Positions 1 through 42,678 of a stretch of 42,678 nt of DNA are shown here, one piece after another; position 1 is the stretch's first letter; each line of letters begins with the position of its first letter. This stretch comes from Alistipes sp. (GTDB lineage Bacteria; Bacteroidota; Bacteroidia; Bacteroidales; Rikenellaceae): the NCBI GenBank assembly GCA_017504265.1, contig JAFVRN010000002.1, forward strand, positions 1 to 42,678. Reading direction: 5' to 3'. The notes below the pieces were generated by a model. It searched no databases, had not been told where the DNA came from, and was given only the letters and a program-made list of their open reading frames with translations. A program made the translations under genes and the position numbers.

Positions 1-95
1 ACGGGTAATTTCTTGGATATTGATGGAATACTATATCCAAGTTTACGAAGTTCTAGGACTTCTGACAGATAACGGGCTTGTAGTTCGCGTCTCAT
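1..95 (-). CDS. N-terminal fragment of a helix-turn-helix protein, possibly a transposase
   Basis: An open frame reads from an ATG at 95 leftwards and off the window edge, giving 31 complete codons. The visible protein starts MRRELQARYLSEVLELRKLG and continues with SIPSISKKLPV. This is the alpha-helix, turn (LGYSIPSIS), alpha-helix pattern of transposase or resolvase DNA-binding domains. Family membership is an inference from this short stretch. It lies next to a short tandem repeat and the R1-R3 foldback array, which suits the edge of a mobile element. No terminal inverted repeat could be identified. It could also be an ordinary small HTH regulator. Confidence 0.4.
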   Translation of the reverse strand, partial: MRRELQARYLSEVLELRKLGYSIPSISKKLP

Positions 96-134
96 AATTA
101 TTTATTTTATGAGTCAACTTTTTCCCGTACAAGA

Positions 135-170
135 CACTGAACCCACTGAACCCACTGAACCCACTGAACC
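135..170. repeat. 9-bp tandem repeat, four copies
   Basis: Four perfect head-to-tail copies of CACTGAACC run from 135 to 170, with a partial fifth after them. The array lies upstream of the HTH gene fragment and before the foldback array. No coding role is apparent. Such short arrays often vary in copy number by replication slippage. Confidence 0.9.
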
Positions 171-204
171 CACAACACTCGGGATAATCAGCGACTAAAC
201 CTCA

Positions 205-326
205 AATTTTTGTCAGAGTGGCGCAGTAGTGGCGCTGACACGAGAAAGGGCGGATGGGACATACTAAGCGTATTTCCCATTCGCCCTTTGGACTGAAGCG
301 TCGCTAATGCGCTGCTATCACATAAA
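205..326. repeat. Foldback repeat R1 (about 122 bp)
   Basis: First of three related foldback elements in tandem. The edges are TTTTTGTCAGA on the left and CTATCACA on the right, imperfect inverted copies of each other. The centre is a strong hairpin: GGGCGGATGGGA pairs with TTCCCATTCGCCC around CATACTAAGCGTAT. Between edge and centre the arms (GGCGCAGTAGTGGCG with CGTCGCTAATGCGC) pair with some G-T pairs and mismatches. No gene is credible here. Confidence 0.8.
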
Positions 327-449
327 TTTTTGTCAGAGTGGTGCAGATGTTGCGCCGATAAAGAAGTTGGCTCGGATGGGACATACTAAGCGTATTTCCC
401 ATTCCAGCCAACGATTGAGGTGCGACAGATGCGCCGCTATCACAAAAAT
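325..449. repeat. Foldback repeat R2 (about 125 bp)
   Basis: Second copy. The central 30 or so bases are almost identical to R1 (CGGATGGGACATACTAAGCG and TATTTCCCATTC). The arms differ from R1 but still pair with each other: GTTGGCT with AGCCAAC, and GTGCAGATGTTGCGCC with GGTGCGACAGATGCGC around a small symmetric internal loop. The edges TTTTTGTCAGA and TATCACAAAAAT are kept. A short open frame at 307-492 crosses this copy but is a by-product of the repeat. Confidence 0.8.
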
Positions 450-470
450 CCCAATCAGCGGTTATACCCT

Positions 471-596
471 AATTTTTGTCAGAAGGGGTTAGCTGTGGCC
501 TCGATTAAGAGATTGCCCCGGATGGATAGTACTTTGCGTACATTCCATTCGGGGCAATGATTGAGAGGTCGCAGATGACCCCTTATCACAAAAATT
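471..596. repeat. Foldback repeat R3 (about 126 bp)
   Basis: Third copy, separated from R2 by about 21 bases. The edges are the same. The arms have a third sequence, again self-complementary: ATTGCCCCG with CGGGGCAAT, and AAGGGGT with ACCCCTT. The central hairpin is changed on both sides together (GGATGGA with TTCCATTC, AGTAC with GTAC). The short spacer starting AATCAGCGG before it resembles the bases before R1 (AATCAGCGA), so the repeating unit is slightly longer than the hairpin. Confidence 0.8.
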
Positions 597-616
597 AGCC
601 GCTATCACAAAAATTA
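597..616. repeat. Right-edge remnant of an R element
   Basis: The sequence GCCGCTATCACAAAAATTA matches the right edge of R2 and R3. It ends exactly in the TTA that is the stop codon (TAA on the minus strand) of the neighbouring peptidase gene. This suggests a fourth, mostly lost, copy that abuts or supplied the end of that gene. Confidence 0.6.
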
Positions 617-2641
617 CCAGATGATTACACGCTCCTCAACCGGCATATACATAGCGTCAGCCTCGGTGATGCCGAAAGCATCATAGAAGCTCTGTATATT
701 ACGCAAAGTAGCATTTACACGGTTGCGACCTAATGAGTGTACATCGACCTTTGTAAGACGCTCCTTCTCCTGATCTGTGATATTCTGCGCCCAGAGCGTA
801 GCATAGCCAATATAGAAACGCTGCTCGGCAGTGAAGCCGTCGATATCGGCAGGATGCTCGTCACCCCACGAATCTACAAGAGCTGTATACGACAGACGGA
901 GGCCTCCCTGATCGGCGATATTCTCACCCAACGAGTACTTACCATCGGCATAGAGGCCCGGAAGAATCTCGATAGCGTTGAACTGATCTACGAGAACGGC
1001 GGTCTTCTTCTCGAAGGCTGCACGATCCTCCTTTGTCCACCAGTCGTTCATATTACCACCCTTATCGAACTGTGAGCCCTGGTCGTCGAAGCCGTGAGTC
1101 ATCTCGTGTGCGATAACAACGCCGATAGCACCATAGTTTACAGCATCGTCAGCTGCAGGGTTGTAGAATGGAGGCTGAAGAATAGCTGCGGGGAAGCATA
1201 TCTCGTTGGTGGTAGGCATATAGTATGCGTTTACCATCTGAGGAGGCATCATCCACTTCTCACGGTCTACGGGTTTACCCACCTCCGACATAGAGTCGGC
1301 TGTATACCAGCGGTTGGCGGCTACGACATTCTCCCAATAGCTCTTTGCGGGGTCTACGGCGAGTGTCGAGTAATCCTTCCACTTGTTAGGATAGCCGATC
1401 TTCACGGTGAAGGCTGCGAGCTTCTCCTGAGCCTTAGCCTTGGTAGCCTCGCTCATCCAGTCGAGAGCCTCGATATGCTTAGAGAAGGCCTTCTGGATGT
1501 TGGCTACCATCTGCTCCACGCGAGCCTTCTCGCTCTCGGGGAAGTACTTAGCAACATAGATCTGACCTACGGCATCCGAAAGGATAGAGTTGGGCACAGA
1601 CATAGCACGCTTCCAACGAGGACGTATCTCCTGTGTACCCGACATTGTGCGACCGAAGAACTCGAACGATGCGAGAGCGAACTCCTCGCTGAGGTATGAC
1701 GATGCGGCATCGATATAGTGTGCTGCAACATAGCTACGCAAAGCCTCAACAGGTGTTGTAGCGATAACATCCATAATATTTGCAAACGACGATGGCTGAC
1801 TTACAACGAGCTTACCTACGTTGTCAAGACCCATAGCTGCGAAGTATGCATCCCAATCAACTGCCTTGAACTCTGCCTTGACAGCATCCAACGTATAAGG
1901 GTTATAGCCACGCTGAATATCGCGGCACTCTACATTTGTCCAGTGCTTAGCAGCGATAGCATCCTCGACAAGAAGGACATTGTTTACATGACCCTCGATA
2001 TCGCCCTCGACACCTGCAAGGGTGAAGATCTTGGCGAGGTAGTTGCGGTACTCGGCCTTCTTATCGGCATTATTCTCGTCGGTGTAGTAGTCGCGGTTGC
2101 CCATGGCCAAGCCACCCTGCTCCAAGTAGAGGATAGTCTGGTTGCTATCTGCGAGGTCGGCAGCAGGATATAGTGCGAAGAATACGCCGATGCCATCGGT
2201 ATGCAGCTCGGCAAGCATAGCCAAAAGCTGCTCACGCTCGGTGATTGCGAGGATATTGTCCAAAGCGGCACGGATAGGCTCAGCACCCTCACGATTAAGA
2301 CGCTCCTCGTCGAGACCCATCTTATAGAGGTCCGAGATCTTCTGCTCGATGCTACCAGCCTCGGCAGTACTCTCGGTCATAGACTGGAAGAGGTTGTTGA
2401 TGCGTACCTCGTTGTTCTCGCGCAACACGTCGAAAGAGCCATAGCGCGAATACTCTGGTTTTAGAGGGTTATTCTTCTGCCAACCGCCTGTTGCCCACTG
2501 GTAGAAGTCGTCGTTACGAACGATAGACTCGTCGAAGTTGTTGATGTCGATAGCAGGCACCTCGGCACTCTTATCGGCATCGGTTGTTGCACACGCTGTC
2601 ATAAGAAGTGCAGATGCAAGGATTAGTGATAATTTTTTCAT
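614..2641 (-). CDS. pepO: M13 family (neprilysin/PepO-like) zinc metallopeptidase, lipoprotein
   Basis: Predicted zinc endopeptidase that cleaves short peptides in the periplasm or at the outer membrane. The 675-residue protein starts with a lipoprotein signal (hydrophobic ILASALLMTAC, Cys at 17). The long N-terminal half is the M13_N domain. The catalytic motif HEMTH is at 512-516 in the context VVIAHEMTHGFDDQG, and the third zinc ligand is Glu 573 in GENIADQGG. All expected catalytic residues are present and the length is normal for the family. The C-terminus ends in VIIW rather than the usual CxxW, which is seen in bacterial members. It lies 51 bases downstream of pgk on the same strand and may be cotranscribed with it. 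The gene end abuts the R-repeat remnant. Confidence 0.95.
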   Translation of the reverse strand: MKKLSLILASALLMTACATTDADKSAEVPAIDINNFDESIVRNDDFYQWATGGWQKNNPLKPEYSRYGSFDVLRENNEVRINNLFQSMTESTAEAGSIEQKISDLYKMGLDEERLNREGAEPIRAALDNILAITEREQLLAMLAELHTDGIGVFFALYPAADLADSNQTILYLEQGGLAMGNRDYYTDENNADKKAEYRNYLAKIFTLAGVEGDIEGHVNNVLLVEDAIAAKHWTNVECRDIQRGYNPYTLDAVKAEFKAVDWDAYFAAMGLDNVGKLVVSQPSSFANIMDVIATTPVEALRSYVAAHYIDAASSYLSEEFALASFEFFGRTMSGTQEIRPRWKRAMSVPNSILSDAVGQIYVAKYFPESEKARVEQMVANIQKAFSKHIEALDWMSEATKAKAQEKLAAFTVKIGYPNKWKDYSTLAVDPAKSYWENVVAANRWYTADSMSEVGKPVDREKWMMPPQMVNAYYMPTTNEICFPAAILQPPFYNPAADDAVNYGAIGVVIAHEMTHGFDDQGSQFDKGGNMNDWWTKEDRAAFEKKTAVLVDQFNAIEILPGLYADGKYSLGENIADQGGLRLSYTALVDSWGDEHPADIDGFTAEQRFYIGYATLWAQNITDQEKERLTKVDVHSLGRNRVNATLRNIQSFYDAFGITEADAMYMPVEERVIIW

Positions 2642-2684
2642 TTCGGTTTATCTGTTATTAAGTTTTTCGTTAGCCTTTTAGCCA

Positions 2685-2714
2685 CGTAGCTGCTACTTGC
2701 GTATGGCAGCTACG
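2685..2714 (-). terminator. Hairpin across the pgk stop codon
   Basis: CGTAGCTGC (2685-2693) pairs perfectly with GCAGCTACG (2706-2714). The right arm and loop lie inside the last codons of pgk and the left arm begins at its stop. There is no T run behind it on the minus strand, so it may be an mRNA-processing or 3'-stabilising hairpin between pgk and pepO rather than a true terminator. Confidence 0.45.
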
Positions 2715-3952
2715 CCTGGAAGCTCCTTGCCCTCCATATATTCGAGCAAAGCACCACCACCCGTCGATACATACGACACCTTGTCGGCAAGGCCGAACTT
2801 GTTCACACAAGCTACCGAGTCGCCACCGCCAATAAGCGAGTATGCACCCTGCTGTGTAGCCTCGGCGATAGCCTCGGCAACAGCGCGTGAGCCTGTCGAG
2901 AACTTATCAATCTCGAATACACCAACAGGACCATTCCAAAGGATAGTCTTGCAACCGAGGATATGCTCGCGGAACTTAGCCTTACCCTGCGATGCGATAT
3001 CTACACCCTCCCACTCGTCGGGGATGTTGTTGGCAGGTGCCTCCTGCGTATTTGCTGTCTCGGCAAAGTCGTCACATATAAGAGCATCGGGCGAACGTAG
3101 TATCTTCACACCACGCTCCTCGGCCTTCTTCAAGATGTCGAGAGCCACGGGGAACATATCGGGCTCGCAGATAGACTTACCCTCCTTGCCACCCTCGGCA
3201 CCTGCAAAGGTGTAGGTCATACCACCACCGATGATGATAGAGTCTACCTTCTCCATAAGCTTCTCGATGATTGTAATCTTGGTAGATACCTTCGAGCCGC
3301 CGATAATAGCGCAGAATGGACGCTCGGGATTCTCCATAACGCCATCGATAGCTTTGAGCTCGTTCTCCATAACATAGCCGAACATCTTATCCTCGGGGAA
3401 GTAATCTGCGATAAGTGCGGTAGAGGCATGAGCACGGTGTGCCGTACCAAACGCATCGTTGATATAGCAGTCGGCATACGATGCCAGACGCTTAACAAAC
3501 TCCTTCTGTGACTCCTTAACAGCCTTCTTAGCCTCCTTCTTCTCATCGTCGGTAGCATCCTCGGCCAAGCCACGAGGCTTGCCCTCCTCCTCGGCATAGA
3601 ATCTCAAATTCTCGAGAAGCATAACCTCTCCCGGTTTGAGGTTGGCAGCCATCTCGGCAGCACGCTCACCCATACAGTCACCGGCAAAGGCTATCTTAAC
3701 ACCCAAACGCTCCTCGATGGCATAGATAATCTGCTCCAACGAGTACTTAGGATCGGGGTTCTTCTTAGGACGACCGAGGTGCGACATAAGTATCACTGAA
3801 CCGCCACCGGCCAACACCTTCTTGATGGTGGGGATGGCTGCTCGGATACGTGTGTCGTCCGTAACCTTACCCTCGCCATTAAGAGGCACATTGAAATCAA
3901 CGCGAATAATAGCACGCTTACCAGCGAAATTGTAGTTGTCAATTGCAAACAT
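2693..3952 (-). CDS. pgk: Phosphoglycerate kinase
   Basis: Cytosolic glycolytic enzyme that transfers phosphate from 1,3-bisphosphoglycerate to ADP. The 419-residue protein has the N-terminal substrate motif [15 protein letters not shown], the [14 protein letters not shown] segment and the C-terminal nucleotide-binding [13 protein letters not shown]. It is slightly longer than many bacterial enzymes because of a charged Lys/Glu-rich insert at about residues 122-150, before the [11 protein letters not shown] strand. It reads divergently from transketolase across a 309-base gap, so two central-carbon enzymes share one control region. The start ATG is the first in frame after a good Bacteroidota -7 box. 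Confidence 0.97.
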
Positions 3953-4018
3953 AACTATATATTTTAGTTTAACTTAAAATCTGCGATAGGTGTACTTCTT
4001 AATTATGGTATATCGTTG

Positions 4019-4026
4019 CAAAGTTA
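4019..4026 (-). promoter_or_regulatory. -7 box for pgk
   Basis: On the minus strand the sequence reads TAACTTTG, matching the Bacteroidota -7 consensus TAnnTTTG. It lies about 67 bases before the pgk start. No TTTG at the proper -33 distance is evident. The rest of the 309-base gap is AT-rich and includes a small palindrome, TGCCAATTGGCA, near 4072-4083. Confidence 0.55.
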
Positions 4027-4174
4027 CTAATTTTTTCAAAATATTATCATTCTATACCTATATAATAAGTATGCCAATTGGCAAATTTAATATTGCAAAA
4101 CTTTATCGTGCGGAGAAAAATATAAATTATTCACAAAATATGCACCTATGAATACATCATAGCAAAAGTTTTCG

Positions 4175-4182
4175 TATATTTG
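4175..4182 (+). promoter_or_regulatory. -7 box for tkt
   Basis: TATATTTG matches TAnnTTTG and lies about 80 bases before the transketolase start, on the opposite side of the shared gap from the pgk box. The -33 element is weak. Confidence 0.5.
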
Positions 4183-4261
4183 TATGATGTATGGAGTGCC
4201 ATCGCAATAACCCGTACACAAAACTGAGAACAATACAAACAAATCAAAATATAACTTAACT

Positions 4262-6289
4262 ATGGAGAACAACAAGCTTCAGCGTGCAGCCGATAATATT
4301 CGTATCTTGGCTGCCTCAATGGTAGAAAAGGCCAAGTCGGGACACCCGGGTGGTGCTATGGGTGGCGCAGATTTTATCAATGTGCTCTATGCAGAATTCT
4401 TGCGCTACGACCCCGATAATATGGCATACCCACACCGCGACCGTATGTTCCTCGATCCGGGTCATATGTCACCTATGCTCTATGGTGTGCTGTCACTTGC
4501 CGGAACATACTCTACCGAGGATTTAGAGTCGTTGCGTCAGTGGGGCAGCGTAACCCCGGGACACCCCGAGGTAGATGTGCTTCGTGGCGTGGAGAATACC
4601 TCCGGTCCTCTTGGTCAGGGTCACGCTATGGCTCTCGGTGCTGCTATCGCAGAGCGTTTTATGGTAGCACGCTTCGGTGAATGGATGGCACATAAGACCT
4701 ATGCCTTTATCTCGGACGGAGCTATTCAGGAGGAGATATCGCAGGGCGTAGGACGTGTTGCAGGACACCTCGGCCTGGCAAACCTCATTATGTACTACGA
4801 CTCTAACAACATCCAGCTATCTACGAAGTGTGACGAGGTAGATACCGAGGATATCGAGATGAAGTACCGTGCATGGAACTGGAACGTAATCACCGTAAAC
4901 GGACAGTCTATCGACGAGATACGCGCTGCACTTAAAGCCGCCAATGCCGAGACAGAGCGTCCTACGCTTATCATCGGCAAGACAATCATGGGCTATGGCG
5001 CACGTAAGGCCGATGGCACAAGCTTCGAGAATCAGGTATCTACACACGGACAGCCTCTCACGGCTGCCGGTGCCGACATAGCAGCTACAATCAAGAACCT
5101 CGGAGGTAACCCCGACGAGCCATTTGCCGTATTCGAGGAGTCGAAGGAGGTATATGCACAGCGTCGCGAGGAGTTGCGCTCATGGGCTAAGCAGATGCAG
5201 GCAACCAAGGCTGAGTGGAGAGCCAAGAACCCGGCACTCGCCGAGAAGATGGACTCATTCTACTCGGGTAAGCTACCCGAGATCGACTACTCTAAGATAG
5301 AGCTCAAAGCCGACCAGGCTACACGTGCCGCATCGGCTACGATGCTCGGCTACTTTGCGGAGCATGTAGAGAATATGGTGGTAGCATCTGCCGACCTCTC
5401 TAACTCGGATAAGACCGATGGCTTCTTGAAGAAGACCAAGGCCTTCACCAAGGGTGATTTTACGGGTAACTTCTTCCAGGCAGGTGTCGCCGAGCTTACT
5501 ATGGCCTGCGTGATGAACGGTATGGCACTTCACGGCGGTATAATCCCTGCGTGCGGTACATTCTTCGTATTCTCGGACTATATGAAGCCTGCGGTACGTC
5601 TATCGGCTCTTATGGAGAAACATGTGATATATATCTGGACACACGACTCATTCCGTGTAGGCGAGGATGGCCCTACGCATGAGCCTGTGGAGCATGAGAT
5701 GCAGATACGTCTTATGGAGCACCTTCACAACCACTCAGGCGAGCGTTCTATGCTTGTGCTTCGTCCTGCCGACAGCGAGGAGACTGTTGCAGCCTGGAAG
5801 ATGGCATTGGAGGAGAAGCGTCCTGTTGCTCTCATCCTCTCACGCCAGAACATCAAGTCGTTGCCGGCTCTCTCGGGCACATCACGTCGCGAGGAGGCTA
5901 TGCAGGCAGAGCGTGGCGGTTACGTGGTATTCGAGGCTCCCGAGGCTAAGGCTACGCTTATCGCTACCGGCTCGGAGGTATCTACACTTGTAGAGGGTGC
6001 CGAGATATTGGCCAAGGAGGGTATCGCAACACGTGTGGTATCGGTACCAAGCGAGGGCTTGTTCCGTGACCAAAGCGAGGAGTATCAGCAGAGGGTGCTT
6101 GGCACGTTGCCACGCTACGGTATGACCTCTGGTCTTTCGGTAAACCTTCGCGGTCTGGTAGGCGAGAAGGGTTATATCCACGGCTTCGACCACTTCGGTT
6201 ATTCGGCACCATTCAAGGTTCTCGACGAGAAGTTCGGATATAACGGTACTACCGTAGCTGCCGAGGTTAAGGCAATGCTGGGCTTGTAG
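4262..6289 (+). CDS. tkt: Transketolase
   Basis: Thiamine-diphosphate enzyme of the non-oxidative pentose phosphate pathway, moving two-carbon units between sugar phosphates in the cytosol. The 675-residue protein carries GHPGGAMGGAD near the start, GPLGQGHAMALG, a cofactor motif that reads SDG rather than the textbook GDG and runs on to YDSNN, and the C-terminal GPTHEPVEHEMQIRLM region. Full length for a fused bacterial transketolase. It is followed by a strong hairpin shared with the convergent GH3 gene. Confidence 0.97.
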   Translation: MENNKLQRAADNIRILAASMVEKAKSGHPGGAMGGADFINVLYAEFLRYDPDNMAYPHRDRMFLDPGHMSPMLYGVLSLAGTYSTEDLESLRQWGSVTPGHPEVDVLRGVENTSGPLGQGHAMALGAAIAERFMVARFGEWMAHKTYAFISDGAIQEEISQGVGRVAGHLGLANLIMYYDSNNIQLSTKCDEVDTEDIEMKYRAWNWNVITVNGQSIDEIRAALKAANAETERPTLIIGKTIMGYGARKADGTSFENQVSTHGQPLTAAGADIAATIKNLGGNPDEPFAVFEESKEVYAQRREELRSWAKQMQATKAEWRAKNPALAEKMDSFYSGKLPEIDYSKIELKADQATRAASATMLGYFAEHVENMVVASADLSNSDKTDGFLKKTKAFTKGDFTGNFFQAGVAELTMACVMNGMALHGGIIPACGTFFVFSDYMKPAVRLSALMEKHVIYIWTHDSFRVGEDGPTHEPVEHEMQIRLMEHLHNHSGERSMLVLRPADSEETVAAWKMALEEKRPVALILSRQNIKSLPALSGTSRREEAMQAERGGYVVFEAPEAKATLIATGSEVSTLVEGAEILAKEGIATRVVSVPSEGLFRDQSEEYQQRVLGTLPRYGMTSGLSVNLRGLVGEKGYIHGFDHFGYSAPFKVLDEKFGYNGTTVAAEVKAMLGL

Positions 6290-6305
6290 GCTTAACTCAT
6301 ATCAG

Positions 6306-6360
6306 ATTATAGAATGTGGGGGTGACTAAAAGTAAATTAGTCACCCCCACGTTCTATAAT
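6306..6360. terminator. Bidirectional terminator between tkt and the GH3 gene
   Basis: ATTATAGAA and GTGGGGGTGACTAA pair with TTAGTCACCCCCAC and TTCTATAAT, giving a stem of over 20 bp around a short A-rich loop with one mismatch. It lies between two convergent genes, so it probably ends both transcripts. Confidence 0.85.
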
Positions 6361-6382
6361 ATTGTTACTTATGTCGCTGTTG

Positions 6383-8599
6383 TTACCTGACCTCAAAGTC
6401 GATGGCCTCACCTGTAGCCGAGTCACCGGCAACCCATAAGCCAAACTTACCCGGCTCTACAACATACTCCATATCTCTGTTCCAGAATGCGAGGTCTGAA
6501 ACAGGAAGCTCGAAACGACAATGCTTGCTCTCGCCCGCCTTTAACTCTACACGTTCAAAGCGTTTCAGCTCCTTAACAGGGCGCACAACAGAGCCTACAT
6601 AGTCACGCACATAGAGCTGTACTACCTCCGTAGCATCATACTTACCCGTATTTGTCAGGTTGTACTCCACAACGATGGTGTCGTTAGGCGAGTAGCAGCT
6701 CTTATCTATTGCGATATCGGAGTACTCGAAAGTGGTATACGACAGACCGTAGCCGAATGGTAGCAGAGGTCCATAGCCCGAATCAAGGTAGTATGACGTA
6801 CAACCGAGCGATGTCTGACCCGCCTTCAACGGAATGTCATTAAGCAGAGTCTCTGTACCATTGTTGGGGCGACCCGTCATCGGATGATTGTAGTAGAATG
6901 GAGCCTGACCGGCATCGCGTAGGAAGGTCATAGGCAACTTACCCGAAGGCACGGCACGACCTGTAAGCAGGTCGGCGATAGCCTCGCCGCCCATAGTTCC
7001 CGGCTGGAACGAGTAGAGTACAGCGTCGCTATTGGCCATATCGCGCTCTATTGTTAGCGGACGGCCCGCTATGACTACCGTAACGATAGGCTTACCCGTA
7101 GCTCGCAGGGCTGCTATAAGCTCGCTCTGCGCACCCTGTAAGTTAAGCTGCGAGAGGCAGTGCGCCTCGCCCGAGAGGATAGCCTCCTCACCGACAAAGA
7201 CTACCACGGCATCGACACCCTTAGCGGCACGTACCGCCGCCGAAATACCACGCGTATCACTATCACGACTGAAGAACAAACCCGGTTCGTAGACAACATC
7301 GAACTCCTTGCGTAGCGCAGCAAGCGGGGTTACGGTATATGCCTCCTCGCCATCGAAAGCCCACGTACCAAGTTGATCGAATGGAGCATCGGCCATAGGT
7401 CCTGTCACCAATATCTTCCTAACATCGTCACGCAATGGCAACACCTCACCGCGATTTTGCAGCAATATAGCCGACTCCACGGCACACTGCTTGGCGGCGG
7501 CAAGATGCTCGGGAGCATAGGCCACCTCGCGTGCCAACGACTCATCCACATATGGGTTATCGAAGAGACCGAGACGGAATTTCAGACGCAGGATGTTGCG
7601 TACGGCATCATCTATTTGATTCATACTAAGACGACCCTCGTCAATAAGAGCCTCGATATGCTGCAAGAAGCCAAACGACATCATATCCATATCGACACCC
7701 GCCTTTATGGCGAGCTCTGCCGAGTGCTTCAAATCCTCGGCGAAGCCGTGTGACACCATCTCGCCCGCCGAGTTCCAGTCGGTAACGACCATACCATCGA
7801 AGCCCCACTCCTCACGCAACACATCGCTCAGCAGCCACTCATTACCCGTAGATGGCAGGCCATCGACATCGTTGAACGATGTCATAAGGGTCAGAGCACC
7901 GGCATCGACACAAGCCTTGAATGCAGGGAAGTAGGTGTTACGCAATGCTCGCTCCGAGATCATCGTAGTATTGTAGTCACGGCCACCCTCGGCAGCACCA
8001 TAACCTACAAAATGCTTAACGCAGGCTGCCATAGAGGTAGGATCGGCATAATCCTCACCCTGATAGCCCTTGACCATAGCCACACCCATCACAACATCGA
8101 GGTAGGGGTCCTCGCCCGAACCCTCGGCAACACGTCCCCAACGAGGGTCACGCGCCACATCCAACATAGGGGAGAAGGTCCAACGTACACCCGATGCTGT
8201 AGCCTCGATAGCGGCCACACGTGCTCCCTGCTCAACGATGGCAGGATCGAACGTAGAGGCCATACCGAGTGGTATGGGGAAGATGGTGCGGAAGCCGTGA
8301 ATGACATCTCGGCTAACCAAGATTGGTATACCCAAACGGCTCTCCTCGACAGCAATACGCTGCACGGCATTAATCTCAACAGGATCAACAACATTGAGGA
8401 TAGAGCCAACACCACCCTCACGAATCATATCGGAGAACTGATAGCCTCCCGACACCTGATTCATCTGACCTATCTTCTCTTGGAGCGTCATCTGCGAGAG
8501 CAGCTCCTCGACACGACGGTCTACATCGTCACTATTACCGCTTGTCGTACAGCCGATTGCAAACATCGCGACTAAGGGCAACAAATATTTGATTCTCAT
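6383..8599 (-). CDS. GH3 beta-glucosidase, lipoprotein
   Basis: Predicted exo-acting beta-glucosidase that releases glucose from beta-linked oligosaccharides, anchored in the cell envelope. The 738-residue protein has a lipoprotein signal (LLPLVAMFAIGC, Cys 17), a GH3 N-terminal barrel with KHFVGYGAAEGGRDYN at 195-210 and the nucleophile Asp 274 in VVTDWNSAGEM. The GH3 C-terminal domain and a fibronectin-III-like tail (about 630-738) follow. The domain order matches BglX-type enzymes. It is the last gene of the SusC-to-GH3 run, 22 bases after the GH16 gene. Linkage preference cannot be read from sequence; a beta-1,3- or mixed-linkage glucan is suggested by the GH16 partner. Confidence 0.93.
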   Translation of the reverse strand: MRIKYLLPLVAMFAIGCTTSGNSDDVDRRVEELLSQMTLQEKIGQMNQVSGGYQFSDMIREGGVGSILNVVDPVEINAVQRIAVEESRLGIPILVSRDVIHGFRTIFPIPLGMASTFDPAIVEQGARVAAIEATASGVRWTFSPMLDVARDPRWGRVAEGSGEDPYLDVVMGVAMVKGYQGEDYADPTSMAACVKHFVGYGAAEGGRDYNTTMISERALRNTYFPAFKACVDAGALTLMTSFNDVDGLPSTGNEWLLSDVLREEWGFDGMVVTDWNSAGEMVSHGFAEDLKHSAELAIKAGVDMDMMSFGFLQHIEALIDEGRLSMNQIDDAVRNILRLKFRLGLFDNPYVDESLAREVAYAPEHLAAAKQCAVESAILLQNRGEVLPLRDDVRKILVTGPMADAPFDQLGTWAFDGEEAYTVTPLAALRKEFDVVYEPGLFFSRDSDTRGISAAVRAAKGVDAVVVFVGEEAILSGEAHCLSQLNLQGAQSELIAALRATGKPIVTVVIAGRPLTIERDMANSDAVLYSFQPGTMGGEAIADLLTGRAVPSGKLPMTFLRDAGQAPFYYNHPMTGRPNNGTETLLNDIPLKAGQTSLGCTSYYLDSGYGPLLPFGYGLSYTTFEYSDIAIDKSCYSPNDTIVVEYNLTNTGKYDATEVVQLYVRDYVGSVVRPVKELKRFERVELKAGESKHCRFELPVSDLAFWNRDMEYVVEPGKFGLWVAGDSATGEAIDFEVR

Positions 8600-8621
8600 A
8601 ACTTTATTTTCGTTCGGTTAA

Positions 8622-10136
8622 TTATTCTATCTTCTTAAATACTCGAACATAGTCTATCTCGTAGGTTGCCGGCAGACAGCTCTCGTCGATGCCCATAGCA
8701 CCGCCCCAGTTACCTCCCCACGCCAAGTTGAGTTTGAGGTAGAAGGGGGCATCAAAGGGCCACGTATTCCTATCACCCTTACCATCGTTACGGAATGTGA
8801 AGTGCAGTTCGCCATCGAAGTAGAACTTCATATACGCGGGAGTCCACTCCACGGCATAGGTATGAAACTCCGATGTGGCGGTGGCTATATGTATCTCGTT
8901 GGTCTTCTGCGTGCCGATAGAGTGGTAGTAGGCCTTGCAGTGTATCGACGAAGATACATAGTTTTCGTGGTAGCCTACATGCTCCATGATATCTATCTCG
9001 CCATCGTCGGGCCAAGCACGGAAGTTCTTGGGAAGCATCCAAAATGCCGGCCACGTACCCTTACCCTTAGGCAGCTTCAAACGGCCTTCGAAGTAGCCAT
9101 ACGTCCACGACTCGACACTATTCATACGCACCGAGCGCACCTTACCGTCAATCTTCTGTGCCGTGATTTTGAGTGTTCCATCCGACACCTCGGCGATACG
9201 TTGGCCATTATACATTCCGCCCGACACATAGTCTTGAAGCTCGTTGTTACCCCAGCCGTTATCGCCCGTCTCGAACCACCACAGCTGCGACGAGGGTGCT
9301 GATACCTCTTGTGTATCGAACTCATCGTGCCACACAAGCTCGTAGCCCTCGGGGGCAGCTATCTGAGGCTCTACATACTCCGCAGCGGCAGGCTTGCTAT
9401 AGCCCTCGCCGGCCGAGAAGCCAAACCACACGTAGATGCTGTGCAACGCATCGTTATCCGTACAATCGAACCTGACAAGGCGACGTAGGCGCGATATGTC
9501 TATATCGCTGAGCCTATTACCCGAGCAGTCGAGATACTCCAATGCCGTGAGCTGCGATAAATCGAGTGTCGTGAGCTCATTGTCCGAGCAATCGAGATAT
9601 GTCAGCTCGGAAAAATATGTAGAGAGCTCCTCCATGGACTTAATGCCCCTACCCGAGCACTCCATCTTGCGAATATCCGAGGCCTCCTTCGTACTCAATA
9701 TGCCATCGCCATCAACATCGTAGCTCTCTACGAGTGCCGCCAAGAAGTTGGCATCGGCAATAGTCACAGCCTCCACCTTGTAGTTCTGTCGTATGGGAAG
9801 CTCCACACGGCCCGCAGCACTCTTAAAGTGTATCGCACCCTCACGAACATCGCCCGTGGTATTGGCCTCGATGGTAATATCGAGTGTCGATGTACCCGAC
9901 ACGCCACCACTGGGTGATAGCTTAATCCAGTCGTTCTGAGGGTATGCTCCCCACTCCACATCCGAAGTTATGGTAACGCTCTCGACACATCGCTCGTAGG
10001 CAACCGTAAGCGACTCCACACTAAGCGTAAACTTTGCCGCAGGCTGCACCTCATCCTCTGGCGTATCGTTGCAAGCAACGGCAACCAACGATATGCACAG
10101 TGCGACAGCACTCAACATATAGCGTAATATTCTCAT
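8622..10136 (-). CDS. GH16 endo-beta-glucanase (laminarinase-like) lipoprotein with BACON-like and leucine-rich segments
   Basis: Predicted surface endo-glucanase. The 504-residue protein has a lipobox (LVAVAC, Cys 22) and a BACON-like immunoglobulin-fold domain at about 33-120. Next comes a short segment with an EF-hand-like DVDGDGILSTKEA (140-152) and leucine-rich turns (LTYLDCSDNELTTLDLS) to about 230. The GH16 domain runs from about 262 to 504. The catalytic motif is GEIDIMEHVG with Glu 380 as nucleophile and Glu 385 as acid/base, the beta-bulge form found in laminarinases and lichenases. WPAFWMLP precedes it as expected. It lies between the binding lipoprotein and GH3 genes, probably in one transcript. 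Confidence 0.93.
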   Translation of the reverse strand: MRILRYMLSAVALCISLVAVACNDTPEDEVQPAAKFTLSVESLTVAYERCVESVTITSDVEWGAYPQNDWIKLSPSGGVSGTSTLDITIEANTTGDVREGAIHFKSAAGRVELPIRQNYKVEAVTIADANFLAALVESYDVDGDGILSTKEASDIRKMECSGRGIKSMEELSTYFSELTYLDCSDNELTTLDLSQLTALEYLDCSGNRLSDIDISRLRRLVRFDCTDNDALHSIYVWFGFSAGEGYSKPAAAEYVEPQIAAPEGYELVWHDEFDTQEVSAPSSQLWWFETGDNGWGNNELQDYVSGGMYNGQRIAEVSDGTLKITAQKIDGKVRSVRMNSVESWTYGYFEGRLKLPKGKGTWPAFWMLPKNFRAWPDDGEIDIMEHVGYHENYVSSSIHCKAYYHSIGTQKTNEIHIATATSEFHTYAVEWTPAYMKFYFDGELHFTFRNDGKGDRNTWPFDAPFYLKLNLAWGGNWGGAMGIDESCLPATYEIDYVRVFKKIE

Positions 10137-10221
10137 AACAGTAAGTTATACAACCCTGAAATAGATGTAAAAAATGGCAAGCAGAGCAGCCCTGCCCTGC
10201 TTGCCTATGACGTTCAAGCCA

Positions 10222-12792
10222 TTACTCCTCGCGGTGCTCCTGGAAGAGAATATCCTTGATGTTTACAACGGTATTCTCAGCACAGCCGCCGAAGTCGAAG
10301 AAGAGGTTAATCTTCTCCATATCGATACCTGCCATATTAGGCATCTTGTATACGAAATCCTCGTATGCAGTGAGAGGATGACGATCGGCAAAGTAGAATA
10401 CATTGTCATCGCCCTCCAATACCAACTTAATGGTAACACCCGGATGATCCAACGTAGAGTTCATCACAAGATAGAAGTCGTAGCGTTTGTCTGCCGTAGT
10501 GCTCATATTGGTCTTGAAGGCCACCTGTGCCTGCCACTGATCGGTGGTAGCCGCAGGAAGAGTGATAGTGTAGTTGTTACCATCAGCCTCGAAGCCAGGA
10601 TTGTCGATCTGTGCCCAGCCGGGAGCATAGTAGTATGTCATCTCCTCAACAGTAGCCGACAGCCACATATTACCCTCGTAGGTAGGATCGTAGATGGTAG
10701 TATCGCCAAACTTAGCCTTCTTAACCTCCAAGTCGAGGATACCGTCGTTGTCGGTAACAAAGAAGGTATAGTAGCCGGCCTCAGCACCATCGGTATAAAT
10801 GTTACCATTGTCGTTAGCATCACCACCCGAGCCATCACCTACACGGAACAGGCCGTTGCCGTTGAACGTGCCATACTTATCTGCTGTCCACTCTACGCCC
10901 CAGTCCGACTGACCGAAGATCTTAACAGAGCCACCCTCGCACTTCATAGCCAAGGTGATACGGTAAGTATTCTCGCCAACCTTTGCGAAAGGAAGTGGGG
11001 CCTCACCCGTATTCCAGCCTACGAGATTGTCGGTAGTAGGCTTACCGCCACCGTCACCGATAATCCAAAGAGCCTTGGCGTTATCGTATGTGGCACGTGC
11101 ACCTGCGAACAAAGGCACAGCCTTGAACCACTTGCCATCCCAGTGTATGCGGTAGTCGCCATCGACAGCCAAGAATTTGAGGGTATTGCCGTTTACAACC
11201 TCGAAGAAGTCGGGATCTACCCATACCTCCTCAAAATTAACGCCCTCAACGGCAATCTGTGCGCCCTGAGCCAAGGTTGCCTCAACCATACCCGCCGATA
11301 TATCCTTACCGTCGAAGGTAACCGATGGAGCCTTCACGTCACGCGCCTTGAAGATCATCTGCCAGTAGCAGCCCGGATTCTCGGCAACAACAACAAGCTT
11401 AGTATCGGTAAGCTCCTTTACGTGGAAGATAGGATTAGCCCAAACAACATCCGAAGGCACATATACCATAGGAGTATTTGCAGCCAAGGTGATAGTCGAG
11501 CCATCGAAGGTATAGGTACTCTCCGTAAGTGGCCACTCTATGTCAATATCTGGCTCGGCACCGGGGTTAGGACCGATAGCCGTAACACCCCAGTTGATGT
11601 ACATCAAACCATCGGCACCCGACGAGTAGATATACTTACCATCAGGAGTGAAGGTAATCTCATCGTCGTACATACCGAAGGCATCCTTATCGTGGGCAGG
11701 TGCTGACCACCAGCCGGCAGGATTATCAACAGACTCACCGCAACCCAAGTGACCCTGAGCATCGGCATCCATTACCCATACCTTGCCTGCGGCATCTGTA
11801 CCTGCGAGCAGCTCCTGTGGCGTAGCCTTATGTACGGCAGGAACAAACTGATACTTCCAAGCGATACCGCCGCCACCATTCTCCGTAGGAGCCTCGTTTA
11901 CGAGCGACAGGCACTTGCTAATCTTACCCACGTTGGTCTCCAAGAAACGATAACGAGGTGCGTCGAGAGCAGTCTGGTGAGGGATATACGATAGGTTGTG
12001 TCCCTGAGGCAATACCAAGTATATCTCCTCGATACCTGCCGAGTTCCAATTATTCTCGATGGTATAGGTCGTAGTGAACTCCTCGATAGGAGCCTGATAG
12101 TCCTGCTCATCGTTGTTGTAGCACTCGGCGTGGTAGCCGTTGGCTGCCATACCCCAGTTTACGTATACCGTGCCGGCCTCACCCGGATTGTATGTAAACT
12201 GACCCTCGGCAGTGAATGTGAGAAGGTCATCGTACAAGCCGAAGCCATCCTTACCATTAGGATCGCACGACCACCAGTCGGTACCATCGGTGGTAGCCTG
12301 ACCTGTCTCGGCATTGATAGAGCCGCAGCCGAAGTGGCCCTTAGTCTCGGCATCCCACTGCCAAGTATTTGCCAACACCTTGGTATAAGGCGATGCGTCG
12401 AATGGATCGCGGTAGGTATTTTCGAGCGTAAACTCGTAAACCTTTGAGCCTACCGAGACACCGTTATAGTTGTAGGCCTTAACCTCCACATTATATGTTC
12501 CGGCATCACGGAAACGAAGCGAGATACCATTACCCGTATAGGCATAGGTCTTATTGGCCTTGCCATCCACGTTCTGATCTCCGAAGATGAACATAGGCAC
12601 CATCTGCTTGTTGTTCATCGTGAAGGTGACATAGTTGCTCTGCTGATCAACTTCGATTGTCACATCAAAATTCTCGGCCGAAGGCAGCCCTCCCTGCGAC
12701 AACTCAGGGTAGTCGGTAGTACAACCGACAACCAGCATTGGCAGTGAGATAAGAGCCGCAGCCATATATCTAAACAACTTTTTCATAATCAT
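10222..12792 (-). CDS. SusE/SusF-like surface glycan-binding lipoprotein
   Basis: Third gene of the locus, in the position of a second surface glycan-binding protein. The 856-residue protein has a lipobox (LPMLVVGC, Cys 24) and an N-terminal PKD-like Ig domain (about 40-128). Two homologous modules follow, each with the pattern W-x-W/M-D-A, GH-x-GCG, WWS and D-x-FG-x-YDD (near 145-200 and 345-400). The C-terminal part resembles SusE/SusF starch-binding modules (VEWTADKYGTFNGNGLFRVG and GYYTFFVTDNDGILDLEV), and a final beta-sandwich ends the protein. No catalytic motif is visible. Binding of the locus substrate at the cell surface is inferred from position and fold. A long frame on the other strand (10174-11706) is a shadow. 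Confidence 0.85.
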   Translation of the reverse strand: MIMKKLFRYMAAALISLPMLVVGCTTDYPELSQGGLPSAENFDVTIEVDQQSNYVTFTMNNKQMVPMFIFGDQNVDGKANKTYAYTGNGISLRFRDAGTYNVEVKAYNYNGVSVGSKVYEFTLENTYRDPFDASPYTKVLANTWQWDAETKGHFGCGSINAETGQATTDGTDWWSCDPNGKDGFGLYDDLLTFTAEGQFTYNPGEAGTVYVNWGMAANGYHAECYNNDEQDYQAPIEEFTTTYTIENNWNSAGIEEIYLVLPQGHNLSYIPHQTALDAPRYRFLETNVGKISKCLSLVNEAPTENGGGGIAWKYQFVPAVHKATPQELLAGTDAAGKVWVMDADAQGHLGCGESVDNPAGWWSAPAHDKDAFGMYDDEITFTPDGKYIYSSGADGLMYINWGVTAIGPNPGAEPDIDIEWPLTESTYTFDGSTITLAANTPMVYVPSDVVWANPIFHVKELTDTKLVVVAENPGCYWQMIFKARDVKAPSVTFDGKDISAGMVEATLAQGAQIAVEGVNFEEVWVDPDFFEVVNGNTLKFLAVDGDYRIHWDGKWFKAVPLFAGARATYDNAKALWIIGDGGGKPTTDNLVGWNTGEAPLPFAKVGENTYRITLAMKCEGGSVKIFGQSDWGVEWTADKYGTFNGNGLFRVGDGSGGDANDNGNIYTDGAEAGYYTFFVTDNDGILDLEVKKAKFGDTTIYDPTYEGNMWLSATVEEMTYYYAPGWAQIDNPGFEADGNNYTITLPAATTDQWQAQVAFKTNMSTTADKRYDFYLVMNSTLDHPGVTIKLVLEGDDNVFYFADRHPLTAYEDFVYKMPNMAGIDMEKINLFFDFGGCAENTVVNIKDILFQEHREE

Positions 12793-12826
12793 TGCTTTTT
12801 AATGTTACACATTGCTTGTCGGTTGG

Positions 12827-14335
12827 TTAGTAACCTACGTTCTGCGTAAGGTTAGGATCCTTATCCACCTCAGACTGTGGCAATGGCCAGTAGCGTTTGC
12901 CTGCTGTCCAGTCTACATTACGCCACTCGTGGTTGGCCGAGGTAAGAACAGTTGCTGCCATACCCGTACGTACCAAATCCCAATAACGCTTACCCTCACC
13001 TATGAACTCCTTGTGTCGCTCCTCGATGATAGATGCCTGGTCTACGCCCGATGCCGTGCTGCCGGCACGCTGACGTACCTGATTGAGATAGAGTGAACCA
13101 TCCTTGCCTGTAAGCACTGCCAACTCAGCTGCGTTGAGCAATGTCTCGGCATAACGATATACACGCTGGTTGTTACCGTAGTTCATATCGCCATCGGCAA
13201 TCTGACCATGATTACCATTCTGACGTGCAATATACTTCTTTAGGAATAGACCTGTATACTGCCAACGCTCCTCACCAAGTTTAAGGTCGGGGAATTCGGC
13301 GTAGAAATTGAGGATAGAGCCCTCACGACGCTGGTCGCCCTCCTCGAAGATCTCCCAAGCACTCTCTGCAACAGGGCTGAAACCCCAACCTGCAACATAA
13401 CCCGAAGCCTCAGGAGCACCCGATACACCAATAAGCATTGGATATACAGAACCACCCGTAGCAAGAGGCGAGCCCCAAGAGCGAGCACCACCTTCAGAGA
13501 TGTAGTTTATCTCCCAGATAGACTCCGAACACCACTCACCGGTCTCCTCCCAGATGCCGGCATAGTCCGAAACAAGTGCATACTGACCCGAGTTGATAAT
13601 CTCCTCCATATAGCCGAGAGCCTTAGCGTAACGCTCCGTGTCGTTTTGAATCATAACCATCTCGGCGTAGAGCATATATGCCATAGCCTTGGTTACACGA
13701 CCCTCCTGACCTGCTGCGGCCTTCATAGGAAGAGTGTCGGCCTCGAATACAGACTCCAAGTTCTCAACGCACTTTGCATATACGGCATCAGCGGTGAGCT
13801 GCTCGGTGAAATATGGCGATTCAAGGTTCTTGTCGTAGTATGGGATATTACCCCACAACTTCCACAATACGTTGTAGTAGAAGGCCTTCAAAACAGTAGC
13901 TTCGGCCTTATACAAAGCCTTTGTCTCTTCTGACATACCCTCTACCGAGTCTACATACTCCAAGACAACGCACGAACGGTTGATACCCGAATAGGCAATA
14001 GTCCAAATAGTATTGCACTGCTCGGTAGGAGTGATTGTATAGAAGTGTGTCTTAACCAACGTTGGCTGGTCACCCTCGTTCGAGCCACCACAGTAGATGT
14101 CGTCAGCCATAATATCATAGACGAAGTTGAGCGAATCGTACTGATAGAAGTAGTCGAACCACTTCAATGGGTCGTAAGCTGCAACGAGCGACTGATACAT
14201 ACGCTCCTCGCTGATGAAGTATTCATCGAGAGGTTCTGATGAGTTATGCTTCACGGTAACGAAGTCCTTACCGCACGATGAAAGCAATACTACGAATGCG
14301 CTAAGCGCGAAAAATATCTTTTTCATAATCATCAT
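12827..14335 (-). CDS. susD: SusD/RagB-family nutrient-binding outer-membrane lipoprotein
   Basis: SusD-like partner that caps the SusC transporter and binds the glycan outside the cell. The 502-residue protein has a lipobox (FVVLLSSC, Cys 21), TPR-like helices in the N-terminal half, and the typical SusD C-terminal region with YRYAETLLNAAELAVLTG and LNQVRQRAG followed by EERHKEFIGEGKRYWDLVRT. It lies 12 bases downstream of susC and 34 before the next gene. Specificity cannot be deduced. Confidence 0.96.
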   Translation of the reverse strand: MMIMKKIFFALSAFVVLLSSCGKDFVTVKHNSSEPLDEYFISEERMYQSLVAAYDPLKWFDYFYQYDSLNFVYDIMADDIYCGGSNEGDQPTLVKTHFYTITPTEQCNTIWTIAYSGINRSCVVLEYVDSVEGMSEETKALYKAEATVLKAFYYNVLWKLWGNIPYYDKNLESPYFTEQLTADAVYAKCVENLESVFEADTLPMKAAAGQEGRVTKAMAYMLYAEMVMIQNDTERYAKALGYMEEIINSGQYALVSDYAGIWEETGEWCSESIWEINYISEGGARSWGSPLATGGSVYPMLIGVSGAPEASGYVAGWGFSPVAESAWEIFEEGDQRREGSILNFYAEFPDLKLGEERWQYTGLFLKKYIARQNGNHGQIADGDMNYGNNQRVYRYAETLLNAAELAVLTGKDGSLYLNQVRQRAGSTASGVDQASIIEERHKEFIGEGKRYWDLVRTGMAATVLTSANHEWRNVDWTAGKRYWPLPQSEVDKDPNLTQNVGY

Positions 14336-14347
14336 TCGGTTTTAAGG

Positions 14348-17300
14348 TTAGAAAGTAAGATTTAGACCCACCGAATAGGTACGTGACTGTGGATATACAC
14401 CACGGTCGATACCCGCCTCGGTACCGAAGCCGTTACCACCGATAACCTCAGGGTCACAACCTGTATAGTTGGTCAATGTGAAGAGGTTCTCTGCCATTAC
14501 GAATACACGAAGACGTGAGATACCAACCTTCGTAGTCCACTTCTGTGGCAAGGTGTAACCAAGCTGTACGTTACGTGCACGGAGGAATGAGCCATCCTCG
14601 ATCCACATATCCGATACACGGTAGTTCTCGTTTGGCGAGTCGAACATAAAGCGTGGATACTCGTTTGTAGAGCCCTCGCCCGTCCAACGATTGAGAATAG
14701 ACTTAGGAAGGTTGATGTAGTAGAGGTCGGTACGACGTGTTACGTTGAAAATCTCGCAACCTGCCTGACCCTGCAACAAGATATTGAAATCCAAACCCTT
14801 CCACTCGAAGCCGAGGTTCAAACCAAAGGTCCAATCCGGCATACCCTTACCAAGCATCGTACGGTCAGCGTCGTCGATTACGCCATTGCCGTCGAGATCC
14901 TTGAAGCGTATATCACCAGGAGCGGCCTTAGGCTGCAACAACTCGCCATTGGCATTGGTGTGAGCATTTACCTCATCCATATTCTGGAAGATACCATCGG
15001 TCTGATAGCCATAGAAATATGGGAATGGCAAGCCGATAGAGCCGCGTGTAAGCTGTCCGATCTTATGGTTAGAACCGTAGAGGTCGGTAGCGTCGTCACC
15101 AAGATAGGTAAGCTCGTTCTGATTGTAGGTAGCATTCAGCGAAACGTGATAGTTGAACGCACCGGCTGAATCGCGCCAGCCCAAGTCGAACTCTATACCA
15201 CGATTGACCATATCACCAAGATTACCCGTAGGAGCCGAGTCACCGGCATATCCCGGAACAGGCATTGCCAGAAGCATACCTGCTGTCTTCTTGTTGTACC
15301 AGTCGAAGGTGAAAGTGAGTCGGTTATTGAAGAAACCTGCATCCAAACCGATGTCGGTCTGACGTGACTCCTCCCAACGTGCGTTAGGATTGGCAAGACC
15401 CGATGGCTTAGAACCGAGGTTGATAACCTCCGAGCCGTTGGCACCCGAACCGAATACATAGTTGTTGCCCGAGTTCATATATACCGCATATACGAAGTTA
15501 CCGATAGCATCGTTACCATTGATACCCCAAGATGCTCTAAGCTTCAATGTCGAGAGCCACTCGGCGTTCTCCATAAATGCCTCGTTCTTGATGTTCCAAC
15601 CGAGTGATACTGATGGGAAGTTACCCCACTTGTTGTTATCACCAAAGCGGCTTGAACCGTCACGACGAACAGTAGCCTCGATCATATAACGCTCGTCGTA
15701 GTTGTACGATACACGTGCGAAGTATGATGCCAAACGGTATGGAATAGAGTTCCACGAACCCCAACCATTGCGGTCGCCATCAGACTGCTGTCCGAGGGTG
15801 TTGTTTACCGTAATCTTATATGGGTCGTATGGATACATCAGACCACGTGCCGAAGCACCTACATTCTGCGATGTAGACGAGATAACCGACTGACCCAGGA
15901 GGACAGCGATAGAGTGCTTACCGAAGGTCTTATCGTAAGAGAGCACGTTCTCAACCTGATACTGGAAACCACGATTCATCTCCTGTGATGCAGACTCGGC
16001 GTAATTAACCTTCTCGGTTACAGTCTCGTTACCATCCTTATCGTATGTGGTCTCCGAAGCTACGGTGTTGTAGTTGTATCTCTTAGACGACAAGAAGTAC
16101 TGTGTAGTATATCCGTGGTTGCCCCAGAATGCAAGGTCGATACCCACCGATGAACGGAATTTAAGACCATCGTAGAGCTGAAGCTCGCCGGCGAAGTTGG
16201 CGATAAACTTATCGGTGTTGTACTTAGTACCTGGCAACGACAAGAATGCCAATGGGTTAGACTGCTCATTGTAGATGTTACCATCAACTACGGTGTATGC
16301 GCGGCCATCCTTATCGCGTACGATGTGGTCGTAGCCGTTAGGATAGAGTGTTTTGTACTCCTCCTCCTCTTCCGGCGTTGCATATACGTCCAACAGAGGC
16401 GACATACCTATTGCAGAGCCAAGAGGTGAGCCATACTCCGAGTTGGCCTCGATACCTGTAGCTAATATACGCGCGTACGAAGCAGAGGTCTGAACAGTAA
16501 GCTTGTTCAACCAATCGCGCTTCTTAGAGCTGTCGAATACCGTAGCACCGATATTTGCACGTACGGTGATACGCTCGTAGTTAGAACGGTCGTAGTTACC
16601 GCCGATAGTACCCTCGCGTGTGAGGTATCCTGCCGATAGTGCGTAGTTCACATTATCCGAACCACCCGAGATGGTAAGGTCGTGCTTCATAACAGGGGCA
16701 TTGTCGTTGAATACGAGGTCTACCCAGTTGGTACCCTCACCAAACTCATAAGGATTCTCGTAGATAGGAGCCTGACCGGCATTGATATAACCCTCGTTCA
16801 TCATCGTAGCATACTCCGTAGCGTTCAACACGCTGGGCTTGCGCCAAGGATTCTGCCATCCGTAAGAGAAGTCGTAGTTCACGGTAGCCTGTCCCTTCTC
16901 ACCCTTCTTCGTAGTTACGAGGATAACACCATTTGCAGCACGAGCACCATATACAGCACCCGAAGCGGCATCCTTCAACACCTCGATACGCTCGATGTCG
17001 TTGGGGTTAAGATAGTCGATACCTCCCGAGATTGCCATACCATCGACAATGTACAAAGGCTCTGAGTTGTTGATAGAACCCACACCACGTACACGCACCT
17101 GTGCCGAAGCATCAGGAGCACCCGAAGGCGATGTAACGGTGACACCCGAAGTCATACCTTGCAGCACGCTTTCAAGACGTGTGCTCGACTGAGCTTTGAG
17201 GTCATCAGCCGTGATAGATGAGATAGCCGCAGTAACGACACTCTTCTTCTGAGTACCGTAACCCACAACTACTACCTCGTCGATATCCTGAGCATCCAGC

Positions 17301-17590
17301 TCAAGGACAACGTCGTAAACAGTCTTGCCACCGACAACGGCTATTGTCTGAGGCAAGTAACCAATGTAAGATACCACCAAGTTTTGGCCATCATCTGCAG
17401 CAATGACGAAGTTACCTCCGACATCCGTAGATGTGCCGACGGTTGTACCTTCGACTATGACAGCTGCGCCAATAATCGGTGAGCCTGCCGCGTCTTTCAC
17501 GGTACCCTTCACTTGTTGAGCAAATGCCGAAACACTGCCCACGCACAAGATAGCAAGTATCAAGGCGATTCTGTAAGTCAAGTTTTTCAT
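14348..17590 (-). CDS. susC: SusC/RagA-family TonB-linked outer-membrane transporter
   Basis: Imports oligosaccharides across the outer membrane using TonB energy. The 1080-residue protein has a signal peptide (ALILAILCVGSVSAFA), a CarboxypepD_reg-like domain (about 27-105) with VKGTVKDAAGSPIIGAAV, and the TonB box region EVVVVGYGTQKK. The plug with LYIVDGMAI and the DAASGAVYGARAANGVILVT motif follows, then the 22-strand barrel, ending in the outer-membrane signature YSVGLNLTF with a terminal Phe. First gene of the minus-strand locus. No HTCS, ECF sigma or anti-sigma gene is in the window, so its regulator lies elsewhere. Confidence 0.97.
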   Translation of the reverse strand: MKNLTYRIALILAILCVGSVSAFAQQVKGTVKDAAGSPIIGAAVIVEGTTVGTSTDVGGNFVIAADDGQNLVVSYIGYLPQTIAVVGGKTVYDVVLELDAQDIDEVVVVGYGTQKKSVVTAAISSITADDLKAQSSTRLESVLQGMTSGVTVTSPSGAPDASAQVRVRGVGSINNSEPLYIVDGMAISGGIDYLNPNDIERIEVLKDAASGAVYGARAANGVILVTTKKGEKGQATVNYDFSYGWQNPWRKPSVLNATEYATMMNEGYINAGQAPIYENPYEFGEGTNWVDLVFNDNAPVMKHDLTISGGSDNVNYALSAGYLTREGTIGGNYDRSNYERITVRANIGATVFDSSKKRDWLNKLTVQTSASYARILATGIEANSEYGSPLGSAIGMSPLLDVYATPEEEEEYKTLYPNGYDHIVRDKDGRAYTVVDGNIYNEQSNPLAFLSLPGTKYNTDKFIANFAGELQLYDGLKFRSSVGIDLAFWGNHGYTTQYFLSSKRYNYNTVASETTYDKDGNETVTEKVNYAESASQEMNRGFQYQVENVLSYDKTFGKHSIAVLLGQSVISSTSQNVGASARGLMYPYDPYKITVNNTLGQQSDGDRNGWGSWNSIPYRLASYFARVSYNYDERYMIEATVRRDGSSRFGDNNKWGNFPSVSLGWNIKNEAFMENAEWLSTLKLRASWGINGNDAIGNFVYAVYMNSGNNYVFGSGANGSEVINLGSKPSGLANPNARWEESRQTDIGLDAGFFNNRLTFTFDWYNKKTAGMLLAMPVPGYAGDSAPTGNLGDMVNRGIEFDLGWRDSAGAFNYHVSLNATYNQNELTYLGDDATDLYGSNHKIGQLTRGSIGLPFPYFYGYQTDGIFQNMDEVNAHTNANGELLQPKAAPGDIRFKDLDGNGVIDDADRTMLGKGMPDWTFGLNLGFEWKGLDFNILLQGQAGCEIFNVTRRTDLYYINLPKSILNRWTGEGSTNEYPRFMFDSPNENYRVSDMWIEDGSFLRARNVQLGYTLPQKWTTKVGISRLRVFVMAENLFTLTNYTGCDPEVIGGNGFGTEAGIDRGVYPQSRTYSVGLNLTF

Positions 17591-17799
17591 AGGCTTTTGT
17601 TGTTAGTTAATAGATTTAGTTATGTAGTTTGTTGTTTGTTGCAACTGCGATTAGAAATATGGCCAATATTCGGATGTTTCTTGGCATATCATACATCTTT
17701 TAGGCATTACTAAATTAAACAATATTTTCTCAATAACCAAAAATCTGCAAACCAAAAAAACTCACAAAAAACGCCAATATAGACACCTGTATTCATTAC

Positions 17800-18000
17800 T
17801 ATGCTGATTATCAGCGCAATGCGTTATTTTCGTCTTAAAATAAAGTGGTAAAATTATAGGCTGTTATTTTCGTAACAATATTGCGGGTTTATGCAGCGAG
17901 CTAATTCTTCAAAAAAAGTGGATTAGGTGGAGAACACTACATAATGTATTATGCTGATTATAAAGCGATTAGCGATTTTACATAGCGGCAAATAAAGTGG
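17800..18000. promoter_or_regulatory. Three degenerate direct repeats upstream of susC (candidate operator)
   Basis: The 466 bases between susC and the hairpin at 18056 hold no gene. TATGCTGATTAT occurs at 17800 and 17950, and a shorter variant TATGCAGCGAG at 17890. Each is followed by AAAGTGG (17842, 17915 and 17994), preceded by an A-rich run. The block lies about 210-410 bases before the susC start. No TAnnTTTG box was found between it and susC, so the promoter may depend on an activator. The role as regulator-binding sites is inference. Confidence 0.4.
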
Positions 18001-18055
18001 ATTGTATAGATGCCGTACAAATAATAAATTCGTCCGAACATCAGATAATTATGCA

Positions 18056-18110
18056 GAAATCCCCTTGTCTGTCAGCCACACGCTTGCGGGGAACAGACAA
18101 GGGGATTTTT
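18056..18110 (-). terminator. Hairpin downstream of the GH5 gene
   Basis: AAATCCCCTTGTCTGT pairs with ACAGACAAGGGGATTT, a near-perfect 16-bp stem, about 35 bases after the GH5 stop codon. The loop holds a smaller palindrome (CGCTTGCG). The T run is short on the minus strand and better on the plus strand, so it may act in both directions and insulate the GH5 gene from susC. Confidence 0.7.
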
Positions 18111-18142
18111 ATTCAAATGTGGATGATATATCACTATCCGCA

Positions 18143-19477
18143 CTATCGCGCCGACAGAGCTTCAAGCTGCTCGGTGGTACTGCGGATAACTCCGATTGTA
18201 GCCTCGTCATCGACAAAGATGGAGTTCAAACCCTGCTGCTCCTGTGCAGGATCTCCCGTATAGTCGTCGCCCTTGGCCCAATACTCGTGGTCCTCGACAT
18301 GTGTCGTGGCATAACCACCCCAGCTCCAGAAGTTACAGCCGGCAAGCTTACCGCCCGCGGCAGCTGCCTGCTCGACCATTGCAAAGACAAAGTCGTAGTA
18401 TATATCGCGGTAGGTGGTAGTGGCACTCTTACGGAAATCCATATCGTCACGAGGCAGGCCAAACTCCTCAACCACAACGGGCTTGCCTATCTTATCTGCA
18501 AGCTCGACGTGCATGGCGATATACTCCTCGGTATTATCGCACGACTGTTGCAAATCCTCGCCCATATTGTCGCCACGAAGCCACTTCCAATTGTATGGCC
18601 AGACATGGCAGTTGATATAGGATATATCCTCGATGGCGTGTATTCTCTCACACAACTCCATATCCCACTCGCAGCCATAGAAGCCCTCCGAGCCGGTAGA
18701 TATCATATGGTTGGGATCGAGCTCACGAATAAGGCGGGCACTCTCGGCAATCCACTCTGCAAAATGCTCCTTGTTATCCTGAGTCTTGCTACTGAAAGCT
18801 CGTGGCTCGTTGCATATCTGCCATGAGAAGATGGCGGGATCGTCTATATACTTTATACCTGTATAGCGGTTTGTGCGGGTGATAATATAACGGAGGTGGT
18901 CGTAGAAAATCTCCTTGGCGCGCTCGTTACGCACAAACTCACCGGCAAAGGTATTGTACGAAAACCAGCCATCGACACGTGGCACGAGCACAGGCTCGTT
19001 ATTGGCCCACGCGACATACTGCGTATAACCGCCGCTCCACTCCCAGGCATTGTTGAAATATAGCACAGCAGTCATATCGCGCTTGCCGAGCTCCATCATA
19101 AGGTAGTCCAAACCGGCCAACACCTCATCGTTATATACCCCGGGCTCGGGTTGCAGATTAGGCTCGATCTTGCCGAGAAGGCCGTTTTCACCCTCACCGC
19201 CAACCAATATACGCAGATTCTCAACACCGATACTCTTCATAAAATCAAGCTCCTTGGCAAGACGCTCGCGGTTGCCGCCCTCGCCCTCCGAGCCAAGTAT
19301 CGCACCGTACCAGAAGTTCGTTCCAACGAAATAATAGGGCTTACCATTGCGAATAAACTGCCCATTCTCAACACGGATAATCTCAGATTTTGAAGTGGTC
19401 TCGACATTGTTACAACCCACCAATACCATAACGAGTATGGCTGCCGAAAGGGATAGAATTTTAACTATTTTCTTCAT
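18143..19477 (-). CDS. GH5 family glycoside hydrolase, mannanase-like (GH5_7 type), lipoprotein
   Basis: Predicted endo-acting hydrolase of beta-mannan or a related glycan, envelope-anchored. The 444-residue protein has a lipobox (LVMVLVGC, Cys 22). The opening ENGQFIRNGKPYYFVGTNFW is typical of beta-mannanases related to subfamily 7. The acid/base is Glu 224 in SWQICNEPRAF and the nucleophile Glu 338 in VVVEEFGLPR. His and Tyr in YINCHVWPYNW fit the active site. Same strand as the SusC locus, but separated from it by a 552-base gap and a hairpin, so it is probably its own unit with its own -7 box. Subfamily and substrate are inferred. Confidence 0.88.
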   Translation of the reverse strand: MKKIVKILSLSAAILVMVLVGCNNVETTSKSEIIRVENGQFIRNGKPYYFVGTNFWYGAILGSEGEGGNRERLAKELDFMKSIGVENLRILVGGEGENGLLGKIEPNLQPEPGVYNDEVLAGLDYLMMELGKRDMTAVLYFNNAWEWSGGYTQYVAWANNEPVLVPRVDGWFSYNTFAGEFVRNERAKEIFYDHLRYIITRTNRYTGIKYIDDPAIFSWQICNEPRAFSSKTQDNKEHFAEWIAESARLIRELDPNHMISTGSEGFYGCEWDMELCERIHAIEDISYINCHVWPYNWKWLRGDNMGEDLQQSCDNTEEYIAMHVELADKIGKPVVVEEFGLPRDDMDFRKSATTTYRDIYYDFVFAMVEQAAAAGGKLAGCNFWSWGGYATTHVEDHEYWAKGDDYTGDPAQEQQGLNSIFVDDEATIGVIRSTTEQLEALSAR

Positions 19478-19509
19478 AACCTTCAGTAAGTAGTTTTAGT
19501 AAATTTGTA

Positions 19510-19517
19510 CAAACATA
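19510..19517 (-). promoter_or_regulatory. -7 box for the GH5 gene
   Basis: On the minus strand TATGTTTG fits TAnnTTTG, 33 bases before the GH5 start. A TTG at 19540-19542 lies 22 bases further upstream, a little more than the usual spacing. Confidence 0.5.
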
Positions 19518-19631
19518 CGTAAAATTTTTTATATTTTAGCAATACCCCGACAAAATACGAGAGCAAGCAACCAAATAGCGGCAATGAGAGAAAAAGAGCT
19601 TTTATTTTTTGAAAAAAAGCGGGGTATCTAA

Positions 19632-19663
19632 CTTGTATATTTAATAGGTATTTTATAATTTTG
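19632..19663 (+). promoter_or_regulatory. Promoter of the murG-ftsZ cluster
   Basis: CTTG at 19632-19635, then 20 bases, then TAATTTTG at 19656-19663, a good match to the Bacteroidota promoter. It lies about 110 bases before the murG ATG at 19776. It reads into a gene run that has no other clear promoter until about 31 kb. Confidence 0.65.
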
Positions 19664-19775
19664 TAGGGTCAAATTGCGGGGATGTAGCCCGCTAAGTCGC
19701 TGATTGACGATAAGTTGTTGATATACAATGATATATCAACGCGATTTTCGTTATTACGATATAAGAATAGAAGCA

Positions 19776-20885
19776 ATGAAACGAGTAATTTTGTCGGGCG
19801 GAGGTACCGGCGGTCACATATATCCGGCAGTAGCCGTTGCCGAGGCATTGAAACGCAAGTGGGGAGAGGATGTCGAATTGCTCTTTGTAGGGGCGATAGG
19901 CAAGATGGAGATGGAGAAGGTTCCGGCATTGGGATACCGCATCGAGGGATTGCCCGTAGCCGGCCTGCAACGCAAGTTCACGCTGAGCAACTTTGCGCTG
20001 CCCTTCAAGGTTGCGGCAAGCATACGCCGTGCCAAGCGCATAATACGCGACTTTGGAGCAGACGTTGTGGTAGGCTTTGGCGGATATGCCTCTGCGCCTG
20101 TATTGTGGGCAGCGCAGCGACTCGGCATACCGACACTCATACAGGAGCAAAACTCCTATGCCGGCCTCACCAACAAGATACTCTCGAAGCGTGCCAAGCG
20201 CATATGCGTGGCATACGACAAGATGGAGCGTTTCTTCCCCAAGGAGCGTATAACACTTACGGGCAACCCGCTCAGAGGCAGTTTTGCCACTAAGCAAACC
20301 GACCACGATGAGGCTCTCGCCTACTTCGGATTTAAGCCGGAGCTGCCCGTGATACTTGTTGTAGGAGGCTCGCTCGGCACACGCACGCTCAACGAGATGA
20401 TGAAGGCGTGGATAGCATCGCTCGACGGGGAGGCTCCCGTGCAGGTGATATGGCAGACAGGCAAATACTACGAGCGCGAGATGCAGGCGTACCTCGCGGC
20501 ACACCCCACAAGGAATATATGGCAGGGTGCATTTATCGAGCGTATGGACTATGCCTATGAGGCTGCCGATGTAGTGTTATCGCGCAGCGGTGCTTGCACC
20601 GTATCGGAGCTGTGCCTTGTGGCCAAACCCGTAATCTTCGTACCCTCGCCGAATGTTGCCGAGGACCATCAGACCAAGAATGCCATGGCACTGGTCGAGA
20701 AGGGGGCAGCAGGTATTGTTGCAGACAGCGAGGCCGTGGCACGTGCTATGCACGAAGCCGTGGCTCTTGCCGCGGATGAGGCTCGTCGCGACTCTCTTGC
20801 ACGCAACATAGCCACTCTCGCCATAGCCGACTCGGCAGAGCGCGTGGTAGCGGAGATAGAAAAGATTGTGAACAAGACTCTATAA
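19776..20885 (+). CDS. murG: UDP-GlcNAc:lipid I N-acetylglucosaminyltransferase
   Basis: Makes lipid II by adding GlcNAc to lipid I on the inner face of the cytoplasmic membrane. The start is placed at the ATG at 19776, giving MKRVILSGGGTGGHIYPAVA, because the glycine-rich loop must be near the N-terminus. An in-frame ATG at 19728 would add 16 residues unlike the family. Other family motifs are QEQNSYAGLTNK, VVGGSLGTRTLNE and SRSGACTVSEL in the UDP-GlcNAc-binding domain. The length of 369 residues is normal. The stop TAA overlaps the murC ATG. Confidence 0.95.
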   Translation: MKRVILSGGGTGGHIYPAVAVAEALKRKWGEDVELLFVGAIGKMEMEKVPALGYRIEGLPVAGLQRKFTLSNFALPFKVAASIRRAKRIIRDFGADVVVGFGGYASAPVLWAAQRLGIPTLIQEQNSYAGLTNKILSKRAKRICVAYDKMERFFPKERITLTGNPLRGSFATKQTDHDEALAYFGFKPELPVILVVGGSLGTRTLNEMMKAWIASLDGEAPVQVIWQTGKYYEREMQAYLAAHPTRNIWQGAFIERMDYAYEAADVVLSRSGACTVSELCLVAKPVIFVPSPNVAEDHQTKNAMALVEKGAAGIVADSEAVARAMHEAVALAADEARRDSLARNIATLAIADSAERVVAEIEKIVNKTL

Positions 20886-22306
20886 TGATTGGGCGGATGA
20901 CGGATAAGAGCAACTACAAAAATGTATACTTCCTCGGCATTGGCGGCATAGGAATGAGTGCCATAGCCCGCTACTATATTCACGAGGGTTATCGTGTTGC
21001 GGGATACGACCGTACGGCGACACCGCTGACCAAAGAGCTGGAGGCCGAGGGGGCAGAGATACACTACGAGGATGACCCGGAGCTTATCCCCGAGGCTATG
21101 CGCTCGGCCGACGACACGCTGGTGGTGCTAACACCTGCGATACCTGCCGACCATCGTGAGTGGGAGTGGCTGCGTAACAACCGCTTCCGCATAGAGAAAC
21201 GTTCACAGATGCTCGGACATCTGTCGGCAGGACATCTGGTGATGGCTGTAGCAGGCACACACGGCAAGACGACAACATCGACACTATGTGCGTGGCTGAA
21301 CCATGCTGCCGCAGGCGAGGGTTGTGCCTTTCTTGGAGGCATATCTCGCAACTTCTCGTCCAACTTGGTGCTGGGCGAGGGGCGACGTATGGTTGTTGAG
21401 GCCGACGAGTATGACCGTTCGTTCCTGCGCCTATACCCCGATGTGGCGGTTATCACGGCAGCCGATGCCGATCACCTCGACATATACGGCACGGTAGAGG
21501 CGGTACACGAGGCCTTCGAGCAGTTTGCATCGCAGATAAAAGATGGCGGCGTACTCATCCTCAAAGAGGGTGTTGCGCTCGACTTCGACACCTCGAAACG
21601 CACTCTTTACCGCTACTCGTGTAGCGATGGCGGCGACTTCCATGCCGAGAACATTACGTTGCTCGATGATGGCAGCTACCGCTACGACATAGTGTTACCG
21701 GATGGCCGCATCGAGGGGTGCAAGCTGGGGATATTGGGACGTATTCATATCGAAAACTCGATAGCCGCCGTAGCCATGCTGTGGTGTGCGGCACGCATCG
21801 AGGGCAAACCATTCGATAGTGAAGCTGTGCGTCGTGCGCTCTCGTCGTTCGAGGGTGTCAAGCGTCGTATGGAGCTATATATAAACACCACGGAGCAGGT
21901 ATACATAGACGACTATGCGCACCACCCCGAGGAGCTGCGAGCAACGATGGAGTCGCTGCGAGGCATCTTCCCCGGACGACATCTTACGGCGATATTTCAG
22001 CCGCACCTCTACACCCGCACACGAGATTTTGCTGCGGAGTTCAGCGAGGTGCTGTCGATGGCCGACGACGTGATTTTATTGCCCATATATCCGGCACGCG
22101 AAGAGCCGATAGAGGGTGTCTGCTCGGAGCTTATAGGCAGAGCCATAACGACCGAATGGCAGATATGCGAGCGTGAGGCATTGGCCGGATTGCTTGCCAC
22201 ACATCCCACGGATGTGGTCGTCACGTTTGGTGCAGGCAATATCGATGCTGTATGTAAGGATGTGGCCGAAGTGCTACGCAACAAGGTTAAGGATAGAAGG
22301 GAGTAA
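20885..22306 (+). CDS. murC: UDP-N-acetylmuramate--L-alanine ligase
   Basis: Adds L-Ala to UDP-MurNAc, the first step of the peptidoglycan stem peptide, using ATP in the cytosol. The 473-residue protein has the Rossmann motif FLGIGGIGMSAIA, the ATP P-loop GTHGKTTTSTL, VVEADEYDRSF and YIDDYAHHPEE, all characteristic of MurC. The start overlaps the murG stop; a second ATG at codon 5 is possible. The stop overlaps the start of ftsQ in the same TAATG manner, so translation is probably coupled. Confidence 0.96.
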   Translation: MIGRMTDKSNYKNVYFLGIGGIGMSAIARYYIHEGYRVAGYDRTATPLTKELEAEGAEIHYEDDPELIPEAMRSADDTLVVLTPAIPADHREWEWLRNNRFRIEKRSQMLGHLSAGHLVMAVAGTHGKTTTSTLCAWLNHAAAGEGCAFLGGISRNFSSNLVLGEGRRMVVEADEYDRSFLRLYPDVAVITAADADHLDIYGTVEAVHEAFEQFASQIKDGGVLILKEGVALDFDTSKRTLYRYSCSDGGDFHAENITLLDDGSYRYDIVLPDGRIEGCKLGILGRIHIENSIAAVAMLWCAARIEGKPFDSEAVRRALSSFEGVKRRMELYINTTEQVYIDDYAHHPEELRATMESLRGIFPGRHLTAIFQPHLYTRTRDFAAEFSEVLSMADDVILLPIYPAREEPIEGVCSELIGRAITTEWQICEREALAGLLATHPTDVVVTFGAGNIDAVCKDVAEVLRNKVKDRRE

Positions 22307-23397
22307 TGTTACGCAAGATTGGTAAATATGTGGGTTATACCCTGCTGTGGATAGTAATCGTAGCGGCACTTCTTTGGGCGCATAACAGGGCTGCGACACA
22401 TCGCACGGAGCAGGTGGTGGGTGCTATGAATATAAGCATCGAGAATGGCGACGACAAGCAGCTCATAGACTCGCACATAATCGAGGAGTGGATAGCCAAG
22501 CACAACCTATCGCCTATCGGCATCACCATCGACAAGGTGGCTGTCGAGCAGATTGAGGAGCAGGTGCGTCGTCATACGGCCGTAGCCAATGCCGATGTCT
22601 ACACCACATACGATGGCGATGTGAACATAAGCATCGAGCAGCGTCGCCCCATAGCACGACTGCGCATGGATGGCTACGATGCCTATATCACGGCCGAGGG
22701 CTACATCGTACCTGCGGCCGAGGGTTACAGCGCACACGTGCCCGTGGTGACGGGTGACTACCGCCCGCTATTTGGCAGCAACTATGCCGGCTATGCCGAG
22801 GATGTCACACGCGACTCGATAGCGGCCTTGGAGCGTGTCATTGCCCTACTCGAAGAGCAGAAGATACCGCTATACGAGCAGCAGCAACAGAACAACAAGG
22901 AGCTGCGACTGATACTCTCGGAGCGTCTATCCAAGGGGTTCTTCCAGTCGGACGAGGAGTACGAGATATTGAAGAACCACTATAACCAGCGTCGTAGCGA
23001 TGCTCGCAACAAACACCGCTATCGCAACCAACAGCTGAGGGCCGGTATTGCCATCCTCGAACAACAGCAACACGAGGCGCGCAAACGACAGCAGCAACTC
23101 GAACAGCAGGATGCCGACTTTGATGCCCTTCTCGACTTCCTAAAGTTTGTGGGCGAGGATAGCTATTGGAGTGCCGAGGTGGTGCAGGTCATAGCCTCGG
23201 GAGGCGGCGGCAAGCAGATAGAGCTGTCGATAGTGCCTCGCTCGGGACGCTTCCTCGTGGACCTGGGAGCAACAACAGAGCTGCGTGACAAGCTCGCGAC
23301 ATTGGAGCGTTTCTATCGCAAGGGGCTGGATAATGTCGGCTGGGATAAGTACCGGCATATAAGCCTGCGATATCGCGGACAAGTGGTATGTAAGTAA
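22306..23397 (+). CDS. ftsQ: Cell division protein FtsQ with a coiled-coil insert
   Basis: Bitopic divisome protein linking early and late division proteins. Identified by place (murC-ftsQ-ftsA-ftsZ) and architecture: a short cytoplasmic start, one membrane helix (about 10-24, YTLLWIVIVAALLWA), a POTRA-like part (about 40-115) and a beta domain that begins with ISIEQRRPIARLRMDG. At 363 residues it is about 100 longer than usual. The extra part, about 178-277, is rich in Gln, Glu and Arg and should form a coiled coil. The beta domain then resumes with SAEVVQVIASGGGGKQIELS. The POTRA and FtsQ assignments rest on context as well as sequence. Confidence 0.85.
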   Translation: MLRKIGKYVGYTLLWIVIVAALLWAHNRAATHRTEQVVGAMNISIENGDDKQLIDSHIIEEWIAKHNLSPIGITIDKVAVEQIEEQVRRHTAVANADVYTTYDGDVNISIEQRRPIARLRMDGYDAYITAEGYIVPAAEGYSAHVPVVTGDYRPLFGSNYAGYAEDVTRDSIAALERVIALLEEQKIPLYEQQQQNNKELRLILSERLSKGFFQSDEEYEILKNHYNQRRSDARNKHRYRNQQLRAGIAILEQQQHEARKRQQQLEQQDADFDALLDFLKFVGEDSYWSAEVVQVIASGGGGKQIELSIVPRSGRFLVDLGATTELRDKLATLERFYRKGLDNVGWDKYRHISLRYRGQVVCK

Positions 23398-23419
23398 GAA
23401 AATAAAAACTATAAGGATA

Positions 23420-24874
23420 ATGAAAGGTAAGCAGATTGTAGCAATTGACGTAGGCTCGACCAACGTGGTTATCGCCGTAGCCTCGGTAGAGGAGGATGGA
23501 CGTGTCGATATACGTGGCATCGTGACCGAGCCTATCGAGGGTATCAACGCAGGACGTGTCGAGAATATAGAGACGGCAGGAAGTGCTGTCAAGAGTGCCA
23601 AGGAGCGCATCGAGAAGATGTTGGGTATAAGCATCACAGAGGCTTATGCCGGCCTTTCGGGCGACTTCATACGTTGCGTTCCCGTCACTGACCACGTCTA
23701 TGTGCAGGACGAGATGCGCAACGGCAGCAACCAGATTACGCAACGCGACTTGGACGACCTGGATCGCCGTATGCGCAGCGTAACACTCCCCGACGACCGC
23801 GAGGAGATTATTATGATGGAGCCTCTACGCTACACCATCGACGAGAAGGAGGTTGCTGTGCCCGTAGGTGCATATGGCTACTTGCTTGCCGCAACGTACA
23901 ACTTCGTATTGTGCGACCGTGCTATGCGTGACCGTCTGCGCCAGTGTCTGCAACGTCAGGGCATAAGCGTCAAGGAGTTTGTGCCAAATGCCCTTATCTC
24001 GCATCTTGCGGTAGCAACAACCGAGGATATAGAGGAGGGATGCGTGGTGATAGACCTCGGCGGAGGTGTTACCGATGTTGCCGTACTGCTGGGTGGCAAG
24101 GTGCGACACATAGCCTCGATACCTATTGGCACAAATAGCGTGAATGGCGATATACGTGCTTACGGCATTCCGGCAAACTATATCGAGAGCCTCAAATGTC
24201 GTTACGGCTCGGCGATGCGTGATATGGCAACCGAAGATAAGATTGTCTTTCAGTCGGCACGTCGTGGCACGACAAAGAGCATTATGCGCCGCAATCTTGC
24301 TGCAATCATCGAGGCACGCCTCGTAGAGATATTGGAGTGGGTGCGTCGCGAAATCAAGAATGCCGGTTGTGGCAAGGAGTTCAAGCCCGTGGTCCTGGTT
24401 ACAGGCGGTGGCGCAGAGATGCAACATATCGAAGAGCTCTTTGCCCGTGAGCTTGGCGTGGAGGAGGTGCGTGCCGTATATCCCGAATATGGATTTACGG
24501 AGACTATGTCGGAGCATATATCAACGACGGCCTATGCCACGGCAGCCTCACTGCTCATATATGGTGCTAAGCACGGTAGTTGCAGTATTGCAGTACGTGT
24601 GGCACAGCCCGAAAGTGTTGTGCAGACACCACGCACGGCTGCGCAACCTGCACCCCAGAGCGCAGCACCCAAACAGAGCCACAACATAGAGCCTGTACAC
24701 GACACGGAGGACGAGGAGGACAACACGTACAACGACACGGATACGGATGACGTGGATATCGAGATAGATCAGCCCAAGAAGGGTAAGAAGATTAAGGAGT
24801 CGATACGTACCATCTTCACCAAGCTAAGTAACTCGTTTACAAACAACGGGGATGAGGATGATTATGAGTATTAG
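23420..24874 (+). CDS. ftsA: Cell division protein FtsA
   Basis: Actin-like ATPase that tethers FtsZ filaments to the membrane. The 484-residue protein shows the phosphate-1 motif AIDVGSTNVVIAVAS, the phosphate-2 motif VVIDLGGGVTDVAVL and the adenosine motif VTGGGAEMQHIEELF. After the actin core (about 400) comes a Pro/Ala/Gln-rich and acidic linker, then a basic amphipathic stretch (KKIKESIRTIFTKLSNSF) that fits the membrane-targeting helix, followed by an extra acidic tail (DEDDYEY). Lies 22 bases after ftsQ and 41 before ftsZ. Confidence 0.95.
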   Translation: MKGKQIVAIDVGSTNVVIAVASVEEDGRVDIRGIVTEPIEGINAGRVENIETAGSAVKSAKERIEKMLGISITEAYAGLSGDFIRCVPVTDHVYVQDEMRNGSNQITQRDLDDLDRRMRSVTLPDDREEIIMMEPLRYTIDEKEVAVPVGAYGYLLAATYNFVLCDRAMRDRLRQCLQRQGISVKEFVPNALISHLAVATTEDIEEGCVVIDLGGGVTDVAVLLGGKVRHIASIPIGTNSVNGDIRAYGIPANYIESLKCRYGSAMRDMATEDKIVFQSARRGTTKSIMRRNLAAIIEARLVEILEWVRREIKNAGCGKEFKPVVLVTGGGAEMQHIEELFARELGVEEVRAVYPEYGFTETMSEHISTTAYATAASLLIYGAKHGSCSIAVRVAQPESVVQTPRTAAQPAPQSAAPKQSHNIEPVHDTEDEEDNTYNDTDTDDVDIEIDQPKKGKKIKESIRTIFTKLSNSFTNNGDEDDYEY

Positions 24875-24915
24875 TAGTCGATACGACGCAAACAAGCAAA
24901 CAGCGCATAGAGAAG

Positions 24916-26301
24916 ATGAATAATAGTGCAAATAACATATTTGCCGATGATTTGGTAAAGGCGATAACCGGAGAGAGCGCGAGCAACCTGGCCTTCGATC
25001 CCAGCTCCATCATTATGGTAATCGGCGTAGGTGGTGCCGGCACAAATGCCGTCAATCACATGCAGACGCTGGATATCACGGGTGTAAACTTCGTGGTGTG
25101 CAACACCGATAAGCAGGCATTGGAGAACAGCTGCGTGAGCAATAAGGTGCAGATGGGACCCGGTCTGGGTGCAGGTAACGACCCGGAGCGTGGCCGCGAG
25201 TTGGCATTGGAGAGCGAGGAGCAGCTACGCACACTGCTCGAAACATCCGGTGCCAAGATGCTCTTCATAGCAGCAGGTATGGGAGGCGGTACCGGTACAG
25301 GAGCTTCGCCCGTCATAGCCAAGTTGGCACACGAGCTCGACATACTTACCGTAGCTGTGGTGACGATGCCCCTGCGTATGGAGGGTAAGCGTCGTTACGA
25401 ACAGGCCGTGCGAGGTATCTCGGAGCTTAACGAGTGGGTGGACTCGATACTTATCATCGACAACGAGCGTGTACGACAGGTATATGGCAAGCTGCCACTG
25501 ACCGAGGCCTTTGGCAAGGCCGACGATGTGCTTGGTATGGCGACAAAGGGTATCGCCGAGCTAATCACGGTAGAGGTGGCATTGGTACGTGTCGATTTCG
25601 CCGACGTGAAGACTGTCATGCGTGGCAGCGGACGTACACATATGTCGGTTGTGGTGGGGCGAGGCGAAAATCGCGCATTACAAGTTGCCGAGGGCGCACT
25701 ATCATCGTCGCTACTCGACAACAACCGCATCATAGGAGCCAAGGAGATACTTCTGAACTTTGCCGTAGCCGACATCAACCGCATTATGCAGGATGATATC
25801 ACCGACGCTATGGAGTATATCCAGGAGCATGCAAGCTACACCGACGAGGACGGCAACACCAACTCGGCAAATATCATCTGGGGTGCATGTCAGAAGCCAT
25901 CGCTGGCCGACGACGAGCTCGAATTGGTCGTTGTAGCGACACGCTTCACGGATGGCAACAACCTCAATATAAAGAGTTCGTATGCCGAGGCTGAGATGAG
26001 CCCGTTTGAGCAACCCAAGGAGGAGCTTAAACCCGTTATACAACAAGAGAAAGAGCCGGTGAAGAATAAAGAGCCGAGGGTTATTCCTCCACCCAAGCCC
26101 CCTGTGACCATCACACCGCCACAAGACAGGTACAAACAGATAGGCATACACAAGCTGAGTCCTGCGTTTGTACGTCATAATGTGGTATTTGAAGATGAGA
26201 GCAATACGCAGGTACGCAGTATTCCATTCCAGCAGTTAAGCTCCGATAATGGCACGTCGGATAGTGGCAATGGCGGTGGCGGTTCGCTCTTCGAGGCATA
26301 A
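24916..26301 (+). CDS. ftsZ: Cell division GTPase FtsZ
   Basis: Tubulin-like GTPase forming the division ring. The 461-residue protein has IGVGGAGTNAVNHM (36-49), the tubulin signature GMGGGTGTGASP (121-132) and the T7 region VDFADVKTVM with Asp 227 and Asp 230. The residue that is normally Asn at the start of the T7 motif (NVDFAD) is Arg 225 here (CGT, confirmed in the DNA). A Pro/Lys/Glu-rich linker (about 365-405) leads to a C-terminal peptide around VRSIPFQQL and a Gly-rich end. It lies 21 bases before gldE on the same strand. Confidence 0.96.
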   Translation: MNNSANNIFADDLVKAITGESASNLAFDPSSIIMVIGVGGAGTNAVNHMQTLDITGVNFVVCNTDKQALENSCVSNKVQMGPGLGAGNDPERGRELALESEEQLRTLLETSGAKMLFIAAGMGGGTGTGASPVIAKLAHELDILTVAVVTMPLRMEGKRRYEQAVRGISELNEWVDSILIIDNERVRQVYGKLPLTEAFGKADDVLGMATKGIAELITVEVALVRVDFADVKTVMRGSGRTHMSVVVGRGENRALQVAEGALSSSLLDNNRIIGAKEILLNFAVADINRIMQDDITDAMEYIQEHASYTDEDGNTNSANIIWGACQKPSLADDELELVVVATRFTDGNNLNIKSSYAEAEMSPFEQPKEELKPVIQQEKEPVKNKEPRVIPPPKPPVTITPPQDRYKQIGIHKLSPAFVRHNVVFEDESNTQVRSIPFQQLSSDNGTSDSGNGGGGSLFEA

Positions 26302-26322
26302 CATAATTTAGATATATCAGAG

Positions 26323-27720
26323 ATGCTCAATATTTTATCCGTCGTAGATAGTACGGCAGTAAAACAGGCCATAAATGGTGCCGAGAGTGTTATCACGGGT
26401 GTCGGCACGGCCATTCAGGAGAGTGCTGCGGCAGCCACACATGCTATCGCCATAAACCCCAATATCGACATTGGCGATGTGATACTAATGACGCTACTCT
26501 CTATCCTCTTGCTTCTGCTATCCGGTATGGCATCGGGCTCAGAGGTGGCCTTCTTCTCGCTTACACACAACGATATAGAGACCTTGGAGAGTCGTGATGA
26601 CAGTGCTTCACGTCGTGTTTTGGAACTACTCGAAAATAGCGATCGTCTGTTGGCGACGATACTCGTCGTAAACAATATGGTCAATATCTGTCTGGTAATC
26701 ATCACGGCACAACTCATAGACGAGATATTCATATTCAGCGGCATTTGGGACTTTGTGTTTAAGACAATTGTCGTCACCTTCCTGCTGCTGCTCTTCGGCG
26801 AGATTATGCCTAAGGTATTGACGCAGATGAAGCCTATACGTATGGCGAGCCTCCTCTCTATGCCGATGAAGGTGTTCAGATGGCTGGTATACCCTCTCGC
26901 CATAATCCTAATGCGCACGAGCAGCCGTGTCAGCCGCTTTGCGATGAAGAGTGCCGAGATCTCAATCGAGGAGCTTGCCGATGCCGTAGACCTCGCTGAG
27001 ACGGGCTCGGAGGAGGAGCAGAAGATGCTGTCGGGCATTGTCAGCTTCGGACAGACCGAGGTGGTGGAGATAATGCACTCGCGTGTGGATATCACAGGCC
27101 TGGAGGCAGATGCCACATATGACGAGGTGCGCCGTGTGATAGTAGATACGGGGTATTCGCGTATTCCGGTATATGGCGACGACCTGGACGATGTGCGTGG
27201 CGTGCTATATGTTAAGGATTTGCTGCCACATATAGGCGAGAGCGACAGCTTCGAGTGGCAGCAGCTACTGCGCAAGCCCTACTTCGTACCCGAGCATATG
27301 ATGATTGACGACCTTCTTAAAGAGTTCCAGAAGAAGAAGATACATATAGCCATTGTCGTCGATGAGTATGGTGCAACACAGGGTCTTGTATCGCTCGAAG
27401 ACATCCTCGAGGAGGTTGTAGGCGAGATTACCGACGAGAGCGACGACGACGAGGATAAGCTCTACGAGAAGATTGGCGAGAACACCTATATCTTCGATGC
27501 CAAGATACACATCGGCGAATTTGTGCAGGCCATAGGCTACGACGAAGATGCCTTCTCGGATGTCGAAGGTCACGCCGAGACGTTGGCAGGACTTATGATG
27601 GAGATTAAGCGCGACCTGCCCAAGCGTGGCGACGAGCTCAAATCGCACGGCGTGAAGTTCTTTATAGCCACCATGGATGGCCGTCGTGTAGACAAGATTA
27701 AGGTGGAGGTAGATGGTTAG
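26323..27720 (+). CDS. gldE: CNNM/CBS-domain membrane protein (GldE / CorC-HlyC family)
   Basis: The 465-residue protein has an N-terminal membrane region (helices near 50-70, 115-145 and 165-205) of the CNNM (DUF21) type. A CBS-domain pair follows (about 240-360, with GYSRIPVYGDDLDDVRGVLY and IAIVVDEYGATQGLVSLEDI), then a C-terminal CorC_HlyC transporter-associated domain (about 375-460). In gliding Bacteroidota the relative is called GldE. In non-gliding gut species the role is unknown and may concern divalent-cation homeostasis. An unusually long N-terminal extension of about 45 residues precedes the first helix. The end overlaps the next gene by 8 bases. Confidence 0.88.
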   Translation: MLNILSVVDSTAVKQAINGAESVITGVGTAIQESAAAATHAIAINPNIDIGDVILMTLLSILLLLLSGMASGSEVAFFSLTHNDIETLESRDDSASRRVLELLENSDRLLATILVVNNMVNICLVIITAQLIDEIFIFSGIWDFVFKTIVVTFLLLLFGEIMPKVLTQMKPIRMASLLSMPMKVFRWLVYPLAIILMRTSSRVSRFAMKSAEISIEELADAVDLAETGSEEEQKMLSGIVSFGQTEVVEIMHSRVDITGLEADATYDEVRRVIVDTGYSRIPVYGDDLDDVRGVLYVKDLLPHIGESDSFEWQQLLRKPYFVPEHMMIDDLLKEFQKKKIHIAIVVDEYGATQGLVSLEDILEEVVGEITDESDDDEDKLYEKIGENTYIFDAKIHIGEFVQAIGYDEDAFSDVEGHAETLAGLMMEIKRDLPKRGDELKSHGVKFFIATMDGRRVDKIKVEVDG

Positions 27721-28300
27721 GCTCTTTGTCGAGGCTGTGCCTCAGGTATATCTATGTTGCGATACGCTGCTCACGGCAGCCGACATTGCCTCGGCATCGC
27801 GCTTTCAGAATAGCGGACGACGTAACGAGCATCTGGCGTGGCGACGCATAGTCCGCCGCGAGCTGGGACATGGCATCACAATAGAGTACAACGATGTGGG
27901 AGCACCCATAGTCACCACCCCCACAACCACACCGCATATCAGCGTAGCTCACAGCCACGGTATTGTTGCTGTGGCGATAGCAGACGAGCCTGTCGGCATA
28001 GATATAGAGAGTGTCGGGCGTGACTTCAGTCGTGCCGCCACGAGATATATGCGTAGCGAGGAGTGCGAGCTATGCGAAGATGAGCTGTGGATGGCTATGG
28101 TGTGGACGGCAAAGGAGGCGATGTATAAATATTATGGAGTCAAGGGCATCGACCTGCGTGACGACCTACGCATAACGGCCTACGATGCCACGACACGCAG
28201 GATGTGTGGCGAGCTGTGCGGAAAAGAGGCCGTGAATATCGACATCAGCCTATACGACGAAGAGTATATCGTTGCCACAGCCGTTGGTAAACAGAGATAA
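27713..28300 (+). CDS. 4'-phosphopantetheinyl transferase superfamily protein
   Basis: Transfers phosphopantetheine from CoA to a Ser of acyl or peptidyl carrier proteins. The 195-residue protein has the two family motifs: GIDIESVGRDF with the Mg-binding Asp, and WTAKEAMYKYYG with the catalytic Glu and Lys. HISVAHSHG just before them fits the Sfp type. Its start overlaps the end of gldE (ATGGTTAG), which argues for coupled translation. The same gldE-transferase pairing occurs in other Bacteroidales, to my knowledge. The carrier protein it serves is not in the window. Confidence 0.9.
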   Translation: MVRLFVEAVPQVYLCCDTLLTAADIASASRFQNSGRRNEHLAWRRIVRRELGHGITIEYNDVGAPIVTTPTTTPHISVAHSHGIVAVAIADEPVGIDIESVGRDFSRAATRYMRSEECELCEDELWMAMVWTAKEAMYKYYGVKGIDLRDDLRITAYDATTRRMCGELCGKEAVNIDISLYDEEYIVATAVGKQR

Positions 28301-28338
28301 CAACCGCCACTGCGTGGCAAAATATAAATGTAGATAAG

Positions 28339-29793
28339 ATGGCCTCAATGGCACATAACAATACTGTATCACTTGGCACCGACTCGCTTGGCAAGTTGCT
28401 GGCACGCTACGCCATACCGGCAATTATCGCCATGGCCTCGTCGTCGCTATACCACATAATAGATAGTATATTTATAGGTCACGGTGTTGGTGGTGCAGCC
28501 ATATCGGGTATGGCCATCACACTACCTATTATGAATATCGCCTCGGCCTTTGGTGCTATGGTGGGTGTGGGAGCTGCCGCACGCATATCAATACGTCTGG
28601 GCGAGGGCAATAAGCGTGCTGCCGAACATATATTGGGCAATGCCGTGCTTCTCAACCTGACACTCGGCGTGGGCATAATGCTCGTCTTTCTCTTCTTCCT
28701 CGACCCCATACTTATATTCTTCTCGGGAGGTGATGCCAGCGAGGCCACGATAGCCTATGCGCGTGACTTTATGGAGGTTATTATGTTTGGTAATATCATC
28801 ACACATCTCTACCTCGGTCTTAACGAGCAACTGCGTGCCTCGGGATACCCCCGCAAGGCGATGTATATTATGCTTCTGGCAATGGTGCTATGTACGATAC
28901 TCAACCCCTTCTTTATCTTCGTATTGAAATGGGGTGTACGCGGCTCGGCCTGGGCTACGGTGATAGCGCAGAGCATAGCACTATGTATACAGATACACCA
29001 CTACACCTCGCCTAAGAGCTTCCTGCGCTTCAAGCGTTATAGCTTCCGCTTCAAGCGTTCGATCGTTGCCGCCATACTCTCTATCGGCATGGCACCCTTC
29101 CTGCTGAATGTATGCGCCTCGCTTGTGACACGCTTTATGAATACGGCACTGCTGAAATATGGCGGCACGGGAGAGTGGGATGTGATATCCTCAACGGCAT
29201 TTGATGACAACGTGGGAGATATATACGTAGGCGCATACGGCATTATGAACCGTGTGATACTCCTCTTCATAATGGTGGCACAGGGCTTCAATCAGGGTAT
29301 GCAGCCTATCGTGGGATATAACTATGGAGCAAGGCAGTATGGCCGCGTACTTACCATACTCAAATATACGATTATCTGCGCTACGTGCGTCACCACACTC
29401 GCCTTTCTTATCGGTCTGCTCTTCCCACGTGAGGTCGCAGCAGCCTTTGTAGATAGCTCGAACGGTATCGCCGACCAAGCTATGGTGGATGTCGTGGCGC
29501 AGGGATTGGGCGTGGCGATGCTCGTATTCCCATTGGTAGGCTTCCAGATTATTGCCGGTGGGTTCTTCCAATATATAGGACGTGCTCCACTCGCTATGTT
29601 CCTATCGACCACACGCCAGCTTCTCTTCCTTCTGCCCCTGCTTCTGATACTTCCCGCAAAGTATGGAGCTATGGGTGCTTGGGTGTCGATGCCACTTGCC
29701 GATGCCGCATCTATCGTCGTGGCTGCAGTGTTGCTCACTATGCAGATTCGTAAGTTCCGACGTATGGAGCATGACTATCATTTCAGTAAGTAG
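28339..29793 (+). CDS. MATE family multidrug/cation exporter
   Basis: Integral membrane antiporter of the MATE (NorM/DinF-like) group. The 484-residue protein has about twelve membrane segments in two halves, with the opening LLARYAIPAIIAMASSSLYH and IDSIFIGHGVGGAAISGMAI, and in the second half GFNQGMQPIVGYNYGARQYG, which is highly typical. An insert of about 25 residues (GGTGEWDVISSTAFDDNVGD) lies between the halves near residue 275. The start may be at the second ATG (codon 4). It follows the transferase by 38 bases and precedes the GAF protein by 2. Confidence 0.93.
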   Translation: MASMAHNNTVSLGTDSLGKLLARYAIPAIIAMASSSLYHIIDSIFIGHGVGGAAISGMAITLPIMNIASAFGAMVGVGAAARISIRLGEGNKRAAEHILGNAVLLNLTLGVGIMLVFLFFLDPILIFFSGGDASEATIAYARDFMEVIMFGNIITHLYLGLNEQLRASGYPRKAMYIMLLAMVLCTILNPFFIFVLKWGVRGSAWATVIAQSIALCIQIHHYTSPKSFLRFKRYSFRFKRSIVAAILSIGMAPFLLNVCASLVTRFMNTALLKYGGTGEWDVISSTAFDDNVGDIYVGAYGIMNRVILLFIMVAQGFNQGMQPIVGYNYGARQYGRVLTILKYTIICATCVTTLAFLIGLLFPREVAAAFVDSSNGIADQAMVDVVAQGLGVAMLVFPLVGFQIIAGGFFQYIGRAPLAMFLSTTRQLLFLLPLLLILPAKYGAMGAWVSMPLADAASIVVAAVLLTMQIRKFRRMEHDYHFSK

Positions 29794-29795
29794 TT

Positions 29796-30263
29796 ATGGC
29801 AGAGCATCTACATATAGCCACGGGCGACAAAAGCGCAAAATATGAGTTGCTATACCGACAGGTAGTTGCACTTGTCGAGGGCGAAGATGATTCAATAGCA
29901 CGTATGGCGAACATTGCGGCAATGATAGCTCAGACGTTCGATTTTCTATGGACGGGATTCTATCGCGTTGTGGGCGACGAACTAATTCTGGGGCCTTTTC
30001 AGGGGCCTATGGCCTGCACACGTATAGGCTATGGACGTGGCGTATGCGGCAGCAGCTGGGCCGAGCGACGTACCATAGTTGTGGATGATGTGGAGAAGTT
30101 TGCCGGACATATAGCCTGCTCGTCGCTATCACGTAGCGAGATTGTAGTACCCATAATCCGAGGTGAGATGATACTTGGCGTACTCGATATCGACAGCGAG
30201 CAGCTTGCGACATTCGATGATGTTGATGCCCTATGGCTCGCAAAAATCGTAGACCTATTATAG
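29796..30263 (+). CDS. msrC: Free methionine-(R)-sulfoxide reductase (GAF-domain fRMsr)
   Basis: Reduces free methionine-R-sulfoxide to methionine, with thioredoxin as reductant. The 155-residue protein is a single GAF domain. The three conserved cysteines of fRMsr are present: Cys 74 (MACTRIGYGRGVC), Cys 84 and Cys 108 (FAGHIACSSLSRSE). The C-terminal GVLDIDSE motif of the family is also there. It starts 2 bases after the MATE gene and ends 1 base before the kinase-like gene. MsrA and thioredoxin lie within 2.5 kb downstream, so the context supports methionine repair. Confidence 0.92.
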   Translation: MAEHLHIATGDKSAKYELLYRQVVALVEGEDDSIARMANIAAMIAQTFDFLWTGFYRVVGDELILGPFQGPMACTRIGYGRGVCGSSWAERRTIVVDDVEKFAGHIACSSLSRSEIVVPIIRGEMILGVLDIDSEQLATFDDVDALWLAKIVDLL

Positions 30264-30264
30264 T

Positions 30265-31305
30265 ATGGTAGTATATCTTCTCGATTTGGTAAACTCCCTA
30301 CGTACAGGCTGCATATCGCTGCGTAGTTACCGCAACGTAGAACTCGATATTGATACCATCTCTGTCGGCAACAATGCCGTTGTAGTACGCTGTTACCTCG
30401 ACAACGATACTACGCCTATGTCGCTGAAATGCTATCTTACACCACATCATAACGCAGGCTTCATATATGGCGAGGCATATCATCAACAAGAGGTGGAGAT
30501 ATACTCAATAAATGGTCAGTGTCACCTCATAGATGCGTTAATCACTCCGTGGGTGGAGGGTAGGTCTCTCGACCAGTTATTGGGTGCTGCAAGTAGCGAC
30601 TATCCATCGCTAAGCCGTACATTCGACAGGCTCGCCATCGACATACTGCGCGCACCGGTAGCACATGGCGACATCAAACCCGAGAATATCATCGTACACC
30701 ATAATGCTACAATGGAGCTTGTCGATTGGGACTCGGCCTGGAACGAGGAGATAAACGACTACGGTGCCGATGAGTGCGGGACACCTGCATACAGACATCC
30801 GTTACGCAGCAAGGAGTCCTATAACAAGAGCATCGATGACTATCCTATTGCGCTGATATCCACCATGCTCTCCACCCTTGCACACGATAGGGCGACCTTC
30901 GAGCCGCTACTAACCGCCGACAAGAGGCTCTTCACACCGAGGCTGATACTACAAGGCCGTGACGAGGTGTACACACGCGCACTCGCAATGCTCGACAGGT
31001 GTGATGCCAAACACTATAATATTGCTAAGTTGCTCAGTAACACGACACCCTCACTACCGCGACTGCCCGACTATCTGCTTAACAGCACCATAAATGATAG
31101 TACAGAGAGGCGAACGGCCACAATCGTACAACCCTCACATAGAGATAAAATAGGCAGGCAACGCCTCGCATATCGACGTAGGCCACGACTGAGACAACGC
31201 CACTCACTGTGTAACATCACACGTAAGCAGATGTGCAGCCAGCACCTTGTAGGCGATATGCTAATGTCGATTGATATGGTACGCCATACGCATAAGGTCC
31301 ATTGA
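30265..31305 (+). CDS. Small protein-kinase-like protein
   Basis: The 346-residue protein shows a reduced eukaryotic-like kinase fold. A short N-lobe has a candidate ATP-binding Lys 55 (MSLKCYL) and a possible helix-C Glu 70 or 76. The catalytic loop is HGDIKPENIIV (134-144; Asp 136, Lys 138, Asn 141), the DFG position is DWD (154-156), and CGTPAYRHP (171-179) fits the activation-segment end. The Asp in SIDDYPIALIS fits helix F. A classical glycine loop is not obvious. The last 80 residues are basic, with runs of Arg. No membrane helix is visible. It begins 1 base after the fRMsr stop, so it is probably cotranscribed. Substrate and activity are unknown. The 3' end overlaps msrA on the opposite strand by 45 bases. 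Confidence 0.75.
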   Translation: MVVYLLDLVNSLRTGCISLRSYRNVELDIDTISVGNNAVVVRCYLDNDTTPMSLKCYLTPHHNAGFIYGEAYHQQEVEIYSINGQCHLIDALITPWVEGRSLDQLLGAASSDYPSLSRTFDRLAIDILRAPVAHGDIKPENIIVHHNATMELVDWDSAWNEEINDYGADECGTPAYRHPLRSKESYNKSIDDYPIALISTMLSTLAHDRATFEPLLTADKRLFTPRLILQGRDEVYTRALAMLDRCDAKHYNIAKLLSNTTPSLPRLPDYLLNSTINDSTERRTATIVQPSHRDKIGRQRLAYRRRPRLRQRHSLCNITRKQMCSQHLVGDMLMSIDMVRHTHKVH

Positions 31306-31767
31306 TAGGTGACAGTAGCCGGCGGGATTTTTATCAAGGTAGTCCTGATGATACTCCTCGGCAGCATAAAAGACTACAAGAGGCTCAAACTCAACGGCAA
31401 GCGGCTCGCCTATCTGCTCCTCAACACACCTATACTTCTCCTCAATAATGGGGATATCCTCATCGTCGGTATAGTATATGCCCGTACGGTAACGTGTGCC
31501 GCAGTCGCCACCCTGACGATTTATCGAGAGCGGGTCTATCGAGCGAAAATAGAGCTCTACAAGCAACCCGAGCGACACCTCCTCGGGGTTGTACTCCACA
31601 CAAACCGTCTCGACATACCCCGTTTTGTCGCTGTACACCTGCTCGTAGGTGGGGTTGTCGCCACAGCCATTTGCATATCCTGCGGTCGTAGCCACCACGC
31701 CACGTACCTGCTTAAACATATGCTCCGTACCCCAAAAGCAGCCTCCTGCAAAATATATCCTCTTCAT
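31261..31767 (-). CDS. msrA: Peptide-methionine (S)-S-oxide reductase
   Basis: Repairs methionine-S-sulfoxide in proteins. The start is placed at 31767, giving MKRIYFAGGCFWGTEHMFKQ with catalytic Cys 10 in GGCFWG. A longer frame to 31827 would run through the promoter box at 31785-31792. Other family marks are GVVATTAGYANG, the YEQVYSDKTGYVETV stretch and AAEEYHQDYLDKNPAGYC. The 168 residues correspond to a single-domain MsrA without fused MsrB. It converges on the kinase-like gene and is divergent from thioredoxin, its likely reductant. Confidence 0.95.
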   Translation of the reverse strand: MKRIYFAGGCFWGTEHMFKQVRGVVATTAGYANGCGDNPTYEQVYSDKTGYVETVCVEYNPEEVSLGLLVELYFRSIDPLSINRQGGDCGTRYRTGIYYTDDEDIPIIEEKYRCVEEQIGEPLAVEFEPLVVFYAAEEYHQDYLDKNPAGYCHLSMDLMRMAYHINRH

Positions 31768-31784
31768 AAAAGTTTCGTTTAGTG

Positions 31785-31792
31785 CAAAGATA
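31785..31792 (-). promoter_or_regulatory. -7 box for msrA
   Basis: TATCTTTG on the minus strand matches TAnnTTTG, 18 bases before the chosen ATG. The implied leader is only about 10 bases. This box settles the choice of the shorter msrA start. No good -33 element is seen. Confidence 0.6.
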
Positions 31793-31880
31793 GCGAATTT
31801 TTGAATTGCACGATATATGTATAACAAATATAATGCAGCATCGGCATAGAGGTTGCTTATAGCGAGATAAAATATTTCTA

Positions 31881-31912
31881 TTTGTATATATGAATTTTAT
31901 ATTCTATTTTTG
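31881..31912 (+). promoter_or_regulatory. Promoter of the thioredoxin gene
   Basis: TTTG at 31881-31884, a 20-base spacer and TATTTTTG at 31905-31912 make a full match to the Bacteroidota promoter pattern. The thioredoxin ATG lies 48 bases further on. Confidence 0.75.
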
Positions 31913-31959
31913 CACCTGAAAACAGATAATAAAATAATAAAAATTAAAAGAGAGATATT

Positions 31960-32316
31960 ATGGGAGCTATTCATTTGACAACAGATCAATTCAAAAAACG
32001 AGTATCGGATATAGATGCAGGCGGTGACTGGAAATTCTTGGGAGATAAGCCCGCCATCATCGACTTTTACGCATCATGGTGTGGTCCATGTAAGCGACTA
32101 TCACCCATTCTTGACGAGCTTGCCGATGAGTATGCCGGCAAGGTTGATATATACAAGATAAACGTGGACGATGAGCCGGATTTGGCCTCACGCTTCGGTG
32201 TGCGCTCAATACCGACACTCTTCTTCGTGCCTATGACAGGTACACCTCAGATGAGCCTCGGTGCTATGGCTAAGTCGCAACTTGCCGCGACAATCGAGAG
32301 CACACTGCTGAAATAG
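31960..32316 (+). CDS. trxA: Thioredoxin
   Basis: Small cytosolic disulfide reductant. The 118-residue protein has the active site WCGPCKRLSP (Cys 41, Cys 44), preceded by the buried Asp in IIDFYASW, and the cis-Pro loop RSIPTLFF. An N-terminal extension of about 12 residues precedes the fold. No signal peptide is present. It can serve both methionine sulfoxide reductases next to it. A strong terminator follows. Confidence 0.95.
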   Translation: MGAIHLTTDQFKKRVSDIDAGGDWKFLGDKPAIIDFYASWCGPCKRLSPILDELADEYAGKVDIYKINVDDEPDLASRFGVRSIPTLFFVPMTGTPQMSLGAMAKSQLAATIESTLLK

Positions 32317-32358
32317 AGTATAAAATGTTTTAGTTAAGTAAGGTTTAGTTAAAAGTAG

Positions 32359-32396
32359 GGAGAGCGTGTCCAACAAGTTTTTGGACACGCTCTCTA
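32359..32396 (+). terminator. Terminator of the thioredoxin gene
   Basis: GAGAGCGTGTCCAA pairs with TTTGGACACGCTCTC around a short loop, a stem of about 13 bp, 43 bases after the stop codon, followed by TATCTT. The bases from here to about 32523 hold no recognisable gene. Confidence 0.85.
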
Positions 32397-32523
32397 TCTT
32401 AGAAGTTGTATAACAAGAGCTATTTTTAAGCCGCTTGCAGGCCGGAAAAGAGGAGTTTGCTTAGAGTAAATGACCATTTTTCGGACACGGCAAATGCCCC
32501 AAAAAAGTCTTGCAAGAGATGCA

Positions 32524-32563
32524 GTGACCCCAAAAGTTTTTTTGTCCAAACTTTTGGGGTCAC
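32524..32563. terminator. Perfect 16-bp hairpin, probable terminator
   Basis: GTGACCCCAAAAGTTT (32524-32539) pairs without error with AAACTTTTGGGGTCAC (32548-32563), followed by TTCATTTTT on the plus strand. No gene ends just before it, so it may be left over from a lost gene or belong to the repeat zone. The following GGTCGCTC and CTCTTCGAAAGCCTGTGCCA match the bases flanking the E repeats further on. Confidence 0.65.
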
Positions 32564-32611
32564 TTCATTTTTGGTCGCTCCTCTTCGAAAGCCTGTGCCA
32601 CACTCTGACAG

Positions 32612-32804
32612 ATTATCGAACTGCGTTCAGCAGAGCGAGAGTAGACCTAAATAGATTGGCGGGTAACTCGCAGAGTGCTAAGTGGAGAAATGGCACGATG
32701 AAGCTTGCTTCAATCGGGTTATTGCTCGACATAGCATATTGCATAGCAATATCCGCCAAGATATGCAGACAAGTCTGCCGAGCCGCCACAGTCAGTGCGA
32801 GTCC
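32612..32804. repeat. Foldback element E1, diverged copy
   Basis: The left edge TCGAACTGCGTTCAGCAGAG and the right edge GAGCCGCCACAGTCAGTGCG match E2-E4. The interior differs but keeps the same layout. The outer stem is TTGGCGG (32656-32662) with CCGCCAA (32753-32759). Side hairpins are ACTC-GCA-GAGT (32666-32676) and TTGC-ATA-GCAA (32739-32749). A central arm has AAGCTTGCTT at its tip. Open frames that cross it on either strand are not credible genes. Confidence 0.7.
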
Positions 32805-32831
32805 CTTTATACGCAGAAAAGCGACCCTCAA
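32797..32831. repeat. Left copy of a 35-bp direct repeat (tRNA 3'-end-like)
   Basis: Starts GCGAGTCCCTTTATACGCAG and is identical over 35 bases to 35375-35409. The first part resembles the 3' end of the tRNA-Leu at 36194-36275 (CGAGTCCCTTTATCCGCA). It overlaps the right edge of E1 and runs into a terminator-type hairpin. With the right copy it brackets the AT-rich segment 32832-35374. Confidence 0.85.
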
Positions 32832-32843
32832 CAGGTCGCTTTT
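32816..32843 (+). terminator. Terminator-like hairpin at the left direct repeat
   Basis: AAAAGCGACC pairs with GGTCGCTTTT around CTCAACA, a perfect 10-bp stem ending in TTTTGTG. The left arm belongs to the direct repeat; at the right repeat only this arm is kept. It looks like the terminator that once followed a tRNA-type 3' end. Confidence 0.65.
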
Positions 32844-32859
32844 GTGCCTCAACCTGACA

Positions 32860-32964
32860 GACCCTCGAACTTTTGTAGATGATTTCTATAAGGTTGTAGA
32901 GTTTGTTGAGTGGTTGAAGGAAAACTACCCTGACAAGGCCTCATATCATACATCTAAAATGTAG
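32860..32964 (+). pseudogene. 3' fragment of a small gene related to 34422-34643
   Basis: The frame ending at the TAG at 32962-32964 encodes a tail with DDFYKVVEFVEWLKENYPDK. The intact small gene at 34422-34643 ends with KIVEFIEWLKDFYPEKAELL. The two match at 11 of 15 positions across VEF-x-EWLK-xx-YP-x-KA. Upstream the frame runs into repeat and hairpin sequence with no start of its own. It is best read as the broken end of a paralogue cut at the left direct repeat. Confidence 0.65.
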
Positions 32965-32993
32965 TAATATTTCTTGCAATGTCCCTGGGAGTG

Positions 32994-33024
32994 TTGTTCG
33001 TTTCGGAAATTCTTTTTAATTTTG
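32994..33024 (+). promoter_or_regulatory. Promoter for the rod-shaped ncRNA
   Basis: TTG at 32994-32996, 20 bases, then TAATTTTG at 33017-33024. Transcription would start near 33031, just before the long paired region. No protein gene with a plausible sequence begins close to it. Confidence 0.6.
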
Positions 33025-33030
33025 TAGTGC

Positions 33031-33275
33031 TATTGGATAAATAGCAGACATATTGAAAGTGTTTTTCGCAATCCTTAATCGAAAATGTGGAAGTTTTCAA
33101 GACAGTAGGATAACGAACAGCACTCATTTCTTGTATAGCTATGCGGCTATGCACTATTCGTGCATATATACCCCATACTATCCAAGTGTGGGGCATTGTA
33201 TCGTTTATTACTGTCAGGTCTTTCCACAACCTTCGATTAAATAAACGGGAATCATCTCCACACTTTCTTTTTATA
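33031..33275 (+). ncRNA. Candidate rod-shaped small RNA (6S-like) or long structured leader
   Basis: The transcript predicted from the promoter at 32994 folds on itself along its length. Pairs, from outside in, are GAAAGTGT (33055) with ACACTTTC (33260), TTAATCGAA (33075) with TTCGATTAA (33232), TGTGGAA (33086) with TTCCACA (33222), GACAGTA (33101) with TACTGTC (33209), and ATAACGA with TCGTTTAT. Apical hairpins are ATGCAC/GTGCAT and CCCCATACT/AGTGTGGGG. The outermost stem is followed by TTTTTAT, a possible terminator. An unpaired bubble of 13 against about 19 bases sits between the first two stems. Own promoter, rod shape and bubble recall 6S RNA (the Bacteroidales-1 family). It could instead be a regulatory leader of the lipoprotein gene at 33347. 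Confidence 0.5.
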
Positions 33276-33346
33276 CGTTAATCCACCGCATAGGAGATGC
33301 TACGGTAATATAGTTTGAATAAACAATTACTAAAACTTATTTTACT

Positions 33347-34417
33347 ATGAGAAAGATTTTCACATTATTTGTGGCCGTATTTGTATTGATAACAAGTTGT
33401 ACAGAAAAAAACGATGACCATATAATCAATTCAGCAGATTGTTCACTAAATGAAATTATTTATACCACTAAATATGATTATCCGATTGAACTCAATGTGA
33501 CAAATGGATTCGGTGGAAATTTTGTATCACACACTTATGAAGATGGTATTGGCAAGATTGTTTTTGACAATGATGTCATATGCATACCAGCACGCGCATT
33601 CTATAATTGTGATACGATAGAATCAATCATTATGCCTTCTAATGTAAGAGATATTCAGAAAGGTGCTTTTTTGAATTGTAGCTCTTTAAAAACTCTGGTC
33701 ATAGGAAATGAAATTAAGACTGTCGCTTACGATGCATTCAATGGCTGTACACAATTAAAAGAATTTAATTGTAAACTAGCTTCAAAGGATAAAAGATGTC
33801 TAATCATAGACGGGGAATTGGAAGCAATACTATTAACTGATTATAATGAACATGCATATACAATTCCCAATAATGTTACAAAAATCGGAAATCAAATTTT
33901 TAGAGATTGTGAATATGAATTTGATTTAAATATTCCTGACGGTGTATCAATAATAGGAGATAATGCATTTTACAATGCTAAATTTTCTAATATTTCTATT
34001 GGAAAGGATATTAAGGAGGTTGGGGAAAATGCATTCCGTGGATGTGCAGGAGAGGTGTTCATTAATTGTAATATAGGAAATAAATGGTTTAAAGAATCAA
34101 ATTTTACACATATAAGTGTTGCTGATAATGTAACTCAAATTGGAGATTCTGCATTCTATAGTTGCGACGGTCTCGCAAGTGTTATAATCGGCGATGGCGT
34201 AACGACGATTGGAGGATCTACATTCTGTGGTTGCAACAGCCTAACAAGTGTCTATTTCAAGGCGACAACACCGCCGACATTGGGTGATAGTTATGTATTC
34301 ACCTTTAACGCTGATGGTCGCAGGCTTTATGTCCCTGTCGAGTCGGTAGAGGCGTACAAGGCAGCCGAGAATTGGAGCTACTATGCCGCAGATATTGTTG
34401 GCCACGACGGTGTGTAG
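33347..34417 (+). CDS. BspA-type leucine-rich repeat (LRR_5) lipoprotein, mosaic
   Basis: Predicted surface lipoprotein of unknown ligand. The 356-residue protein has a lipobox (VFVLITSC, Cys 18) and LRR_5 repeats of about 23 residues, recognised by A-F-x-x-C-x-x-L and I-x-x-x-V-x-x-I-G-x-x-A-F (for example VRDIQKGAFLNCSSLKTLVI and VTQIGDSAFYSC). The C-terminal end, PPTLGDSYVFTFNADGRRLY and onward, is the usual BspA closing segment. The first 800 bases are strongly AT-rich while the last 270 have the GC level and codons of the surrounding genome. BspA proteins often mediate adhesion, but that is not shown here. Confidence 0.85.
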   Translation: MRKIFTLFVAVFVLITSCTEKNDDHIINSADCSLNEIIYTTKYDYPIELNVTNGFGGNFVSHTYEDGIGKIVFDNDVICIPARAFYNCDTIESIIMPSNVRDIQKGAFLNCSSLKTLVIGNEIKTVAYDAFNGCTQLKEFNCKLASKDKRCLIIDGELEAILLTDYNEHAYTIPNNVTKIGNQIFRDCEYEFDLNIPDGVSIIGDNAFYNAKFSNISIGKDIKEVGENAFRGCAGEVFINCNIGNKWFKESNFTHISVADNVTQIGDSAFYSCDGLASVIIGDGVTTIGGSTFCGCNSLTSVYFKATTPPTLGDSYVFTFNADGRRLYVPVESVEAYKAAENWSYYAADIVGHDGV

Positions 34418-34421
34418 AATT

Positions 34422-34643
34422 ATGTTAGTGACAACACAACAAATAGCGAAATTGATTGATGACTATATCAATAAAGGCTATGCTGACAGAGTGCTCAAAA
34501 TAGAGTGGCGAGGTCAATATATCAGAGGTCATGTTCCGTGGAACAACGCCGAGGATTGCTACCATAAGTGGTTGAAGATTGTTGAGTTCATCGAGTGGCT
34601 AAAAGATTTTTATCCCGAAAAAGCAGAATTACTCAAAAAATAA
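34422..34643 (+). CDS. Small protein of unknown function
   Basis: 73 residues from the ATG at 34422, starting 4 bases after the lipoprotein stop, so it could be translated from the same mRNA. An earlier in-frame ATG at 34383 lies inside the lipoprotein gene and is less likely. The sequence is soluble and charged (TTQQIAKLIDDYINKGYADR, VEFIEWLKDFYPEKAELL). No family is recognised. A related 3' fragment lies at 32860-32964, which shows that the sequence is or was a real coding unit present in more than one copy. Confidence 0.6.
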   Translation: MLVTTQQIAKLIDDYINKGYADRVLKIEWRGQYIRGHVPWNNAEDCYHKWLKIVEFIEWLKDFYPEKAELLKK

Positions 34644-34644
34644 A

Positions 34645-34687
34645 TTCACTTTTTTAGTGAACTTTTAAAAAAATAGCATTATCTTTG
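34645..34687 (+). promoter_or_regulatory. Promoter and possible operator of the higBA pair
   Basis: TATCTTTG at 34680-34687 is a -7 box, 20 bases before the higB ATG. A small inverted repeat, TTCACT-TTTTT-AGTGAA (34645-34661), covers the -33 zone. It could be the site where the HigA antitoxin represses the pair, or a weak terminator for the gene before. Confidence 0.5.
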
Positions 34688-34707
34688 CAACACAAATATA
34701 GGTGATA

Positions 34708-35028
34708 ATGATTGTAAAATTTGACAAAGCGTATTTGTCTGAATTATACTATAATGGCAAATGTAGCGATAAGAAACATCGCTATCAGCCTGATATAGTG
34801 AAGCGATACAAACGAAGAATTGACACCTTGAATGACGCATCGTGCATCGAGGCGTTGTATCACTTGAATTCATTGGAATACGAAGTATTATCTGGCGATA
34901 AGGAGGGCATATCTTCAATTCGAGTTAATGATAAATACAGAATTGAATTTATTGTTTCACACGAAGAAGATGGTAAAGCATTGTTAACTATTTGCAACAT
35001 TATTGAATTGTCAAACCACTACAAATAA
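34708..35028 (+). CDS. higB: HigB-type (RelE superfamily) toxin
   Basis: Predicted ribosome-dependent mRNA interferase. 106 residues from the ATG at 34708; a GTG at 34702 is a less likely start, since related toxins begin with MIV. Family features are the LYYNGKCSDKKHRY and DIVKRYKRRIDTLNDA helices, YEVLSGDKEGISSIRVND and the strand YRIEFIV. The gene lies 8 bases before an HTH antitoxin, the toxin-first order of hig modules. AT-rich relative to the core genes around the zone. Confidence 0.88.
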   Translation: MIVKFDKAYLSELYYNGKCSDKKHRYQPDIVKRYKRRIDTLNDASCIEALYHLNSLEYEVLSGDKEGISSIRVNDKYRIEFIVSHEEDGKALLTICNIIELSNHYK

Positions 35029-35036
35029 GATAAGCT

Positions 35037-35348
35037 ATGGGAAATTTAGGTTATCCATACACTCCAACACACCCAGGAGAGATAATAAAAGAGGAGATTG
35101 AATATAGAGGCATATCGCAGAAGGTGCTGTCGCAGCAGATGGGTGTGTCATACTCTATGTTGAATGAGATACTGAATGGAAAACGTCCTGTTACGGAGGC
35201 TCTTGCTCTCTGTTTTGAGGCTGCATTAGGCATTGAGGCTGAAATGCTTTCCAATATGCAAACCAGATACAATATGCAAGCTGCACGCAAGGATAGTCGT
35301 TTGATGGCCCGACTGTCGGAAATCCGTAGGGTTGCAGCGATGTTATAA
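35037..35348 (+). CDS. higA: HigA-type HTH antitoxin
   Basis: 103-residue XRE-family DNA-binding antitoxin expected to bind HigB and repress the pair. It opens with the family marks THPGEIIKEEIEYRGISQ and the helix-turn-helix QKVLSQQMGVSYSMLNEILN, with NGKRPVTEALALCFEAALGI after it. Full length. It ends 26 bases before the right direct-repeat region, so the pair sits at the right end of the island. Confidence 0.92.
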   Translation: MGNLGYPYTPTHPGEIIKEEIEYRGISQKVLSQQMGVSYSMLNEILNGKRPVTEALALCFEAALGIEAEMLSNMQTRYNMQAARKDSRLMARLSEIRRVAAML

Positions 35349-35374
35349 TCAACATTTTTGCGAAGCTTTGCTTC

Positions 35375-35409
35375 GCGAGTCCCTTTATACGCAGAAAAGC
35401 GACCCTCAA
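35375..35409. repeat. Right copy of the 35-bp direct repeat
   Basis: Identical to 32797-32831. It is preceded by a small palindrome, GCGAAGC-TTT-GCTTCGC (35360-35376). Unlike the left copy, the second arm of the terminator hairpin is absent and the sequence continues with AATATAATACTCGACTACC. No integrase gene lies between the copies. Confidence 0.85.
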
Positions 35410-35445
35410 AATATAATACTCGACTACCATCCAATTAGTACGACC

Positions 35446-35629
35446 GGACTCGAACTGCGGCAGCAGAGCGAGAGCAATGGCAAAGGGGGCGCAACGACCG
35501 CAGGTCGGGAAAGTAGATGATGGATAATAGGGAGCTTGCTCGCTAAACTATCCATCATCTGCTTTACAAGGTTGCAGAGCAACTGCGCACCCAAAACTAT
35601 TGCCGAGCCGCCACAGCGAGTGCGAGTCC
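35446..35629. repeat. Foldback element E2 (184 bp)
   Basis: Bounded by GGACTCGAACTG and the inverted CAGCGAGTGCGAGTCC. The outer stem is GGGGGCGCA (35485) with TGCGCACCC (35584). Side hairpins are CGACC-GCA-GGTCG (35495-35507) and GTTGC-AGA-GCAAC (35571-35583). The central stem is AGATGATGGATA (35515) with TATCCATCATCT (35549), with GAGCTTGCTC near its tip. Together they make a four-way junction. Confidence 0.8.
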
Positions 35630-35639
35630 CTTTATCTGC

Positions 35640-35684
35640 ACAGGCACAAAAAAAGACGAACGACCAAAAAGTCGCTCGTCTTCG
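35640..35684. terminator. Copy of the tRNA-Leu terminator hairpin between E2 and E3
   Basis: AAGACGAACGAC, a CAAAAA loop and GTCGCTCGTCTT are the same as the hairpin that follows the tRNA-Leu gene at 36154-36183. It is flanked by the same CTTTATCTGCACAGGC and CGAAAGCCTATGCC. No tRNA is attached here. Confidence 0.7.
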
Positions 35685-35726
35685 AAAGCCTATGCCACAC
35701 CACAACAACCAACCGAATAGCACTCC

Positions 35727-35908
35727 GGACTCGAACTGCGTTCAGCAGAGCAAGAGCAATGGCCAGGTGAGCATACGACCATAGGTCGGAAAAGTGAATG
35801 GATAATACTGGGGAGCTTGCTCACCGAAGTATTATCCATTGGCTTTTCGAAGTTGCGTAGCAATATGCTCACCGTAAACTATTGCCGAGCCGCCACAGTC
35901 AGTGCGAG
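35727..35908. repeat. Foldback element E3 (182 bp)
   Basis: The outer stem is GGTGAGCATA (35766-35775) with TATGCTCACC (35864-35873). Side hairpins are CGACC-ATA-GGTCG (35776-35788) and TTGC-GTA-GCAA (35853-35863). The central stem is AATGGATAATACT (35797-35809) with AGTATTATCCATT (35828-35840). The arms differ from E2 but every stem is kept. E3 and E4 with their left flanks form a tandem direct repeat of about 220 bp. Confidence 0.85.
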
Positions 35909-35946
35909 CTTTACCACAACAACCAACCGAATAGCATCCCCCCCCC

Positions 35947-36130
35947 GGACTCGAACTGCGGCAGCAGAGCGAGAGCAATGCCAAGGTGAGCATACGACCA
36001 TAGGTCGGAAAAGTGAATGGATAATACTGGGGAGTTTGCTCACCGAAGTATTGTCCATTTGCTTTTCGAATTTGCGTAGCAATATGCTCACCGTAAACTA
36101 TTGCCGAGCCGCCACAGTCAGTGCGAGTCC
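35947..36130. repeat. Foldback element E4 (184 bp)
   Basis: Nearly identical to E3, with the same stems and side hairpins. A run of nine C (35938-35946) comes immediately before its left edge GGACTCGAACTG; E3 has only two C there. The right edge CAGTGCGAGTCC continues into an inverted copy of the tRNA-Leu 3' end. Confidence 0.85.
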
Positions 36131-36146
36131 CTTTATCTGCACAGGC

Positions 36147-36183
36147 ACAAAAAAAGACGAACGACCAAAAAGTCGCTCGTCTT
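36147..36183 (-). terminator. Terminator of tRNA-Leu
   Basis: On the minus strand a hairpin (AAGACGAGCGAC, TTTTTG loop, GTCGTTCGTCTT) is followed by seven T, 11 bases beyond the tRNA 3' end. This is a textbook intrinsic terminator. Beyond it, 36124-36146 carries an inverted copy of the tRNA 3' end and its flank. Confidence 0.85.
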
Positions 36184-36193
36184 CGAAAGCCTG

Positions 36194-36275
36194 TGCGGAT
36201 AAAGGGACTCGAACCCCCACGCCTCTCGGCATCAGATCCTAAGTCTGACGTGGCTACCAATTACACCATATCCGC
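36194..36275 (-). tRNA. tRNA-Leu (anticodon TAG)
   Basis: An 82-base gene on the minus strand. The acceptor stem is GCGGATA with TATCCGC (discriminator A, CCA not encoded), the D arm has GTGTAATTGGTAGCCAC, the anticodon stem-loop is CAGACTTAGGATCTG with anticodon TAG, a short variable arm TGCCGAGAGGCG follows (class II, as for Leu), and the T arm is GGGTTCGAGTCC. The next sequence is its terminator. All arms pair well, so it should be functional. Confidence 0.93.
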
Positions 36276-36346
36276 AGGATCTTTGGCCATCCTTCCTGAT
36301 GACCGCTCTGCTATACGATAACTCTCTATTGTATCGTTCAGCGTTG

Positions 36347-36377
36347 CAAAGGTAAAAACTTTTTGTAATATACACAA
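36347..36377 (-). promoter_or_regulatory. Promoter of tRNA-Leu
   Basis: On the minus strand TTG (36377-36375), 20 bases, then TACCTTTG (36354-36347), a good Bacteroidota promoter about 72 bases before the mature tRNA. Confidence 0.65.
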
Positions 36378-36407
36378 CATTATAGGAAATTTTTATTTTA
36401 TTTTTCG

Positions 36408-36415
36408 TATTTTTG
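36408..36415 (+). promoter_or_regulatory. -7 box for the FAD-dependent dehydrogenase operon
   Basis: TATTTTTG, 19 bases before the ATG at 36435, implying a leader of about 12 bases. The -33 zone is only T-rich. Confidence 0.5.
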
Positions 36416-36434
36416 TCGATATAAACGATATGTT

Positions 36435-38000
36435 ATGCCCAAAATTGTAACCTTACAGCTATCGCCAAAGCAGGCGGCAGATGAAAAATTCTATGTAGCA
36501 CGTGCCGCAGAGCGTCTTGGAATACGTCAAAGCGACATAGCCTTGGCTCGTGTCGTCAAGCGTTCGATAGATGCCCGCCAGCGTATGGCGAAGGTAAATC
36601 TTTCCATAGAGGTATACATCGACAAAGAGCCGCAGCCGGCACCTCTGCACTTCGACTACCCCGTTGTGGAGCATGGCACAGAGGTCGTCGTCGTAGGCTC
36701 GGGCCCTGCCGGACTCTTCGCCTCGCTACGTCTTATAGAGCTTGGATACAGGCCCATTCTCTTGGAGCGTGGCAAATCGGTGTTATCGCGTAAGCACGAC
36801 ATAGCACAGATAAATCGCGGTGGCGAGATTAACCCCGACTCGAACTACGCCTTTGGCGAGGGTGGTGCCGGAACATTTTCCGATGGTAAGCTCTTCACGC
36901 GTAGCAAGAAGCGTGGCGACTACAATAAGGCATTGCAGACCCTTGTGTGGCACGGGGCCAATCCTGCCATACTCTACGAAGCGCATCCTCACATCGGCAC
37001 GGACAAGCTGCCACGCATCATATCGAACATATGTCGCACCATCACCGAGCACGGTGGGCGTGTACTCTTCGAGAGCAAGGTTTCGGGCTTCGTACTCAAA
37101 GAGGGGCGCATAACGGGTGTGAAGGTTGGCAACGACACGATAGAGGGTGCTGCCGTAGTTTTGGCCACGGGACACTCTGCCCGCGACATATATGAGTTGT
37201 TACACGCCTCGGGCATAGCTGTCGAGGCCAAGCCCTTTGCTATGGGAGTGCGCATAGAGCATCCGCAGAGGCTCATAGACAGCATCCAGTATCACCGTGA
37301 CGAGCGTGGCGAGTGGCTACCTGCGGCGAGCTACTCTTTGGTAAGCCAGGAGGCGGGGCGCGGCGTATACTCCTTCTGTATGTGTCCCGGAGGCTTCATC
37401 GTGCCTGCCATGACCAACACCCAGCAGCTTGTGGTAAATGGTATGTCGCCCAGCGGCCGTAACTCGGCCTTCGCCAACTCGGGACTTGTCACCGAGATAC
37501 GCCTCGAAGACTTCGCCTACCTACGCGAAGAGTGGGGCGAGCTTGCAGGATTGCGCTATCAGCAGATGTTCGAGGAGCTGGCACGCCAAAACAGTGGCGA
37601 GAGGCAAATAGCTCCGGCACAACGTGTATCGGACTTCGTAGCGGGACGCGAATCACACTCCTTACCACGCACATCCTACATCCCTGGCCTTACACCATCA
37701 CGTCTCGACAGGTGGATGCCCGAGGGCATTGCCGAGAGGCTACGTAGCGGCATCGCCACCTTTGGTCGCAAGATGAAGGGCTTTGTCACCGACGAGGCCG
37801 TCGTAGTAGGCGTAGAGTCGCGCACATCGACTCCTGTGCGCATACCGCGTGATAGCGAGACACTTATGCACATCGAGGTAGAGGGATTATTCCCTGCGGG
37901 TGAGGGTGCGGGATATGCCGGAGGCATCATCTCGGCAGCACTCGACGGCGAGCGCATAGCCGAGGCAGTGGCAAGATACTGCAAGGCTCACAACTACTAA
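36435..38000 (+). CDS. FAD-dependent dehydrogenase (COG2509 family)
   Basis: The 521-residue cytosolic flavoprotein has an N-terminal domain of about 85 residues, then the FAD Rossmann motif VVVGSGPAGLFASLRL with the distal acid in ILLERGKSV. Next come NYAFGEGGAGTFSDGKLFTR, a second nucleotide motif VVLATGHSARDIYELL, and the C-terminal FPAGEGAGYAGGIISAALDG that closes over the flavin. This matches the widespread family of uncharacterised FAD-dependent proteins, for which no substrate is established. Members are full length at about 520. It heads a three-gene plus-strand unit, 20 bases before the GH5 gene, though a functional tie to sugar metabolism is not evident. Confidence 0.9.
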   Translation: MPKIVTLQLSPKQAADEKFYVARAAERLGIRQSDIALARVVKRSIDARQRMAKVNLSIEVYIDKEPQPAPLHFDYPVVEHGTEVVVVGSGPAGLFASLRLIELGYRPILLERGKSVLSRKHDIAQINRGGEINPDSNYAFGEGGAGTFSDGKLFTRSKKRGDYNKALQTLVWHGANPAILYEAHPHIGTDKLPRIISNICRTITEHGGRVLFESKVSGFVLKEGRITGVKVGNDTIEGAAVVLATGHSARDIYELLHASGIAVEAKPFAMGVRIEHPQRLIDSIQYHRDERGEWLPAASYSLVSQEAGRGVYSFCMCPGGFIVPAMTNTQQLVVNGMSPSGRNSAFANSGLVTEIRLEDFAYLREEWGELAGLRYQQMFEELARQNSGERQIAPAQRVSDFVAGRESHSLPRTSYIPGLTPSRLDRWMPEGIAERLRSGIATFGRKMKGFVTDEAVVVGVESRTSTPVRIPRDSETLMHIEVEGLFPAGEGAGYAGGIISAALDGERIAEAVARYCKAHNY

Positions 38001-38020
38001 CTAAGATAATTGGCAAGAGT

Positions 38021-39274
38021 ATGAAACGTATTTTGACACTCCTGACCCTGCTTATGGCAGCCATCGCCTGCACCTCGGGCGATACCGACACAACCCCACA
38101 CAACAGGTTTGTACGCGTTGAGGGCACAGACCTCATAACGGCAGATGGCGAGAAGCTCTTTATACGAGGCACAAACCTCGGTAACTGGCTTAATCCCGAG
38201 GGTTATATGTTTGGTTTCGACAGGGTAAACTCGGCACACCTGATCGACGAGATGTTACGCGAGGCGATAGGGCCTGCTGCCACAGATGCCTTTTGGACAA
38301 CGTTCAAGGATAACTACATTACCGAGGCCGACATAGCCTTCATTGCCTCTACCGGAGCTAACACCATACGTCTACCCTTCCACTACAAGCTCTTCACCGA
38401 CGAGGACTATATGGGGCGCACTGCCTCGCAGGATGGCTTCGAACGTATCGACAGCGTCGTGGAGTGGTGTCGCAAATATGGTATGTATGTAATCCTCGAT
38501 ATGCACGATGCCCCGGGTGGACAGACCGGTGACAACATAGACGACTCGTATGGTTATCCTTGGCTCTTGGAGTGTGCTACAAGTCAGAGGCTATATGCCG
38601 ATATATGGCGTAGCATAGCCCATAGGTATAAGGATGAGCCTGTAATCTTAGGCTACGACCTTCTTAACGAGCCTATTGCGCCCTACTTCGGAGAGGATGT
38701 CGCGCTGCTTAACAGCAAGCTCAAAGCCCTCTACCGCATGGGGTTCGATGCTATACGCGAGGTAGATAAGCACCATATAGTAATCCTTGGCGGCGCACAG
38801 TGGAACAGCAACTTCGAGCCATTGGAGGATTGCAACTTCGACGAGCAAGTTATCTACTCGTGTCACCGCTATGGTGGCGATCCCACGCCCGAGGCTATTG
38901 CTTCATTCATCGAGTTTAGAGATAGGGTAAACCGCCCGATGTATATGGGCGAAATAGGCCACAACACCTACGAGTGGATGGCCTCCTTCTGCCAAACAAT
39001 GCGGCAGAACAATATAGGATATACCTTCTGGCCATACAAGAAGATAGGTCGCAGTTCGTGGGTAGGCTTTGCCGAGCCCGAAAATTGGGAGAGTGTCAAG
39101 AGCTTTGCCCAGAACGAGCGCAGCAGCTATCAACAGATACGCGAAGCACGTGAGGCGGCCGGCGGTCAGGAGACCCTACGCACGGCCATAGAGGCTCTCG
39201 GCGAGGCTATTCGCTTCGAGAACTGTACGGTAGATTACAACTACATCCGAGCATTGGGTCTCAATGCCGAGTAA
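38021..39274 (+). CDS. GH5 family glycoside hydrolase, lipoprotein
   Basis: The 417-residue protein has a lipobox (LLMAAIAC, Cys 17) and a GH5 barrel. The opening FIRGTNLGNWLNPEGYMFGF resembles exo-beta-1,3-glucanase and related GH5 members. The acid/base is Glu 217 in GYDLLNEPIAPYF and the nucleophile Glu 311 in MYMGEIGHNTYEW. DMHDAPGGQTG and YSCHRYGGDP supply the other active-site residues. It differs clearly from the mannanase-like GH5 at 18143. It overlaps the symporter gene by 11 bases, so the enzyme and an importer of its product are probably made together. Subfamily and substrate are not certain. Confidence 0.88.
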   Translation: MKRILTLLTLLMAAIACTSGDTDTTPHNRFVRVEGTDLITADGEKLFIRGTNLGNWLNPEGYMFGFDRVNSAHLIDEMLREAIGPAATDAFWTTFKDNYITEADIAFIASTGANTIRLPFHYKLFTDEDYMGRTASQDGFERIDSVVEWCRKYGMYVILDMHDAPGGQTGDNIDDSYGYPWLLECATSQRLYADIWRSIAHRYKDEPVILGYDLLNEPIAPYFGEDVALLNSKLKALYRMGFDAIREVDKHHIVILGGAQWNSNFEPLEDCNFDEQVIYSCHRYGGDPTPEAIASFIEFRDRVNRPMYMGEIGHNTYEWMASFCQTMRQNNIGYTFWPYKKIGRSSWVGFAEPENWESVKSFAQNERSSYQQIREAREAAGGQETLRTAIEALGEAIRFENCTVDYNYIRALGLNAE

Positions 39275-40763
39275 CGATAACCAAGCCACGGTGTCCACCT
39301 TAGCCATCATACTTACCATAGCGAGCTACATCGCACTGCTCTTCGTCGTAGCATGGCGTAGCAGTCGTCGTAGCGATAATGCCACCTTCTTCACGGGAGG
39401 TCGCACCACGCATCGTATCGTGGCTGCTGTGGCTATGGTGGGTGCGGCGATGTCGGGTGTAACCTATATCTCGGTGCCGGGGAGTGTTGCCACAGATGCT
39501 TTCAGCTACCTGCAAACGACACTCGGCTTCCTCGTGGGATATATGGTTATCGCCTACCTGCTCATTCCGCTATACTACCGCATAGGGGTTGTATCGCTAT
39601 ACGAGTATCTGGACAGGCGTTTCGGTGTTACATCGCACCGCACGGGAGCGTGGCTATTTTTCGTCTCGAAGATAGCATCGGCATCGTTGCGTGCCTATGT
39701 GGTATGTGTGGTACTGCAAGGCCTGCTCTTCGACCGATACAACATCCCTTTTGAGTTAAACGCAGCTATTATGATGGCACTTGTATGGCTCTACACACGT
39801 CGTGGCGGAGTGCGCTCGGTGGTATGGGTCGAGATGCTCAAAACGGTGCTTATGATATGCAGCATTATCCTCTGCACGATGCTTGTCATCGAGAGCTTGG
39901 GTATGAACCTCGGCGAGGCTATCGATGCTATTGCCGAGAGCAGCTACTCGCAGGTGCTCTTCTGTGACAACCCGCTCGACCGTCGTTACTTCTGGAAGCA
40001 GTTTATAGCCGGCATATTCCTCGTTGTGGCTATGACGGGCCTTGACCAGGATATGATGCAGACCATACTATCGTGTCGCTCACAGCGTGATGCACAGCGC
40101 GGCATGATGCAGTCTATCGCCATACAGATTGTTGTCATCACACTCTTTCTCTCTCTCGGAGCATTGCTCTACATCTATGCCGAGCGATATGCTATCGTCG
40201 TGGATAGAGGCGATGACCTATTTGGATATATCGCAACTCGAAGTGGTATGCCCGCCATTGCCGGCATACTCTTCCTACTCGGTCTTGTGGCCTCGACATA
40301 CTCCTCGGCAGGCTCGGCACTGACGGCACTGACAACATCGTTTACGCTCGACATACTGCAAGGTGCGAAGCGTGATGCAGAGTCACTACTGCGCCTGCGT
40401 CGCGGCGTACATACGCTGATTGCCATAGCCATGTGGCTTATTATGCTTATCTTCAATGCCACAAGTTCGTCGGGAGTAATAACGCTGATATTTACCATGG
40501 CGAGCTACACCTACGGCCCGCTACTCGGCATGTTCGCCTTCGGCCTTGCGACACGACGCAAAGTAAGAGGTCGCTACATCCCTATAATCGCCATACTATC
40601 GCCGGCGATATGCTATGTCGTGGCCTCCAACTCCACGGTATGGCTGTGGGGTTACAGCTTTAGCTATGAGATAATAGTACTCAATGCGCTGCTATCGATT
40701 CTTGGACTATGGATAATCTCGTATAACGATACCACATATCGAGATAGAGAGAGGATTGTATAG
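39264..40763 (+). CDS. Sodium:solute symporter (SSS family)
   Basis: The 499-residue inner-membrane protein has about 13 membrane segments. The SSS hallmarks are the first helix ASYIALLFVVAWRSSRRSDN followed by FFTGGRTTHRIVAAVAMVGA, SGVTYISVPGSV, and YEYLDRRFGVTSHRTGAWLF. In the core come MTGLDQDMMQTILSCRSQRD and STYSSAGSALTALTTSF with Na-site Ser and Thr. The likely cargo is a sugar or sugar acid released by the overlapping GH5 enzyme, which is inference from gene order. Confidence 0.92.
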   Translation: MPSNDNQATVSTLAIILTIASYIALLFVVAWRSSRRSDNATFFTGGRTTHRIVAAVAMVGAAMSGVTYISVPGSVATDAFSYLQTTLGFLVGYMVIAYLLIPLYYRIGVVSLYEYLDRRFGVTSHRTGAWLFFVSKIASASLRAYVVCVVLQGLLFDRYNIPFELNAAIMMALVWLYTRRGGVRSVVWVEMLKTVLMICSIILCTMLVIESLGMNLGEAIDAIAESSYSQVLFCDNPLDRRYFWKQFIAGIFLVVAMTGLDQDMMQTILSCRSQRDAQRGMMQSIAIQIVVITLFLSLGALLYIYAERYAIVVDRGDDLFGYIATRSGMPAIAGILFLLGLVASTYSSAGSALTALTTSFTLDILQGAKRDAESLLRLRRGVHTLIAIAMWLIMLIFNATSSSGVITLIFTMASYTYGPLLGMFAFGLATRRKVRGRYIPIIAILSPAICYVVASNSTVWLWGYSFSYEIIVLNALLSILGLWIISYNDTTYRDRERIV

Positions 40764-40815
40764 GGTATTAGGCATAAAATGTGGTTCAGGCTAACTGTTT
40801 TTTAATTATATGTAT

Positions 40816-40823
40816 TATCTTTG
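40816..40823 (+). promoter_or_regulatory. -7 box for the BACON-type lipoprotein gene
   Basis: TATCTTTG, 48 bases before the ATG at 40872. The -33 zone holds only TGTTTTTT near 40793. Confidence 0.55.
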
Positions 40824-40871
40824 CACTGATATAGATAATAAGCAGAATCATTTTAACTATTTTTATTACTT

Positions 40872-41708
40872 ATGAAACAACTTCTATCCCTTTGCGCTTT
40901 GATTGCTCTCTCTCTCTTTACGGCGTGCGAGCAGGGCGAAGGCAAAAATGCCACAAAGATTGAGATTACGACACCTACCGCCATGAGCTTTTCAAGTGGC
41001 AATGGAGCGGGTATTGTTAAGTATAACATTATCAATCCTACGAAGGATGGTAAGATTGAGGCTACGGCCGATGTAGCGTGGATCTCGGATTTCGATTACA
41101 AAGACGAGGGCGTCATACGCTTTGATATTTCGGCCAATCCATTGGGCGAGGTACGTACAGGTGTTATCACCATATCGTATGGTGCTATAGCAACCACCGT
41201 AAGTGTTGCTCAGGAGGCATCGGAAAACCCAAGCGACAAGAAGATTGCGGCAGAAATGGTCGTAGGCCAATACTACGGCACTGCAACACCCGGATATATA
41301 AACTACTATATTGCCTTCTCGGACAAGGGTATGAGCAGCTACGAGCCGGCACTTGGCGTAAACTATTGGAATGTACCCAATGCCTACTACTATATCTTGG
41401 ATTTGATGTGCGATATGGAGCATACTCCTGCAAACGACAAGTTTAATGTTCCTGATGGTGTATATTCTCTTGCCAGCGGAGGTCTATACAACAGTATAAA
41501 CTCCGATACAAGCTGGTTGCAGTATAACGATGAGGCAGGATGGGCAACGAGCCAAAATCAGATTGCCTTTGCGACTGCAACGCTCACCGTAGAGGGCACA
41601 AAGCTTACCCTTGTTGCCGATATGTTCATTGGCGAAAGATTAGAGACACACACCGTGACATATGAGGGCGACTATGAGCTAGTCGATATGACCAGCATCT
41701 CGTATTAA
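40872..41708 (+). CDS. BACON-type domain lipoprotein of unknown function
   Basis: The 278-residue protein has a lipobox (ALSLFTAC, Cys 19) and an Ig-like BACON-type domain at about 28-115, with the family pattern ADVAWISDFDY, then IRFDISANPLGEVRTGVITI and ATTVSVAQ. The rest (about 125-278) is a Tyr- and Asn-rich beta-type domain that I do not recognise. BACON domains occur in Bacteroidota surface proteins and bind glycans or mucin or act as spacers. It stands alone with its own promoter. The end is complete. Confidence 0.8.
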   Translation: MKQLLSLCALIALSLFTACEQGEGKNATKIEITTPTAMSFSSGNGAGIVKYNIINPTKDGKIEATADVAWISDFDYKDEGVIRFDISANPLGEVRTGVITISYGAIATTVSVAQEASENPSDKKIAAEMVVGQYYGTATPGYINYYIAFSDKGMSSYEPALGVNYWNVPNAYYYILDLMCDMEHTPANDKFNVPDGVYSLASGGLYNSINSDTSWLQYNDEAGWATSQNQIAFATATLTVEGTKLTLVADMFIGERLETHTVTYEGDYELVDMTSISY

Positions 41709-41778
41709 ACATCTCCAAGAATTGCTCTTAGGAATATAATGGCTACATAAGAATAAGCCGTTATAGTGTAAGAACCCC

Positions 41779-41786
41779 TATCTTTG
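41779..41786 (+). promoter_or_regulatory. -7 box for the YeiH-family gene
   Basis: TATCTTTG, 49 bases before the ATG at 41836. CCCCTATCTT around the box can pair with AAGATGGGGG 30 bases on, which could be an operator, but this is weak. Confidence 0.5.
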
Positions 41787-41835
41787 CACGCACAATGTTG
41801 CTGTGAAGATGGGGGTACAAAAAAACGATCTGAAA

Positions 41836-42678
41836 CATGATTTCTTTCCTGAAAACGAAAAACAAGGCGATATACACTGGGATTCTTTCCATACTGACCG
41901 TATGTTTGTTGGCTGACTATGTGCCCGGTATGTCCGCGTTTTCTTCCTGGGTTACTCCTCCGCTTGCCTTGTTCCTAGGATTGGCTTTTGCCTTATTGTG
42001 CGGACAAGCTTACCCAAAGTTCAACAAGAAAGTATCAAAAAAGCTTTTGCAATACTCCGTAGTGGGACTAGGCTTCGGCATGAATCTTCAAGCTTCATTG
42101 GCTTCAGGTAAGGAAGGGATGTTGTTTACCATTGTTTCGGTAGTGGGTACCATGCTTATCGGGACATTCATCGGTTGGAAAATCCTGAAAGTAAACCGAG
42201 ATACGTCTTATTTAATCAGTTCGGGAACAGCTATTTGTGGAGGAAGTGCCATTGCAGCAATAGGCCCTGTCATCAAGGCGAAAGACAATGACATGTCCGT
42301 TGCACTGGCCACTATCTTTGTGCTCAATGCCATTGCCTTGTTTATATTTCCAGTATTCGGTCATTGGTTAGGCATGACAGAACAAGAATTCGGCACATGG
42401 GCGGCTATTGCCATCCACGATACAAGTTCTGTTGTTGGAGCCGGTGCCGCATACGGAGAGGAAGCGCTTCAAGTGGCAACAACAATCAAGCTTACCCGTG
42501 CTGTATGGATCATTCCGTTGGCACTTGTCACATCGTTTATATTCAAGGGGAAAGACCGGAAAATCAGTATTCCTTGGTTCATCCTCTGGTTCATTGTAGC
42601 TATGCTAATCAATACTTATGCATTGGACAATGTACCCGAAGTAGGTAAAGCCATTTCCGGATTGGCTAGAAAAGGGCT
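41836..42678 (+). CDS. YeiH/UPF0324 family putative sulfate exporter, partial
   Basis: The frame opens at the ATG at 41836 (MISFLKTKNKAIYTG) and runs off the window with 281 codons and no stop. It shows several membrane helices and the conserved stretches PPLALFLGLAFALLCGQAYP, VVGLGFGMNLQ, SSGTAICGGSAIAAIGPVIK and IHDTSSVVGAGAAYGEEAL, characteristic of the UPF0324 (YeiH/Psr) family. Members have been proposed to export sulfate or related anions, but this is not firmly established. Codon use (CGG Arg, GGA Gly) and lower GC differ from the neighbours, hinting at a different origin. Most of the protein, which normally has about 320-340 residues, is present. Confidence 0.9.

Follow-up and report, generated by a model that had tools for sequence, protein, structure and literature searches.

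The window, by which we mean the whole 42,678-nt stretch of contig JAFVRN010000002.1 that was analysed, from Alistipes sp. of the Rikenellaceae, a family with gut bacteria, carries four copies of a foldback element, E1–E4, on the 3′ side of a tRNA-Leu gene (Table 1). All four were located by sequence where the initial annotation had placed them, and HigB-like, HTH and BspA-type genes lie between the copies. E3 and E4 are 95–96% identical, and part of the array therefore goes back to a recent local duplication; E3 has neither X′ (the near arm) nor a terminator, its right arm being cut. The near arms of E1 and E2 form inverted repeats with the 3′ end of the tRNA gene (90% for E1 against 36194–36214 and 92% for E2 against 36189–36214). 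The left end of E1 reads GATTATCGAACTG and not GGACTCGAACTG, as had been given, and its far end, GATTATCGAAC, differs from the tRNA-Leu type. A piece like that at 35360..35409, without an E core, was also seen 3′ of the tRNA-Leu gene at locus L255.

Table 1. Features of the E array and its tRNA-Leu gene (X′, near arm of an element; CM, covariance model, R1 or R2)
Feature	Position	Strand	Description	Evidence
E1	32608..32807	+	most diverged copy; core 32627-32790	CM R1 74.1 bits, R2 113.3 bits
X′ of E1	32795..32843	+	copy of tRNA-Leu 3′ end (CGAGTCCCTTTATACGCA) and hairpin AAAAGCGACC..GGTCGCTTTT	
Piece without E core	35360..35409	+	small hairpin GCGAAGC..GCTTCGC, then X′/terminator piece	sequence, repeat comparison
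E2	35444..35632	+	core 35460-35615	CM R1 197.3 bits; fold z -6.9
X′ and terminator copy	35620..35683	+	joined to E2	inverted repeat, terminator scan
E3	35725..35910	+	core 35742-35897	CM R1 205.1 bits
E4	35945..36133	+	nearest copy behind the tRNA; core 35961-36116	CM R1 217.1 bits
X′ of E4	36121..36146	+	inverted copy of tRNA-Leu 3′ end and trailer	92% complementary to 36189-36214
Terminator hairpin	36153..36184	-	between E4 and the tRNA	terminator scan
tRNA-Leu(TAG)	36193..36275	-	target gene, convergent to E	ARAGORN; Rfam 55.7 bits

E2–E4 take the fold described in the initial annotation, with an imperfect outer stem, two side hairpins with loops of 3 nt (CGACC-NNA-GGTCG and TTGC-NNA-GCAA) and a long central stem whose tip is GAGCTTGCTC (GAGTTTGCTC in E4). 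The description does not extend to E1, which has other side hairpins (ACTC-GCA-GAGT and ATTGC-ATA-GCAAT) and a minimum-energy fold that lacks them (-71.3 kcal/mol, against -67.1 with the side hairpins forced). The folding z-scores of the + strand were -6.6 for E3, -6.9 for E2 and -5.0 for E1, with 0/200 shuffles equally good for each, and E3 scored -6.0 on the - strand; the fold of E4 was computed without shuffles. Changes on both sides of the stems, which had been noted from the four copies, affect 14/63 pairs within E1–E4 alone and many more across the genus (62/70 pairs in a genus alignment fitted to the structure). The four-way junction shows strong compensatory change in an unfitted alignment as well, where the covariation score was 0.419, compared with 0.185 when shuffled and at most 0.192 when slid. 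The junction is strand-specific, the folded strand being the one opposite to the tRNA: in the central hairpin G-T outnumbers A-C by 69 to 6, and the + strand folds lower than the - strand in 29/36 non-redundant cores. G-U pairs are not commoner in + folds (279/4,712) than in - folds (350/4,761). A tRNA-like RNA was considered and rejected, as ARAGORN and Rfam found the real tRNA alone in the window and no tRNA fold in the element.

Genus searches with R1 and R2 covered 100 genomes drawn from a larger group and the window's own, with stricter filters. Among the matches listed, 57 of the 101 genomes have core matches, with 1–21 matches each. The element is thus dispersed, and its side hairpins are conserved in other genomes, contrary to the alternative the initial annotation had raised, of copies restricted to this locus. 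Order-wide, 198 genomes yielded weak partial R2 matches in two genomes outside the genus (three matches of 51–68 nt); they skip most of the model and were treated as chance. E4 had no match among phages and plasmids by BLAST in distant mode. Rfam at the gathering score, applied to the window and five loci, returned tRNAs and one cobalamin riboswitch but no match to E, and a lax-threshold Rfam search around one E copy gave chance-level matches only.

We fetched 60 loci, a non-random set of which 20 were chosen by CM rank and 40 by copy number (from genomes G093, G030, G080 and G072), and read them by eye against the CM matches. A tRNA or tmRNA gene lies within ~300 bp in 46 of the 60 (15/20 and 31/40), always with E on its 3′ side and convergent to it (46/46); at another five loci E adjoins an unannotated small-RNA-like sequence. 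Targets of both the tRNA and the sRNA type have GTT at the border. When 20 of the 21 matches of G093 were measured against its tRNA genes, 13/36 had an E core 55–86 bp 3′, all convergent, and 0/36 had one within 120 bp 5′. Locus L107 has no visible RNA-gene target, and E1, L063 and L110 are situated within or next to a small gene that has the T-loop-like GTTCGATAATC (or GTTCGATAGTC), their X′ being still of the Leu type. Comparison of empty and filled tRNA-Leu sites places the insertion point directly behind the T-run of the terminator.

Read in tRNA sense, the 3′ end of the target (X, starting at C56) is followed by the terminator hairpin, then X′, the core and x. X′ is an inverted copy of the neighbouring gene's own 3′ end, from C56, and x, the far end, is a direct copy of ~7 nt of the same T-loop, also starting at C56. 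Both vary with the target (Leu, Ser, Val, Gly, Glu, Arg, Gln, tmRNA). Scored against its own upstream target, X′ reached a mean of 14.4/18 (n=54, those with a GTTCGA target upstream among 84 of 93 matches), compared with 9.3/18 against other targets; at least 15/18 was reached by 31/54 own-target and 7/2,596 other-target comparisons. Some of the 54 are array copies whose nearest GTTCGA is another element's x, which lowers the own-target score. The x copy measures 6–8 nt in 41/56 cases, 15–20 nt in 5/56 and 1 nt in 3/56, and its partner sits inside the tRNA, away from the element border. At L030 the sequence past the far end resembles a displaced tRNA end and has a hairpin, which would suit an integrase better. 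What the initial annotation took for the element's own terminal inverted repeats are copies of the neighbouring tRNA gene. Its suggestion of a mobile element or RNA with tRNA-like features holds insofar as E is a structured element that is dispersed and associated with tRNA genes, but the T-arm-like ends, which change with the target, are not encoded by the element. That part of the target gene is copied at both ends suggests that E moves and rebuilds its ends from each host gene.

The cores and the sites without E bear on the same point. After cores shorter than 140 nt were dropped (83/84 kept), like cores were found at different RNA genes of one genome (Val/Met/Asp 93–98%, tmRNA/Ser(TGA) 98%, Ser(CGA)/Gly 99%). 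In six groups of like cores, copies 93–99% identical carry re-made ends and different terminators, so the core alone is shared. In two genomes, G018 (L248) and G315 (L249), the tRNA-Leu gene and its terminator have no E match and no X′ in the sequence shown, and the terminator runs straight into unrelated sequence; the genomes with and without E in this comparison belong to different species, and it shows no insertion at the level of strains. X′ scored at least 12/18 at 28/29 tRNAs with E and at 3/30 without, E presence in both sets having been read by eye (a scripted motif test missed several) and some of the 'E-less' tRNAs, e.g., L097-Ser and L114-Val, having E farther off. At L255 X′ is followed by a small hairpin with no E match, and X′ without E also occurs at L219, L098-Met and L197 (12–14/18); these cases slightly lower our confidence in a target-templated mobile element. 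Whole units including the terminator also duplicate in tandem, as arrays, and E is split by an insertion in L067 and L252.

Taking these data together, E is probably a mobile element that is non-coding and non-autonomous and takes the template for its ends from each target. It would consist of a core of ~170 nt, forming a four-way junction on the strand opposite the target gene, and would insert immediately past the terminator T-run of genes for tRNAs, tmRNA and small RNAs, its ends arising by hairpin-primed copying. The 3′ end at the T-run would fold back and copy the gene's own 3′ end up to the T-loop (T55/C56), where synthesis would switch to the E core; the end of the folded core would then copy ~7 nt of X′ and be joined to downstream DNA. 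The substrate could be either RNA (E-strand RNA and pre-tRNA, copied by a polymerase) or DNA at replication, and we lean slightly to the RNA route, given a G-U bias on one strand of the central hairpin and targets that, where seen, are the ends of RNA genes. More tentatively, and with somewhat less than even confidence, we propose that E represents a mobile element of a new kind, which would travel as naked structured RNA or as single-stranded DNA with a ~170-nt core and make both ends by copying host RNA-gene 3′ ends, the fold-back synthesis being primed at the terminator. A single base-pairing event would then account for the choice of target, the formation of the ends and the outer stem.

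A specific version of the mobile-element reading, which we regard as rather unlikely, is a retroelement satellite, in which E RNA would be attached to a tRNA 3′ fragment cleaved at T55/C56. A reverse transcriptase supplied in trans would copy this RNA by target-primed reverse transcription, starting from the DNA 3′ end at the terminator. This model predicts the X-terminator-X′-core order and is consistent with the strand bias of the central hairpin and with insertion behind a stem-loop, which group IIC introns also show (PMC10190682). In the incomplete genomes searched, however, RVT_1 did not track E: it was found in 11/26, comprising 5/12 E-rich and 6/13 E-less genomes and not the window's own; E-rich G030 and G091 have it, while E-rich G080, G072, G101 and G093, the richest in copies, do not. 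Nor did E match a group II intron or any other Rfam family in the window and the five loci.

Alternatively, E copies could be ancient structured RNA genes that became fixed 3′ of tRNAs, their cores homogenised by gene conversion while target-matched ends stay, with no transposition. The sharp homology borders do fall where shared sequence ends, a pattern expected of conversion tracts, and an identity of 96–98% is seen between some copies that occupy the same tRNA in different genomes; identities above 0.8 are commoner among same-target pairs, which come from different genomes (30/327), than among different-target pairs (101/2,678). We nevertheless consider this improbable given the patchy presence of E (57/101 genomes, 1–21 matches, among those listed), the absence of X′ from 27/30 E-less tRNAs and the two empty sites, where unrelated sequence follows the terminator.

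Least probable is an integron-like or tyrosine-recombinase cassette, with E as an attC-like folded site, recombination at the GTT in the T-loop and the cassette supplying a new tRNA 3′ end and terminator: the strand-specific fold, the GTT at the border, the tandem arrays with genes between the window copies and the precedent of a phage attB within a tRNA T-loop (PMC1762012) would suit it. But acceptor and terminator remain those of the individual target even where cores are near-identical, so what would be the cassette stays behind, and beyond ~7 nt most far ends have no displaced tRNA end. A search of 17 genomes for PF00589, a broad family, gave two matches in E-rich G072 and three in G093, one below the cut-off. 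Integrase insertion into the T-loop with a displaced tRNA end was rejected on the basis of the empty sites and the far ends.

As to a mobility enzyme or cargo of the mobile element that we favour, Y1 transposases were found in 0/26 genomes, the same search being positive in 5/14 control genomes. No partner gene was found. A scan for half-elements gave one candidate cargo-bearing or autonomous E, a half-element pair 533 bp apart in L102, which had no ORF recognised as an enzyme by eye; eight further pairs, 279–451 bp apart, were assigned to neighbouring copies. The usual way to recognise a mobile element is by ends that it owns. An element with target-rewritten ends would be invisible to end-based annotation, would have to move by another reaction and would point to tRNA-gene terminator hairpins as possible primers of copying in living cells; the X-terminator-X′-core-x arrangement can be searched for in any genome.

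The known families tested do not fit E. No description of such an element was found among the literature matches listed, i.e., open-access papers represented mainly by their abstracts. E resembles MITEs, REP/RAYT and IS200/IS605 derivatives in being short, non-coding, palindromic and dispersed. The ends of those elements belong to the element, whereas those of E change with the target, leaving no constant element-owned terminal inverted repeats as in a MITE or classical transposon. As regards a fixed-length target-site duplication, a 6–8-nt copy is present in 41/56 cases, with its partner inside the tRNA and not at the element border. REP/RAYT and IS200/IS605 are set apart by the lack of a Y1 transposase in the 26 genomes. 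Integron attC sites act as a folded single strand in which the stem sequence varies and the ends are conserved, and they form tandem arrays. E shares the folded single strand, variable stems, arrays and a strand-specific site (attC uses the bottom strand, PMC2117344), but its junction has three hairpins, most of the copies viewed lack a cassette gene and its ends are rewritten per target; in contrast to an integron cassette, the unit between recombination points does not move as one, although the tandem array units do include the terminator. Group IIC introns insert behind a DNA stem-loop (PMC10190682), much as E inserts directly behind the terminator stem-loop of tRNA-Leu, but E has no ribozyme match, several E-rich genomes have no reverse transcriptase found, and the target copy is inverted. 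Finally, like tRNA-targeted islands, E sits at tRNA and tmRNA 3′ ends with a copy of T-loop sequence on its far side. With such islands the gene is restored and a displaced fragment remains (PMC4383910), whereas with E mostly ~7 nt are copied (the exceptions being L030 and the 15–20 nt in 5/56), the gene and its terminator keep their place and an inverted copy is added.

The four foldback copies described in the initial annotation (E1-E4, each with a core of about 170 nt) were confirmed, with corrections to E1, as was their folding. On the + strand E1, E2 and E3 are much more stably folded than shuffled sequences, and the same holds for E3 on the - strand. When 36 copies were aligned to our first covariance model of E (R1), 92.2% of the cells at paired positions were paired, against 66.7% upon shuffling, and two-sided changes were found in 62 of 70 pairs. 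As this alignment was fitted to the structure, we counted again after aligning 32 cores by sequence alone with MAFFT; here 74.6% were paired against 59.9%, the basal stem being badly aligned (48% paired); there, two-sided changes occurred in 48 of 58 pairs, and the covariation score was 0.419, compared to 0.185 after shuffling and no more than 0.192 when the structure was slid. The most conserved positions lie in both side hairpins, the tip and the GAGAGC..GCCGAG-CGCCAC portion of the outer stem. The window corresponds to contig C17 in a 1.83 Mb genome of 48 contigs; E2, E3 and E4 form an array adjoining tRNA-Leu(TAG), with E1 located 2.6 kb beyond them.

Features of the window around the E copies
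Feature	Position	Strand	Remarks
R array	203-595		Three other foldback repeats; ends ATTTTTGTCAGA...CACAAAAAT, central stem GGATGG..CCATTC
164-aa ORF	32470-32964		Open throughout E1; unites two fragments resembling a small gene family (..DYRT..DD..EWLK..YP); no Pfam match
E1	32608-32807	+	
BspA-type LRR protein gene			Between E1 and E2
HigB-like toxin and HTH antitoxin-like gene pair	34702-35348		Between E1 and E2, adjoining the BspA-type LRR gene
E2	35444-35632	+	
E3	35725-35910	+	
E4	35945-36133	+	
tRNA-Leu(TAG)	36193-36275	-	

E is a genus-wide family. R1 matched 42 of 101 genus genomes and the core model, R2, matched 57 of them, with up to 21 matches per genome. In an order-wide sample of 198 genomes, two besides the window's own had weak, truncated R2 matches, and a DNA search of 61 relatives found E in nine genomes, every one of this genus. 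All 28 stretches with conserved E motifs came from records titled Alistipes, Tidjanibacter or Rikenellaceae bacterium, mostly from ruminant hindgut.

E lies within about 300 bp of a tRNA or tmRNA gene, on the 3′ side of that gene, at 15 of 20 loci in one set and 31 of 40 in a second, and in all 46 the two are convergent. These targets comprise Leu(TAG, CAG, CAA, TAA, GAG), Ser(CGA, TGA), Val, Glu, Asp, Met, Pro, Gln, Gly and Arg(CCT) tRNAs and tmRNA. In five more loci (L061, L071, L092, L109, L118) E is found at an unannotated but conserved sequence that contains GTTAGTAG; in L061, L071, L118 and L109 the sequence upstream of E is small-RNA-like, ends in ATTTATTTAAGTTTGGGTTAGTAG, has a variable hairpin and a terminator, and gave no Rfam match. 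It is preceded in L061, L071 and L118 by a gene which we take to be ndk-like, and in L109 and L092 a contig end cuts this region. The other nine loci (L060, L063, L067, L096, L099, L104, L107, L110, L116) are remnants, at contig ends or ambiguous. In G093, the genome richest in E, a core lies 55-86 bp 3′ of 13 of the 36 tRNA genes, always convergent, and none lies within 120 bp 5′ of any; the other seven of the 20 copies used are two behind tmRNA, two extra array members behind tRNA-Val, two at the small-RNA-type sequence and one orphan. Second copies of tRNA 3′ ends were also seen distant from a tRNA in L114 and L104 (AATCCGTCAACTCCCAC; AATCCCACTAC), as if following tRNA-targeted integration.

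The initial annotation suggested a mobile element or RNA using tRNA-like features, which was right in spirit; the ends, however, belong to the target. Read in the tRNA sense, the T-loop GTT|CGANTCC and acceptor (X, the gene end from C56) are followed by the terminator, X′, the core, GTT or GGT, and x, which directly repeats a short piece of the target beginning at C56. X′ is the reverse complement of X, includes the trailer and stops at C56. It scores a mean of 14.4 out of 18 against its own target and 9.3 against others, and a score of at least 15 was attained in 31 of 54 comparisons with the own target and in 7 of 2,596 with another. The length of x was 7 nt in 23 of 56 cases and 6-8 nt in 41, with extremes of 15-20 nt in five and 1 nt in three.

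The core, in contrast, is shared between targets: identity in G093 is 93-98% among the cores at Val, Met and Asp and 98% between the tmRNA and Ser(TGA) cores, and in G030 it is 99% between the core near Ser(CGA) and the one at Gly. When like cores were aligned with their flanks, identity ran from TCAG just inside X′ up to GTT, whereas X′, terminators and x track the target. Between genomes, mean identity was nearly equal for the same target (0.617, 327 pairs) and different targets (0.613, 2,678 pairs), and pairs above 0.8 were commoner at the same target (30/327 against 101/2,678), indicating that copies are inherited in place to some extent and that targets exchange cores extensively.

E-bearing and E-less sites were compared between separate species, with no strain-level insertion among them. 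At tRNA-Leu of G018 the sequence reads ...CCGCACGAGCGACTGTCATTTGGCAGTCGCTTTTTTGTTTTTC and lacks X′. A tRNA and terminator almost identical to these occur in G030 and G027, where the T-run leads directly into GTGCGGATAAAGG(G/C)ACTCG and then E. G315 provides a second empty tRNA-Leu site, and R2 found no E in the stretches fetched from G018 and G315. Among 59 tRNA genes scored, X′ of at least 12/18 was present at 28 of the 29 that have E and at 3 of the 30 that lack it (L219, L098-Met, L197); the latter may represent copies in decay or foldbacks of another family. In L255, X′ is followed by a small hairpin with no E match, so X′ can occur without a recognisable core. Another dispersed sequence (CGCGAAGC..GCTTCGC and ATATTTACAATCCCTCCAAACCTCCCTTTGA..AAGGGAGGC) was seen in L255, L256, L067 and L254, and in L255 takes the position of the core behind X′. 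Behind tRNA terminators in L197, L107, L190 and L216 stand other, nested foldbacks, in which inverted trailer or terminator copies seem, by eye, to bracket unrelated hairpins; the copying may extend beyond E. Between tRNA-Leu and E in L031 (the same place as L059) lies a foldback of another kind, whose near-perfect ends, CACACATAGGGACTCGAAC / GTTCGAGTCCCTATGTG, again hold T-arm sequence. In L067 (1-270) and L252 an E copy is interrupted by an apparent insertion sequence, presumably carrying a transposase motif.

Hairpin-primed copying with a switch to the core would yield the X-terminator-X′-core-x arrangement. In the steps we infer from these products, the 3′ end of the terminator hairpin would fold back and copy the gene end as far as the T-loop, synthesis would then change over to the core, and the end of the folded core would copy about 7 nt of X′. 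The far end of L030, which resembles a displaced tRNA end, and the L229 array (137-1474, a Rikenellaceae MAG; four E matches, first spacings 290 bp), where the unit is duplicated together with its terminator, count against templated ends. So do L063, L110 and E1, where a Leu-type X′ is retained next to a small protein gene that bears GTTCGATAATC or GTTCGATAGTC in antisense; whole units, then, also spread locally or by homology. The antisense of the gene family resembled by the ORF through E1 holds the T-loop-like GTTCGATAATC.

The strand opposite the tRNA carries 69 G-T against 6 A-C mispairs in the central hairpin under symmetric scoring (29 of 36 copies favour G-T, one the reverse, six tie). 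Of 83 cores, 66 fold at lower energy on this strand, as do 29 of the 36 left once copies at least 85% alike were removed, while random window pieces split 97/200. G-U pairs, no commoner in + folds (279/4,712) than in - folds (350/4,761), do not support a strand preference; we gave this count less weight because each fold was optimised separately. The preference fits RNA, and likewise single-stranded DNA. Copying may follow a DNA-replication route, for which a special enzyme is unnecessary, although this alone leaves unexplained why the targets seen are the ends of RNA genes, with terminators of protein genes nearly absent among them. Copying by reverse transcription agrees well with the geometry but is doubtful. 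In the incomplete genomes searched, the reverse transcriptase family RVT_1 is present in 5 of the 12 that are E-rich and 6 of the 13 that are E-less, and is missing from G093. Gene conversion, with structured RNA genes fixed behind tRNAs, cores homogenised and target-matched ends static, is unlikely. Y1 transposases, the type of REP/RAYT and IS200/IS605, were found in none of 26 genomes, and tyrosine recombinase (PF00589) matches numbered two in G072 and three in G093, so that a dedicated recombinase is not evident. Our main result is an element that fits none of the families tested, its core sequence constant and its ends matched to each host RNA gene.
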